Assembly: GCA_963402885.1 (NCBI GenBank)
Contig: OY727097.1
Span: forward strand, 22,878,001-22,942,000
DNA: 64,000 nt
DNA from: Antedon bifida
Taxonomy: Eukaryota > Echinodermata > Crinoidea > Comatulida > Antedonidae
Direction: 5' to 3'
The position numbers were made by a program, and so were the translations under genes. Below the pieces are notes generated by a model. It searched no databases and was not told the DNA's origin. It saw nothing but the letters and a program-made list of their open reading frames with translations. Positions 1 through 64,000 of this stretch are shown piece after piece (the first letter of the stretch is position 1; each line of letters begins with the position of its first letter).

Positions 1-166
1 TATATAAACAATTTTTGGAGTTTTGTGTGCTTTCAATGTTTACTTGATTATGCTTGGGGGTTATGCTTGATTGGTCTAGGCTAATTTTAGAGATGTCATC
101 GTCCTTTACCATTTTGATTTAGTCTTTTGCTTATTTTATATATTTTTGTTCATTTCATATGCATTC

Positions 167-416
167 GGAGTTGGATAGCAGAGTGGTTAGGACACTTGAC
201 TGTCATACAGAGAGACCTGGGTTCAATTCCCGACAACTCCCAGTCCACTCAGCTGTAATTGAGTACCTAGTTGAAAATACTAGGGAGAAAAAAGGCGGCG
301 TGGAAAGGAACTGGCCACCCTACCACATAATGCCGAGGCTTAGTACAATGAGCTCCTAACAGCTTATTCCCCTACGTTCAGAATGAACACGGGACTCACC
401 TTTACTTTTTTTACCT
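167..416 (+). mobile_element. tRNA-derived SINE with target-site duplication
   Basis: The left end looks like a tRNA: 167-173 (GGAGTTG) pairs perfectly with a CAACTCC about 65 bases later, box A reads TAGCAGAGTGG, box B reads GGGTTCAATTCCC, and the loop CTGTCAT would present anticodon GTC (Asp). A non-tRNA body follows and ends in a T-rich stretch. The 14-bp sequence TTTCATATGCATTC flanks it at 153-166 and 417-430, an exact target-site duplication, so both ends are well set. The anticodon stem pairs poorly, so this is a SINE rather than a working tRNA gene. The SINE family is not identified. Confidence 0.85.
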
Positions 417-454
417 TTTCATATGCATTCAACAGTGAACCACACACCAATTAC

Positions 455-603
455 AGGATGGATAAACTATAATATTATAATTTACTCATTTGAGTGGAGT
501 TGAAAGAGTCGTGGGTTACAACCCTGGCACTAGGTCAGGATTGAACCCTGTATTTTGGGATTGGAAGGGAAGCATGTTAACCACCAAGCTACAGCTCCAC
601 TAC
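455..603 (-). mobile_element. tRNA-derived SINE fragment
   Basis: On the minus strand the right end carries a box A-like TAGCTTGGTGGTTAAC and a box B GGGTTCAATCCTG about 40 bases on, the spacing of an internal Pol III promoter. The acceptor stem does not close and no flanking duplication is seen, so the limits are approximate and the copy is probably old. Confidence 0.55.
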
Positions 604-616
604 TACTACTATTTGT

Positions 617-1511
617 ATCTCCATTGAGATCCATCAACTGATACTGTACCCACTACATTGTCATTTTTTTCAGTTTTTACATTTATAATACTCTGTAATT
701 GTTATTACTGAATGAACGTCCACCATACAATAAGACTGCCAGACAATAAAATTCAACTAATAATATACTACAATTTAATAAAATGTGTGTGAAATTGCAC
801 ATTTAAGTCAGACCTGAAGTACATTACATGAGAAGTTACATACTACAGTATATATAATCAAACTAATTACTGTAAATTATTATTATTTGTTTTACATATA
901 TTTGATAGATTTATATATTCTGCCGATAATCATGAATAATATAACTATATACTTATTTTCTGATAAACAATTATAGTGACAACAATTATATACAGTATAG
1001 GGCAAGGGAACTGAGAGAGCGCAAACCTCCGCCAAGGCATATGAAAATGTTATGCTCCCAAATAGCTATAAAACCATCCTTTAAAATCGGGCAATAACTT
1101 TTTGAGTAATCCTGCTAACAAACATAGAAAGAAACACACGCGTTCGACCACATAAACTCTCAATGATACAAGCAACCTTTTTCAGCATGCTTATGTTCAA
1201 TATTTTGTGGTGTTCTCAAATACCAAAAACTCCAGGTTATGTATGGTAAGGTGTTACCACTGACGAGGAGACCAAATAAATGTGAAGAGCAAGCAGGCTT
1301 TAGTAACTGTTATGGGTACTTAAGGTGTCCCCACAGGGAGTTAAATTCTATGCCTCTACACTTTAAAACAAATTATTCAGCACTCCACTTCCATTGTATT
1401 TTTTATGTAATATTTTGCAGAATAAATAAATTATTGTCTAAAATACTACTGTAATATAATAATCTTCAGTGAAATGAACCTAATGCTAAAGCAGGTCTGG
1501 TTACCTAGACT
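617..1511. other. Intergenic, 3' flank of ZBBX
   Basis: AT-rich sequence downstream of the ZBBX stop codon. I see no gene, RNA or well-bounded repeat here. The short open frame at 1239-1454 has no recognisable protein features. The ZBBX 3' UTR must lie in the right part of this stretch, but no clear minus-strand AATAAA could be assigned. Confidence 0.5.
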
Positions 1512-4500
1512 CTACTGAAGTGCATTCACCTCCATAACACTTTGTGCACGTTCCTCCTCTTTAAAGTCACTCTTCAAAGACTCCTCATCCATTTCATGCT
1601 CAATGTTCAGTTCCTCACATGGAGTGCTAAGACCGGAGCCTAAGCCATCATCTTGTACTATCCCTAGTTGGTCCTCGTACTCCCCATCAGGGAAATCTTC
1701 CAACATACTGAGTCTAGATAAAGGACCATCAACTTCTGCAAGACAGGTAATAAATTGTTATATGCAATCGATTGTTACAGTAACTGGTCCTGTGACCGGG
1801 TGTGGTTTTAGGGTTGCTTCGTAATGTGTGGTGTGTCAAGGGCAAATACACCTAGCATAGCCTATCCCTCTCAAGGTAGTGGGTGACAATGGCTTTTACA
1901 AGCATTTTGTGTACACTGGACCAACGGCATATAGTCCTTATCCAAGAAGGCTTGTTCTACCATCAGCGAGAGAGTGAGCCTCGAACCCTTGCTGATATTA
2001 TGGCCAAGTATATTACGATTCCACTCTCTTAATCACTCGACCAATCAATCGATGGTATGTTACCAAAACATTTTTTTCCATGAAAAGGACTCAAGTTTGG
2101 TACAATATATTAATTGATGACAGTACATAATGATCATACTTACAAGTTTTGGCTTTTAACCTGAACTATAAAACTCAATTTAAAGAAAGTAAACAGTAAA
2201 GAAAATAACAAATGATGTCATGAAAAACCTAAACCTAGTAAAAGTTGTTTACCTGAATTTCTTCCCGACTCTAGCTCTAATGCAAGCTGCTCTAAAGTAT
2301 CTTCATCATCAGCTGTAACTTCTTTTCCAAGTTTCAAATAATCTTCATCATAGATCCTAAAATCATCTCCCTCGATTTCAATACAACTCTTAGGCCGGGA
2401 GTCCCTGCCATTTGGAGGTGTTCTATCCACATTCTTACTGGGTTTTCTCTGGGTAGGTGTGGCTGACTTCCTGTCCAGGCTCCCCGAATAGTTTTTCTTA
2501 TCTTGGCTCAGCTTATATGATATAGTTGACCGAGATTGTTGTTTGGATGAGGCTTGATTGCGGTCTTCTGCATTGAATTGTGTAACGGTTGTGTACGTAA
2601 CATCCGCTGTAGAAAGACTGCTATCTGGACGCCAATAGCCAGCTCCTAGACACAAAAATTTAAATTATACAAATAAGATTTAGTGCTTTCAGCATTTGAT
2701 ATGATAAAAAAAGAAATTTATATTTCTAAAATAATTGCAAAAATTGTTGGTTAGATTTATTAAATCATTCAATAAGACAAAAATAAGTGGTTTGATAAAA
2801 TAAAGAGCCTCAGTTTTCACTTAAGCTCTGACTTAAGCAAAAGATTGATAAATCGTTGCCCAGACATTTTTTTATTCAAATGATTTTTAGGTTTGGTATC
2901 ACCTTGAAATGAGCACTTTGGAAGACTTGTAATAATTGTATTGCTAGGCTCAATGGTTTTTTGTGCAGGTTTTGATCCCTGACCACCCATTCCTGCTGTG
3001 AAGAACTCATCAAGACCATGCTGATACTGATGCTGGGCTTTCCAGGCTAGCTTGCTTGTTTTGACCAAGTCTTCACTTGGTTGCCTTGTTATACCTAAGG
3101 AAAACAATATTGAATATTCCTAAGAACAATGTGTGTGGTGTATTTTTGTAATTTTTTTCTAAAAAAACTGTACATTATACTTTGATAGCACCATAAAATA
3201 CAAAGTGTGAGAAATACCGCCCTCACCTGCAGATGCTGCCCTCTTTTTCTCCCTTGACGCTCTGACATTATCTTTTGATGCCTCACTAGAAGTTTTCTGT
3301 TGATTTTGAACAGAAACAGGTCTTTTTGGCAACCTCTTGCCAACTCTTTTAACATCTTGGTTTTGTTGATCACTTTCCAGTTTCTTATAAGAGCTATCAT
3401 TGTCCATGATGTCAGGTGATATTTTTAACTTTCTGTTTCTGCTACTTGTTCTCCTCGGTCCATTAACATTGTACCTGTTTTTATCAATGTTTTTTCCATC
3501 TTCGATATCTTGCTTTGACTCGCCCTTATTTTCGATCTTGTTATTTTCTGTAGATTTTCTTTTAGAATTATCAGACGGAGGCCTTGGAAGATACCTCTTT
3601 TGTTTTTCTGATGCACTTTTCTTTTCATGTTGTTTCTTTACATTGTTTCCATTTTCATCTTTTCTATTTATTTTTGCTGATTCTGAAGTTTTTTTATTAT
3701 TTCTAGCACAGGAAATAAATTCAATTAGTACATTTGCTAAAAGAAGATTGCATATTCAACAAAAAACTAATTAATATCATTATTTGTACAAACTGATCAT
3801 AATATACAAGCTCATCTCCAACGAAACCAGAGTAAGCACAATCCATGTAGGGATCATTCAACCACTACATTTCGATTGGTATGCAATATCTACTGAAAAT
3901 GCAGATCTCCCAACTCTCTCCATAATGGTGAGAGTCTTGTGATATTTTCTGTCATCTCCCACAAAGCTATAATTTTGCCTGATATATTTTGGATAAACAT
4001 AAAAAATAGTAGTAATAGTAGATAGTCTTCCGATATTTCATATCATTTCCAACTAAAATACAATATTCCCGACATTTTCCACCTTTGGTACGCCATGAAA
4101 TACCCATGTTTACTATTATAGATGCCAATATATTTCTATTTTTTTAAGTCTGAGGTAATTGTCAACATTTGATAGCACCTCTGGTCTGACAATGTATGTA
4201 CATAACAAACATGTGGTTGAATCTATGGCTACAGCAAAATAATTACTGTCATATAAATAAAAATTAAAAGAATTCAAAATTTATAGTTGTCAAATACACT
4301 AAAACTTAAAGATGTATTGTCCCCAAAAAACATGGAAATAGAAGATTAATAAAATCAGACTTTAAATAGGCCATTTTGCAGTTTTAATAAGTTATTCACT
4401 TCTGTTAAAAAAAAAAAATTATTTCACTTATAAAAAGACAAAAGAATCGGTTAATTTTAACCAAAAACCAGTTCAAATAAGCATTTTTTTTGCTTTAATT

Positions 4501-7500
4501 AAATTACGTTTTTTCAGGTAAATAATTTTTTTTTCGATCCAGTTATTGGTCAAAGTGAATAACTATTACGTGACATTAAAATGGCATATTCAACAACAAA
4601 TTTGAAAAAAAAAAAATGTTTAGGGGGACAATATATCTATAAGGATTTCACACTTAAAAAAAGCTTTAGTAACAAACCCTTTGGTGGTTGCTATCTGTGG
4701 TTGTTGAGCAGTGTACATAATGGGCTTATCATCTGGCTCTTCTTGTACCAAATATGAAGTCTGCTCCTCAATGACACTAGTATCAATATTCTAATAAGGA
4801 GGAATGTAAAATATATGTGATGTAGCAATGACTGATCAAAGAATGTAAAATATGTGAGGCATGGAGCCTGTTTGTACTTGGTTTAAAATTTGAGATAAAA
4901 CAGCTGTTTCAAAAACCCAACTTTCAATTTGTTCAATTATACCTTAAACTAAAAGCTGATTAGCCACACGATAAGGAGAAATTTGACCTTACTAGTGTAA
5001 AAAGATACATGAAATATGACTTGCTGGGTAAATTGTTTTCAGTTTACATGTGTAAATTGTTTCATAGTCTGAATAGTTCATCTGGATAGTCCCAAGAGTA
5101 ATTTAGGTTACACATGTAATTAAGTTTGAAGTCCGAACATAGCCTTAGAATAATACATAACAGACCTACAGTATGTTACATTAAGTCTGTATGTAAGGCA
5201 ATTTACTAAGAAAGTAGGTGAAAATATGACTATGCATGTGTTTTCAATTCAACTATTGCAGGAATCATGTCTCTCTTTGCATCCACCAATTCTTTCCTGA
5301 AAACTGTCAATAATCCTAGTGGAAAGTATGTACAGTACTTAACATCATCATAAAAACAACTTACTTCTGGTAGTGGAGTAATGGTGACCACACTATTGCA
5401 TCTGATCTCACCATCAGCTACTGGTGAAGTTGTTGAAAACATACTTGCATATCTTAAGTGCTCTTCTTGCAGTTCAAGTTCTAATTCCTCACCATCGTCA
5501 AAATCAACCAAGCCTAATACAAACAAAACATATAGTATTATTTAAAAATAACTTCCTTAAATAGTCTAGTACAGAACAGAGCTCTGGAAGTCACTTTCAA
5601 CAGTACATTATGCTTTTGTATATATGGATTTAGGTATTAAAATAATATAACAATACTTGATTCATAAACACATTCTAATAACCTCCATCGGCGGCACAAT
5701 ACTTGATGTCTGGTACGCCAGTATAAATGAGAGCAAGATACAAATATTTAAGCAGACGTTCCACTTTTTTTTATTTTTAGAATGATGCCACATTAAATGA
5801 CAGTTACTCATCCTGCCAAGCTGGGGTAAGATATCATATATATAGAAGATAATATAAGATAAATAGTTGTGGCAGTCAACAATGGTTATTTCCACTTTTC
5901 GGACAATAATGACATTTTGTATGCTATTAATCAAAAGAAAAACAGTAATAAAACCAACCATTTGAAGAACTAGCATTTAACGTTTCTCTTGGACTAACAC
6001 TCTGAGTGTACATTCTGGAGTTGGACTCTCTCCCAGTCTCAAGTCGTGGTGTTTGTATCTGAGGTAATTCAGTACGCCGATGCTTCTTCAGAAGTAGTTT
6101 ATCAGCATAGCTCATGCATTCTTTAAACTCAATCTTTATCTCATGCTTGGGTTCTTGTTCAGTTCCTGTACTCTCATTCACTGTTGTTACACCTAGTTGT
6201 GAGAAAAATATAGTGAAAATAAATTGAAAACATTCAATTTTAGGCAATATTATAGTAACATCCCACAAGGACTGGTAAAGAAAGTATAATATGGTACATT
6301 GTGTGATTTTAAAAAGGAGGTAAAGTTGAGAAAATCTTGATGTTTCAGTTTCTGGAGTAATGAAATTCTCAACTTTACTTTCTCCTCTTGGAAATCACAT
6401 GTACCACACACCTAAAGCTCTGTCTACACTATCAAACTAGTTTGACAAAAAAAGTGTGATGTGCCCAAATATAGTAGTAGACATCATCGTGTCCATGGGC
6501 GCATCACATTTTTTGTCACATCAAGTTTCATAGTGTAGACAGAGCTTTAGTTTACTAGTGTTTCTTCCCCATACTAAATTTACATTTACTGTATACAAAA
6601 CTATGAATGGTGACAAATACCAGGTTTAGATTGATGAGGACTTGAGGTGGGCTTAGAGGTCACTTGTGGCTGACCTCTCCACTCAGCTAATGCTGCAGCA
6701 AAAGAGGCAGAGCTTTCTGCTTCATTATAATCACCATTTAACAAAGAGGGCCCATTTGATACCTGAAAAATAAAAAGAAAACATTTTATGAATTGCAAAC
6801 AATGATTACAGAGAACCCTAGAAATTAAATGAGCGTTTTGTAAGTTTTCGTGACAATATAAAAATTATACCTCTCGTCACTTTGTTTTTTATTTACATTA
6901 GAAACAGTTACAGATTTGATCTGTACCGTGACTTGAATATGTACGTGTATTTAAGGCTAATATTTTGTAGGTTAGCAGTTAATTATGACAAAACTAAAAA
7001 TAGCAACGAATGAACTAAACAAAAAATAAATCAACAACAGTATTATGATGATGAAGAAATACCTGTTGATTGGATAATAAAACTGGTGACTTCTTCTGCT
7101 GACGGGATTCAACAGAAGACATGGCTTCGGGTGCGATTGTGGAATCAATACTACTTCTCTCGGTTTGCTGGTTTGATTTCAATGTGATAGCTCGAGGACT
7201 AAGTGGACCATCACTAAAAAAAATATATAATTACTGGTAGATAAATATTATGTCTCCAATAGGGGACTACTTTATATATATATATGTAGTCTGATGTTAA
7301 ATGTATTTATTCTGGTCCTCCTCCTGAAAGCTGAGGAAATTCGGATTAGGCCATCCACGGCAGCCAGCAGTGGAGTGCCTACAAGATCAGCACACCGAGA
7401 GACAACCCCTTACTCCTTTCGACACGTGACCAACGGCTTTACGTCCCATCTGAAGGACATGGTAATGAGAGTAAATCTCAGGATTCAATTAGTACGGTAT

Positions 7501-10500
7501 AGATAGGCTCGAACTCATGTGTATCACATGCTAGTCTGATATTATCATTACACCATCACTCTCTGGTATATATAGCACCCGCCATGATTCCCGGACGGTC
7601 TTCCATCCTGAATTGAACCGGGCCTAACGTTGCTTAACTGCAGTAATCTTACGCAAACCGGTGTTTCAACGCAGTATGGTCAAGAGCTAGGATCCAAGAT
7701 ACATGTCTATCATTTTAGTATGACATGAACTCCAGCATACTATAGCAGTGGAATAACGGAATAAATAATGTAGAATCGAATCAGAAACTTACTTTTTGCT
7801 TCGTCTTAGTTCTTGGCCAGCTTGGTATGGTACAGAGCGGTGTAGTTTCAGTGCACCTTTCAAGTGGAATTGTGCAAAGCATGCAGCACAGTACAGTTCA
7901 GCACATTCCATACACGACTGTTGAATACAAAATGAACTCGATAAGGGGTGTAAACAAAGTCTTGTAATGTAATATAAACTATGATATATAATAAATGGTG
8001 TTGCTGCTGATATTCATTATTGAGAAATTCATTCAAAATGTCTATACTTTATTAATCAAACCACCAATAATAATAATAATAACTATAACAATATCCAAAT
8101 TACTCCTCCCTCACTTAATTAAGAAATTCAGTATGAAGAAAAACAACAAATGTCATGTGATAATATTGTTGTCATTCTTACAAGTGCTCCAGCCTTTTCT
8201 TCACATTGTCCACAAGCAGGACCATCAAATGTCTTTCTTGCAGTTAGCTTTGGTCTCACAGCCCGCTTTGGAGCTTCTTTAGGGAAAAAAAATGTAAACA
8301 TTTATTCAATGAATACAATTGTTCTATAAATATGGACCATATTTATATGTTCAAAGATGCAGATCTGTTTATGAATACTTTTTGAAAATGAAAGGTGGTG
8401 GTAGGGGTGAGGGGGTTGGGGGGAGAGAGAAAACAGTGGAATATGAGAATAAAAACAAAACGCTGTGTACAAAATGATGGGTTTGAAAAGAAAAGGGAGG
8501 AGAGATATATCCCTTCATACCCCCAGGGTTTGTAATAGTGCACATACAAATTTAATTTACATTTCTATCTTCAGATAGCTTTAGGTATAAACATGTTTTG
8601 AGATTGAGCAGCCTTTTAATTGTTTAATTGTAATAATTTAAAAAATGAAAATAAAGAAAATGAAAATTAAAAAAATATGTCTGTTTCTATGTAAGTTGTC
8701 TAATTGGATAGATTCATGGTTTGAAGAATTTAATTTTAAAAATACTTACTGATAGGACCATCTTTCAAAACTGTTATTTTCTTTGGCTGAAAAACATTTG
8801 AAAAAAAAACACAGAATATAGACTAGAAATTCATCACTTTTTTCTTTTCTCCTGCATATCGCATTCCCGCATCCGGGTATACATTTTCTATTGTTTATTA
8901 TAAAATGTAAACCTTTTTAACAACATTGATAATAACCACACTTTTTTTTCATCACCGGTAAAGGAGAACGATCATGTGAAATAAAAAAAGTGGTGGTGGT
9001 GGTAGAGGACTAGAAAATATGAAGTCCTACTTATATATTAAATGTTTATACACTATTGAAAAGGGGAATGGAAAAGATTATTAAAGATATATTGTTCCCT
9101 TTTGTCTCCTCCACCCCAAATTTTTTATTGAAGGTCGGTCTATTTCTCATGTTTCTGAGGGAATACATCTTTAAAGTGCTAAAATCCACTACACTTTCCT
9201 ACCTTAGTGGACCTAGGCATTTCAGTATAATTTCTGGTGTTCCTGCTGCTATTAGGCCCATGTCCTGCCAAAGCTCCTTCCTTGCCAGACCGCCAGTAAC
9301 CACCACTTCCTTGGCGTCTATATAAACAGTTTGAAAAAGAAAAAAAAGCTAAGATTATGTTGACCCGATACTGAAAGCATCCCAATATCGACAAAGAAGA
9401 ACTCAATCAATCGTTTCTTAGAGTCTTAAAGCATTTCTTCTTACTTTGGTTATCTTTTTTAAAAATCTTTTTTTGATTACTTTTTTTTATTGGACAGAAT
9501 AGAGCTTCTGTTCCGACGAGCTCTCATATGGGAGTTTCAAAGTTCAGACGGTCTTACTAAAGACACCCCTGTTAGTTAGACCATTGCTATAAAACAGTTT
9601 TAACTAAGACCGTGTACAGAATTACGCATAGAATACCAAATAAGGTAATGTTTGTCACGCTTGTTCAATTCACAATTATAACAGTACGTACAATTATACG
9701 CGAATCTATTCTAGGCCTATATAAGAATAAAACCACCGTTATTATTTGATTTAACACTTAAAACTTGTTAAATTGGTTGTCTTTCACGAAACAATAATAT
9801 GTATAATAAGCAACAAAAAGAGAGGTTTAAGCCTGTTTTAAGACTCCTTCGAGCAGGCTTTAGTTTTAAAGACCGTTTACAGGATAGACCGCAGTATAGC
9901 AATGGTCTATAATAAAGACTACTTGCTACGTCACAAATTATAGCCGGCTAGGCGCTAAGACCGCTTATAGCAATCCGCCCCTGGAGAATGGAGCGGTGAA
10001 AATGATTACTCTGCATCATCTTCGTTTTTGTGATTTTCTTAAGATATTTTATGGATTGATTTTCTGTAAAGTGCTTAGAAACATTGTATTAGGCGTCATA
10101 AAATATAAGGCTACCATTATAATTATTATATAATATAATTAGCAAATTATAATTAGTAAACTTACTCTCGTTCCTGTTTTTCCTGGCTCATTGTCATTTT
10201 TAACTCGCGGAGGCGCTCTTCCATTTTTCGGCTATCAATCTCCAGCTGCCTTGTTGCTGATTTTGAAGCATTGAAGGTTCTTTATAAAAAAAAAATGAAT
10301 ATAAAAACATTTGTTCACTGTATAAATAATGAAGAATTTAAAATTATTTAATCATTAAATTAATTAATTGTGATTTTATGTTACGCAAAATGAGAAGCAA
10401 ATACTTGCTTTTTTGGTCAGTTACATTTTTTGTTACTTCTTTATTAAGATATACAAATGGATGGATATTAAACGTTGATATGCGCTGAAAAGCCTTACCT

Positions 10501-10563
10501 TAGTTTAGTTGATAGTGGGTTTTTGCTTGATGTATTGAAGGCCCTCTTTGAAGTCATTGTCAT
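1512..10563 (-). CDS. ZBBX: Zinc finger B-box domain-containing protein 1 (ZBBX), complete, 15 coding exons
   Basis: Exons in gene order: 10499-10563, 10166-10279, 9203-9317, 8750-8786, 8182-8276, 7793-7917, 7063-7213, 6621-6762, 5959-6192, 5365-5513, 4678-4790, 3227-3702, 2903-3094, 2253-2645, 1512-1735. All introns are GT/AG and the phases sum to 2625 nt, 874 aa. The ATG at 10563 directly follows an in-frame TAG. Family marks: an N-terminal coiled coil ending [15 protein letters not shown] (about residues 70-80); a B-box with Cys132, 135, 144, 147, 152, 155 and His160, 168, followed by GALKLHR; an AEWRG motif near 260; [14 protein letters not shown] at 309-322; and GAGYWRP at 670-676, all in the order known for vertebrate ZBBX. 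The C-terminal third is Lys/Ser-rich and disordered. Vertebrate ZBBX is associated with motile-cilium cells, and its biochemical role is unknown. The donors of exons 9 (GTTGGT) and 11 (GTTTGT) are weak, so those two ends are the least certain. Confidence 0.93.
1830..2045 (-). mobile_element. tRNA-derived SINE in the last ZBBX intron
   Basis: On the minus strand, TGGTCGAGTGATTAAGAG (box A, Ser/Leu tRNA-like) is followed by GGGTTCGAGGCTC (box B). The body contains a TGCCGTTGGTCC motif of the kind shared by several invertebrate SINE bodies. It lies in the intron between exons 14 and 15. The ends are approximate because no target duplication was found. Confidence 0.6.
4306..4642. mobile_element. 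MITE with TTAAAGATRTATTGTCCC-type inverted ends
   Basis: The left end TTAAAGATGTATTGTCCCC is mirrored at the right end, near 4626-4642, by the complement of ATAGATATATTGTCCCC. The interior is A/T homopolymer-rich with no reading frame. It lies in the intron between ZBBX exons 11 and 12. The ends resemble those of the short element at 9081-9174, so both probably belong to one family. Confidence 0.6.
6292..6408. mobile_element. Small inverted-repeat element (MITE-like)
   Basis: Arms of about 45 bp at 6292-6336 and 6363-6408 are imperfect reverse complements; both contain AGTAAAGTTGAGA-like and GTACA-TGTGAT segments. The loop is about 25 bp. It is a near-complete hairpin with no coding content. 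The superfamily cannot be told, and it ends right where the next MITE starts. Confidence 0.55.
6413..6549. mobile_element. MITE with TA target duplication (mariner-like)
   Basis: The left end AAAGCTCTGTCTACACTAT is repeated inverted at the right end as ATAGTGTAGACAGAGCTTT, flanked on both sides by TA, the usual target of Tc1/mariner elements. The inner arms continue with AGTGTGATG-like and CATCACATTTTTTGTC-like segments. A decayed relative is at 12983-13067. Confidence 0.75.
7285..7560 (-). mobile_element. tRNA-derived SINE in a ZBBX intron
   Basis: On the minus strand, GATGGTGTAATGATAATATC (box A-like) and GAGTTCGAGCC (box B) are followed by a body containing GGGACGTAAAGCCGTTGGTC, a type of conserved segment found in several metazoan SINEs, then an A/T-rich tail that merges with a TA microsatellite near 7275. 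It lies between ZBBX exons 6 and 7. The ends are approximate. Confidence 0.6.
9081..9174. mobile_element. Short MITE with TTAA-type ends
   Basis: TTAAAGATATATTGTTCCC at the left is matched inverted by GGGAATACATCTTTAA at the right, with TTAA at both borders. At about 94 bp it looks like an internally deleted relative of the element at 4306-4642. TTAA duplication would fit the piggyBac or Kolobok groups. Confidence 0.5.
9570..9985. repeat. Possible decayed transposon with mirrored TAGACCATTGCTATA motifs
   Basis: TTAGACCATTGCTATA (about 9579-9595) recurs in reverse complement near 9893-9911, and a further GGATTGCTATAAGCGGTCTTA-like segment closes the right side. The pattern suggests an old inverted-repeat element in the intron between ZBBX exons 2 and 3, but clean ends and a target duplication are not visible. 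Confidence 0.35.
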
Positions 10564-11460
10564 CTACTTGATCCTCAGAGAGTTGACAAAATACTGTACA
10601 GTAGATGGTATAAAATGTGGAAAGCTAAAAAACACAGCATATCATAAAAAATATTTTGTTTATAAATGTGCCTACTAGTACTAACTAATAGTCTACAGCT
10701 TATTAGCCTTATAATAAGTTATTATTAATACTTAATAGTTAGGTGCGGCATGTATTATACTGTATACACAGTAGGCCTAGGCCTATCTATAGAATAGGAG
10801 AAAGAACAAGACAGGGCAAGGCCCTTCCTTATACTATAGTAAATTTTATTCAACTAAATTTCAATAATCTAGGCCAAGGCCTATTAATATTTAACTTTAT
10901 TAATTCAAGTTAGGCCCTAGGCTAGAGCCTGAGTGAGGCTAGGCTAGGCCCCTAGTCCTAGCCTACTACTAGCCTAGCCAGGCAGGCCTACTAGCTAGCT
11001 AGAGATACTGATAGGCTAGTAGGAGAGAGGCTATTAAATTATGATATATGGGCTAGCTAGGGCCTAGGGCCTTAGTACTTACTCTAGGCCTTCTAGGGCC
11101 TAATAGGACTAGGCCCCCTAGGCCTACTACTAGGCTACTCTACTCTAACTAGGCCTAGGCTAGTTGGGCCGGCCTCGCAGGCTACCTAGCTAGGCTAGCC
11201 TCTAGGCCTAGCATAATAATAAATAGAGTCCGGGTATTCCCAGTCCTCTAGCTAGGCCTAGGCTAGTACTAGTAGGGGCTATTAAGGTCTCATGCATTTA
11301 TGTATTTATTGCTAAAAGGTATTTCGTTTCCTACAAATAGGTTTAATTTTTACGTACTTTTGTTAACAAATGTTTGTTTTGGTTGAACAGTTTTCGGCGT
11401 CTGGCTGCTAAGACAACTATTCAAAATGGCGCTGTTGTAGGCTGTTGATATTGAGGGGGC
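10564..11460 (-). promoter_or_regulatory. ZBBX 5' flank with 'aggcctag'-rich low-complexity stretch
   Basis: About 10740-11280 is dominated by overlapping CTAGGCCTAG-type motifs that also scatter through the rest of the window, a short degenerate repeat rather than a gene. Near 11424-11433 the minus strand reads GCGCCATTTTG, resembling a YY1-type promoter site, which would suit a transcription start about 0.9 kb upstream of the ATG. Promoter use is an inference. Confidence 0.35.
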
Positions 11461-12648
11461 TATATATATTATTATCTATTTTGAGGTGGGCATCGAAAAA
11501 AGAGAGGACTATCTGTCCATTCTGTCAATTTTTCTTATTATAGATATCCAGCTAAGCTATTCAAATATTAAATGTTGTTATGAACGTTTTAGTGAGTACT
11601 AACAATTAACCATTCATAAGTAAAGTGTTAATAAACTGAATAATAAGGACACCAAGTGGAAATAAGTTTTTAGAGGACCCATGGAAATTAGTTTTTTTAC
11701 ATTTTTCTTGCCCCGTTTTCTGTGCAATTGTTTTTCTATTTCTATGTTGTGATTAACATTGATTATCAAATAAAAAAAATAAAAATAACTGAACAATTTT
11801 CGTTTTCTGATGATGGATATTAAATTAATAATAATAGACAGTGATTTTGTGCCGGACGACCACCCCCACCCTGAGAGCCTTGAAAACAAGTCTATCTCCC
11901 TCTCTATTGTTATGTTAAATTACTACTGTAACTGTTATCTTACTTTGAAAAAGAATGTGTACAGTATTTCAATTGTAGTATACGGCTCTGGTCCAATCGT
12001 TGTGCTGGATTTTTGTAAGTATACAGTAGGCCTACTTGTAAATTCACCAATCAACGACCTACATCAACGACATGACGGAAGATTCAGCCAATCGAAATGA
12101 CACTAGGTTATCATGTAATTTGCATTATTAATAAGAAAGTTTCACGTCAAGAACTCAGCCATCAACACGTTAACAGTCACGGCGACGAAAAAACTGCTGC
12201 CTGAATCACCACAATCGAATTTATCGGTAGGTATGACACCAAAAACTTACAATTTCAATTACTATCTCTTTAATTAAGATTCGTTCCCAACTGGAACAAA
12301 AAATCACAATATTTTTTCTAAAAATAATATATATATATATCTAAAGTGAGTGTGTGAGTGGGTCCTACTACTCTAGAACTTGCAGGCAGCGCAAGTGCTT
12401 TTTGGCAGAGGACAGCGCGTAGTGCGTGCGTAATGTTGTTTTGCTAATTGACACATTTTATTTAGATGCCTATTTTGTTTTAAATATAATACGGGCCTAT
12501 AATTATTATTAACCATTCCGTTTGTTTGTATATTTTATATTTTCTATTTGTTATTACCAACGATTTTTCGAGATAATTAATAACAATCAATGTATATATG
12601 CGTGTAACATTTCAATTAATATTTATTTATTCAAAGTGGTATTCGTGT
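11461..12648. other. Intergenic, no gene seen
   Basis: AT-rich spacer between ZBBX and the tRNA gene, with a short TA run near 12330. The open frames at 11614-11889 and 11810-12100 show no domain and no splice context that I can support. Confidence 0.5.
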
Positions 12649-12755
12649 TCCCCAGTGGCTCAGTCGGTTAGCGCGCCGTACTTATAAACAGTACATGGCT
12701 TCGCCCTTACTGGTTAGGTAATGCGGAGGTCGAGAGTTCGATCCTCTCCTGGGGA
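12649..12755 (+). tRNA. tRNA-Ile (anticodon TAT) with intron
   Basis: Acceptor stem TCCCCAG pairs fully with CTGGGGA. The T arm is GAGAG-TTCGATC-CTCTC, and the anticodon arm is CCGTA-CTTATAA-TGCGG, giving anticodon TAT. An intron of about 34 bp follows position 37, within 12688-12722. Intron-containing tRNA-Ile(TAT) is the norm in animals. The gene decodes the rare AUA codon. All stems close, so it looks functional. Confidence 0.93.
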
Positions 12756-12762
12756 ATTTACG

Positions 12763-12766
12763 TTTT
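12763..12766 (+). terminator. RNA polymerase III T-run terminator
   Basis: TTTT seven bases after the tRNA-Ile 3' end, the standard Pol III stop signal. Confidence 0.7.
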
Positions 12767-12982
12767 ATAACATTACACCATATTTAAACATTTTGATAGT
12801 ATTTAAAATCCTGTCTGATGAACCGAATGTAACTACCTCAGTGGAATGTATTTGTATCTTTACTCTGGAGTTTTTTTTTAGTTTTCACTGGTGGCACTAA
12901 TTCGAGAGTGAACAAAATCAAAGAATTAAGTCGCCCTTTCTTAGCTTTTTTTTGAAAATTATTCTAAATGTACGTTTCGGTC

Positions 12983-13067
12983 GCAAAAATAAAATGTGAT
13001 ATGCTTAAATAAGGTAGCATCCCATTTTTTTTGTTACATAAACTTTGAATAGTGTAGGCAGAGCTTG
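12983..13067. mobile_element. Decayed copy of the 6413-6549 MITE
   Basis: It shares AATGTGATATGC, CCCATTTTTTTTGTTACAT and AATAGTGTAGGCAGAGCTT with the right two thirds of the MITE at 6413-6549. The left terminus is missing. Confidence 0.55.
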
Positions 13068-13390
13068 GTTTGACGTTATCCTGCTAAAAGACAAACGCTC
13101 ACACAGATATCACAGACAAAAATATATCTGAACTCCTCCACAAAATGGTCGGTATAACCAAAATATTTAGACATAATTAAAATTCTTCATCGCATATTTA
13201 AATGTAATTGTTTTTAATGAATAAAATATTATACATTTTGGGAATTGTTATTTATTGATGAGAACTGGTTCAAATGGGCCTGCACAATACTGGAGTGCTT
13301 GTATTTAATTACCATGGTTATTACTTTTGGTATTTTTAATGATAAGATAAAAATGTCAAGGTATTATGTATATTCAACATTCTGTACTTA
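13068..13390. other. Intergenic, nothing seen
   Basis: AT-rich spacer without an open frame, RNA or repeat that I can support. Confidence 0.5.
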
Positions 13391-14090
13391 CTGTGCATTG
13401 ATGATAAAGCATCATTGGTGAAGGTCACACTTTATGACGGATGCTCCTAGATTTATATCAAATATAAGTTCGGAAAGAATACAGAAGTAGACGACAGTCT
13501 TTTTACTGTGCATTGATGATAAAGCATCATTGGTGAAGGTCACACTTTATGACGGATGCTCCTAGATTTATATCAAATATAAGTTCGGAAAGAATACAGA
13601 AGTAGACGACAGTCTTTTTACTGTGCAATGATGAAGCATCATTGGTAAAGGTCACACTTTATGACGGATGCTACTAGATTTATATAAAATATAAGTTCGG
13701 AAAGAATACAGAAGTAGACGACAGTCTTTTTACTGTGCAATGATGAAGCGTCATTGGTAAAGGTCACACTTTATGACGGATGCTACTAGATGTATATAAA
13801 ATATAAGTTCGGAAAGAATACAGAAGTAGACGACAGTCTTTTTACTGTGCAATGATGAAGCGTCATTGGTAAAGGTCACACTTTATGACGTATATGCTAC
13901 TAGATTTATATAAAATATAAGTTCGGAAAGAATAGGCTACAGAAGTAGATGACAGTCTTTATACTGTGTAATAATGAAGCGTCATTGGTGAAGGTCACAG
14001 TTTATCACGGATGCTCTATATAAAGTATAAGTTTCGGAAACAGAGCAGATGTAGACGATAGTCTTTGAACTGTGTAATGCATCTGGAGAG
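13391..14090. repeat. Tandem repeat, six units of 106-119 bp plus a partial
   Basis: Units start with CTGTG(C/T)A(A/T) at 13391, 13506, 13621, 13733, 13845 and 13964, with a partial at 14070. Spacings are 115, 115, 112, 112, 119 and 106. Each unit contains a GATGAAGC(A/G)TCATTGGT near-palindrome and GGTCACACTTTATGACG. The first units are nearly identical and the later ones drift, as expected for an array growing at its left end. It ends about 110 bp before the GPCR start codon, so it may lie in that gene's promoter region. Confidence 0.85.
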
Positions 14091-15037
14091 CTTTCTATGA
14101 CGCATGTTCTTCGAGTTATAAGAAAAGTACATACGGATTGTTAGTTATTCAAATCCCACCCATTATAACAATCATCAATACGTTAAAGGCAAACTATCAT
14201 GGCTGCTGTTGGAAATGATACCTCGTCTAGTGCGGTCGAGTGGCAACATCAATTGGTACTGGTGGTACTCCAGTGGCTTGTTGCTTCAACAGGTATTATT
14301 GCAAACTGTATGGTTATTGCTGTATTTGTTTACGACAAAACGTACAAAAAGTCTTTGTCGCTTAAACTAATTTTAAACCAGACTGTGATTGATCTCTTGG
14401 GTTCGGTATCATTTTGGACGTTTTATGGTCCTAATAATTCTGGCGAAAGATTATGTAATGTAAGAGCCTTCTTTTTTTATTTGTCATCAGCGTCTTCATA
14501 CAACTTTGCCATCCTTACTATTGAAAAATACATCGCTATCGTTCATCCTGTAAGTTATCGAAAGAGGTCGTTAAGCGGTAAATTTGTTTATTTATCAATT
14601 TTGTTACCGTATCTTGTCGGTTTTCTTAGTATTTTGTGTAGTGCATCTGTATCAATGCTGGTAGGCCTAGATGTTGATTTTCGACGGTGCAACTTGGAAT
14701 TAAGCGGATTACCTTCTGCCATTATTGTAACTACCTCTTGGTTCTTACCCATGATCGGTATAATGTACTCTTACGTGAAAATGACGTAGGCATTGAATGT
14801 TTCAAGAAATAAAGTAATAGTAATACCACAATTACAACCAAGTAGCATCACTCGACCTGTTCATCATCTAAATTTAATCAAAACACTTGCTTTGATAGCA
14901 ACTGTGTATGTTGTGACAATAACTCCACATATCATTTGTACATGGATACATTTCATATGGAATACCGATGTTACGAAGGTTAAACAATATGTTTATTCCG
15001 AATTTTTCTATTTTCTATTCACAATTACCCTACACGT

Positions 15038-15346
15038 TCTAGAACTAATATACACATACCTATCCACAACACCAATTATTTTCAAAACAGTATTAGATAC
15101 TCTGGTCCATCAATGATGAACAGTTTACCACCCCCAATTACAAATGCTGTTTTAATTTCTTTATTTTCCAAAAAATTAAAACAACACCTAATGTTAAAGT
15201 ATTAAAAAGACAACAATCGAATGTCGCAATTTGATTTATGCTGCTGAACATTGATCTACTGTGGTTTTTGAGTTTTATTTTCTGATTCTACAATTTGATT
15301 GATCTATTTTTTTCAATTTATTTATTTATTTATTTATTTTATATAT

Positions 15347-15377
<31 letters not shown>

Positions 15378-15666
15378 TTTTTTATTTTTCCTTTTGTGTG
15401 CGTTTTTTTGTCTTGTTTGTTTCTCTTTATTTCCACTCTTATTCAATTATCCATTTTATTTGCATAGGCATACCCAGCACAAGATTTCCTCATCTTCTCG
15501 GGATTATGCCTTCCTCCATAGCCAATTTTCATAAATTCACTTTTCTGTTGTTTATACAACAAACATCTATTTCATTTTTTATATTCCTTACCATTTTTGT
15601 TTATTATTTTGTACTGTTTTGCTATGGAGGAAAATAAATGTCTTTTGAAATGAAATGAAATGAAAA
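15038..15666 (+). mobile_element. 5'-truncated LINE 3' end inserted in the GPCR
   Basis: A frame from about 15038 to the TAA at 15203 encodes a typical CR1/L2-type ORF2 C-terminus, with FQNSIRYSGPS, MNSLPPPITNAV and SLFSKKLKQHLML. The 3' UTR contains the (ATTT)n run, then AATAAATG and a (TGAAA)n tail at 15646-15666, the usual simple-repeat 3' end of such elements. The 5' junction is set by where GPCR similarity stops, and no clean target duplication could be fixed. Confidence 0.75.
15308..15381 (+). repeat. (TTTA)n microsatellite
   Basis: Mostly uninterrupted TTTA units inside the LINE 3' UTR. It is the source of the spurious Ile/Tyr/Leu/Phe-rich open frames around 15295-15637. Confidence 0.9.
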
Positions 15667-15837
15667 TACGTACAACTTTTCTGTAGTATGTTTGGAATTA
15701 AATATGGCGGCAAATCCATTCATCTATTGCATGGTTTACAAAGATTTTCAACGTGCAATTCATAGAATCAAGCATCTTGTTTTTCAACGTTAAAATAAAG
15801 CCGAGGTTTTAGTTTTGGACATAAAATTATACGATAT

Positions 15838-16023
15838 GCTTTGTACTTTCGCTTAATGATTGTGATAACTAATTTCATACCAATAATGATCATACTGATT
15901 AAGAGGTTATATACCGTACGAAAGGCAGCAATTAGTAGTTCCAGAAAAACAGCTCCTGACGCTTTCAGTGGACAAATGTTTTACAATGGCCTCCGTATCA
16001 TATGGTCAAGTTTTGACCAATGA
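15838..16023 (+). pseudogene. Possible second GPCR remnant (TM5 and third loop)
   Basis: A 60-residue open frame contains MIVITNFIPIMIILIK followed by RLYTVRKAAISSSRK, the look of TM5 running into a basic third cytoplasmic loop. Nothing before or after continues the receptor. It may be the relic of a neighbouring tandem receptor. The call rests on pattern only. Confidence 0.3.
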
Positions 16024-16393
16024 CACCTTGACATGATTTAAACATTTAATTTTGAACATGGCGTAATCATTATTAATCCATGTTTTGACAAGGAGGAATT
16101 CACTTTCTGTTATTTGCAATGTAACGTGTAGGACGAGGTAGGCGAGAGTCGCTGCGTAATCTGTTTACTCAGTAACCGTTTCATTTTAATAAATTGCTTG
16201 TAACGTAAGTAAGTACTAATAATAATAATACATGGGATATCAAAAGTTATATTTCATTTCGTTTTATTTACTTTTATTTCAAACTACCAGCATGGCTATG
16301 CTAATAATCAAAGTCAATATTATCTTTTCCAAGCTCGATGTATCGAAGAGTAGGCCTAATTTAAGGTTAACAGCAAATTAAGTTAAGTCAAGT

Positions 16394-17820
16394 CAAATTG
16401 TTTTGGTTTGAATTTTTTTTATTTTTTTTTAAATTTTTATTACGAAGAACTGCAATTACACGTAAGATCCACTCGGAACTTTCCTTCTGTTGGTTCCGGC
16501 TCAACATCTTGATTCATGTTTTCAGCTGAAAGACGTCATTAACTTCATTATATTAAGGCTATCAATGCCTACGCTACGTGTAATCCTGATTGCTTGGTTT
16601 GCATCTTTAGTGTGCTCTGTGCTTTATAGATTACTGCCTCGGTACGTATAAGAAATGTGTCATAATTTTTTTGAAAAGTCTTGAGAATCTTCTATCAACC
16701 ACCAAAGCAACAAAATAAACTCTTGATGCGTTGTAATACCCCACGTTCAAATTGTTTTGGTTTTAATTTTTTTTTTATTTTAATACGAAAAGAAGAACTG
16801 CAATTACACGTAAGATCCACTCGGAACTTTCCTTCTGTTGGTTCCGGCTTAACATCTTGATTCATGTTTTCAGCTGAAAGACGTCATTAACTTCATTATA
16901 TTAAGGCTATCAATGTCTACGCTACGTGTAATCCTGATTGATTGGTTTGATCTTCAGTGTGCTCTGTGCTTTATGGATTACTGCCTCGGTACGTATAAGA
17001 AATGTGTCATAATTGTTTTGAAAAAGTTGAGAATCTTCTAAAAAAATACATGTTTCAACCAACAAAGCAACAAAATAAACTCTTGATGCGTTGTAATATC
17101 CCACGTTCAAATTGTTTTGGTTTAAATTTTTTTTTTTATTTTTAATACGAAAAGAAGAACTGCAATTACACGTAAGATCCACTCGGAACTTTCCTTCTGT
17201 TGGTTTCGGCTCAACATCTTGATTCATGTTTTCAGCTGAGAGACGTCATTAACTTCATTATATTAAGGCTACCAATGCCTACGCTACGTGTAATCCTGAT
17301 TAATTGGTTTGCATCTTCAGTGTGCTCTGTGCTTTATGGATTACTGCCTCGGTACGTATAAGAAATGTGTCATAATTGTTGTGAAAAGTCTTGAGAATCT
17401 TCTAAAAAAAATACATGTTTCAACCAACAAAGCAACAAAGTAAACTCTTGATGCATGCGTTGTAATACCCCACGTTCAAATTGTTTTGGTTTTAATTTTA
17501 ATTTTTTTTAAATTTTAATACGAGAAGAAGAACTGCAATTACACGTAAGATCCACTCGGAACTTTCCTTCTGTTGGTTCCGGCTTAACATCTTGATTCAT
17601 GTTTTCAGCTGAAAGACGTCATTAACTTCATTATATTAAGGCTATCAATGCCTACGCTACGTGTAATCCTTATTGATTGATTTGATCTTCAGTGTCCTCT
17701 GTGCTTTAAGAAATGTGTCATAATTGTTTTGAAAAGTCTTGAGAATCTTCTAAAAAAATACATGTTTCAACCACCAAAGCAACAAAATAAACTCTTGATG
17801 CGTTGTAATACCCCGCGTTT
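16394..17820 (-). repeat. Four-copy tandem array derived from the small gene's 3' end (U1)
   Basis: Units begin CAAATTGTTTTGG at 16394, 16748, 17108 and 17477. Each carries a copy of the gene's final codons plus about 300 bp of 3' flank. The fourth is the live terminal exon, with its stop at 17767. The extra copies at 16695-16745 and 17055-17105 still read RGVLQRIKSLFCCFGG-stop and RGILQRIKSLFCCFVG-stop on the minus strand. The copy near 17425-17476 has a 4-base CATG duplication that shifts the frame. Confidence 0.88.
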
Positions 17821-18974
17821 TTGTTTAATTTGCGAGCTCTCATCACCATCTTCTATATTAACAGCGTTCACTTCGTTCCTCTTAACCTCATTCTCTTTAC
17901 TAACATTCTTCTTTTTTCTGAATAAGTTGCATCTCCTTTTCTTTTGCTTTTTCTGTGTTTTTGGAAGAACCACTGCAATATTACTTTCGATCACTTCTAA
18001 CTCCTGTGTTTTTGGAAGAACCACTGGAATATTACTTTCGATCACTTCTAACTGTGGTAAGTCTTCAGTTGTGGCGACAGAACCATTTCGTCTTCGTACT
18101 CGGTTAAATTGGTAAATATCTAATTTGAAACCAACAAGGGAAGTCTAAATTATACATATGTCTATACAGGCCTATATATTAATTTTGATATAAATATTAA
18201 TTAAAATTTCACATTTTCGAATGTGAGTATTTAGTGGGAAAGAAACATGCCAGTACTTGAGTGATGACCAGGAAAGAGTGACTCTTTCCTAGTGATAACA
18301 TTTTATTTGAGACTCAGGAACTTTGACAAAATGTGTTTGTAACCAATATTACAATGTATTTTTCGTATTTTATTAGGCCATATCCCTTTTTTAAAATGAA
18401 GAATTACCTGTGAACGTGAAGTCGTAGCATGATTGATATTCATATTCTGACATTGAGGTATCAACAGAATAAAAACTCGCTGAATCATCATCATCTTCTT
18501 CTTCTTCTGACTGAATATCTGGAGTTTTCTTATGAGATGTTTCTCTACAGTCGAGATAATGAGCTATGGAATCCGTCAGAGGGATTACAATTGTCGGAGC
18601 CTCCCACCAGTCTGCTTTATGATCTGATAATTCTATAACAACTAATATATACAAACATGCAGTGTAGCAATAATGTGATTTTCTTATAATATTTTGTTTA
18701 TTAATATTTATCTTGTAAGCCTAACCCTCCTTGTATACTAATTAATAATGTCTAAATATAATGACACTTAATTAATGTTATTTTTAAAATTAAAGTACAT
18801 ATCATAAAATTTATGAATTACATATTCCCATCCCTATCTATAATAGCGGAAGAATAACATTTTTTGTTCAATCAACTCTACCTCAACAGTGATCAAACAG
18901 GCGCCGTAAACTCGCAATGCAATATAGAATATTGAACTAAAAACAATACAATTTTGCATACCTGTTTTCATCAT
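17767..18974 (-). CDS. Unrecognised small protein, acidic/basic with LFCCFGG C-terminus (U1 copy)
   Basis: Three exons, 18962-18974, 18408-18632 and 17767-18119, with GT/AG junctions and phases that fit, give 196 aa. Start: MMKT at 18974, separated by a phase-1 intron. Residues 1-79 are acidic, with EEEEDDDD at 47-54 and Tyr/Ser-rich sequence after it. RVRRR is at 86-90. A 17-residue segment LEVIESNI(P/A)VVLPKT is repeated at 103-119 and 120-136. A basic cluster KKQKKRR-CNLFRKKK spans 136-150. The end is KRGVLQRIKSLFCCFGG, whose paired cysteines after a basic helix could be an S-palmitoylation anchor (inference). No signal peptide, membrane segment or known domain is visible, and I do not recognise the family. 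An AG nine bases upstream (18642-18643) could serve as acceptor in U1 only. Expression is unproven. Confidence 0.7.
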
Positions 18975-19490
18975 TGTGAATTCAATGGAAGTTTTTCAGT
19001 TAATACAGTATAAATTCGTTAAAAACAACAATTTTGCGAGAGAAATCAGTTAAGTTTGCCTGCTATGCTATTATAATAGACTAAGTTTGTTTGCCAGGGC
19101 AACGAAACGATGACAACGAGACAGCGCGTGCGTAAGAGGCGCATTTCCGATGTGACGTGTGCATATAATCGCATAAGATAACGCGCTTCCGTCTATATCG
19201 CATGATGATAATAATGCACGAACTCGAGGATTTGTATTACCTCACACCAGATCTGTAATAATACAGGGCCGTAGCCACCAGTACGGTTGGTAAGGTTTCA
19301 ACCTGACCACTTTCCACAAAGAGGCCTTTGAAAACCCAGTGGCTTGAACAGAGAATAATAGTTCCCTTTCCTTGATAAACCGCACCACTTCGTTTTTTGC
19401 GGGACATCGCTGTAATACATCATATTTATTAATATATATTTATTTTAAAGTTTACTAGCTAGAGACAATGAAACAATGCAATATAATAAT
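18975..19490 (-). promoter_or_regulatory. Upstream region of the small gene with RFX-like X-box (U1)
   Basis: At 19090-19103 the minus strand reads GTTGCC-CT-GGCAAA, one base off the RFX X-box consensus GTNRCC-N(0-3)-RGYAAC, about 116 bp upstream of the start codon. The remainder to 19490 shows no gene. X-boxes of this form drive ciliary genes, so such regulation is possible but untested. Confidence 0.5.
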
Positions 19491-19707
19491 AATATTACAT
19501 AGCCTATGTAAATACGTGAACGTGATTGGTTGAAACTGCGTCACATGACTACCGCTGCGAGGATCGTAAATCGTATATATCTTCGAGAACGATGATATTG
19601 ACCGATTAATTTTCGCGTAATTATCGTGTCCCCTTGTCATTAAACATATACATTCTCGAGTTCGATGATATTGACTGTGTAATTTTCATTAAATAAACAA
19701 AAGTCAT

Positions 19708-19785
19708 CTACTGGATTTGAACTCGGGTGGAATTGTCACTCCATCGCAAGACAACGCTTCCACCGTTGCGCCACGCAGCTTGCTT
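19708..19785 (-). mobile_element. tRNA-like pseudogene or SINE head (block B, U1)
   Basis: On the minus strand GTGGCGCAACGG (box A) and GAGTTCAAATCC (box B) lie about 35 bases apart, around a possible CTTGCGA anticodon loop (TGC, Ala). The T stem does not pair, so this is not a working tRNA. Confidence 0.6.
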
Positions 19786-19809
19786 GAAGAAATTATTCAT
19801 CTAAACTAT

Positions 19810-21439
19810 TTAAAGGGGGGTTCCGGGTTTAAAATGAATAGTAAAAAATGTAAAATATATTTGTTTGTCTCTTGAACGGTAAAAGTTTCAATTTATATAA
19901 GCGCCCAGTGAAGCAGAACGAAGGCTGTGAAATGAGGCCAGATTACAAGTGCAGCTACGGCAAAATCACACTGTGGTTACAGAATAGGACATTCGTGAAA
20001 TGGTCAATCTTCCGACGACTCGTTATCATTAACCATATCAATTACTTTTGTAAAATTATACTTATCTGATGTAATTTTAGTCGGTCTTCCCATTTATAAA
20101 GTCAATTTTTTATGAAAATCCATCAAAACAGTGAAAAATTAGATATGTTTGCACTTTACGTTTGCCGATTTTCGCACTGACTTAGGGAAAGCCTTCAAAA
20201 TCAATGAAGCGTAACGTATACATTCCTGCTGAGCGAGGAGAGCGAGACGACGATACACGTGCTCTCTCTGCCCATGCCTGGCATCGTCACGTGATAAGCA
20301 GATACAATATACAATACCAAACTGGTCGGGTCGAGTATACCCCGTCTATAATCACAACATGAACGATGTACAGTATTTGATTGAAGGTCGACTCGACCTA
20401 CCGGAATGGTATAGATAATATAGCTCGAATGAGAGAGTTGGAATATTTTTAAACATATGAATATGATAAGTATTGCTAATTTTAAAAAGTGTAGCCTATA
20501 GTAAAAGGCCTGGTGGTATCAATTCGCATAGGGTCTACTACACTAGCTAGCTCAATTTTTAACTGGGCCGGATCGGCTAGGTCTCCTTCCTACTACCTGA
20601 TCTACTTGCTTGATGCAGTATCCGCTTTTTTGGAGAGTAAACTAGGCCTATTGTAGGCCTACTTATTAGACGATCGGGACACCATATACGTGCGGACGGC
20701 GATCGGACCTTGTTTTGCCTCAATATTTACAGCCGATTTTGTAGAACGTTTTAGGTTTAGATTGTTTAGGAGTTTGGTTGATAGGATGGGTTTGGAATCC
20801 ACTGAGTTTTGTTATTAATGGGCCAATCGTTTAGTAGTAGGCTAGCTAGGCCCATGATGGCCCCAATGTTTTAGCGTAGCCATCGTGGCATGGAATACCT
20901 AGTCAGAAATGGCTCTCACCCATGAATAAAATGATTTAGGCTAGGCCTAGCCTAGTATGTGAAGCCGATATACGATCTGTACTATTCGAGGTATAAAAAT
21001 AGTATAATTTATGACTCCGTAATCTGTACTAAATTTTGTATTTCATTAAATGTCAAATAAATATATGCTACTACTGTTATTATTACACTTTAGGCCTAGC
21101 TTAGAAAATCTACAAAAAAATGTATTTCACAATGATCGGGTGGTCGTCGTTTGACAGGGGAGAGAGATGCAAGTTGACAAACACAACGTACAAGCTTGAC
21201 GTCGCGAGTTTGGAATCCACTGATGACGTGATTTTGTTAATATCTCATGAATATTAATGAGCTTCCCTAAGCTGCTGAAAAACAGACTTTCCATGAATTT
21301 ACCCTAAAATGTATATGAAATTTAATTTTTTTAATTTCTTGTTATTACTTCTTCATTCTGACATGTCTATATTGTTATAATATTTTTTATTTATTAAATA
21401 AACGATATTTAAAATTTCAAACCCAGAATCCCCCTTTAA
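19810..21439. mobile_element. Non-autonomous DNA transposon, Kolobok/T2-like (block B, U1)
   Basis: The left end TTAAAGGGGGGTTCCGGGTT is mirrored at the right end by AACCCAGAATCCCCCTTTAA. TTAA at both borders plus a TTAAAGGRR-type terminus is the signature of the T2 family of the Kolobok superfamily, known from frogs. The 1.63-kb interior has no transposase frame. AAACTAT also recurs at both flanks, leaving some doubt about the exact target site. Confidence 0.65.
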
Positions 21440-21525
21440 ACTATGCATACATAGCGCCCTCATTTGTTATTAGTCCTCCCTAAATGTGATGAAACACCGT
21501 TTGTGATTGGTCAATACTCACGGTA

Positions 21526-21538
21526 GTAACCTAGTAAC
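21526..21538 (+). promoter_or_regulatory. Perfect RFX X-box (block B, U1)
   Basis: GTAACC-T-AGTAAC matches both half-sites of GTNRCC-N(0-3)-RGYAAC exactly. An inverted CCAAT box (GATTGG) lies 20 bp upstream and an ATG 50 bp downstream, a compact ciliary-type promoter layout. Confidence 0.55.
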
Positions 21539-21588
21539 TACGCGCTGAACATCCGGTGATTCGGCTAGCTCCTCGAAGAGAGAAGACG

Positions 21589-21744
21589 ATGAATTGTTTA
21601 TTCGGCCTACCTGATTATAATATTATTATTAATAGGCTTATTGATGGAAATTCTTCTGTTAATTTAAACGACCTAGGCCTAAGTGAATATTTTATTGCCA
21701 AGGAATCATTAATTAGTAATTATCTGTATCTTATTCTTCGCAAG
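21589..21744 (+). CDS. Orphan first coding exon of an unrecognised gene (U1)
   Basis: The ATG at 21589 opens 52 codons ending at a strong donor, CGCAAG|GTAAGG. The product starts MNCLFGLPDYNIIINRLIDG and contains NLNDLGLSEYFIAKESLISN. No later exon was found in the unit: block C shows nothing that clearly continues it. It is either the captured 5' end of a gene cut by the duplication or a gene whose other exons I could not see. The X-box and CCAAT box immediately upstream argue that it was once a real promoter-exon pair. Confidence 0.45.
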
Positions 21745-21848
21745 GTAAGGTGTCTAGGCAGGAGGCTTGTTTACATACAATACAAATACTATAGAATAGG
21801 AGGCCTAGCCTAGCTTCACCAGCAGACTTGTTCTTGGCTATATAATAT

Positions 21849-22034
21849 AACAGATATCGCCTTTTATATCGGTAAAATATAAGATTTAACATCCCCTCGG
21901 GATGATATTATGTTCTCGGGGAATTATATATCCCTCAGCTGCCGCTTCGGGATATATATATTCCCTCGAACATAATATCATTCCCTCGGGGATGTCAAAT
22001 CTTATATTTCACCTCTAAGCAGGCAATATCTGTA
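21849..22034. mobile_element. Fold-back element (block B, U1)
   Basis: ACAGATATCGCC...ATATAAGATTTAACATCCCC on the left is mirrored by GGGGATGTCAAATCTTATAT...GGCAATATCTGT on the right. Inner arms add TCGGGATGATATTATGTTC-like repeats around a CAGCTGCCGCTTC loop. It would fold into one long hairpin and has no coding capacity. Confidence 0.7.
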
Positions 22035-22042
22035 TAATAATA

Positions 22043-23979
22043 CTCGGGGTCAACAGTTAATTTTTTATTTTGTTTTATTTACAATGTTATCGTTAATGTT
22101 AATGCGATAGGATGGAATGTCAAACTGCCAGCATGCACCATGGCCCACCGAAATCATAATTTCCATGCATGTATGTGTCGGCGGAATATTTAAAAGTTAA
22201 CGACAACATGACATCACATGTGCAACTCCTCCAGAACCACCGTTCAAGAGATTTACCAACATTCTGATTAATATGTCACATCATGAGTATTAACTCAGAC
22301 ACACATCCTTTTGGGAGGTGGAATTGCAGAGCAGAAGCACTGCTGAATGAGCATGTATTCGTCAGGAAATTACTACCCCCTAAGACCAAATTACACAGAC
22401 GGTAGCGTAACGGTTAGACTTGCCCCCAAGTCTGTATTTATTGTCTTTTTTTTATTTATTTGTTTTTATTTCGATCGCGATTTTTGTCTGAAAATACAGA
22501 CTTGTGAAACACGTATAGAAATCGATTTGCAGACCGCAAACATCCGATACGAATGACGTAGGTTATCATACCGTATTTGGCTATATGGGGCGGGCGGTAT
22601 GTAAATATGGATTTCGAATCAACCAATGATCATTTTGTTTCAAAATGAAAAAGATCGAATGCGTATAGTGCTGAATGTACGTTCAAGACAACAACTGTTG
22701 AAATATAAAATCGTGTTGCCAAGTTGTTTTGTTTATTAATTGTTTAGTCCTGGCCTGGCCCTCCTTCGTAAGGCTACTCAACTCGTACGTATGACCTGCC
22801 AAATAAAACGCCAATAAGGTACATACCACCACCGACCGGCACACAACAGGGCTACACCACCACATAGAACAGGACAGGGTCTGGGTGGGAATTAAATCAA
22901 ATTATCTCCGCATAATAAATGATCCACATTCAATGTTTGATTTGCGGAGAAGCTAGCCTATCATGTCAAGACGAGTTTTCATGTTCTTGGGAAAAATCCC
23001 TTCAAATGTTTACCAGACTACTATTATATAGGCATATAAAATAATTTCTAGCCTTCAGAAACTTTCATCAATGTACCCAAAAGTATACATTGTCTAAACG
23101 TAACATAGCGCATGTCTTAGACGTTGAGGCTTTGACATTCTGAAATATGAATATTAAAACTGCGTACGAGTGAGTAGCCAATGGCATGCGGCTGAAACTA
23201 GTCAACTGGATAATTTATGCACCAAGAATTCTTGGAGTCAAACCGGGCGTGTTGGTGTTAATAAATGTTAATGAAATTTAACATTTTATCCTATTAATAA
23301 CATGTATTTTATACTAATTTATATCATAAAAACAATACTTAATTTACCGGGCGTAGAGTAGTACGCGGCAATGGTAAAGAATAGGCCGTTGAGTAACGAT
23401 TCGTTGATTTTTGGTGTTGCTGTGTTAGGCCTTTTTTGTGAACTAATTTAGCATGTTAGTAAATAATTGTCTGTAAAAGTGAATGTACACTAGTTTGTTA
23501 ATAAATATGTATTATAAAATAGTTTACAATTGCAAAATATATTATCATAATTCTATTTAATGTGACATGTATAATATCTATTAACTCAAGTCTTATTTAG
23601 TATGTATACATCCGCCCTTATGAGGGCGGGCATCACTCTCTGGAGCTCTCTGTTACAAATTTCTCATGCAAAAATCGCGGAATACTCATTCTTGTGATAT
23701 ATATTCTTTGTCCATGCCCAGACAGACGGCGTATCCAAACTCAAGTAATACACGTATGAAACGCCATATGTGCAAAAATATTTATATTTTTACTAATATT
23801 AAGACAAAGCTCTGTCGTCTGGAGCCCAGACTACGTAACGGTAAGAAAGATATAGAATTTACACACAACGCGGATGGGTTGTTCCCGTACAGAACAAGCT
23901 ACGTGGTTTTCCGCTTATACCGTTATCTTTACATTAACAATTTAATCTCGGCTATATTCAATCCAGAAAAAAGCATAGG
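22043..23979. repeat. Block C, non-coding duplicated segment (U1, with 362-bp deletion)
   Basis: Conserved in every complete unit, but no gene is supported. Landmarks: an AAGTCTGTATTT/AAATACAGACTT inverted pair near 22427-22505, an open minus-strand frame at 22683-22865 without recognisable features, and a CCGCCCTTATGAGGGCGG hairpin at 23622-23639 just before the LINE. Confidence 0.6.
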
Positions 23980-26900
23980 TCCAGAGTAAAAGCACTATCA
24001 CATCTTAATTTTGGCGTTCTAAATGCACGTTCACTGCGTAATAAGTGTGATTGTGGATCTAGTTGGTAGCTATAATCTAGATGTAGTGGCGGTGTCTGAA
24101 ACCTGGTTAAGGCAAGATGATGATCTTGTGATTGGAGATATAACTCCACTTGGATATCGTTTTGTGCATGTCCCTAGGGTAGAAAAAACAGGGGGTGGTG
24201 TTGGAATTCTGTCTAAGTCTAGCTTAGTTGTAAACATGAAAACTGATGTACATACATATGCATCATTTGAGGCTATACATGTGCAGATTACGTCTAACTC
24301 GAAATCTCTTCGTTTAGTTAACATATACCGACCACCAATCTTGTCTGTTACAAAATTCCTCAATGATTTTGAAAAAATGTTGTTTGACTATATTCTCTTT
24401 TCGGCTGAAATTGTCTTTTGTGGAGATTTTAATATCCATATGGATAATACTAAAAATGTGGCAGCAAATAGATTTAAAACAATGCTTAGATCGTTTGGTC
24501 TCCAGCAGCATATAAATGAACCCACACACTGTGGGCACTGCCTTGACCTTATAATCACTAGAGATGATCTACTGCTCCCGGATGTTAAGATACATCCTGG
24601 CCTGTCAGATCATTTTGCCATATTTTGCAAGTTTGATCTTAAACGGCCCACAACCCGTAAAACTGTAAGGAAAAGTCGCAACCTAAAACAAATTGATATT
24701 GAGAAATTCCAAAATGACATTCAAGCGTGTGTGTCTAATATAACCGATGTAAGTGTGATTCTTGAAGATAGTGTAGAAAACTATTCTCATCTCAGAGCTG
24801 TACTTGATTTACATGCGCCAGTTCAGAAAAAAACAATTAGGCAAAAGGAAGCTAACCGTGGTATACAGATGAAATTCGATCTGAAAGGAAATTACGTCGT
24901 CAACTTGAACGTAAGTGGATGAAATCAAAGCTTCTTAAGGATAGACAGGAATACTGTGACCAAAGATGTATTGTAAATGGACTGATTGAAAAGGCCAAGA
25001 CGCGGTATTACTCTAGTCTGGTTAGTGACTGCACAGGTGATCAAAAGACATTTTTTGATTTAGTAAATAAACTTTTACATCGTTCCAAGTCATCAGTCCT
25101 TCCTTCGTCTGTCTCAGATGAAGCTCTTGCTGAAAGATTTTCTGTTTTTTTTATAAATAAAATTAAATCAATTCGTGATTCACTAGAAAATGAAAATACT
25201 GCAGAAGTTACAACTGCTTCTGGTAAATGTATAAATATAAATAAATCTTATGATTTAACTAGGTCCATACAGCTTTCTCAGTTCGAACCTGCAAGTGAGG
25301 AGGAAATTCTAAATATTGTCAAAAATTCTCCCTCAAAATCGTGTGCACTTGACCCGGTACCAACTTCACTGATAAAGAAATGTACTTCTGCATTTATTCC
25401 ATTAATCACACATATTGTAAATAAGTCTCTTGAAAGTGGTTCTTTCCCAGAGTCTCTTAAAGTCACTCATGTTCGACCCACATTGAAAAAAATAGGTCTA
25501 GATCCATGAGATTCTGAAAAACTACAGACCTATCTCGAATCTTAGTTTTTTAGGAAAAATAATTGAGAAGGTTGTTTCTAAACGGATATTGTCGCATGTA
25601 CAAAACCATAGTCTACTTGATCTGTATCAATCTGCCTATAAAGTGCATCATAGTACTGAAACTGCATTACTTCGTGTAAATAACGATATCCTACGTGCAA
25701 TGGATGATGGAAAGCTAACTGCTCTAGTATTATTAGACTTAAGTGCAGCATTTGATACGGTTGACCATTCCGTGTTGTTAAATAGACTCAGTACGTATAT
25801 TGGTATTGAAGGAAAAGCACTTGATTGGTGTCGGTCATATTTGGAAAAAAGGCCTCAACACGTATGTATTGGTGATGATATCTCAACAGCTTCTTTTTTA
25901 AACTTTTCGGTACCACAAGGATCTGTTCTTGGGCCGCAATGGTTCACAATTTATTTACACCCAATACGGGATATCATTAGTAAATATGATCTGTACTATC
26001 ATGTTTACGCTGATGATACTCAGATTTATATTTCTTTTAAACCTACAATGACACACATTGACATTTCTTTGGAACTGCTCCAACATTGTATCCATGAATT
26101 GCGTGTCTGGATGAAAAACAACTTTCTTAAATTAAATGATGAAAAAACAGAATATATTCTCTTTGGATCAAAGCTGCAGTTGGAAAAACTGCCACCAAGT
26201 TTTATTTACATTGGTGAAACCAAAGAACTTATAACACAAGAATCTCCTGTTCGTCCGAAGCGCGTAACAATTTCGAAAGGCATTGTGGGATAGAATAGAG
26301 CTATGGGTGGCGCCATTGTGAGCCATGGAGTAGGGCGCCCGCATCAAATTAGAAAGTCAAAATCATAGAGGGGATCTGCTAATACTCTAGGGGGGGTCGA
26401 GTAATTGACTGAGGAGTAGGGCGCCCGCATCAAATTAGAAAGTCAAAACCATAGAGGGGATCTGCTAATACTCTATGGGGGTAGAGTAATTGACTTCCTA
26501 GTTTGGAGGGGGCGCTTCTCCATGCTGTGAAATGGCGTCGCCCAGTTTGACCTTTTAACCCTGTACTTCCGATACTGTGTTTTGAATGCAAATTGATAAC
26601 AGGAGATTCTTGTGTTATAAGTTCTTTGGTGAAACCCAAATAGACCCGGCTAGGCAGGTTAGAAATCTAGGGGTTGAAATGGATGCGGGTATGACTATGA
26701 TTTCTCATATCTCAAAAACTATTTCTACGTCGTCTTTTCACTTACGAAACATCCGAAGGATTCGAAAGTTTATTAATGAGGCAGCAGCTAAACAACTTGT
26801 TCATGCTTTTGTCACTTCACGACTGGATATGGGAAACTCATTGCTATATGGGCTACCACAAAAACAACTCCACAGGCTTCAGCTTATTCAAAATACAGCG

Positions 26901-27572
26901 GCACGAGTTGTTAAAAAACTACCAAGATATGCACACATATCAAATACCTTGGAAAATTTGCATTGGCTTCTTGTTAGGTACCGCATTGTTTTTAAAATAT
27001 TACTCTTTGTTTTTAAGTCTATTAATGGCATGGCTCCAGAATATATTTCTGACATGCTTAGGCTGTATGTTCCCAGACGGAATCTGCGTTCTAGTGACAC
27101 GCTGCTTCTACATCAACCTAAGTCTCACCACTCATGGGGGAGACAGAGCTTTCACCGTTACTGCTCCTCGTCTATGGAATGCTCTACCGAGCTCTATCAG
27201 ATTTTGCAAAACTGTTGATACTTTTAAAAAATTATTAAAAACACATTTATTCATTAAGGCATATGGAAATCATGAGGTTTCTTAAAGTTCTAGAATTGTA
27301 TAGTATACTTTTTCCTGACCAGCATTATCTTTGGGGTGCCTCTGTCTTGGTTGTTGTCTCTGAGCACCCGGTCGTCTGTGGCAAGGCAAATGTGTATCCT
27401 GTTCCTTTGTTTGGTCACCTAGGTAGGGGTCCGGGACCGCGACAGAACGAGAACGGATGGGGACCCTCCAAAGAAATTGCATTTTATTTGTCGGGCATTT
27501 GTATGATTTGTTTTATCTTTTTTTTTAATGCGCCTTGAGCACTCTTGAGTGGTATGTGCGCTATAAAAATCC

Positions 27573-27639
<67 letters not shown>
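23980..27639 (+). mobile_element. CR1/L2-like LINE, broken (U1)
   Basis: The endonuclease domain opens with NFGVLNARSLRNK and continues with SETWL, GGGVGI, NIYRPP, FCGDFNIH, LDLIIT and SDHFAIF. Reverse transcriptase shows LLDLSAAFDTVDH, PQGSVLGP and YADDTQIY. The C-terminal part ends APRLWNALPSSIR, and the 3' end is GCGCCTTGAGCACTCTTGAG then (ATT)n at 27576-27639, as in CR1/L2 elements. Frames shift near 24055, 24865, 25506 and 27135, and a MITE splits the RT C-terminal region at 26222. The true 5' end is not located. The element cannot make protein and is carried by the segment as a passenger. Confidence 0.88.
26222..26627. mobile_element. MITE with 9-bp target duplication inside the LINE (U1)
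   Basis: The ends AAAGAACTTATAACACAAG and CTTGTGTTATAAGTTCTTT begin a 30-bp perfect inverted repeat. GGTGAAACC flanks it at 26213-26221 and 26628-26636, and removing one copy restores the LINE reading IGETQIDPARQ. A 9-bp duplication fits Mutator-like elements. The interior holds two direct repeats of about 88 bp starting GGAGTAGGGCGCCCGCATC. Confidence 0.82.
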
Positions 27640-27640
<1 letters not shown>

Positions 27641-27906
27641 TGAAAATCTCATCAATTATTTATGATATTATGATAATTATTATTTTTTTATCAACTTGTT
27701 TTTTTTTTTGCATGTTCTATACGAAATTAAATTAAATTTTTTCTTTAAATTATTTTCTTCAGACCTACGCAGCTGTTCTGTTTGTCTCGATTCAAACCTT
27801 AGTTCATGATTTTATGAGCGAAACGTCTATTATGTAGATCATATAATCACACAGCTGGCTTTCAATTCAAAGTATGAATGCTGCCTCCTCAGTACATGCA
27901 ATCTGT

Positions 27907-28058
27907 CTTGAGAATCCCCTTCATCCAACACAGCAAAATAAAATCTCATCATCATTACATTTTTGTTTTCATGAACGTGAAGTCATGACAGACTTGCTAT
28001 CCACTCTCTGACAGAAGTCTACAGAATAAAAACTTGCTGAATCCTAGTCGTCGTCGTA
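27907..28058 (-). pseudogene. Decayed paralogue of the small gene (right edge of U1)
   Basis: On the minus strand, 27921-27941 reads ILFCCVG-stop, a diverged terminal exon, and 27971-28058 matches the end of exon 2: GTCTACAGAATAAAAACTTG corresponds to GTATCAACAGAATAAAAACTCG, and CTTCACGTTCA is kept. The donor after exon 2 is lost and the long intron between the two parts is reduced to a few tens of bases. The unit boundary cuts through this relic. Confidence 0.6.
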
Positions 28059-28239
28059 AGTATACTAATAATAATACATGGGATAACAAAAGTTATATTT
28101 CATTTCGTTTTATTTACTTTTATTTCAAACTACCAGCATGGCTATGCTAATAATCAAAGTCAATATTATCTTTTCCAAGCTCGATGTATCGAAGAGTAGG
28201 CCTAATTTAAGGTTAACAGCAAATTAAGTTAAGTCAAGT

Positions 28240-29664
28240 CAAATTGTTTTGGTTTGAATTTTTTTTATTTTTTTTTAAATTTTTATTACGAAGAACTGCA
28301 ATTACACGTAAGATCCACTCGGAACTTTCCTTCTGTTGGTTCCGGCTCAACATCTTGATTCATGTTTTCAGCTGAAAGACGTCATTAACTTCATTATATT
28401 AAGGCTATCAATGCCTACGCTACGTGTAATCCTGATTGCTTGGTTTGCATCTTTAGTGTGCTCTGTGCTTTATAGATTACTGCCTCGGTACGTATAAGAA
28501 ATGTGTCATAATTTTTTTGAAAAGTCTTGAGAATCTTCTATCAACCACCAAAGCAACAAAATAAACTCTTGATGCGTTGTAATACCCCACGTTCAAATTG
28601 TTTTGGTTTTAATTTTTTTTTTATTTTAATACGAAAAGAAGAACTGCAATTACACGTAAGATCCACTCGGAACTTTCCTTCTGTTGGTTCCGGCTTAACA
28701 TCTTGATTCATGTTTTCAGCTGAAAGACGTCATTAACTTCATTATATTAAGGCTATCAATGTCTACGCTACGTGTAATCCTGATTGATTGGTTTGATCTT
28801 CAGTGTGCTCTGTGCTTTATGGATTACTGCCTCGGTACGTATAAGAAATGTGTCATAATTGTTTTGAAAAAGTTTAGAATCTTCTAAAAAAATACATGTT
28901 TCAACCAACAAAGCAACAAAATAAACTCTTGATGCGTTGTAATATCCCACGTTCAAATTGTTTTGGTTTAAATTTTTTTTTTATTTTTAATACGAAAAGA
29001 AGAACTGCAATTACACGTAAGATCCACTCGGAACTTTCCTTCTGTTGGTTTCGGCTCAACATCTTGATTCATGTTTTCAGCTGAGAGACGTCATTAACTT
29101 CATTATATTAAGGCTACCAATGCCTACGCTACGTGTAATCCTGATTAATTGGTTTGCATCTTCAGTGTGCTCTGTGCTTTATGGATTACTGCCTCGGTAC
29201 GTATAAGAAATGTGTCATAATTGTTGTGAAAAGTCTTGAGAATCTTCTAAAAAAATACATGTTTCAACCAACAAAGCAACAAAGTAAACTCTTGATGCAT
29301 GCGTTGTAATACCCCACGTTCAAATTGTTTTGGTTTTAATTTTAATTTTTTTTAAATTTTAATACGAGAAGAAGAACTGCAATTACACGTAAGATCCACT
29401 CGGAACTTTCCTTCTGTTGGTTCCGGCTTAACATCTTGATTCATGTTTTCAGCTGAAAGACGTCATTAACTTCATTATATTAAGGCTATCAATGCCTACG
29501 CTACGTGTAATCCTTATTGATTGGTTTGATCTTCAGTGTCCTCTGTGCTTTAAGAAATGTGTCATAATTGTTTTGAAAAGTCTTGAGAATCTTCTAAAAA
29601 AATACATGTTTCAACCACCAAAGCAACAAAATAAACTCTTGATGCGTTGTAATACCCCGCGTTT
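28240..29664 (-). repeat. 3'-tail tandem array of the small gene (U2)
   Basis: Same four-unit layout as in U1. An altered T-run shortens the off-frame reading that starts MNQDV in the other units. Confidence 0.88.
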
Positions 29665-30822
29665 TTGTTTAATTTGCGAGCTCTCATCACCATCTTCTAT
29701 ATTAACAGCGTTCACTTCGTTCCTCTTAACCTCATTCTCTTTACTAACATTCTTCTTTTTTCTGAATAAGTTGCATCTCCTTTTCTTTTGCTTTTTCTGT
29801 GTTTTTGGAAGAACCACTGCAATATTACTTTCGATCACTTCTAACTCCTGTGTTTTTGGAAGAACCACTGGAATATTACTTTCGATCACTTCTAACTGTG
29901 GTAAGTCTTCAGTTGTGGCGACAGAACCATTTCGTCTTCGTACTCGGTTAAATTGGTAAATATCTAATTTGAAACCAACAAGGGAAGTCTAAATTATACA
30001 TATGTCTATACAGGCCTATATATTAATTTTGATATAAATATTAATTAAAATTTCACATTTTCGAATGTGAGTATTAATTTAGTGGGAAAGAAACATGCCA
30101 GTACTTGAGTGATGACCAGGAAAGAGTGACTCTTTCCTAGTGATAACATTTTATTTGAGACTCAGGAACTTTGACAAAATGTGTTTGTAACCAATATTAC
30201 AATGTATTTTTCGTATTTTATTAGGCCATATCCCTTTTTTAAAATGAAGAATTACCTGTGAACGTGAAGTCGTAGCATGATTGATATTCATATTCTGACA
30301 TTGAGGTATCAACAGAATAAAAACTCGCTGAATCATCATCATCTTCTTCTTCTTCTGACTGAATATCTGGAGTTTTCTTAGGAGATGTTTCTCTACAGTC
30401 GAGATAATGAGCTATGGAATCCGTCAGAGGGATTACAATTGCCGGAGCCTCCCACCAGTCTGCTTTATGATCTGATAATTCTATAATAACAAATATATAC
30501 AAACATGCAGTGTAGCAATAATGTGATTTTCTTATAATATTTTGTTTATTAATATTTATCTTGTAAGCCTAACCCTCCTTGTATACTAATTAATAATGTC
30601 TAAATATAATGACACTTAATTAATGTTATTTTTAAAATTAAAGTACATATCATAAAATTTATGAATTACATATTCCCATCCCTATCTATAATAGCGGAAG
30701 AATAACATTTTTTGTTCAATCAACTCTACCTCAACAGTGATCAAACAGGCGCCGTAAACTCGCAATGCAATATAGAATATTTAACTAAAAACAATACAAT
30801 TTTGCATACCTGTTTTCATCAT
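29611..30822 (-). CDS. Unrecognised small LFCCFGG protein (U2 copy)
   Basis: Exons 30810-30822, 30256-30480 and 29611-29963, open throughout, 196 aa. It differs from the U1 copy by Ala for Thr at residue 18 and Pro for His at residue 38. The upstream alternative acceptor AG of U1 is absent (TTTG instead of TTAG), which supports the common ATAG|AA acceptor for all copies. Confidence 0.7.
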
Positions 30823-30947
30823 TGTGAATTCAATGGAAGTTTTTCAGTTAATACAGTATAAATTCGTTAAAAACAACACTTTTGCGAGAGAAATCAGTTA
30901 AGTTTGCCTGCTATGCTATTATAATAGACTAAGTTTGTTTGCCAGGG

Positions 30948-30961
30948 CAACGAAACGATGA
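30948..30961 (-). promoter_or_regulatory. RFX-like X-box upstream of the small gene (U2)
   Basis: Identical to the U1 site (GTTGCC-CT-GGCAAA on the minus strand), about 125 bp upstream of the ATG. Confidence 0.45.
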
Positions 30962-31348
30962 CAACGAGACAGCGCGTGCGTACAAGGCGCATTTCCGATG
31001 TGACGTGTGCATATAATCGCATAAGATAACGCGCTTCCGTCTATATCGCATGATGATGATAATAATGCACGAACTCGAGGATTTGTATTACCTCACACCA
31101 GATCTGTAATAATACAGGGCCGTAGCCACCAGTACGGTTGGTAAGGTTTCAACCTGACCACTTTCCACAAAGAGGCCTTTGAAAACCCAGTGGCTTGAAC
31201 AGAGAATAATAGTTCCCTTTCCTTGATAAACCGCACCACTTCGTTTTTTGCGGGACATCGCTGTAATACATCATATTTATTAATATATATTTATTTTAAA
31301 GTTTACTAGCTAGAGACAATGAAACAATGCAATATAATAATAATAATA

Positions 31349-33648
31349 CTCGGGGTCAACAGTTAATTTTTTATTTTGTTTTATTTACAATGTTATCGTT
31401 AATGTTAATGCGATAGGATGGAATGTCAAACTGCCAGCATGCACCATGGCCCACCGAAATCATAATTTCCATGCATGTATGTGTCGGCGGAATATTTAAA
31501 AGTTAACGACAACATGACATCACATGTGCAACTCCTCCAGAACCACCGTTCAAGAGATTTACCAACATTCTGATTAATATGTCACATCATGAGTATTAAC
31601 TCAGACACACATCCTTTTGGGAGGTGGAATTGCAGAGCAGAAGCACTGCTGAATGAGCATGTATTCGTCAGGAAATTACTACCCCCTAAGACCAAATTAC
31701 ACAGACGGTAGCGTAACGGTTAGACTTGCCCCCAAGTCTGTATTTATTGTCTTTTTTTTTATTTATTTGTTTTTATTTCGATCGCGATTTTTGTCTGAAA
31801 ATACAGACTTGTGAAACACGTATAGAAATCGATTTGCAGACCGCAAACATCCGATACGAATGACGTAGGTTATCATACCGTATTTGGCTATATGGGGCGG
31901 GCGGTATGTAAATATGGATTTTGAATCAACCAATGATCATTTTGTTTCAAAATGAAAAAGATCGAATGCGTATAGTGCTGAATGTACGTTCAAGACAACA
32001 ACTGTTGAAATATAAAATCGTGTTGCCAAGTTGTTTTGTTTATTAATTGTTTAGTCCTGGCCTGGCCCTCCTTCGTAAGGCTACTCAACTCGTACGTATG
32101 ACCTGCCAAATAAAACGCCAATAAGGTACATACCACCACCGACCGGCACACAACAGGGCTACACCACCACATAGAACAGGACAGGGTCTGGGTGGGAATT
32201 AAATCAAATTATCTCCGCATAATAAATGATCCACATTCAATGTTTGATTTGCGGAGAAGCTAGCCTATCATGTCAAGACGAGTTTTCATGTTCTTGGGAA
32301 AAATCCCATCAAATGTTTACCAGACTACTATTATATAGGCATATAAAATAATTTCTAGCCTTCAGAAACTTTCATCAATGTACCCAAAAGTATACAATGT
32401 CTAAACGTAACATAGCGCATGTCTTAGACGTTGAGGCTTTGACATTCTGAAATATGAATATTAAAACTGCGTACGAGTGAGTAGCCAATGGCATGCGGCT
32501 GAAACTAGTCAACTGGATAATTTATGCACCAAGAATTCTTGGAGTCAAACCACGTGACTTGTGCGTGTTTCCCCAGACCATGGATTAAAGAATTCTTTAA
32601 TCCATGCCAAAGAATATATATCTCAAGAATGAGTAATCCGCGATTTTCCCTGTAACAGTAATATTGTCCATGTGGTAGGGCGCCGCCATAAGTGAGGATG
32701 TATCTGGGATGTATACAACTTTTTGTGACGGTTTCACTAATCAAAGGCTGGACCACCGGTAGTATTTTCATGTTAAAAAATGTTATCAACTACATGCCAA
32801 CATCATGTTAAATGCTGTTTGGATATTTAATTGTTCGTTTTAGGCAATTTATTTAGTAAAAACTTCCGTATAAACAGCTCGCTTTATCAACCGGGCGCTA
32901 CGATAGCGTGACCGGGCGTGTTGGTGTTAATAAATGTTAATGAAATTTAACATTTTATCCTATTAATAACATGTATTTTATACTAATTTATATCATAAAA
33001 ACAATACTTAATTTACCGGGCGTAGAGTAGTACGCGGCAATGGTAAAGAATAGGCCGTTGAGTAACGATTCGTTGATTTTTGGTGTTGCTGTGTTAGGCC
33101 TTTTTTGTGAACTAATTTAGCATGTTAGTAAATAATTGTCTGTAAAAGTGAATGTACACTAGTTTGTTAATAAATATGTATTATAAAATAGTTTACAATT
33201 GCAAAATATATTATCATAATTCTATTTAATGTGACATGTATAATATCTATTAACTCAAGTCTTATTTAGTATGTATACATCCGCCCTTATGAGGGCGGGC
33301 ATCACTCTCTGGAGCTCTCTGTTACAAATTTCTCATGCAAAAATCGCGGAATACTCATTCTTGTGATATATATTCTTTGTCCATGCCCAGACAGACGGCG
33401 TATCCAAACTCAAGTAATACACGTATGAAACGCCATATGTGCAAAAATATTTATATTTTTACTAATATTAAGACAAAGCTCTGTCGTCTGGAGCCCAGAC
33501 TACGTAACGGTAAGAAAGATATAGAATTTACACACAACGCGGATGGGTTGTTCCCGTACAGAACAAGCTACGTGGTTTTCCGCTTATACCGTTATCTTTA
33601 CATTAACAATTTAATCTCGGCTATATTCAATCCAGAAAAAAGCATAGG
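31349..33648. repeat. Block C (U2, full length)
   Basis: Contains the 362 bp missing from U1, including a perfect 28-bp palindrome at 32579-32606 centred on GAATTC. The segment about 32600-32650 (AAAGAATATATATCTCAAG) recurs inverted near 33335-33395, so block C holds a long imperfect inverted repeat whose right arm lies just before the LINE. No gene is supported. Confidence 0.6.
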
Positions 33649-36600
33649 TCCAGAGTAAAAGCACTATCACATCTTAATTTTGGCGTTCTAAATGCACGTT
33701 CACTGCGTAATAAGTGTGATTGTGGATCTAGTTGGTAGCTATAATCTAGATGTAGTGGCGGTGTCTGAAACCTGGTTAAGGCAAGATGATGATCTTGTGA
33801 TTGGAGATATAACTCCACTTGGATATCGTTTTGTGCATGTCCCTAGGGTAGAAAAAACAGGGGGTGGTGTTGGAATTCTGTCTAAGTCTAGCTTAGTTGT
33901 AAACATGAAAACTGATGTACATACATATGCATCATTTGAGGCTATACATGTGCAGATTACGTCTAACTCGAAATCTCTTCGTTTAGTTAACATATACCGA
34001 CCACCAATCTTGTCTGTTACAAAATTCCTCAATGATTTTGAAAAAATGTTGTTTGACTATATTCTCTTTTCGGCTGAAATTGTCTTTTGTGGAGATTTTA
34101 ATATCCATATGGATAATACTAAAAATGTGGCAGCAAATAGATTTAAAACAATGCTTAGATCGTTTGGTCTCCAGCAGCATATAAATGAACCCACACACTG
34201 TGGGCACTGCCTTGACCTTATAATCACTAGAGATGATCTACTGCTCCCGGATGTTAAGATACATCCTGGCCTGTCAGATCATTTTGCCATATTTTGCAAG
34301 TTTGATCTTAAACGGCCCACAACCCGTAAAACTGTAAGGAAAAGTCGCAACCTAAAACAAATTGATATTGAGAAATTCCAAAATGACATTCAAGCGTGTG
34401 TGTCTAATATAACCGATGTAAGTGTGATTCTTGAAGATAGTGTAGAAAACTATTCTCATCTCAGAGCTGTACTTGATTTACATGCGCCAGTTCAGAAAAA
34501 AACAATTAGGCAAAAGGAAGCTAACCGTGGTATACAGATGAAATTCGATCTGAAAGGAAATTACGTCGTCAACTTGAACGTAAGTGGATGAAATCAAAGC
34601 TTCTTAAGGATAGACAGGAATACTGTGACCAAAGATGTATTGTAAATGGACTGATTGAAAAGGCCAAGACGCGGTATTACTCTAGTCTGGTTAGTGACTG
34701 CACAGGTGATCAAAAGACATTTTTTGATTTAGTAAATAAACTTTTACATCGTTCCAAGTCATCAGTCCTTCCTTCGTCTGTCTCAGATGAAGCTCTTGCT
34801 GAAAGATTTTCTGTTTTTTTTATAAATAAAATTAAATCAATTCGTGATTCACTAGAAAATGAAAATACTGCAGAAGTTACAACTGCTTCTGGTAAATGTA
34901 TAAATATAAATAAATCTTATGATTTAACTAGGTCCATACAGCTTTCTCAGTTCGAACCTGCAAGTGAGGAGGAAATTCTAAATATTGTCAAAAATTCTCC
35001 CTCAAAATCGTGTGCACTTGACCCGGTACCAACTTCACTGATAAAGAAATGTACTTCTGCATTTATTCCATTAATCACACATATTGTAAATAAGTCTCTT
35101 GAAAGTGGTTCTTTCCCAGAGTCTCTTAAAGTCACTCATGTTCGACCCACATTGAAAAAAATAGGTCTAGATCCATGAGATTCTGAAAAACTACAGACCT
35201 ATCTCGAATCTTAGTTTTTTAGGAAAAATAATTGAGAAGGTTGTTTCTAAACGGATATTGTCGCATGTACAAAACCATAGTCTACTTGATCTGTATCAAT
35301 CTGCCTATAAAGTGCATCATAGTACTGAAACTGCATTACTTCGTGTAAATAACGATATCCTACGTGCAATGGATGATGGAAAGCTAACTGCTCTAGTATT
35401 ATTAGACTTAAGTGCAGCATTTGATACGGTTGACCATTCCGTGTTGTTAAATAGACTCAGTACGTATATTGGTATTGAAGGAAAAGCACTTGATTGGTGT
35501 CGGTCATATTTGGAAAAAAGGCCTCAACACGTATGTATTGGTGATGATATCTCAACAGCTTCTTTTTTAAACTTTTCGGTACCACAAGGATCTGTTCTTG
35601 GGCCGCAATGGTTCACAATTTATTTACACCCAATACGGGATATCATTAGTAAATATGATCTGTACTATCATGTTTACGCTGATGATACTCAGATTTATAT
35701 TTCTTTTAAACCTACAATGACACACATTGACATTTCTTTGGAACTGCTCCAACATTGTATCCATGAATTGCGTGTCTGGATGAAAAACAACTTTCTTAAA
35801 TTAAATGATGAAAAAACAGAATATATTCTCTTTGGATCAAAGCTGCAGTTGGAAAAACTGCCACCAAGTTTTATTTACATTGGTGAAACCAAAGAACTTA
35901 TAACACAAGAATCTCCTGTTCGTCCGAAGCGCGTAACAATTTCGAAAGGCATTGTGGGATAGAATAGAGCTATGGGTGGCGCCATTGTGAGCCATGGAGT
36001 AGGGCGCCCGCATCAAATTAGAAAGTCAAAATCATAGAGGGGATCTGCTAATACTCTAGGGGGGGTCGAGTAATTGACTGAGGAGTAGGGCGCCCGCATC
36101 AAATTAGAAAGTCAAAACCATAGAGGGGATCTGCTAATACTCTATGGGGGTAGAGTAATTGACTTCCTAGTTTGGAGGGGGCGCTTCTCCATGCTGTGAA
36201 ATGGCGTCGCCCAGTTTGACTTTTTAACCCTGTACTTCCGATACTGTGTTTTGAATGCAAATTGATAACAGGAGATTCTTGTGTTATAAGTTCTTTGGTG
36301 AAACCCAAATAGACCCGGCTAGGCAGGTTAGAAATCTAGGGGTTGAAATGGATGCGGGTATGACTATGATTTCTCATATCTCAAAAACTATTTCTACGTC
36401 GTCTTTTCACTTACGAAACATCCGAAGGATTCGAAAGTTTATTAATGAGGCAGCAGCTAAACAACTTGTTCATGCTTTTGTCACTTCACGACTGGATATG
36501 GGAAACTCATTGCTATATGGGCTACCACAAAAACAACTCCACAGGCTTCAGCTTATTCAAAATACAGCGGCACGAGTTGTTAAAAAACTACCAAGATATG

Positions 36601-37241
36601 CACACATATCAAATACCTTGGAAAATTTGCATTGGCTTCTTGTTAGGTACCGCATTGTTTTTAAAATATTACTCTTTGTTTTTAAGTCTATTAATGGCAT
36701 GGCTCCAGAATATATTTCTGACATGCTTAGGCTGTATGTTCCCAGACGGAATCTGCGTTCTAGTGACACGCTGCTTCTACATCAACCTAAGTCTCACCAC
36801 TCATGGGGGAGACAGAGCTTTCACCGTTACTGCTCCTCGTCTATGGAATGCTCTACCGAGCTCTATCAGATTTTGCAAAACTGTTGATACTTTTAAAAAA
36901 TTATTAAAAACACATTTATTCATTAAGGCATATGGAAATCATGAGGTTTCTTAAAGTTCTAGAATTGTATAGTATACTTTTTCCTGACCAGCATTATCTT
37001 TGGGGTGCCTCTGTCTTGGTTGTTGTCTCTGAGCACCCGGTCGTCTGTGGCAAGGCAAATGTGTATCCTGTTCCTTTGTTTGGTCACCTAGGTAGGGGTC
37101 CGGGACCGCGACAGAACGAGAACGGATGGGGACCCTCCAAAGAAATTGCATTTTATTTGTCGGGCATTTGTATGATTTGTTTTATCTTTTTTTTTAATGC
37201 GCCTTGAGCACTCTTGAGTGGTATGTGCGCTATAAAAATCC

Positions 37242-37292
<51 letters not shown>
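33649..37292 (+). mobile_element. CR1/L2-like LINE, broken (U2)
   Basis: Shares all breaks and the MITE insertion with the U1 copy and is nearly identical to it in sequence. The (ATT)n tail at 37245-37292 is shorter than in U1. Confidence 0.88.
35891..36296. mobile_element. MITE inside the LINE (U2)
   Basis: Same position, ends and GGTGAAACC duplication as in U1, hence inherited with the segment rather than inserted anew. Confidence 0.82.
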
Positions 37293-37294
<2 letters not shown>

Positions 37295-37560
37295 TGAAAA
37301 TCTCATCAATTATTTATGATATTATGATAATTATTATTTTTTTATCAACTTGTTTTTTTTTTTGCATGTTCTATACGAAATTAAATTAAATTTTTTCTTT
37401 AAATTATTTTCTTCAGACCTACGCAGCTGTTCTGTTTGTCTCGATTCAAACCTTAGTTCATGATTTTATGAGCGAAACGTCTATTATGTAGATCATATAA
37501 TCACACAGCTGGCTTTCAATTCAAAGTATGAATGCTGCCTCCTCAGTACATGCAATCTGT

Positions 37561-37712
37561 CTTGAGAATCCCCTTCATCCAACACAGCAAAATAAAATCT
37601 CATCATCATTACATTTTTGTTTTCATGAACGTGAAGTCATGACAGACTTGTTATCCACTCTCTGACAGAAGTCTACAGAATAAAAACTTGCTGAATCCTA
37701 GTCGTCGTCGTA
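37561..37712 (-). pseudogene. Decayed paralogue of the small gene (right edge of U2)
   Basis: Same relic as at the U1 edge, differing by a single substitution seen (TTGTTATCC against TTGCTATCC). Confidence 0.6.
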
Positions 37713-37893
37713 AGTATACTAATAATAATACATGGGATAACAAAAGTTATATTTCATTTCGTTTTATTTACTTTTATTTCAAACTACCAGCATGGCTATG
37801 CTAATAATCAAAGTCAATATTATCTTTTCCAAGCTCGATGTATCGAAGAGTAGGCCTAATTTAAGGTTAACAGCAAATTAAGTTAAGTCAAGT

Positions 37894-39320
37894 CAAATTG
37901 TTTTGGTTTGAATTTTTTTTATTTTTTTTTAAATTTTTATTACGAAGAACTGCAATTACACGTAAGATCCACTCGGAACTTTCCTTCTGTTGGTTCCGGC
38001 TCAACATCTTGATTCATGTTTTCAGCTGAAAGACGTCATTAACTTCATTATATTAAGGCTATCAATGCCTACGCTACGTGTAATCCTGATTGCTTGGTTT
38101 GCATCTTTAGTGTGCTCTGTGCTTTATAGATTACTGCCTCGGTACGTATAAGAAATGTGTCATAATTTTTTTGAAAAGTCTTGAGAATCTTCTATCAACC
38201 ACCAAAGCAACAAAATAAACTCTTGATGCGTTGTAATACCCCACGTTCAAATTGTTTTGGTTTTAATTTTTTTTTTATTTTAATACGAAAAGAAGAACTG
38301 CAATTACACGTAAGATCCACTCGGAACTTTCCTTCTGTTGGTTCCGGCTTAACATCTTGATTCATGTTTTCAGCTGAAAGACGTCATTAACTTCATTATA
38401 TTAAGGCTATCAATGTCTACGCTACGTGTAATCCTGATTGATTGGTTTGATCTTCAGTGTGCTCTGTGCTTTATGGATTACTGCCTCGGTACGTATAAGA
38501 AATGTGTCATAATTGTTTTGAAAAAGTTTAGAATCTTCTAAAAAAATACATGTTTCAACCAACAAAGCAACAAAATAAACTCTTGATGCGTTGTAATATC
38601 CCACGTTCAAATTGTTTTGGTTTAAATTTTTTTTTTTATTTTTAATACGAAAAGAAGAACTGCAATTACACGTAAGATCCACTCGGAACTTTCCTTCTGT
38701 TGGTTTCGGCTCAACATCTTGATTCATGTTTTCAGCTGAGAGACGTCATTAACTTCATTATATTAAGGCTACCAATGCCTACGCTACGTGTAATCCTGAT
38801 TAATTGGTTTGCATCTTCAGTGTGCTCTGTGCTTTATGGATTACTGCCTCGGTACGTATAAGAAATGTGTCATAATTGTTGTGAAAAGTCTTGAGAATCT
38901 TCTAAAAAAATACATGTTTCAACCAACAAAGCAACAAAGTAAACTCTTGATGCATGCGTTGTAATACCCCACGTTCAAATTGTTTTGGTTTTAATTTTAA
39001 TTTTTTTTAAATTTTAATACGAGAAGAAGAACTGCAATTACACGTAAGATCCACTCGGAACTTTCCTTCTGTTGGTTCCGGCTTAACATCTTGATTCATG
39101 TTTTCAGCTGAAAGACGTCATTAACTTCATTATATTAAGGCTATCAATGCCTACGCTACGTGTAATCCTTATTGATTGGTTTGATCTTCAGTGTCCTCTG
39201 TGCTTTAAGAAATGTGTCATAATTGTTTTGAAAAGTCTTGAGAATCTTCTAAAAAAATACATGTTTCAACCACCAAAGCAACAAAATAAACTCTTGATGC
39301 GTTGTAATACCCCGCGTTTT
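37894..39320 (-). repeat. 3'-tail tandem array of the small gene (U3)
   Basis: Four units as in U1, the last merging with the live terminal exon (stop at 39266-39268). Confidence 0.88.
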
Positions 39321-40476
39321 TGTTTAATTTGCGAGCTCTCATCACCATCTTCTATATTAACAGCGTTCACTTCGTTCCTCTTAACCTCATTCTCTTTACT
39401 AACATTCTTCTTTTTTCTGAATAAGTTGCATCTCCTTTTCTTTTGCTTTTTCTGTGTTTTTGGAAGAACCACTGCAATATTACTTTCGATCACTTCTAAC
39501 TCCTGTGTTTTTGGAAGAACCACTGGAATATTACTTTCAATCACTTCTAACTGTGGTAAGTCTTCAGTTGTGGCGACAGAACCATTTCGTCTTCGTACTC
39601 GTTTAAATTGGTAAATATCTAATTTGAAACCAACAAGGGAAGTCTAAATTATACATATGTCTATACAGGCCTATATATTAATTTTGATATAAATATTAAT
39701 TAAAATTTCACATTTTCGAATGTGAGTATTTAGTGGGAAAGAAACATGCCAGTACTTGAGTGATGACCAGGAAAGAGTGACTCTTTCCTAGTGATAACAT
39801 TTTATTTGAGACTCAGGAACTTTGACAAAATGTGTTTGTAACCAATATTACAATGTATTTTTCGTATTTTATTAGGCCATATCCCTTTTTTAAAATGAAG
39901 AATTACCTGTGAACGTGAAGTCGTAGCATGATTGATATTCATATTCTGACATTGAGGTATCAACAGAATAAAAACTCGCTGAATCATCATCATCTTCTTC
40001 TTCTTCTGACTGAATATCTGTATTAGTTTTCTTATGAGATGTTTCTCTACAGTCGAGATAATGAGCTATGGAATCCGTCAGAGGGATTACAATTGCCGGA
40101 GCCTCCCACCAGTCTGCTTTATGATCTGATAATTCTATAATAACAAATATATACAAACATGCAGTGTAGCAATAATGTGATTTTCTTATAATATTTTGTT
40201 TATTAATATTTATCTTGTAAGCCTAACCCTCCTTGTATACTAATTAATAATGTCTAAATATAATGACACTTAATTAATGTTATTTTAAAAATTAAAGTAC
40301 ATATCATAAAATTTATGAATTACATATTCCCATCCCTATCTATAATAGCGGAAGAATAACATTTTTTGTTCAATCAACTCTACCTCAACAGTGATCAAAC
40401 AGGCGCCGTAAACTCGCAATGCAATATAGAATATTTAACTAAAAACAATACAATTTTGCATACCTGTTTTCATCAT
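39266..40476 (-). CDS. Unrecognised small LFCCFGG protein (U3 copy)
   Basis: Exons 40464-40476, 39907-40134 and 39266-39618, 197 aa. One residue longer than the other copies because Asn-Thr replaces Pro42 just before the acidic run. Lys replaces Asn85 at the start of exon 3. The frame stays open despite these changes. Confidence 0.7.
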
Positions 40477-40591
40477 TGTGAATTCAATGGAAGTTTTTCA
40501 GTTAATACAGTATAAATTCGTTAAAAACAACAATTTTGCGAGAGAAATCAGTTAAGTTTGCCTGCTATGCTATTATAATAGACTAAGTTTG

Positions 40592-40605
40592 TTTGCCAGG
40601 GCAAC
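40592..40605 (-). promoter_or_regulatory. RFX-like X-box upstream of the small gene (U3)
   Basis: Same motif and spacing as in U1 and U2. Confidence 0.45.
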
Positions 40606-41122
40606 GAAACGATGACAACGAGACAGCGCGTGCGTACAAGGCGCATTTCCGATGTGACGTGTGCATAATCGCATAAGATAACGCGCTTCCGTCTATATCG
40701 CATGATGATAATAATGCACGAACTCGAGGATTTGTATTACCTCACACCAGATCTGTAATAATACAGGGCCGTAGCCACCAGTACGGTTGGTAAGGTTTCA
40801 ACCTGACCACTTTCCACAAAGAGGCCTTTGAAAACCCAGTGGCTTGAACAGAGAATAATAGTTCCCTTTCCTTGATAAACCGCACCACTTCGTTTTTTGC
40901 GGGACATCGCTGTAATACATCATATTTATTAATATATATTTATTTTAAAGTTTACTAGCTAGAGACAATGAAACAATGCAATATAATAATAATATTACAT
41001 AGCCTATGTAAATACGTGAACGTGATTGGTTGAAACTGCGTCACATGACTACCGCTGCGAGGATCGTAAATCGTATATATCCTCGAGAACGATGATATTG
41101 ACCGATTAATTTTCGCGTAATT

Positions 41123-44100
41123 GGACTGGACTGGACTGAAAATCAAAAAGATGTATGGAGTTGCTATTGCCATCAAACAGTCACCCCATATCAAAGTGTC
41201 TAATGTTTATAATGTATATGAACGTCTAATGGCAATAGACGTCACAATAAAAAATTGTAAATTAAGAATTGTGTCTGCGTACTCTCCTACGGAATCCGGT
41301 TCAGAATCATCAAAGGATATTTTCTATGCAAAACTCTCCAAAGTAACAAGAGTCGAGAACAACACAAAACTCTTACTGATGGGAGACTTTAATGCAACAT
41401 CAACAATAACAACCAGAAAATCACTCTTTGATGGAAACCTACATAGATTTCAAGACACAGATGACATTAGTAACGACAATGGCACAAGACTCATCAACTA
41501 CTGCTCTGACTTCAAGCTATGCATACTGAACACCTGGTTTGACCATTCAAACGTTCATCGGATCACTTGGCATAGCAACGATGGTGTTACAAAGAAAACA
41601 CTAGATTACAACATATGTGATCACTGGTTGAGGAAGTATGTTACTGACACAAGAGTCTATAACAACTATTATCTTTCGTCTGATCATAGAATCCTTGTGA
41701 GTAATATGACAACACCAGCCAACAAAGCAGCCAGGTGGAAGAAGCATAAAAAGAAAAAACAGAGCAAAAGAGCCAACATGAGTAAACTTAAAGATCGAGA
41801 AGTAAGAAATAATGTTAAAACAAAGATAGAAGAAGAAATTAATAAAATTAATAAAAAAAAAATTAATAAAATTACTTCTCCTGAAAAGACAACAACCACT
41901 ACATCAACTGAGCGCTATACAACACTTATGACAGTGCTAAATAAGGCAGTTGAAGAAGTCCCGAAGAAAACAAGAAACCAAAATGCTCATCCCTGGGATG
42001 GTGATGAAAGACTACAACAGCTTATAAAAGAAAGAAAGAATATTAACAAAAGCACAGTTACCTACAAAGAAGAGGAGATCAAGGCTATGCAGAAAGCAAT
42101 TAAGATAAGGGTTAAGGAACTACGGAATGAATATTTGTATGAAGAAGCAAGCAAGTTAAATGAAGCCCACCAAAATAGAAAAATATTTGATTTATGGAGA
42201 AAAGCTAAGGAGCACGGTGATGTTATAAGAAAAGCACCAAAGCCTATAAAATGTCCTGGATTACGTGAACACTTTAAAGATCACTTTAATCCAGACCAAT
42301 CTAGCCTTAAAATCCCAGATGAAATTAGCACACCTCCAGAATATATTATCAACCTGAGACAACCAGAATTTGAGATAGACAATGAACCTCCGTCCAAGAA
42401 AGAAATTATTGATGCAATCGGACATCTAAAAGGTCGCAAAGCTACCCTAGATGTCGCTTCTGAAATGTTGCAAGTCGCCACAGAGAACCCAGTATTCGTC
42501 GACCATGTACATAGACTGTTTGAGGAAATTTGGAGAACGAAAGAAGTACCAAGTGATTGGGGACTGTCCAAATTAACAACCATTTGGAAAAAAAAAGGCA
42601 GTCCACTTGATCCATCAATGTATAGAGGAATATCGATTGGGTCTACATTTTCAAAGATACTTATGGTTATCATTCTTTCACGTTTTTCCATCTTTTATGA
42701 AAGTCAACTTCTACGCACACAGTTTGGATTCAGGTCCAACAGAGGGTGCAATGATGCTATATATGTAATCAAGCAGATCCAGGAAATTGCGTATCGCTCA
42801 AATCGCAAACTCTATACATGCTTCATTGATTTAACAGCAGCATTCGACCATGTGAATCGTAATCTTCTTTTCCTAAGCGTTCGTAATAGGTTTCACTTAA
42901 ACCAGTCTACTACTATGATTGACATTATACAATCACTGTACAGCTCAACGAAAGCATACCTTGCTGACGACGATCCGAGTGATGATAAGTTCGAAACATC
43001 TTCTGGGGTGCGACAGGGTGGTATTGAGAGTACCAGCATGTTTAACCAATATTTTGATTACGTTATTAGAGTGTTCAAACAACGCTGTAAAGATGCTAGT
43101 TTGGATGGCCTAATGATACAATACCTAATTCCTATTGAAGCTACAAATCGTGCTCAAAGACGTAAAGCACCATCAAGGGGCATCTATGACGACTTTGAAA
43201 GTGGCTATGCTGATGACTTTGCTGTAAGCTCCTGGTCACAAGAAGAACTGCAAACCATTGTGAACATCTTGAATAAAGTTTGTCTGGAATTTGGTCTAAG
43301 AATTAGTGCCCCCAAAACAGAAACCATTATATGGAACTGGAAAGAGGAAGTTGAAGAATACCCAAGATGCATCATACAAATTGGCGGCGTACACATTAAC
43401 AACGTAACACACTTTAGATACCTTGGTGTATGGGCTACCTACAATGATGTTCATATTGGAGATCAAGAAGTAAAATACAGAATCAATTCAGCCAAAGGAG
43501 CATTTGCAGAGAATAGAGCATTGCTTACCAACAGAACGATCCACTTACAAACAAGAATGATGTTTCTTAATGGTCTAGTTAGGAGTAGACTCACCTATGG
43601 TTGCCATGCTTGGAGGGCAACAGGAAGTGAAATGTCCAAACTTAGCACAACATACAAAACCTTCCTAAGAAGAATGCTAGTGAATGGCTTTCAAAGAGTC
43701 TGCCCACCAAACCATGTAGACATATCCTCAGATGAAGAAACAGATGAAAACTATATAGACTGGCGTTACGTTATTGATAATGACGATCTCTACAAAATTA
43801 CTGGCTGTCAACCGCTAGAAGAATATGTCTACAAGCAACAATTCAACTGGATCGGACATGTAATTAGAAAAGAAAATGAAGATCCTACAAAAATTCTTAC
43901 TTTTCACACAACCCAAAGTAAACGAAGAGGTCGGAAGATACCATCAATACTTGATAGAGTTGTACAACAAAGTCAACTTACTAGATGCAACTTCATTAGA
44001 GCCTGCTTCAACAGAAATTTATAATTCCCAGCAATGTTTTAACTGTATATATGAACTGTTTATAAGTTGTTTTGTGACTGTGTAATTTGGTAGTAGTCAC

Positions 44101-44214
44101 TCTCATACTGTAGGCCTACATTTAAAAGTAACACATCCAAATGCCAACTTTAAGTCAATGGCTACCAGATGTCTCTGTGAGACGGTTATTTGAACCAGTA
44201 CCAGTACCAGTACC
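41123..44214 (+). mobile_element. RTE-like LINE, 5'-truncated, with long intact ORF (U3 only)
   Basis: Inserted in block B at GCGTAATTATCG, with AATT duplicated on both sides (41119-41122 and 44215-44218). An open frame covers 41121-44024 (967 codons). It enters midway through an AP endonuclease (VSAYSPT, LLMGDFNAT, KKTLDYNI, SSDHRILV) and continues through a reverse transcriptase with FIDLTAAFDHVNR, SGVRQGGIES and YADDFAV to a C-terminus with WIGHVIRKE and KRRGRK. The first endonuclease motifs are missing. The 5' junction is (GGACT)3 and the 3' tail is (CCAGTA)n, a simple-repeat tail typical of RTE elements. Clade assignment is tentative; the GGIES motif is unusual for RTE and could point to a Proto2/RTEX relative. 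Confidence 0.85.
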
Positions 44215-44325
44215 AATTATCGTGTCCCCTTGTCATTAAACATATACATTCTCGAGTTCGATGATATTGACTGTGTAATTTTCGTGTGGCAACACTCGCG
44301 TTTGCCGATAAATAAACAAAAGTCA

Positions 44326-44405
44326 TCTACTGGATTTGAACTCGGGTGGAATTGTCACTCCATCGCAAGACAACGCTTCCACCGTTGCGCCACGCAGCTT
44401 GCTTG
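44326..44405 (-). mobile_element. tRNA-like pseudogene or SINE head (block B, U3)
   Basis: Same tRNA-like sequence as in U1. Just beyond its 3' side U3 has about 26 extra bases (GTGTGGCAACACTCGCG and following) that U1 lacks. Confidence 0.6.
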
Positions 44406-44428
44406 AAGAAATTATTCATCTAAACTAT

Positions 44429-46058
44429 TTAAAGGGGGGTTCCGGGTTTAAAATGAATAGTAAAAAATGTAAAATATATTTGTTTGTCTCTTGAACGGTA
44501 AAAGTTTCAATTTATATAAGCGCCCAGTGAAGCAGAACGAAGGCTGTGAAATGAGGCCAGATTACAAGTGCAGCTACGGCAAAATCACACTGTGGTTACA
44601 GAATAGGACATTCGTGAAATGGTCAATCTTCCGACGACTCGTTATCATTAACCATATCAATTACTTTTGTAAAATTATACTTATCTGATGTAATTTTAGT
44701 CGGTCTTCCCATTTATAAAGTCAATTTTTTATGAAAATCCATCAAAACAGTGAAAAATTAGATATGTTTGCACTTTACGTTTGCCGATTTTCGCACTGAC
44801 TTAGGGAAAGCCTTCAAAATCAATGAAGCGTAACGTATACATTCCTGCTGAGCGAGGAGAGCGAGACGACGATACACGTGCTCTCTCTGCCCATGCCTGG
44901 CATCGTCACGTGATAAGCAGATACAATATACAATACCAAACTGGTCGGGTCGAGTATACCCCGTCTATAATCACAACATGAACGATGTACAGTATTTGAT
45001 TGAAGGTCGACTCGACCTACCGGAATGGTATAGATAATATAGCTCGAATGAGAGAGTTGGAATATTTTTAAACATATGAATATGATAAGTATTGCTAATT
45101 TTAAAAAGTGTAGCCTATAGTAAAAGGCCTGGTGGTATCAATTCGCATAGGGTCTACTACACTAGCTAGCTCAATTTTTAACTGGGCCGGATCGGCTAGG
45201 TCTCCTTCCTACTACCTGATCTACTTGCTTGATGCAGTATCCGCTTTTTTGGAGAGTAAACTAGGCCTATTGTAGGCCTACTTATTAGACGATCGGGACA
45301 CCATATACGTGCGGACGGCGATCGGACCTTGTTTTGCCTCAATATTTACAGCCGATTTTGTAGAACGTTTTAGGTTTAGATTGTTTAGGAGTTTGGTTGA
45401 TAGGATGGGTTTGGAATCCACTGAGTTTTGTTATTAATGGGCCAATCGTTTAGTAGTAGGCTAGCTAGGCCCATGATGGCCCCAATGTTTTAGCGTAGCC
45501 ATCGTGGCATGGAATCCCTAGTCAGAAATGGCTCTCACCCATGAATAAAATGATTTAGGCTAGGCCTAGCCTAGTATGTGAAGCCGATATACGATCTGTA
45601 CTATTCGAGGTATAAAAATAGTATAATTTATGACTCCGTAATCTGTACTAAATTTTGTATTTCATTAAATGTCAAATAAATATATGCTACTACTGTTATT
45701 ATTACACTTTAGGCCTAGCTTAGAAAATCTACAAAAAAATGTATTTCACAATGATCGGGTGGTCGTCGTTTGACAGGGGAGAGAGATGCAAGTTGACAAA
45801 CACAACGTACAAGCTTGACGTCGCGAGTTTGGAATCCACTGATGACGTGATTTTGTTAATATCTCATGAATATTAATGAGCTTCCCTAAGCTGCTGAAAA
45901 ACAGACTTTCCATGAATTTACCCTAAAATGTATATGAAATTTAATTTTTTTAATTTCTTGTTATTACTTCTTCATTCTGACATGTCTATATTGTTATAAT
46001 ATTTTTTATTTATTAAATAAACGATATTTAAAATTTCAAACCCAGAATCCCCCTTTAA
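44429..46058. mobile_element. Kolobok/T2-like non-autonomous transposon (block B, U3)
   Basis: Same ends and length (1630 bp) as the U1 copy, with very few substitutions. Confidence 0.65.
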
Positions 46059-46144
46059 ACTATGCATACATAGCGCCCTCATTTGTTATTAGTCCTCCCT
46101 AAATGTGATGAAACACCGTTTGTGATTGGTCAATACTCACGGTA

Positions 46145-46157
46145 GTAACCTAGTAAC
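46145..46157 (+). promoter_or_regulatory. Perfect RFX X-box (block B, U3)
   Basis: GTAACC-T-AGTAAC retained as in U1, upstream of the orphan exon. Confidence 0.5.
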
Positions 46158-46207
46158 TACGCGCTGAACATCCGGTGATTCGGCTAGCTCCTCGAAGAGA
46201 GAAGACG

Positions 46208-47188
46208 ATGAATTGTTTATTCGGCCTACCCAGAGCCATATATATAAAGAGTTACGACATTGAAAATTAGAAGCCATTTTTGTGTCAAAGAATTCGCACG
46301 CTGAGGGCGCGCGCGTCTATTTTGTATAGCGTTTTCCTGTAGTTCATGCATTATTTTTAGATTTTTTTGTCTATGAAATAACGCTTATATTCCGTTTTTA
46401 TTTTAGTACTTAATTTTATTAATGGTATTAATTTGGTAACATATATATATTGTGTCTATAATAACAAAAGAATAAATGCTAGGGCCTACATGCAAGTCAG
46501 GATACATCAAAGCATGAACCAATACAAAAAACACACAAATTCACCCCTCTTTTTATACAGTATATGGCTCTCTGTGTGTTTTTGACACAAGCTTTCAGAG
46601 ACTCGTTCATCATTTCATTTGTAATAATTTGCCTTTATTATTCTAATATTGTTCATACCCTATTCAATATATTAACAAATATATCCACGACACTCTATTA
46701 TTTTATTTAGTCATCAAAGCATGCATTATGAATTGAAAATATTACATAATTGTTGTTAATAGGACGTAGTTATGGGATGTTTCGTTCCAAAATCAATCAA
46801 TCGAACTTTATAATGTACTAGCGCACGCGCGCGCAATATTCTTTGCCGCAAGTACTTCTGTACGCTGTGCACATCGATATTTCACCGTAAAATGTGCAAT
46901 TACATTTTGTTAAATATAAGAAAAAGTTTAAAGTATTTTCTTGCTCCTATACTTTACATGCATTAACGGAGACAAGTTTGACACAAATTGATCTGCATAT
47001 CACGTGACTATAATCCAATGTCGTAACTCTTTATATATATGGCTCTGGGCCTACCTGATTATAATATTATTATTAATAGGCTTATTGATGGAAATTCTTC
47101 TGTTAATTTAAACGACCTAGGCCTAAGTGAATATTTTATTGCCAAGGAATCATTAATTAGTAATTATCTGTATCTTATTCTTCGCAAG
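46208..47188 (+). pseudogene. Orphan first exon, split by a hAT-like element (U3)
   Basis: Same start as in U1, but after codon 7 or 8 (MNCLFGL) an 817-bp transposon interrupts it. The rest (LPDYNIIINRLIDG onward to the GTAAGG donor) follows at 47048-47188. Even if the U1 copy is functional, this one is not. Confidence 0.55.
46231..47047. mobile_element. hAT-like non-autonomous element, 817 bp (U3 only)
   Basis: The first 20 bases, CAGAGCCATATATATAAAGA, start a perfect inverted repeat of about 32 bp with the right end (last bases TATATATATGGCTCTG). GGCCTACC flanks both sides (46223-46230 and 47048-47055), and U1 shows the empty site. An 8-bp duplication with CAGAG termini fits hAT. No transposase frame is present. 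Confidence 0.88.
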
Positions 47189-47292
47189 GTAAGGTGTCTA
47201 GGCAGGAGGCTTGTTTACATACAATACAAATACTATAGAATAGGAGGCCTAGCCTAGCTTCACCAGCAGACTTGTTCTTGGCTATATAATAT

Positions 47293-47484
47293 AACAGATA
47301 TCGCCTTTTATATCGGTAAAATATAAGATTTAACATCCCCTCGGGATGATATTATGTTCTCGGGGAATTATATATCCCTCAGCTGCCGCTTCGGGATATA
47401 TATATTCCCTCGAACATAATAATAATATCATTCCCTCGGGGATGTCAAATCTTATATTTCACCTCTAAGCAGGCAATATCTGTA
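47293..47484. mobile_element. Fold-back element (block B, U3)
   Basis: Same hairpin as in U1 with an extra AATAAT in the right arm. Confidence 0.7.
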
Positions 47485-47492
47485 TAATAATA

Positions 47493-49790
47493 CTCGGGGT
47501 CAACAGTTAATTTTTTATTTTGTTTTATTTACAATGTTATCGTTAATGTTAATGCGATAGGATGGAATGTCAAACTGCCAGCATGCACCATGGCCCACCG
47601 AAATCATAATTTCCATGCATGTATGTGTCGGCGGAATATTTAAAAGTTAACGACAACATGACATCACATGTGCAACTCCTCCAGAACCACCGTTCAAGAG
47701 ATTTACCAACATTCTGATTAATATGTCACATCATGAGTATTAACTCAGACACACATCCTTTTGGGAGGTGGAATTGCAGAGCAGAAGCACTGCTGAATGA
47801 GCATGTATTCGTCAGGAAATTACTACCCCCTAAGACCAAATTACACAGACGGTAGCGTAACGGTTAGACTTGCCCCCAAGTCTGTATTTATTGTCTTTTT
47901 TTTATTTATTTGTTTTTATTTCGATCGCGATTTTTGTCTGAAAATACAGACTTGTGAAACACGTATAGAAATCGATTTGCAGACCGCAAACATCCGATAC
48001 GAATGACGTAGGTTATCATACCGTATTTGGCTATATGGGGCGGGCGGTATGTAAATATGGATTTCGAATCAACCAATGATCATTTTGTTTCAAAATGAAA
48101 AAGATCGAATGCGTATAGTGCTGAATGTACGTTCAAGACAACAACTGTTGAAATATAAAATCGTGTTGCCAAGTTGTTTTGTTTATTAATTGTTTAGTCC
48201 TGGCCTGGCCCTCCTTCGTAAGGCTACTCAACTCGTACGTATGACCTGCCAAATAAAACGCCAATAAGGTACATACCACCACCGACCGGCACACAACAGG
48301 GCTACACCACCACATAGAACAGGACAGGGTCTGGGTGGGAATTAAATCAAATTATCTCCGCATAATAAATGATCCACATTCAATGTTTGATTTGCGGAGA
48401 AGCTAGCCTATCATGTCAAGACGAGTTTTCATGTTCTTGGGAAAAATCCCTTCAAATGTTTACCAGACTACTATTATATAGGCATATAAAATAATTTCTA
48501 GCCTTCAGAAACTTTCATCAATGTACCCAAAAGTATACATTGTCTAAACGTAACATAGCGCATGTCTTAGACGTTGAGGCTTTGACATTCTGAAATATGA
48601 ATATTAAAACTGCGTACGAGTGAGTAGCCAATGGCATGCGGCTGAAACTAGTCAACTGGATAATTTATGCACCAAGAATTCTTGGAGTCAAACCACGTGA
48701 CTTGTGCGTGTTTCCCCAGACCATGGATTAAAGAATTCTTTAATCCATGCCAAAGAATATATATCTCAAGAATGAGTAATCCGCGATTTTCCCTGTAACA
48801 GTAATATTGTCCATGTGGTAGGGCGCCGCCATAAGTGAGGATGTATCTGGGATGTATACAACTTTTTGTGACGGTTTCACTAATCAAAGGCTGGACCACC
48901 GGTAGTATTTTCATGTTAAAAAATGTTATCAACTACATGCCAACATCATGTTAAATGCTGTTTGGATATTTAATTGTTCGTTTTAGGCAATTTATTTAGT
49001 AAAAACTTCCGTATAAACAGCTCGCTTTATCAACCGGGCGCTACGATAGCGTGACCGGGCGTGTTGGTGTTAATAAATGTTAATGAAATTTAACATTTTA
49101 TCCTATTAATAACATGTATTTTATACTAATTTATATCATAAAAACAATACTTAATTTACCGGGCGTAGAGTAGTACGCGGCAATGGTAAAGAATAGGCCG
49201 TTGAGTAACGATTCGTTGATTTTTGGTGTTGCTGTGTTAGGCCTTTTTTGTGAACTAATTTAGCATGTTAGTAAATAATTGTCTGTAAAAGTGAATGTAC
49301 ACTAGTTTGTTAATAAATATGTATTATAAAATAGTTTACAATTGCAAAATATATTATCATAATTCTATTTAATGTGACATGTATAATATCTATTAACTCA
49401 AGTCTTATTTAGTATGTATACATCCGCCCTTATGAGGGCGGGCATCACTCTCTGGAGCTCTCTGTTACAAATTTCTCATGCAAAAATCGCGGAATACTCA
49501 TTCTTGTGATATATATTCTTTGTCCATGCCCAGACAGACGGCGTATCCAAACTCAAGTAATACACGTATGAAACGCCATATGTGCAAAAATATTTATATT
49601 TTTACTAATATTAAGACAAAGCTCTGTCTGGAGCCCAGACTACGTAACGGTAAGAAAGATATAGAATTTACACACAACGCGGATGGGTTGTTCCCGTACA
49701 GAACAAGCTACGTGGTTTTCCGCTTATACCGTTATCTTTACATTAACAATTTAATCTCGGCTATATTCAATCCAGAAAAAAGCATATAGG
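47493..49790. repeat. Block C (U3, full length)
   Basis: Matches U2, including the 28-bp palindrome (48722-48749) and the inverted AAAGAATATATATC arms. No gene seen. Confidence 0.6.
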
Positions 49791-52700
49791 TCCAGAGTAA
49801 AAGCACTATCACATCTTAATTTTGGCGTTCTAAATGCACGTTCACTGCGTAATAAGTGTGATTGTGGATCTAGTTGGTAGCTATAATCTAGATGTAGTGG
49901 CGGTGTCTGAAACCTGGTTAAGGCAAGATGATGATCTTGTGATTGGAGATATAACTCCACTTGGATATCGTTTTGTGCATGTCCCTAGGGTAGAAAAAAC
50001 AGGGGGTGGTGTTGGAATTCTGTCTAAGTCTAGCTTAGTTGTAAACATGAAAACTGATGTACAGTACATATGCATCATTTGAGGCTATACATGTGCAGAT
50101 TACGTCTAACTCGAAATCTCTTCGTTTAGTTAACATATACCGACCACCAATCTTGTCTGTTACAAAATTCCTCAATGATTTTGAAAAAATGTTGTTTGAC
50201 TATATTCTCTTTTCGGCTGAAATTGTCTTTTGTGGAGATTTTAATATCCATATGGATAATACTAAAAATGTGGCAGCAAATAGATTTAAAACAATGCTTA
50301 GATCGTTTGGTCTCCAGCAGCATATAAATGAACCCACACACTGTGGGCACTGCCTTGACCTTATAATCACTAGAGATGATCTACTGCTCCCGGATGTTAA
50401 GATACATCCTGGCCTGTCAGATCATTTTGCCATATTTTGCAAGTTTGATCTTAAACGGCCCACAACCCGTAAAACTGTAAGGAAAAGTCGCAACCTAAAA
50501 CAAATTGATATTGAGAAATTCCAAAATGACATTCAAGCGTGTGTGTCTAATATAACCGATGTAAGTGTGATTCTTGAAGATAGTGTAGAAAACTATTCTC
50601 ATCTCAGAGCTGTACTTGATTTACATGCGCCAGTTCAGAAAAAAACAATTAGGCAAAAGGAAGCTAACCGTGGTATACAGATGAAATTCGATCTGAAAGG
50701 AAATTACGTCGTCAACTTGAACGTAAGTGGATGAAATCAAAGCTTCTTAAGGATAGACAGGAATACTGTGACCAAAGATGTATTGTAAATGGACTGATTG
50801 AAAAGGCCAAGACGCGGTATTACTCTAGTCTGGTTAGTGACTGCACAGGTGATCAAAAGACATTTTTTGATTTAGTAAATAAACTTTTACATCGTTCCAA
50901 GTCATCAGTCCTTCCTTCGTCTGTCTCAGATGAAGCTCTTGCTGAAAGATTTTCTGTTTTTTTTATAAATAAAATTAAATCAATTCGTGATTCACTAGAA
51001 AATGAAAATACTGCAGAAGTTACAACTGCTTCTGGTAAATGTATAAATATAAATAAATCTTATGATTTAACTAGGTCCATACAGCTTTCTCAGTTCGAAC
51101 CTGCAAGTGAGGAGGAAATTCTAAATATTGTCAAAAATTCTCCCTCAAAATCGTGTGCACTTGACCCGGTACCAACTTCACTGATAAAGAAATGTACTTC
51201 TGCATTTATTCCATTAATCACACATATTGTAAATAAGTCTCTTGAAAGTGGTTCTTTCCCAGAGTCTCTTAAAGTCACTCATGTTCGACCCACATTGAAA
51301 AAAATAGGTCTAGATCCATGAGATTCTGAAAAACTACAGACCTATCTCGAATCTTAGTTTTTTAGGAAAAATAATTGAGAAGGTTGTTTCTAAACGGATA
51401 TTGTCGCATGTACAAAACCATAGTCTACTTGATCCGTATCAATCTGCCTATAAAGTGCATCATAGTACTGAAACTGCATTACTTCGTGTAAATAACGATA
51501 TCCTACGTGCAATGGATGATGGAAAGCTAACTGCTCTAGTATTATTAGACTTAAGTGCAGCATTTGATACGGTTGACCATTCCGTGTTGTTAAATAGACT
51601 CAGTACGTATATTGGTATTGAAGGAAAAGCACTTGATTGGTGTCGGTCATATTTGGAAAAAAGGCCTCAACACGTATGTATTGGTGATGATATCTCAACA
51701 GCTTCTTTTTTAAACTTTTCGGTACCACAAGGATCTGTTCTTGGGCCGCAATGGTTCACAATTTATTTACACCCAATACGGGATATCATTAGTAAATATG
51801 ATCTGTACTATCATGTTTACGCTGATGATACTCAGATTTATATTTCTTTTAAACCTACAATGACACACATTGACATTTCTTTGGAACTGCTCCAACATTG
51901 TATCCATGAATTGCGTGTCTGGATGAAAAACAACTTTCTTAAATTAAATGATGAAAAAACAGAATATATTCTCTTTGGATCAAAGCTGCAGTTGGAAAAA
52001 CTGCCACCAAGTTTTATTTACATTGGTGAAACCAAAGAACTTATAACACAAGAATCTCCTGTTCGTCCGAAGCGCGTAACAATTTCGAAAGGCATTGTGG
52101 GATAGAATAGAGCTATGGGTGGCGCCATTGTGAGCCATGGAGTAGGGCGCCCGCATCAAATTAGAAAGTCAAAATCATAGAGGGGATCTGCTAATACTCT
52201 AGGGGGGGTCGAGTAATTGACTGAGGAGTAGGGCGCCCGCATCAAATTAGAAAGTCAAAACCATAGAGGGGATCTGCTAATACTCTATGGGGGTAGAGTA
52301 ATTGACTTCCTAGTTTGGAGGGGGCGCTTCTCCATGCTGTGAAATGGCGTCGCCCAGTTTGACCTTTTAACCCTGTACTTCCGATACTGTGTTTTGAATG
52401 CAAATTGAAGAACAGGAGATTCTTGTGTTATAAGTTCTTTGGTGAAACCCAAATAGACCCGGCTAGGCAGGTTAGAAATCTAGGGGTTGAAATGGATGCG
52501 GGTATGACTATGATTTCTCATATCTCAAAAACTATTTCTACGTCGTCTTTTCACTTACGAAACATCCGAAGGATTCGAAAGTTTATTAATGAGGCAGCAG
52601 CTAAACAACTTGTTCATGCTTTTGTCACTTCACGACTGGATATGGGAAACTCATTGCTATATGGGCTACCACAAAAACAACTCCACAGGCTTCAGCTTAT

Positions 52701-53385
52701 TCAAAATACAGCGGCACGAGTTGTTAAAAAACTACCAAGATATGCACACATATCAAATACCTTGGAAAATTTGCATTGGCTTCTTGTTAGGTACCGCATT
52801 GTTTTTAAAATATTACTCTTTGTTTTTAAGTCTATTAATGGCATGGCTCCAGAATATATTTCTGACATGCTTAGGCTGTATGTTCCCAGACGGAATCTGC
52901 GTTCTAGTGACACGCTGCTTCTACATCAACCTAAGTCTCACCACTCATGGGGGAGACAGAGCTTTCACCGTTACTGCTCCTCGTCTATGGAATGCTCTAC
53001 CGAGCTCTATCAGATTTTGCAAAACTGTTGATACTTTTAAAAAATTATTAAAAACACATTTATTCATTAAGGCATATGGAAATCATGAGGTTTCTTAAAG
53101 TTCTAGAATTGTATAGTATACTTTTTCCTGACCAGCATTATCTTTGGGGTGCCTCTGTCTTGGTTGTTGTCTCTGAGCACCCGGTCGTCTGTGGCAAGGC
53201 AAATGTGTATCCTGTTCCTTTGTTTGGTCACCTAGGTAGGGGTCCGGGACCGCGACAGAACGAGAACGGATGGGGACCCTCCAAAGAAATTGCATTTTAT
53301 TTGTCGGGCATTTGTATGATTTGTTTTATCTTTTTTTTTAATGCGCCTTGAGCACTCTTGAGTGGTATGTGCGCTATAAAAATCC

Positions 53386-53440
<55 letters not shown>
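49791..53440 (+). mobile_element. CR1/L2-like LINE, broken (U3)
   Basis: Has the same breaks as U1 and U2 plus a change near 50063 (GTACAGTACATATG for GTACATACATATG) that adds a further frame shift in the endonuclease. Tyr-Gln-Ser is preceded by Pro rather than Leu-Tyr context (GATCCGTATC). (ATT)n at 53390-53440. Confidence 0.88.
52034..52440. mobile_element. MITE inside the LINE (U3)
   Basis: As in U1, one base longer (ATTGAAGAACAGG for ATTGATAACAGG), a variant shared only with U4. Confidence 0.82.
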
Positions 53441-53441
<1 letters not shown>

Positions 53442-53707
53442 TGAAAATCTCATCAATTATTTATGATATTATGATAATTATTATTTTTTTATCAACTTGT
53501 TTTTTTTTTTGCATGTTCTATACGAAATTAAATTAAATTTTTTCTTTAAATTATTTTCTTCAGACCTACGCAGCTGTTCTGTTTGTCTCGATTCAAACCT
53601 TAGTTCATGATTTTATGAGCGAAACGTCTATTATGTAGATCATATAATCACACAGCTGGCTTTCAATTCAAAGTATGAATGCTGCCTCCTCAGTACATGC
53701 AATCTGT

Positions 53708-53859
53708 CTTGAGAATCCTCTTCATCCAACACAGCAAAATAAAATCTCATCATCATTACATTTTTGTTTTCATGAACGTGAAGTCATGACAGACTTGCTA
53801 TCCACTCTCTGACAGAAGTCTACAGAATAAAAACTTGCTGAATCCTAGTCGTCGTCGTA
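53708..53859 (-). pseudogene. Decayed paralogue of the small gene (right edge of U3)
   Basis: Same relic. AATCCTCTTC replaces AATCCCCTTC of U1 and U2. Confidence 0.6.
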
Positions 53860-54040
53860 AGTATACTAATAATAATACATGGGATAACAAAAGTTATATT
53901 TCATTTCGTTTTATTTACTTTTATTTCAAACTACCAGCATGGCTATGCTAATAATCAAAGTCAATATTATCTTTTCCAAGCTCGATGTATCGAAGAGTAG
54001 GCCTAATTTAAGGTTAACAGCAAATTAAGTTAAGTCAAGT

Positions 54041-55467
54041 CAAATTGTTTTGGTTTGAATTTTTTTTATTTTTTTTTAAATTTTTATTACGAAGAACTGC
54101 AATTACACGTAAGATCCACTCGGAACTTTCCTTCTGTTGGTTCCGGCTCAACATCTTGATTCATGTTTTCAGCTGAAAGACGTCATTAACTTCATTATAT
54201 TAAGGCTATCAATGCCTACGCTACGTGTAATCCTGATTGCTTGGTTTGCATCTTTAGTGTGCTCTGTGCTTTATAGATTACTGCCTCGGTACGTATAAGA
54301 AATGTGTCATAATTTTTTTGAAAAGTCTTGAGAATCTTCTATCAACCACCAAAGCAACAAAATAAACTCTTGATGCGTTGTAATACCCCACGTTCAAATT
54401 GTTTTGGTTTTAATTTTTTTTTTATTTTAATACGAAAAGAAGAACTGCAATTACACGTAAGATCCACTCGGAACTTTCCTTCTGTTGGTTCCGGCTTAAC
54501 ATCTTGATTCATGTTTTCAGCTGAAAGACGTCATTAACTTCATTATATTAAGGCTATCAATGTCTACGCTACGTGTAATCCTGATTGATTGGTTTGATCT
54601 TCAGTGTGCTCTGTGCTTTATGGATTACTGCCTCGGTACGTATAAGAAATGTGTCATAATTGTTTTGAAAAAGTTTAGAATCTTCTAAAAAAATACATGT
54701 TTCAACCAACAAAGCAACAAAATAAACTCTTGATGCGTTGTAATATCCCACGTTCAAATTGTTTTGGTTTAAATTTTTTTTTTTATTTTTAATACGAAAA
54801 GAAGAACTGCAATTACACGTAAGATCCACTCGGAACTTTCCTTCTGTTGGTTTCGGCTCAACATCTTGATTCATGTTTTCAGCTGAGAGACGTCATTAAC
54901 TTCATTATATTAAGGCTACCAATGCCTACGCTACGTGTAATCCTGATTAATTGGTTTGCATCTTCAGTGTGCTCTGTGCTTTATGGATTACTGCCTCGGT
55001 ACGTATAAGAAATGTGTCATAATTGTTGTGAAAAGTCTTGAGAATCTTCTAAAAAAATACATGTTTCAACCAACAAAGCAACAAAGTAAACTCTTGATGC
55101 ATGCGTTGTAATACCCCACGTTCAAATTGTTTTGGTTTTAATTTTAATTTTTTTTAAATGTTAATACGAGAAGAAGAACTGCAATTACACGTAAGATCCA
55201 CTCGGAACTTTCCTTCTGTTGGTTCCGGCTTAACATCTTGATTCATGTTTTCAGCTGAAAGACGTCATTAACTTCATTATATTAAGGCTATCAATGCCTA
55301 CGCTACGTGTAATCCTTATTGATTGGTTTGATCTTCAGTGTCCTCTGTGCTTTAAGAAATGTGTCATAATTGTTTTGAAAAGTCTTGAGAATCTTCTAAA
55401 AAAATACATGTTTCAACCACCAAAGCAACAAAATAAACTCTTGATGCGTTGTAATACCCCGCGTTTT
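54041..55467 (-). repeat. 3'-tail tandem array of the small gene (U4)
   Basis: Four units as in U1, the last ending in the live terminal exon (stop at 55413-55415). Confidence 0.88.
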
Positions 55468-56624
55468 TGTTTAATTTGCGAGCTCTCATCACCATCTTCT
55501 ATATTAACAGCGTTCACTTCGTTCCTCTTAACCTCATTCTCTTTACTAACATTCTTCTTTTTTCTGAATAAGTTGCATCTCCTTTTCTTTTGCTTTTTCT
55601 GTGTTTTTGGAAGAACCACTGCAATATTACTTTCGATCACTTCTAACTCCTGTGTTTTTGGAAGAACCACTGGAATATTACTTTCGATCACTTCTAACTG
55701 TGGTAAGTCTTCAGTTGTGGCGACAGAACCATTTCGTCTTCGTACTCGGTTAAATTGGTAAATATCTAATTTGAAACCAACAAGGGAAGTCTAAATTATA
55801 CATATGTCTATACAGGCCTATATATTAATTTTGATATAAATATTAATTAAAATTTCACATTTTCGAATGTGAGTATTAATTTAGTGGGAAAGAAACATGC
55901 CAGTACTTGAGTGATGACCAGGAAAGAGTGACTCTTTCCTAGTGATAACATTTTATTTGAGACTCAGGAACTTTGACAAAATGTGTTTGTAACCAATATT
56001 ACAATGTATTTTTCGTATTTTATTAGGCCATATCCCTTTTTTAAAATGAAGAATTACCTGTGAACGTGAAGTCGTAGCATGATTGATATTCATATTCTGA
56101 CATTGAGGTATCAACAGAATAAAAACTCGCTGAATCATCATCATCTTCTTCTTCTTCTGACTGAATATCTGGAGTTTTCTTAGGAGATGTTTCTCTACAG
56201 TCGAGATAATGAGCTATGGAATCCGTCAGAGGGATTACAATTGCCGGAGCCTCCCACCAGTCTGCTTTATGATCTGATAATTCTATAATAACAAATATAT
56301 ACAAACATGCAGTGTAGCAATAATGTGATTTTCTTATAATATTTTGTTTATTAATATTTATCTTGTAAGCCTAACCCTCCTTGTATACTAATTAATAATG
56401 TCTAAATATAATGACACTTAATTAATGTTATTTTTAAAATTAAAGTACATATCATAAAATTTATGAATTACATATTCCCATCCCTATCTATAATAGCGGA
56501 AGAATAACATTTTTTGTTCAATCAACTCTACCTCAACAGTGATCAAACAGGCGCCGTAAACTCGCAATGCAATATAGAATATTTAACTAAAAACAATACA
56601 ATTTTGCATACCTGTTTTCATCAT
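55413..56624 (-). CDS. Unrecognised small LFCCFGG protein (U4 copy)
   Basis: Exons 56612-56624, 56058-56282 and 55413-55765, 196 aa. The predicted protein appears identical to the U2 copy, including Pro at residue 38. Confidence 0.7.
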
Positions 56625-56739
56625 TGTGAATTCAATGGAAGTTTTTCAGTTAATACAGTATAAATTCGTTAAAAACAACACTTTTGCGAGAGAAATCAGT
56701 TAAGTTTGCCTGCTATGCTATTATAATAGACTAAGTTTG

Positions 56740-56753
56740 TTTGCCAGGGCAAC
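56740..56753 (-). promoter_or_regulatory. RFX-like X-box upstream of the small gene (U4)
   Basis: Same motif and spacing as in the other units. Confidence 0.45.
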
Positions 56754-57150
56754 GAAACGATGACAACGAGACAGCGCGTGCGTACAAGGCGCATTTCCGA
56801 TGTGACGTGTGCATATAATCGCATAAGATAACGCGCTTCCGTCTATATCGCATGATGATGATAATAATGCACGAACTCGAGGATTTGTATTACCTCACAC
56901 CAGATCTGTAATAATACAGGGCCGTAGCCACCAGTACGGTTGGTAAGGTTTCAACCTGACCACTTTCCACAAAGAGGCCTTTGAAAACCCAGTGGCTTGA
57001 ACAGAGAATAATAGTTCCCTTTCCTTGATAAACCGCACCACTTCGTTTTTTGCGGGACATCGCTGTAATACATCATATTTATTAATATATATTTATTTTA
57101 AAGTTTACTAGCTAGAGACAATGAAACAATGCAATATAATAATAATAATA

Positions 57151-59448
57151 CTCGGGGTCAACAGTTAATTTTTTATTTTGTTTTATTTACAATGTTATCG
57201 TTAATGTTAATGCGATAGGATGGAATGTCAAACTGCCAGCATGCACCATGGCCCACCGAAATCATAATTTCCATGCATGTATGTGTCGGCGGAATATTTA
57301 AAAGTTAACGACAACATGACATCACATGTGCAACTCCTCCAGAACCACCGTTCAAGAGATTTACCAACATTCTGATTAATATGTCACATCATGAGTATTA
57401 ACTCAGACACACATCCTTTTGGGAGGTGGAATTGCAGAGCAGAAGCACTGCTGAATGAGCATGTATTCGTCAGGAAATTACTACCCCCTAAGACCAAATT
57501 ACACAGACGGTAGCGTAACGGTTAGACTTGCCCCCAAGTCTGTATTTATTGTCTTTTTTTTATTTATTTGTTTTTATTTCGATCGCGATTTTTGTCTGAA
57601 AATACAGACTTGTGAAACACGTATAGAAATCGATTTGCAGACCGCAAACATCCGATACGAATGACGTAGGTTATCATACCGTATTTGGCTATATGGGGCG
57701 GGCGGTATGTAAATATGGATTTCGAATCAACCAATGATCATTTTGTTTCAAAATGAAAAAGATCGAATGCGTATAGTGCTGAATGTACGTTCAAGACAAC
57801 AACTGTTGAAATATAAAATCGTGTTGCCAAGTTGTTTTGTTTATTAATTGTTTAGTCCTGGCCTGGCCCTCCTTCGTAAGGCTACTCAACTCGTACGTAT
57901 GACCTGCCAAATAAAACGCCAATAAGGTACATACCACCACCGACCGGCACACAACAGGGCTACACCACCACATAGAACAGGACAGGGTCTGGGTGGGAAT
58001 TAAATCAAATTATCTCCGCATAATAAATGATCCACATTCAATGTTTGATTTGCGGAGAAGCTAGCCTATCATGTCAAGACGAGTTTTCATGTTCTTGGGA
58101 AAAATCCCTTCAAATGTTTACCAGACTACTATTATATAGGCATATAAAATAATTTCTAGCCTTCAGAAACTTTCATCAATGTACCCAAAAGTATACATTG
58201 TCTAAACGTAACATAGCGCATGTCTTAGACGTTGAGGCTTTGACATTCTGAAATATGAATATTAAAACTGCGTACGAGTGAGTAGCCAATGGCATGCGGC
58301 TGAAACTAGTCAACTGGATAATTTATGCACCAAGAATTCTTGGAGTCAAACCACGTGACTTGTGCGTGTTTCCCCAGACCATGGATTAAAGAATTCTTTA
58401 ATCCATGCCAAAGAATATATATCTCAAGAATGAGTAATCCGCGATTTTCCCTGTAACAGTAATATTGTCCATGTGGTAGGGCGCCGCCATAAGTGAGGAT
58501 GTATCTGGGATGTATACAACTTTTTGTGACGGTTTCACTAATCAAAGGCTGGACCACCGGTAGTATTTTCATGTTAAAAAATGTTATCAACTACATGCCA
58601 ACATCATGTTAAATGCTGTTTGGATATTTAATTGTTCGTTTTAGGCAATTTATTTAGTAAAAACTTCCGTATAAACAGCTCGCTTTATCAACCGGGCGCT
58701 ACGATAGCGTGACCGGGCGTGTTGGTGTTAATAAATGTTAATGAAATTTAACATTTTATCCTATTAATAACATGTATTTTATACTAATTTATATCATAAA
58801 AACAATACTTAATTTACCGGGCGTAGAGTAGTACGCGGCAATGGTAAAGAATAGGCCGTTGAGTAACGATTCGTTGATTTTTGGTGTTGCTGTGTTAGGC
58901 CTTTTTTGTGAACTAATTTAGCATGTTAGTAAATAATTGTCTGTAAAAGTGAATGTACACTAGTTTGTTAATAAATATGTATTATAAAATAGTTTACAAT
59001 TGCAAAATATATTATCATAATTCTATTTAATGTGACATGTATAATATCTATTAACTCAAGTCTTATTTAGTATGTATACATCCGCCCTTATGAGGGCGGG
59101 CATCACTCTCTGGAGCTCTCTGTTACAAATTTCTCATGCAAAAATCGCGGAATACTCATTCTTGTGATATATATTCTTTGTCCATGCCCAGACAGACGGC
59201 GTATCCAAACTCAAGTAATACACGTATGAAACGCCATATGTGCAAAAATATTTATATTTTTACTAATATTAAGACAAAGCTCTGTCTGGAGCCCAGACTA
59301 CGTAACGGTAAGAAAGATATAGAATTTACACACAACGCGGATGGGTTGTTCCCGTACAGAACAAGCTACGTGGTTTTCCGCTTATACCGTTATCTTTACA
59401 TTAACAATTTAATCTCGGCTATATTCAATCCAGAAAAAAGCATATAGG
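57151..59448. repeat. Block C (U4, full length)
   Basis: Matches U2 and U3, palindrome at 58380-58407. No gene seen. Confidence 0.6.
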
Positions 59449-62400
59449 TCCAGAGTAAAAGCACTATCACATCTTAATTTTGGCGTTCTAAATGCACGTT
59501 CACTGCGTAATAAGTGTGATTGTGGATCTAGTTGGTAGCTATAATCTAGATGTAGTGGCGGTGTCTGAAACCTGGTTAAGGCAAGATGATGATCTTGTGA
59601 TTGGAGATATAACTCCACTTGGATATCGTTTTGTGCATGTCCCTAGGGTAGAAAAAACAGGGGGTGGTGTTGGAATTCTGTCTAAGTCTAGCTTAGTTGT
59701 AAACATGAAAACTGATGTACAGTACATATGCATCATTTGAGGCTATACATGTGCAGATTACGTCTAACTCGAAATCTCTTCGTTTAGTTAACATATACCG
59801 ACCACCAATCTTGTCTGTTACAAAATTCCTCAATGATTTTGAAAAAATGTTGTTTGACTATATTCTCTTTTCGGCTGAAATTGTCTTTTGTGGAGATTTT
59901 AATATCCATATGGATAATACTAAAAATGTGGCAGCAAATAGATTTAAAACAATGCTTAGATCGTTTGGTCTCCAGCAGCATATAAATGAACCCACACACT
60001 GTGGGCACTGCCTTGACCTTATAATCACTAGAGATGATCTACTGCTCCCGGATGTTAAGATACATCCTGGCCTGTCAGATCATTTTGCCATATTTTGCAA
60101 GTTTGATCTTAAACGGCCCACAACCCGTAAAACTGTAAGGAAAAGTCGCAACCTAAAACAAATTGATATTGAGAAATTCCAAAATGACATTCAAGCGTGT
60201 GTGTCTAATATAACCGATGTAAGTGTGATTCTTGAAGATAGTGTAGAAAACTATTCTCATCTCAGAGCTGTACTTGATTTACATGCGCCAGTTCAGAAAA
60301 AAACAATTAGGCAAAAGGAAGCTAACCGTGGTATACAGATGAAATTCGATCTGAAAGGAAATTACGTCGTCAACTTGAACGTAAGTGGATGAAATCAAAG
60401 CTTCTTAAGGATAGACAGGAATACTGTGACCAAAGATGTATTGTAAATGGACTGATTGAAAAGGCCAAGACGCGGTATTACTCTAGTCTGGTTAGTGACT
60501 GCACAGGTGATCAAAAGACATTTTTTGATTTAGTAAATAAACTTTTACATCGTTCCAAGTCATCAGTCCTTCCTTCGTCTGTCTCAGATGAAGCTCTTGC
60601 TGAAAGATTTTCTGTTTTTTTTATAAATAAAATTAAATCAATTCGTGATTCACTAGAAAATGAAAATACTGCAGAAGTTACAACTGCTTCTGGTAAATGT
60701 ATAAATATAAATAAATCTTATGATTTAACTAGGTCCATACAGCTTTCTCAGTTCGAACCTGCAAGTGAGGAGGAAATTCTAAATATTGTCAAAAATTCTC
60801 CCTCAAAATCGTGTGCACTTGACCCGGTACCAACTTCACTGATAAAGAAATGTACTTCTGCATTTATTCCATTAATCACACATATTGTAAATAAGTCTCT
60901 TGAAAGTGGTTCTTTCCCAGAGTCTCTTAAAGTCACTCATGTTCGACCCACATTGAAAAAAATAGGTCTAGATCCATGAGATTCTGAAAAACTACAGACC
61001 TATCTCGAATCTTAGTTTTTTAGGAAAAATAATTGAGAAGGTTGTTTCTAAACGGATATTGTCGCATGTACAAAACCATAGTCTACTTGATCCGTATCAA
61101 TCTGCCTATAAAGTGCATCATAGTACTGAAACTGCATTACTTCGTGTAAATAACGATATCCTACGTGCAATGGATGATGGAAAGCTAACTGCTCTAGTAT
61201 TATTAGACTTAAGTGCAGCATTTGATACGGTTGACCATTCCGTGTTGTTAAATAGACTCAGTACGTATATTGGTATTGAAGGAAAAGCACTTGATTGGTG
61301 TCGGTCATATTTGGAAAAAAGGCCTCAACACGTATGTATTGGTGATGATATCTCAACAGCTTCTTTTTTAAACTTTTCGGTACCACAAGGATCTGTTCTT
61401 GGGCCGCAATGGTTCACAATTTATTTACACCCAATACGGGATATCATTAGTAAATATGATCTGTACTATCATGTTTACGCTGATGATACTCAGATTTATA
61501 TTTCTTTTAAACCTACAATGACACACATTGACATTTCTTTGGAACTGCTCCAACATTGTATCCATGAATTGCGTGTCTGGATGAAAAACAACTTTCTTAA
61601 ATTAAATGATGAAAAAACAGAATATATTCTCTTTGGATCAAAGCTGCAGTTGGAAAAACTGCCACCAAGTTTTATTTACATTGGTGAAACCAAAGAACTT
61701 ATAACACAAGAATCTCCTGTTCGTCCGAAGCGCGTAACAATTTCGAAAGGCATTGTGGGATAGAATAGAGCTATGGGTGGCGCCATTGTGAGCCATGGAG
61801 TAGGGCGCCCGCATCAAATTAGAAAGTCAAAATCATAGAGGGGATCTGCTAATACTCTAGGGGGGGTCGAGTAATTGACTGAGGAGTAGGGCGCCCGCAT
61901 CAAATTAGAAAGTCAAAACCATAGAGGGGATCTGCTAATACTCTATGGGGGTAGAGTAATTGACTTCCTAGTTTGGAGGGGGCGCTTCTCCATGCTGTGA
62001 AATGGCGTCGCCCAGTTTGACCTTTTAACCCTGTACTTCCGATACTGTGTTTTGAATGCAAATTGAAGAACAGGAGATTCTTGTGTTATAAGTTCTTTGG
62101 TGAAACCCAAATAGACCCGGCTAGGCAGGTTAGAAATCTAGGGGTTGAAATGGATGCGGGTATGACTATGATTTCTCATATCTCAAAAACTATTTCTACG
62201 TCGTCTTTTCACTTACGAAACATCCGAAGGATTCGAAAGTTTATTAATGAGGCAGCAGCTAAACAACTTGTTCATGCTTTTGTCACTTCACGACTGGATA
62301 TGGGAAACTCATTGCTATATGGGCTACCACAAAAACAACTCCACAGGCTTCAGCTTATTCAAAATACAGCGGCACGAGTTGTTAAAAAACTACCAAGATA

Positions 62401-63043
62401 TGCACACATATCAAATACCTTGGAAAATTTGCATTGGCTTCTTGTTAGGTACCGCATTGTTTTTAAAATATTACTCTTTGTTTTTAAGTCTATTAATGGC
62501 ATGGCTCCAGAATATATTTCTGACATGCTTAGGCTGTATGTTCCCAGACGGAATCTGCGTTCTAGTGACACGCTGCTTCTACATCAACCTAAGTCTCACC
62601 ACTCATGGGGGAGACAGAGCTTTCACCGTTACTGCTCCTCGTCTATGGAATGCTCTACCGAGCTCTATCAGATTTTGCAAAACTGTTGATACTTTTAAAA
62701 AATTATTAAAAACACATTTATTCATTAAGGCATATGGAAATCATGAGGTTTCTTAAAGTTCTAGAATTGTATAGTATACTTTTTCCTGACCAGCATTATC
62801 TTTGGGGTGCCTCTGTCTTGGTTGTTGTCTCTGAGCACCCGGTCGTCTGTGGCAAGGCAAATGTGTATCCTGTTCCTTTGTTTGGTCACCTAGGTAGGGG
62901 TCCGGGACCGCGACAGAACGAGAACGGATGGGGACCCTCCAAAGAAATTGCATTTTATTTGTCGGGCATTTGTATGATTTGTTTTATCTTTTTTTTTAAT
63001 GCGCCTTGAGCACTCTTGAGTGGTATGTGCGCTATAAAAATCC

Positions 63044-63094
<51 letters not shown>
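59449..63094 (+). mobile_element. CR1/L2-like LINE, broken (U4)
   Basis: Carries the U3-type variants, including the extra endonuclease shift near 59721. (ATT)n at 63048-63094. Confidence 0.88.
61692..62098. mobile_element. MITE inside the LINE (U4)
   Basis: Identical in layout to the U3 copy, with the same one-base-longer variant. Confidence 0.82.
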
Positions 63095-63096
<2 letters not shown>

Positions 63097-63362
63097 TGAA
63101 AATCTCATCAATTATTTATGATATTATGATAATTATTATTTTTTTATCAACTTGTTTTTTTTTTTGCATGTTCTATACGAAATTAAATTAAATTTTTTCT
63201 TTAAATTATTTTCTTCAGACCTACGCAGCTGTTCTGTTTGTCTCGATTCAAACCTTAGTTCATGATTTTATGAGCGAAACGTCTATTATGTAGATCATAT
63301 AATCACACAGCTGGCTTTCAATTCAAAGTATGAATGCTGCCTCCTCAGTACATGCAATCTGT

Positions 63363-63514
63363 CTTGAGAATCCTCTTCATCCAACACAGCAAAATAAAAT
63401 CTCATCATCATTACATTTTTGTTTTCATGAACGTGAAGTCATGACAGACTTGCTATCCACTCTCTGACAGAAGTCTACAGAATAAAAACTTGCTGAATCC
63501 TAGTCGTCGTCGTA
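63363..63514 (-). pseudogene. Decayed paralogue of the small gene (right edge of U4)
   Basis: Same relic as at the U3 edge. Confidence 0.6.
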
Positions 63515-64000
63515 AGTATACTAATAATAATACATGGGATAACAAAAGTTATATTTCATTTCGTTTTATTTACTTTTATTTCAAACTACCAGCATGGCTA
63601 TGCTAATAATCAAAGTCAATATTATCTTTTCCAAGCTCGATGTATCGAAGAGTAGGCCTAATTTAAGGTTAACAGCAAATTAAGTTAAGTCAAGTCAAAT
63701 TGTTTTGGTTTGAATTTTTTTTATTTTTTTTTAAATTTTTATTACGAAGAACTGCAATTACACGTAAGATCCACTCGGAACTTTCCTTCTGTTGGTTCCG
63801 GCTCAACATCTTGATTCATGTTTTCAGCTGAAAGACGTCATTAACTTCATTATATTAAGGCTATCAATGCCTACGCTACGTGTAATCCTGATTGCTTGGT
63901 TTGCATCTTTAGTGTGCTCTGTGCTTTATAGATTACTGCCTCGGTACGTATAAGAAATGTGTCATAATTTTTTTGAAAAGTCTTGAGAATCTTCTATCAA
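63511..64000. repeat. Start of segmental unit U5 (cut by window end)
   Basis: After the CGTAAGTA junction the sequence follows the other units, with the 3'-tail array beginning at 63696, until the window ends. The array therefore continues beyond the window. Confidence 0.9.

Follow-up and report, generated by a model that had tools for sequence, protein, structure and literature searches.

Tandem, recently exchanged multi-copy genes are known from echinoderms in the form of the sea urchin Sp185/333 (SpTransformer) genes, in which two exons, a signal-peptide leader exon and then one large exon, encode Gly/His-rich secreted products. At the protein level, small C-terminally palmitoylated, polybasic peripheral membrane proteins provide a general class for comparison. 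In this study, we describe a gene family of the crinoid Antedon bifida that can be set beside both. Its larger cluster (array A) is, like Sp185/333, an echinoderm set of tandem, recently exchanged multi-copy genes; however, the genes of this cluster and of a diverged second cluster (B) have three or four coding exons, the first encoding 4 residues and one further base, and an acidic and lysine-rich protein, and a leader exon with a signal peptide was found in neither. The products of array A resemble the palmitoylated class in having a basic stretch, a Cys-Cys near the C-terminus and no recognisable domain, but no sequence relation to that class was found, and lipidation of the A and B proteins is only putative.

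The window, which is the whole stretch of 64,000 nt that was analysed (C10:22878001-22942000), contains four complete repeat units, U1 to U4, and the genome searched comprised 315.6 Mb in 27 contigs. The features to which we refer are as follows.

16393..17788, no strand: four tandem satellite repeats, spaced every 348-373 bp, at the gene's 3' side; same layout in U2-U4
18974-18962, minus strand: U1 exon 1, ATGATGAAAACAG, 13 coding nt, donor GTATGC
18632-18408, minus strand: U1 exon 2, short form, with the acidic Tyr/Ser-rich segment and with the Cys-motif segment deleted
18546..18549, minus strand: junction of the 183-nt, in-frame deletion in U1, placed from the alignment and the sequence, to within a 2-nt repeat (GT)
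18119-17767, minus strand: U1 exon 3, with RRN / VIESNIPVVLPK duplicated segment, QKKQKKRRCNLFRKKK basic stretch and C-terminal IKSLFCCFGG plus stop
19090..19103, minus strand: GTTGCCCTGGCAAA, X-box-like palindrome, 129 nt upstream of the U1 start codon; also at 30938, 40592 and 56740
29611..30822, minus strand: U2 copy, exons 30822-30810, 30480-30256 and 29963-29611; 196 aa
39266..40476, minus strand: U3 copy, exons 40476-40464, 40134-39907 and 39618-39266; 197 aa
55413..56624, minus strand: U4 copy, exons 56624-56612, 56282-56058 and 55765-55413; 196 aa

A minus-strand reading of three exons and 196-197 codons is unbroken in all four units. Exon 1 encodes 4 residues and one base of a split codon, both U1 introns have GT...AG ends and lie in phase 1, and U2-U4 share this structure. 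An initial annotation of the window had described just such a reading, with matching phases and an in-frame length change in U3, and we recovered both; the U3 change is +3 nt, P to NT. The protein layout that it had listed was also borne out: the acidic, Tyr/Ser-rich N-terminal half corresponds to a segment of exon 2, and the doubled 17-residue segment, the lysine-rich stretch and the C-terminal Cys-Cys are all present in the window copies.

A genome search with the 196-aa protein located exon 3 ten times in the interval 22.896-22.998 Mb; these ten copies make up array A, and alignment showed that the frame is open and TTGA intact in every one. The donor is GTATGC in nine copies and GTATTC in U10. 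Seven copies encode short products (196 aa in U1, U2, U4 and U5; 197 aa in U3, U6 and U9) and three, all outside the window, encode long ones (257 aa in U7 and U8; 259 aa in U10). The long copies keep a segment of 61 residues that carries the motif CX3CX2C[V/I]W and is common to the B set, so that this Cys module is found in U7, U8, U10 and B1-B3 and is missing from seven of the ten array copies, including U1-U4. The difference between the long and short forms is 183 nt, or 61 codons, and keeps the frame. We take the long form to be ancestral, because the 61-residue segment also occurs in B, and the 196-aa form of the window to be derived by in-frame deletion; because three of ten near-identical array copies retain the module, we read the window copies as members of the family from which it was lost rather than as outsiders. 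The initial annotation was right that this is a real multi-copy gene, with ten array copies and three diverged relatives, but the 196-aa product that it described is not the basic form of the family. An intron reading of the extra 183 nt in U7, U8 and U10 was rejected: a GT...AG pair exists, but its removal breaks the frame and misses the junction of the short form, and the extra stretch reads through without a stop and can be aligned to B. The doubled 17-residue segment, which occurs in all ten array copies and in none of the B genes, reads as a local duplication.

The B set consists of three tandem genes at C10:26063254-26074535, 3.1 Mb from array A on the same chromosome. With the 196-aa query, places at 26.0646, 26.0697 and 26.0742 Mb matched A residues 79-194 at 33-34% identity (E 0.014-0.032), and the reverse search with the last exon of B returned the three B places and then the ten array copies at E 0.0019-0.0031. 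In these reciprocal searches, made with a tool that scores its best candidates only and may therefore miss distant relatives, only clusters A and B were found at E below 0.05. Two further matches to the A query at E 0.0855 (C10:3512731 and C12:11710807), with 30% identity over residues 80-181 and lying inside frames of 1855 and 574 codons, were taken as chance, as was a match on C8 at E 8.1 to the last exon of B. A exon 3 and the last exon of B are 32-34% identical; aligned with BLOSUM62 and gap costs of 11/1, A exon 3 and B exon 4 score 102, and the best of 2000 shuffles scored 59. For 60 residues of the long-A segment against B exon 2, where IEGRCRSTKVVRHRACSEMCAKCVWM pairs with VEGRGRRLLHRNNCKNLCADCIWV, the score is 58, against a maximum of 42 in 2000 shuffles. 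For the acidic stretch of A against B, 165 of 2000 shuffles reach the observed score, which is thus not above them, and the 5' flanks of A and B, whose best match lines up both the start codons and the donors, score 20, equal to the shuffle median of 20.

The B genes have four coding exons and phase-1 introns and encode 260, 258 and 258 aa. Their exon 1 reads ATGAATATAAAAG and then GTATGC, with 13 coding nt and the same donor hexamer as in A, and this donor is present in all three copies. They also share with A the VIExxIPVxxPK and QKKQxKR...FRK motifs and a Cys-Phe C-terminus, and with the long A form the CX3CX2C[V/I]W module; unlike A, they have one extra 39-nt exon, a single VIE...PK segment and another N-terminal part of exon 2. 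A query with B exon 2 retrieved the three B genes only, and one with long A exon 2 the array copies only, so divergence is faster in exon 2. Both clusters have a homologous last exon, a 13-nt first coding exon and phase-1 introns and, judged by sequence, A and B form one family of at least thirteen copies on a single chromosome.

This second cluster carries the case for a gene, because recent common origin alone would leave many near-identical copies open. The initial annotation had drawn on the contrast between an open gene and the broken LINE beside it. The LINE is indeed fragmented in all four units of the window, and its endonuclease and reverse transcriptase (RT) parts were identified by Pfam in the first unit only; however, the contrast is weak as evidence. 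A search of the array strip with the first LINE of the window yielded eight full matches, one of them the query itself, and one partial match; identity of the rest to the query was 99.4-99.98%. The RT-part ORF measures 234 aa in all four units, and that of the endonuclease part has two lengths, 299 aa and 225 aa, each in two units. Since most of these ORF boundaries recur and the copies are so similar, the breaks were for the most part inherited and do not count as independent evidence, and openness of the gene across near-identical units is weak evidence; open copies in all units would be expected for some time without selection.

The three B pairs show 11/11, 13/17 and 13/20 synonymous/replacement changes over about 165 and 609 sites, corresponding to dN/dS values of 0.26, 0.34 and 0.40 (Fisher p 0.002, 0.005 and 0.015, for pairs that share sequences and are not independent). 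Variable sites in B fall 16/6/21 by codon position (p 0.017), and the sole exon indel is in frame. Between U7 and U10 there are 5/5 synonymous/replacement changes over 156 and 615 sites (dN/dS 0.25, p 0.033); intron 1 of this pair has 31 differences in 309 with 5 gaps, and the CDS 9 in 773 with 1 gap. As judged from these comparisons, the B genes have been demonstrated to be under constraint, and the same is suggested for the long A copies. Among the four window copies, the counts give no purifying signal: replacement to synonymous changes are 2:0 for U1-U2 and U1-U4, 3:1 for U1-U3, U2-U3 and U3-U4, and 0:0 for U2-U4, which fits neutrality because there are about four replacement sites per synonymous site. 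The short copies may therefore be relaxed or decaying, and the count of synonymous against non-synonymous changes proposed in the initial annotation favours a constrained gene in B, and less firmly in U7-U10, but not in the copies to which that annotation referred. Synonymous sites are saturated between A and B (dS 2.9). Intron 2 of A is conserved like the exons; it shows 0 and 2 differences in 288 even when U10 is compared, and its low divergence reflects recent exchange.

The satellite on the 3' side is related to the gene itself. Its last repeat overlaps the 3' end of the gene, and the other repeats hold three further copies of the last ~18 codons and the stop (53-nt matches, 98, 94 and 88% in each unit); because of these copies, the satellite probably grew from the 3' end of the gene. 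An ORF of 101 aa within the repeats (16922-17227) was considered as a gene and rejected, having no Pfam match.

Several other features lie in or near the two clusters. At 41121-44024 of the window, an open frame of 967 aa encodes endonuclease and RT domains; nothing else in the array strip matches 41122-44215 over more than 600 nt, so this LINE is apparently a younger insertion in the U3-U4 interval. At 14199-14789, a 196-aa frame matches rhodopsin-type GPCRs (7tm_1, E 1.5e-12) over their N-terminal part, and the next frame, 14793-15116, has no 7tm match, so the GPCR gene may be broken or intron-containing. Two long, near-identical single-frame GPCR readings precede B1 and B2 (C10:26061180-26062175 and 26066286-26067281), with 7tm_1 found in the one tested and none listed before B3. 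Beside the B set, frames on the minus strand of C10:26076488-26079254 resemble, by eye, what we take to be a MACPF/perforin-type secreted protein. The window also contains an Rfam 5S rRNA match (7574-7687, minus strand; 39.1 against a threshold of 38 bits) and an Rfam tRNA match spanning 108 nt, perhaps with an intron (12649-12756, plus strand), where ARAGORN found no tRNA.

In the mitochondrial sequence (C27), COX1 gives a sensible reading with the echinoderm mitochondrial code. Five AAA codons occur in it, at least two of them at what we take to be usual Asn sites (PRVN-AAA-MSFW and DRNV-AAA-TTFF), together with ATA at a presumed Ile site and four AGA/AGG codons where Ser is plausible. A frame that we assume, by eye, to be COX2 follows COX1 almost directly, and a presumed ND1 frame lies beside it on the opposite strand. 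The usual echinoderm mitochondrial order has ND4L between COX1 and COX2, and C27 differs from it.

The initial annotation knew of no family to which the layout belonged, and Pfam and PDB did not supply one. Nothing in Pfam-A exceeded the gathering score for short A (best E 0.13, DUF5774), long A or B; phmmer found no match to short A or B in the PDB at E up to 10; PHROGs gave nothing usable for short A (best E 0.08); and none of 600 pattern matches in viral contigs was confirmed. Across Pfam, PDB, PHROGs, the viral contigs and this genome, the family therefore appears to be without a named relative, and in related species it could well already carry an "uncharacterised" annotation.

Based on these data, we think it probable that A and B are a real, spliced, protein-coding family, amplified in tandem, in which the short form arose from a deletion that spread and the product is a disordered, membrane-anchored adaptor. 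The gene structure, the kinship of the clusters, the deletion and the constraint on B are direct results of the comparisons above; we infer the anchoring, phosphorylation, partner binding and manner of spread. The ancestral product, of ~257-260 aa, would have begun with the 4-residue first exon and a small CX3CX2C[V/I]W Cys module; an acidic region rich in Tyr and Ser would have followed, then the RRN...VIExxIPVxxPK motif, the basic patch QKKQxKR...FRK and a basic C-terminus with CCFGG or SCFC at its end. The C-terminal ends are IKSLFCCFGG in A and ALKKMFSCFC in B1. An acidic Tyr/Ser-rich part joined to a basic, Cys-containing part suggests an adaptor that is cytosolic and disordered and has a basic, lipidated anchor in the membrane. 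No signal peptide was seen, since exon 1 encodes 4 residues and, by eye, no hydrophobic stretch lies near the N-terminus. The product would then be cytosolic and largely disordered, held on the inner face of the membrane by its basic C-terminus with palmitoylated cysteines, and its acidic Tyr/Ser segment may be phosphorylated and then bound by partners. AlphaFold2 models built from A/B rows showed no confident fold, with a mean pLDDT of 52.5 for U1 exon 3 and 34.2 for U7 exon 2, values that, coming from alignments of 5 and 6 rows, fit disorder and do not prove it. The short form would keep the anchor and the phospho-segment and do without the Cys module, whose loss from seven of the ten array copies we attribute to one in-frame 61-codon deletion, presumably spread by unequal exchange or gene conversion. 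It is conceivable, if decidedly speculative, that this is a new family of intracellular, membrane-tethered adaptors whose CX3CX2C[V/I]W module is novel and whose amplified, module-less majority acts as dosage-dependent competitors of the full-length form.

The short copies of the window could instead be non-functional by-products, a working long gene of the U7/U8/U10 and B type having lost a segment in frame and the shortened unit having been amplified passively with its LINE and satellite, so that the copies stay open through youth. We regard this as possible but rather unlikely: the units are near-identical (LINE copies 99.4-99.98%), replacements are not depleted among the window copies and the deletion takes out a segment conserved in B, and yet the deletion and every other exon change preserve the frame in all ten copies. 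All exon length changes seen are multiples of 3 (+3 in U3, U6 and U9; 183; +6 in U10; 6 in B), whereas the A introns show changes that are not, such as 288 versus 292 nt.

A rapidly evolving, RFX-controlled gene of sperm or another ciliated cell type, amplified for dosage, is doubtful. Tandem amplification with fast divergence is common in genes of such cells, and the palindrome GTTGCCCTGGCAAA, which we assume to resemble the RFX X-box and treat as a lead only, lies upstream of all four window copies, with 4 matches in the window against 0.01 expected in 100 shuffles, for a motif chosen after it had been seen. It has, however, two mismatches to the X-box consensus and one more in U10, and the B set has only half-site-like GTTGCC matches, at other distances. 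That a transposable element carries the reading, or gave rise to it, is very improbable; the gene does share its repeat unit with a LINE and a satellite, but in the genome searches the copies at E below 0.05 fell into two tandem clusters on C10, with none dispersed, the introns are retained, and Pfam found no transposase, RT or similar domain in the product. Least probable of all are chance open frames with chance splice signals. The array copies are too similar to provide a test alone, and exon 1 rests on short signals whose match to B does not by itself rise above shuffles; nevertheless, an exon of 33-34% identity, the 13-nt first exon, the donor and the phases all recur 3.1 Mb away, in genes with dN/dS of 0.26-0.40.

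In conclusion, a spliced, tandemly amplified family with a diverged second cluster remains our preferred reading of this locus. Should it be confirmed, the locus would contribute a gene family that is so far unannotated and a clear natural case of a shortened protein form that has spread through a tandem array, with only a minority of copies keeping the full form. Small genes that are amplified in tandem, diverge fast and exchange sequence among copies are of a well-known kind, and this one is notable for the short form that dominates its array.
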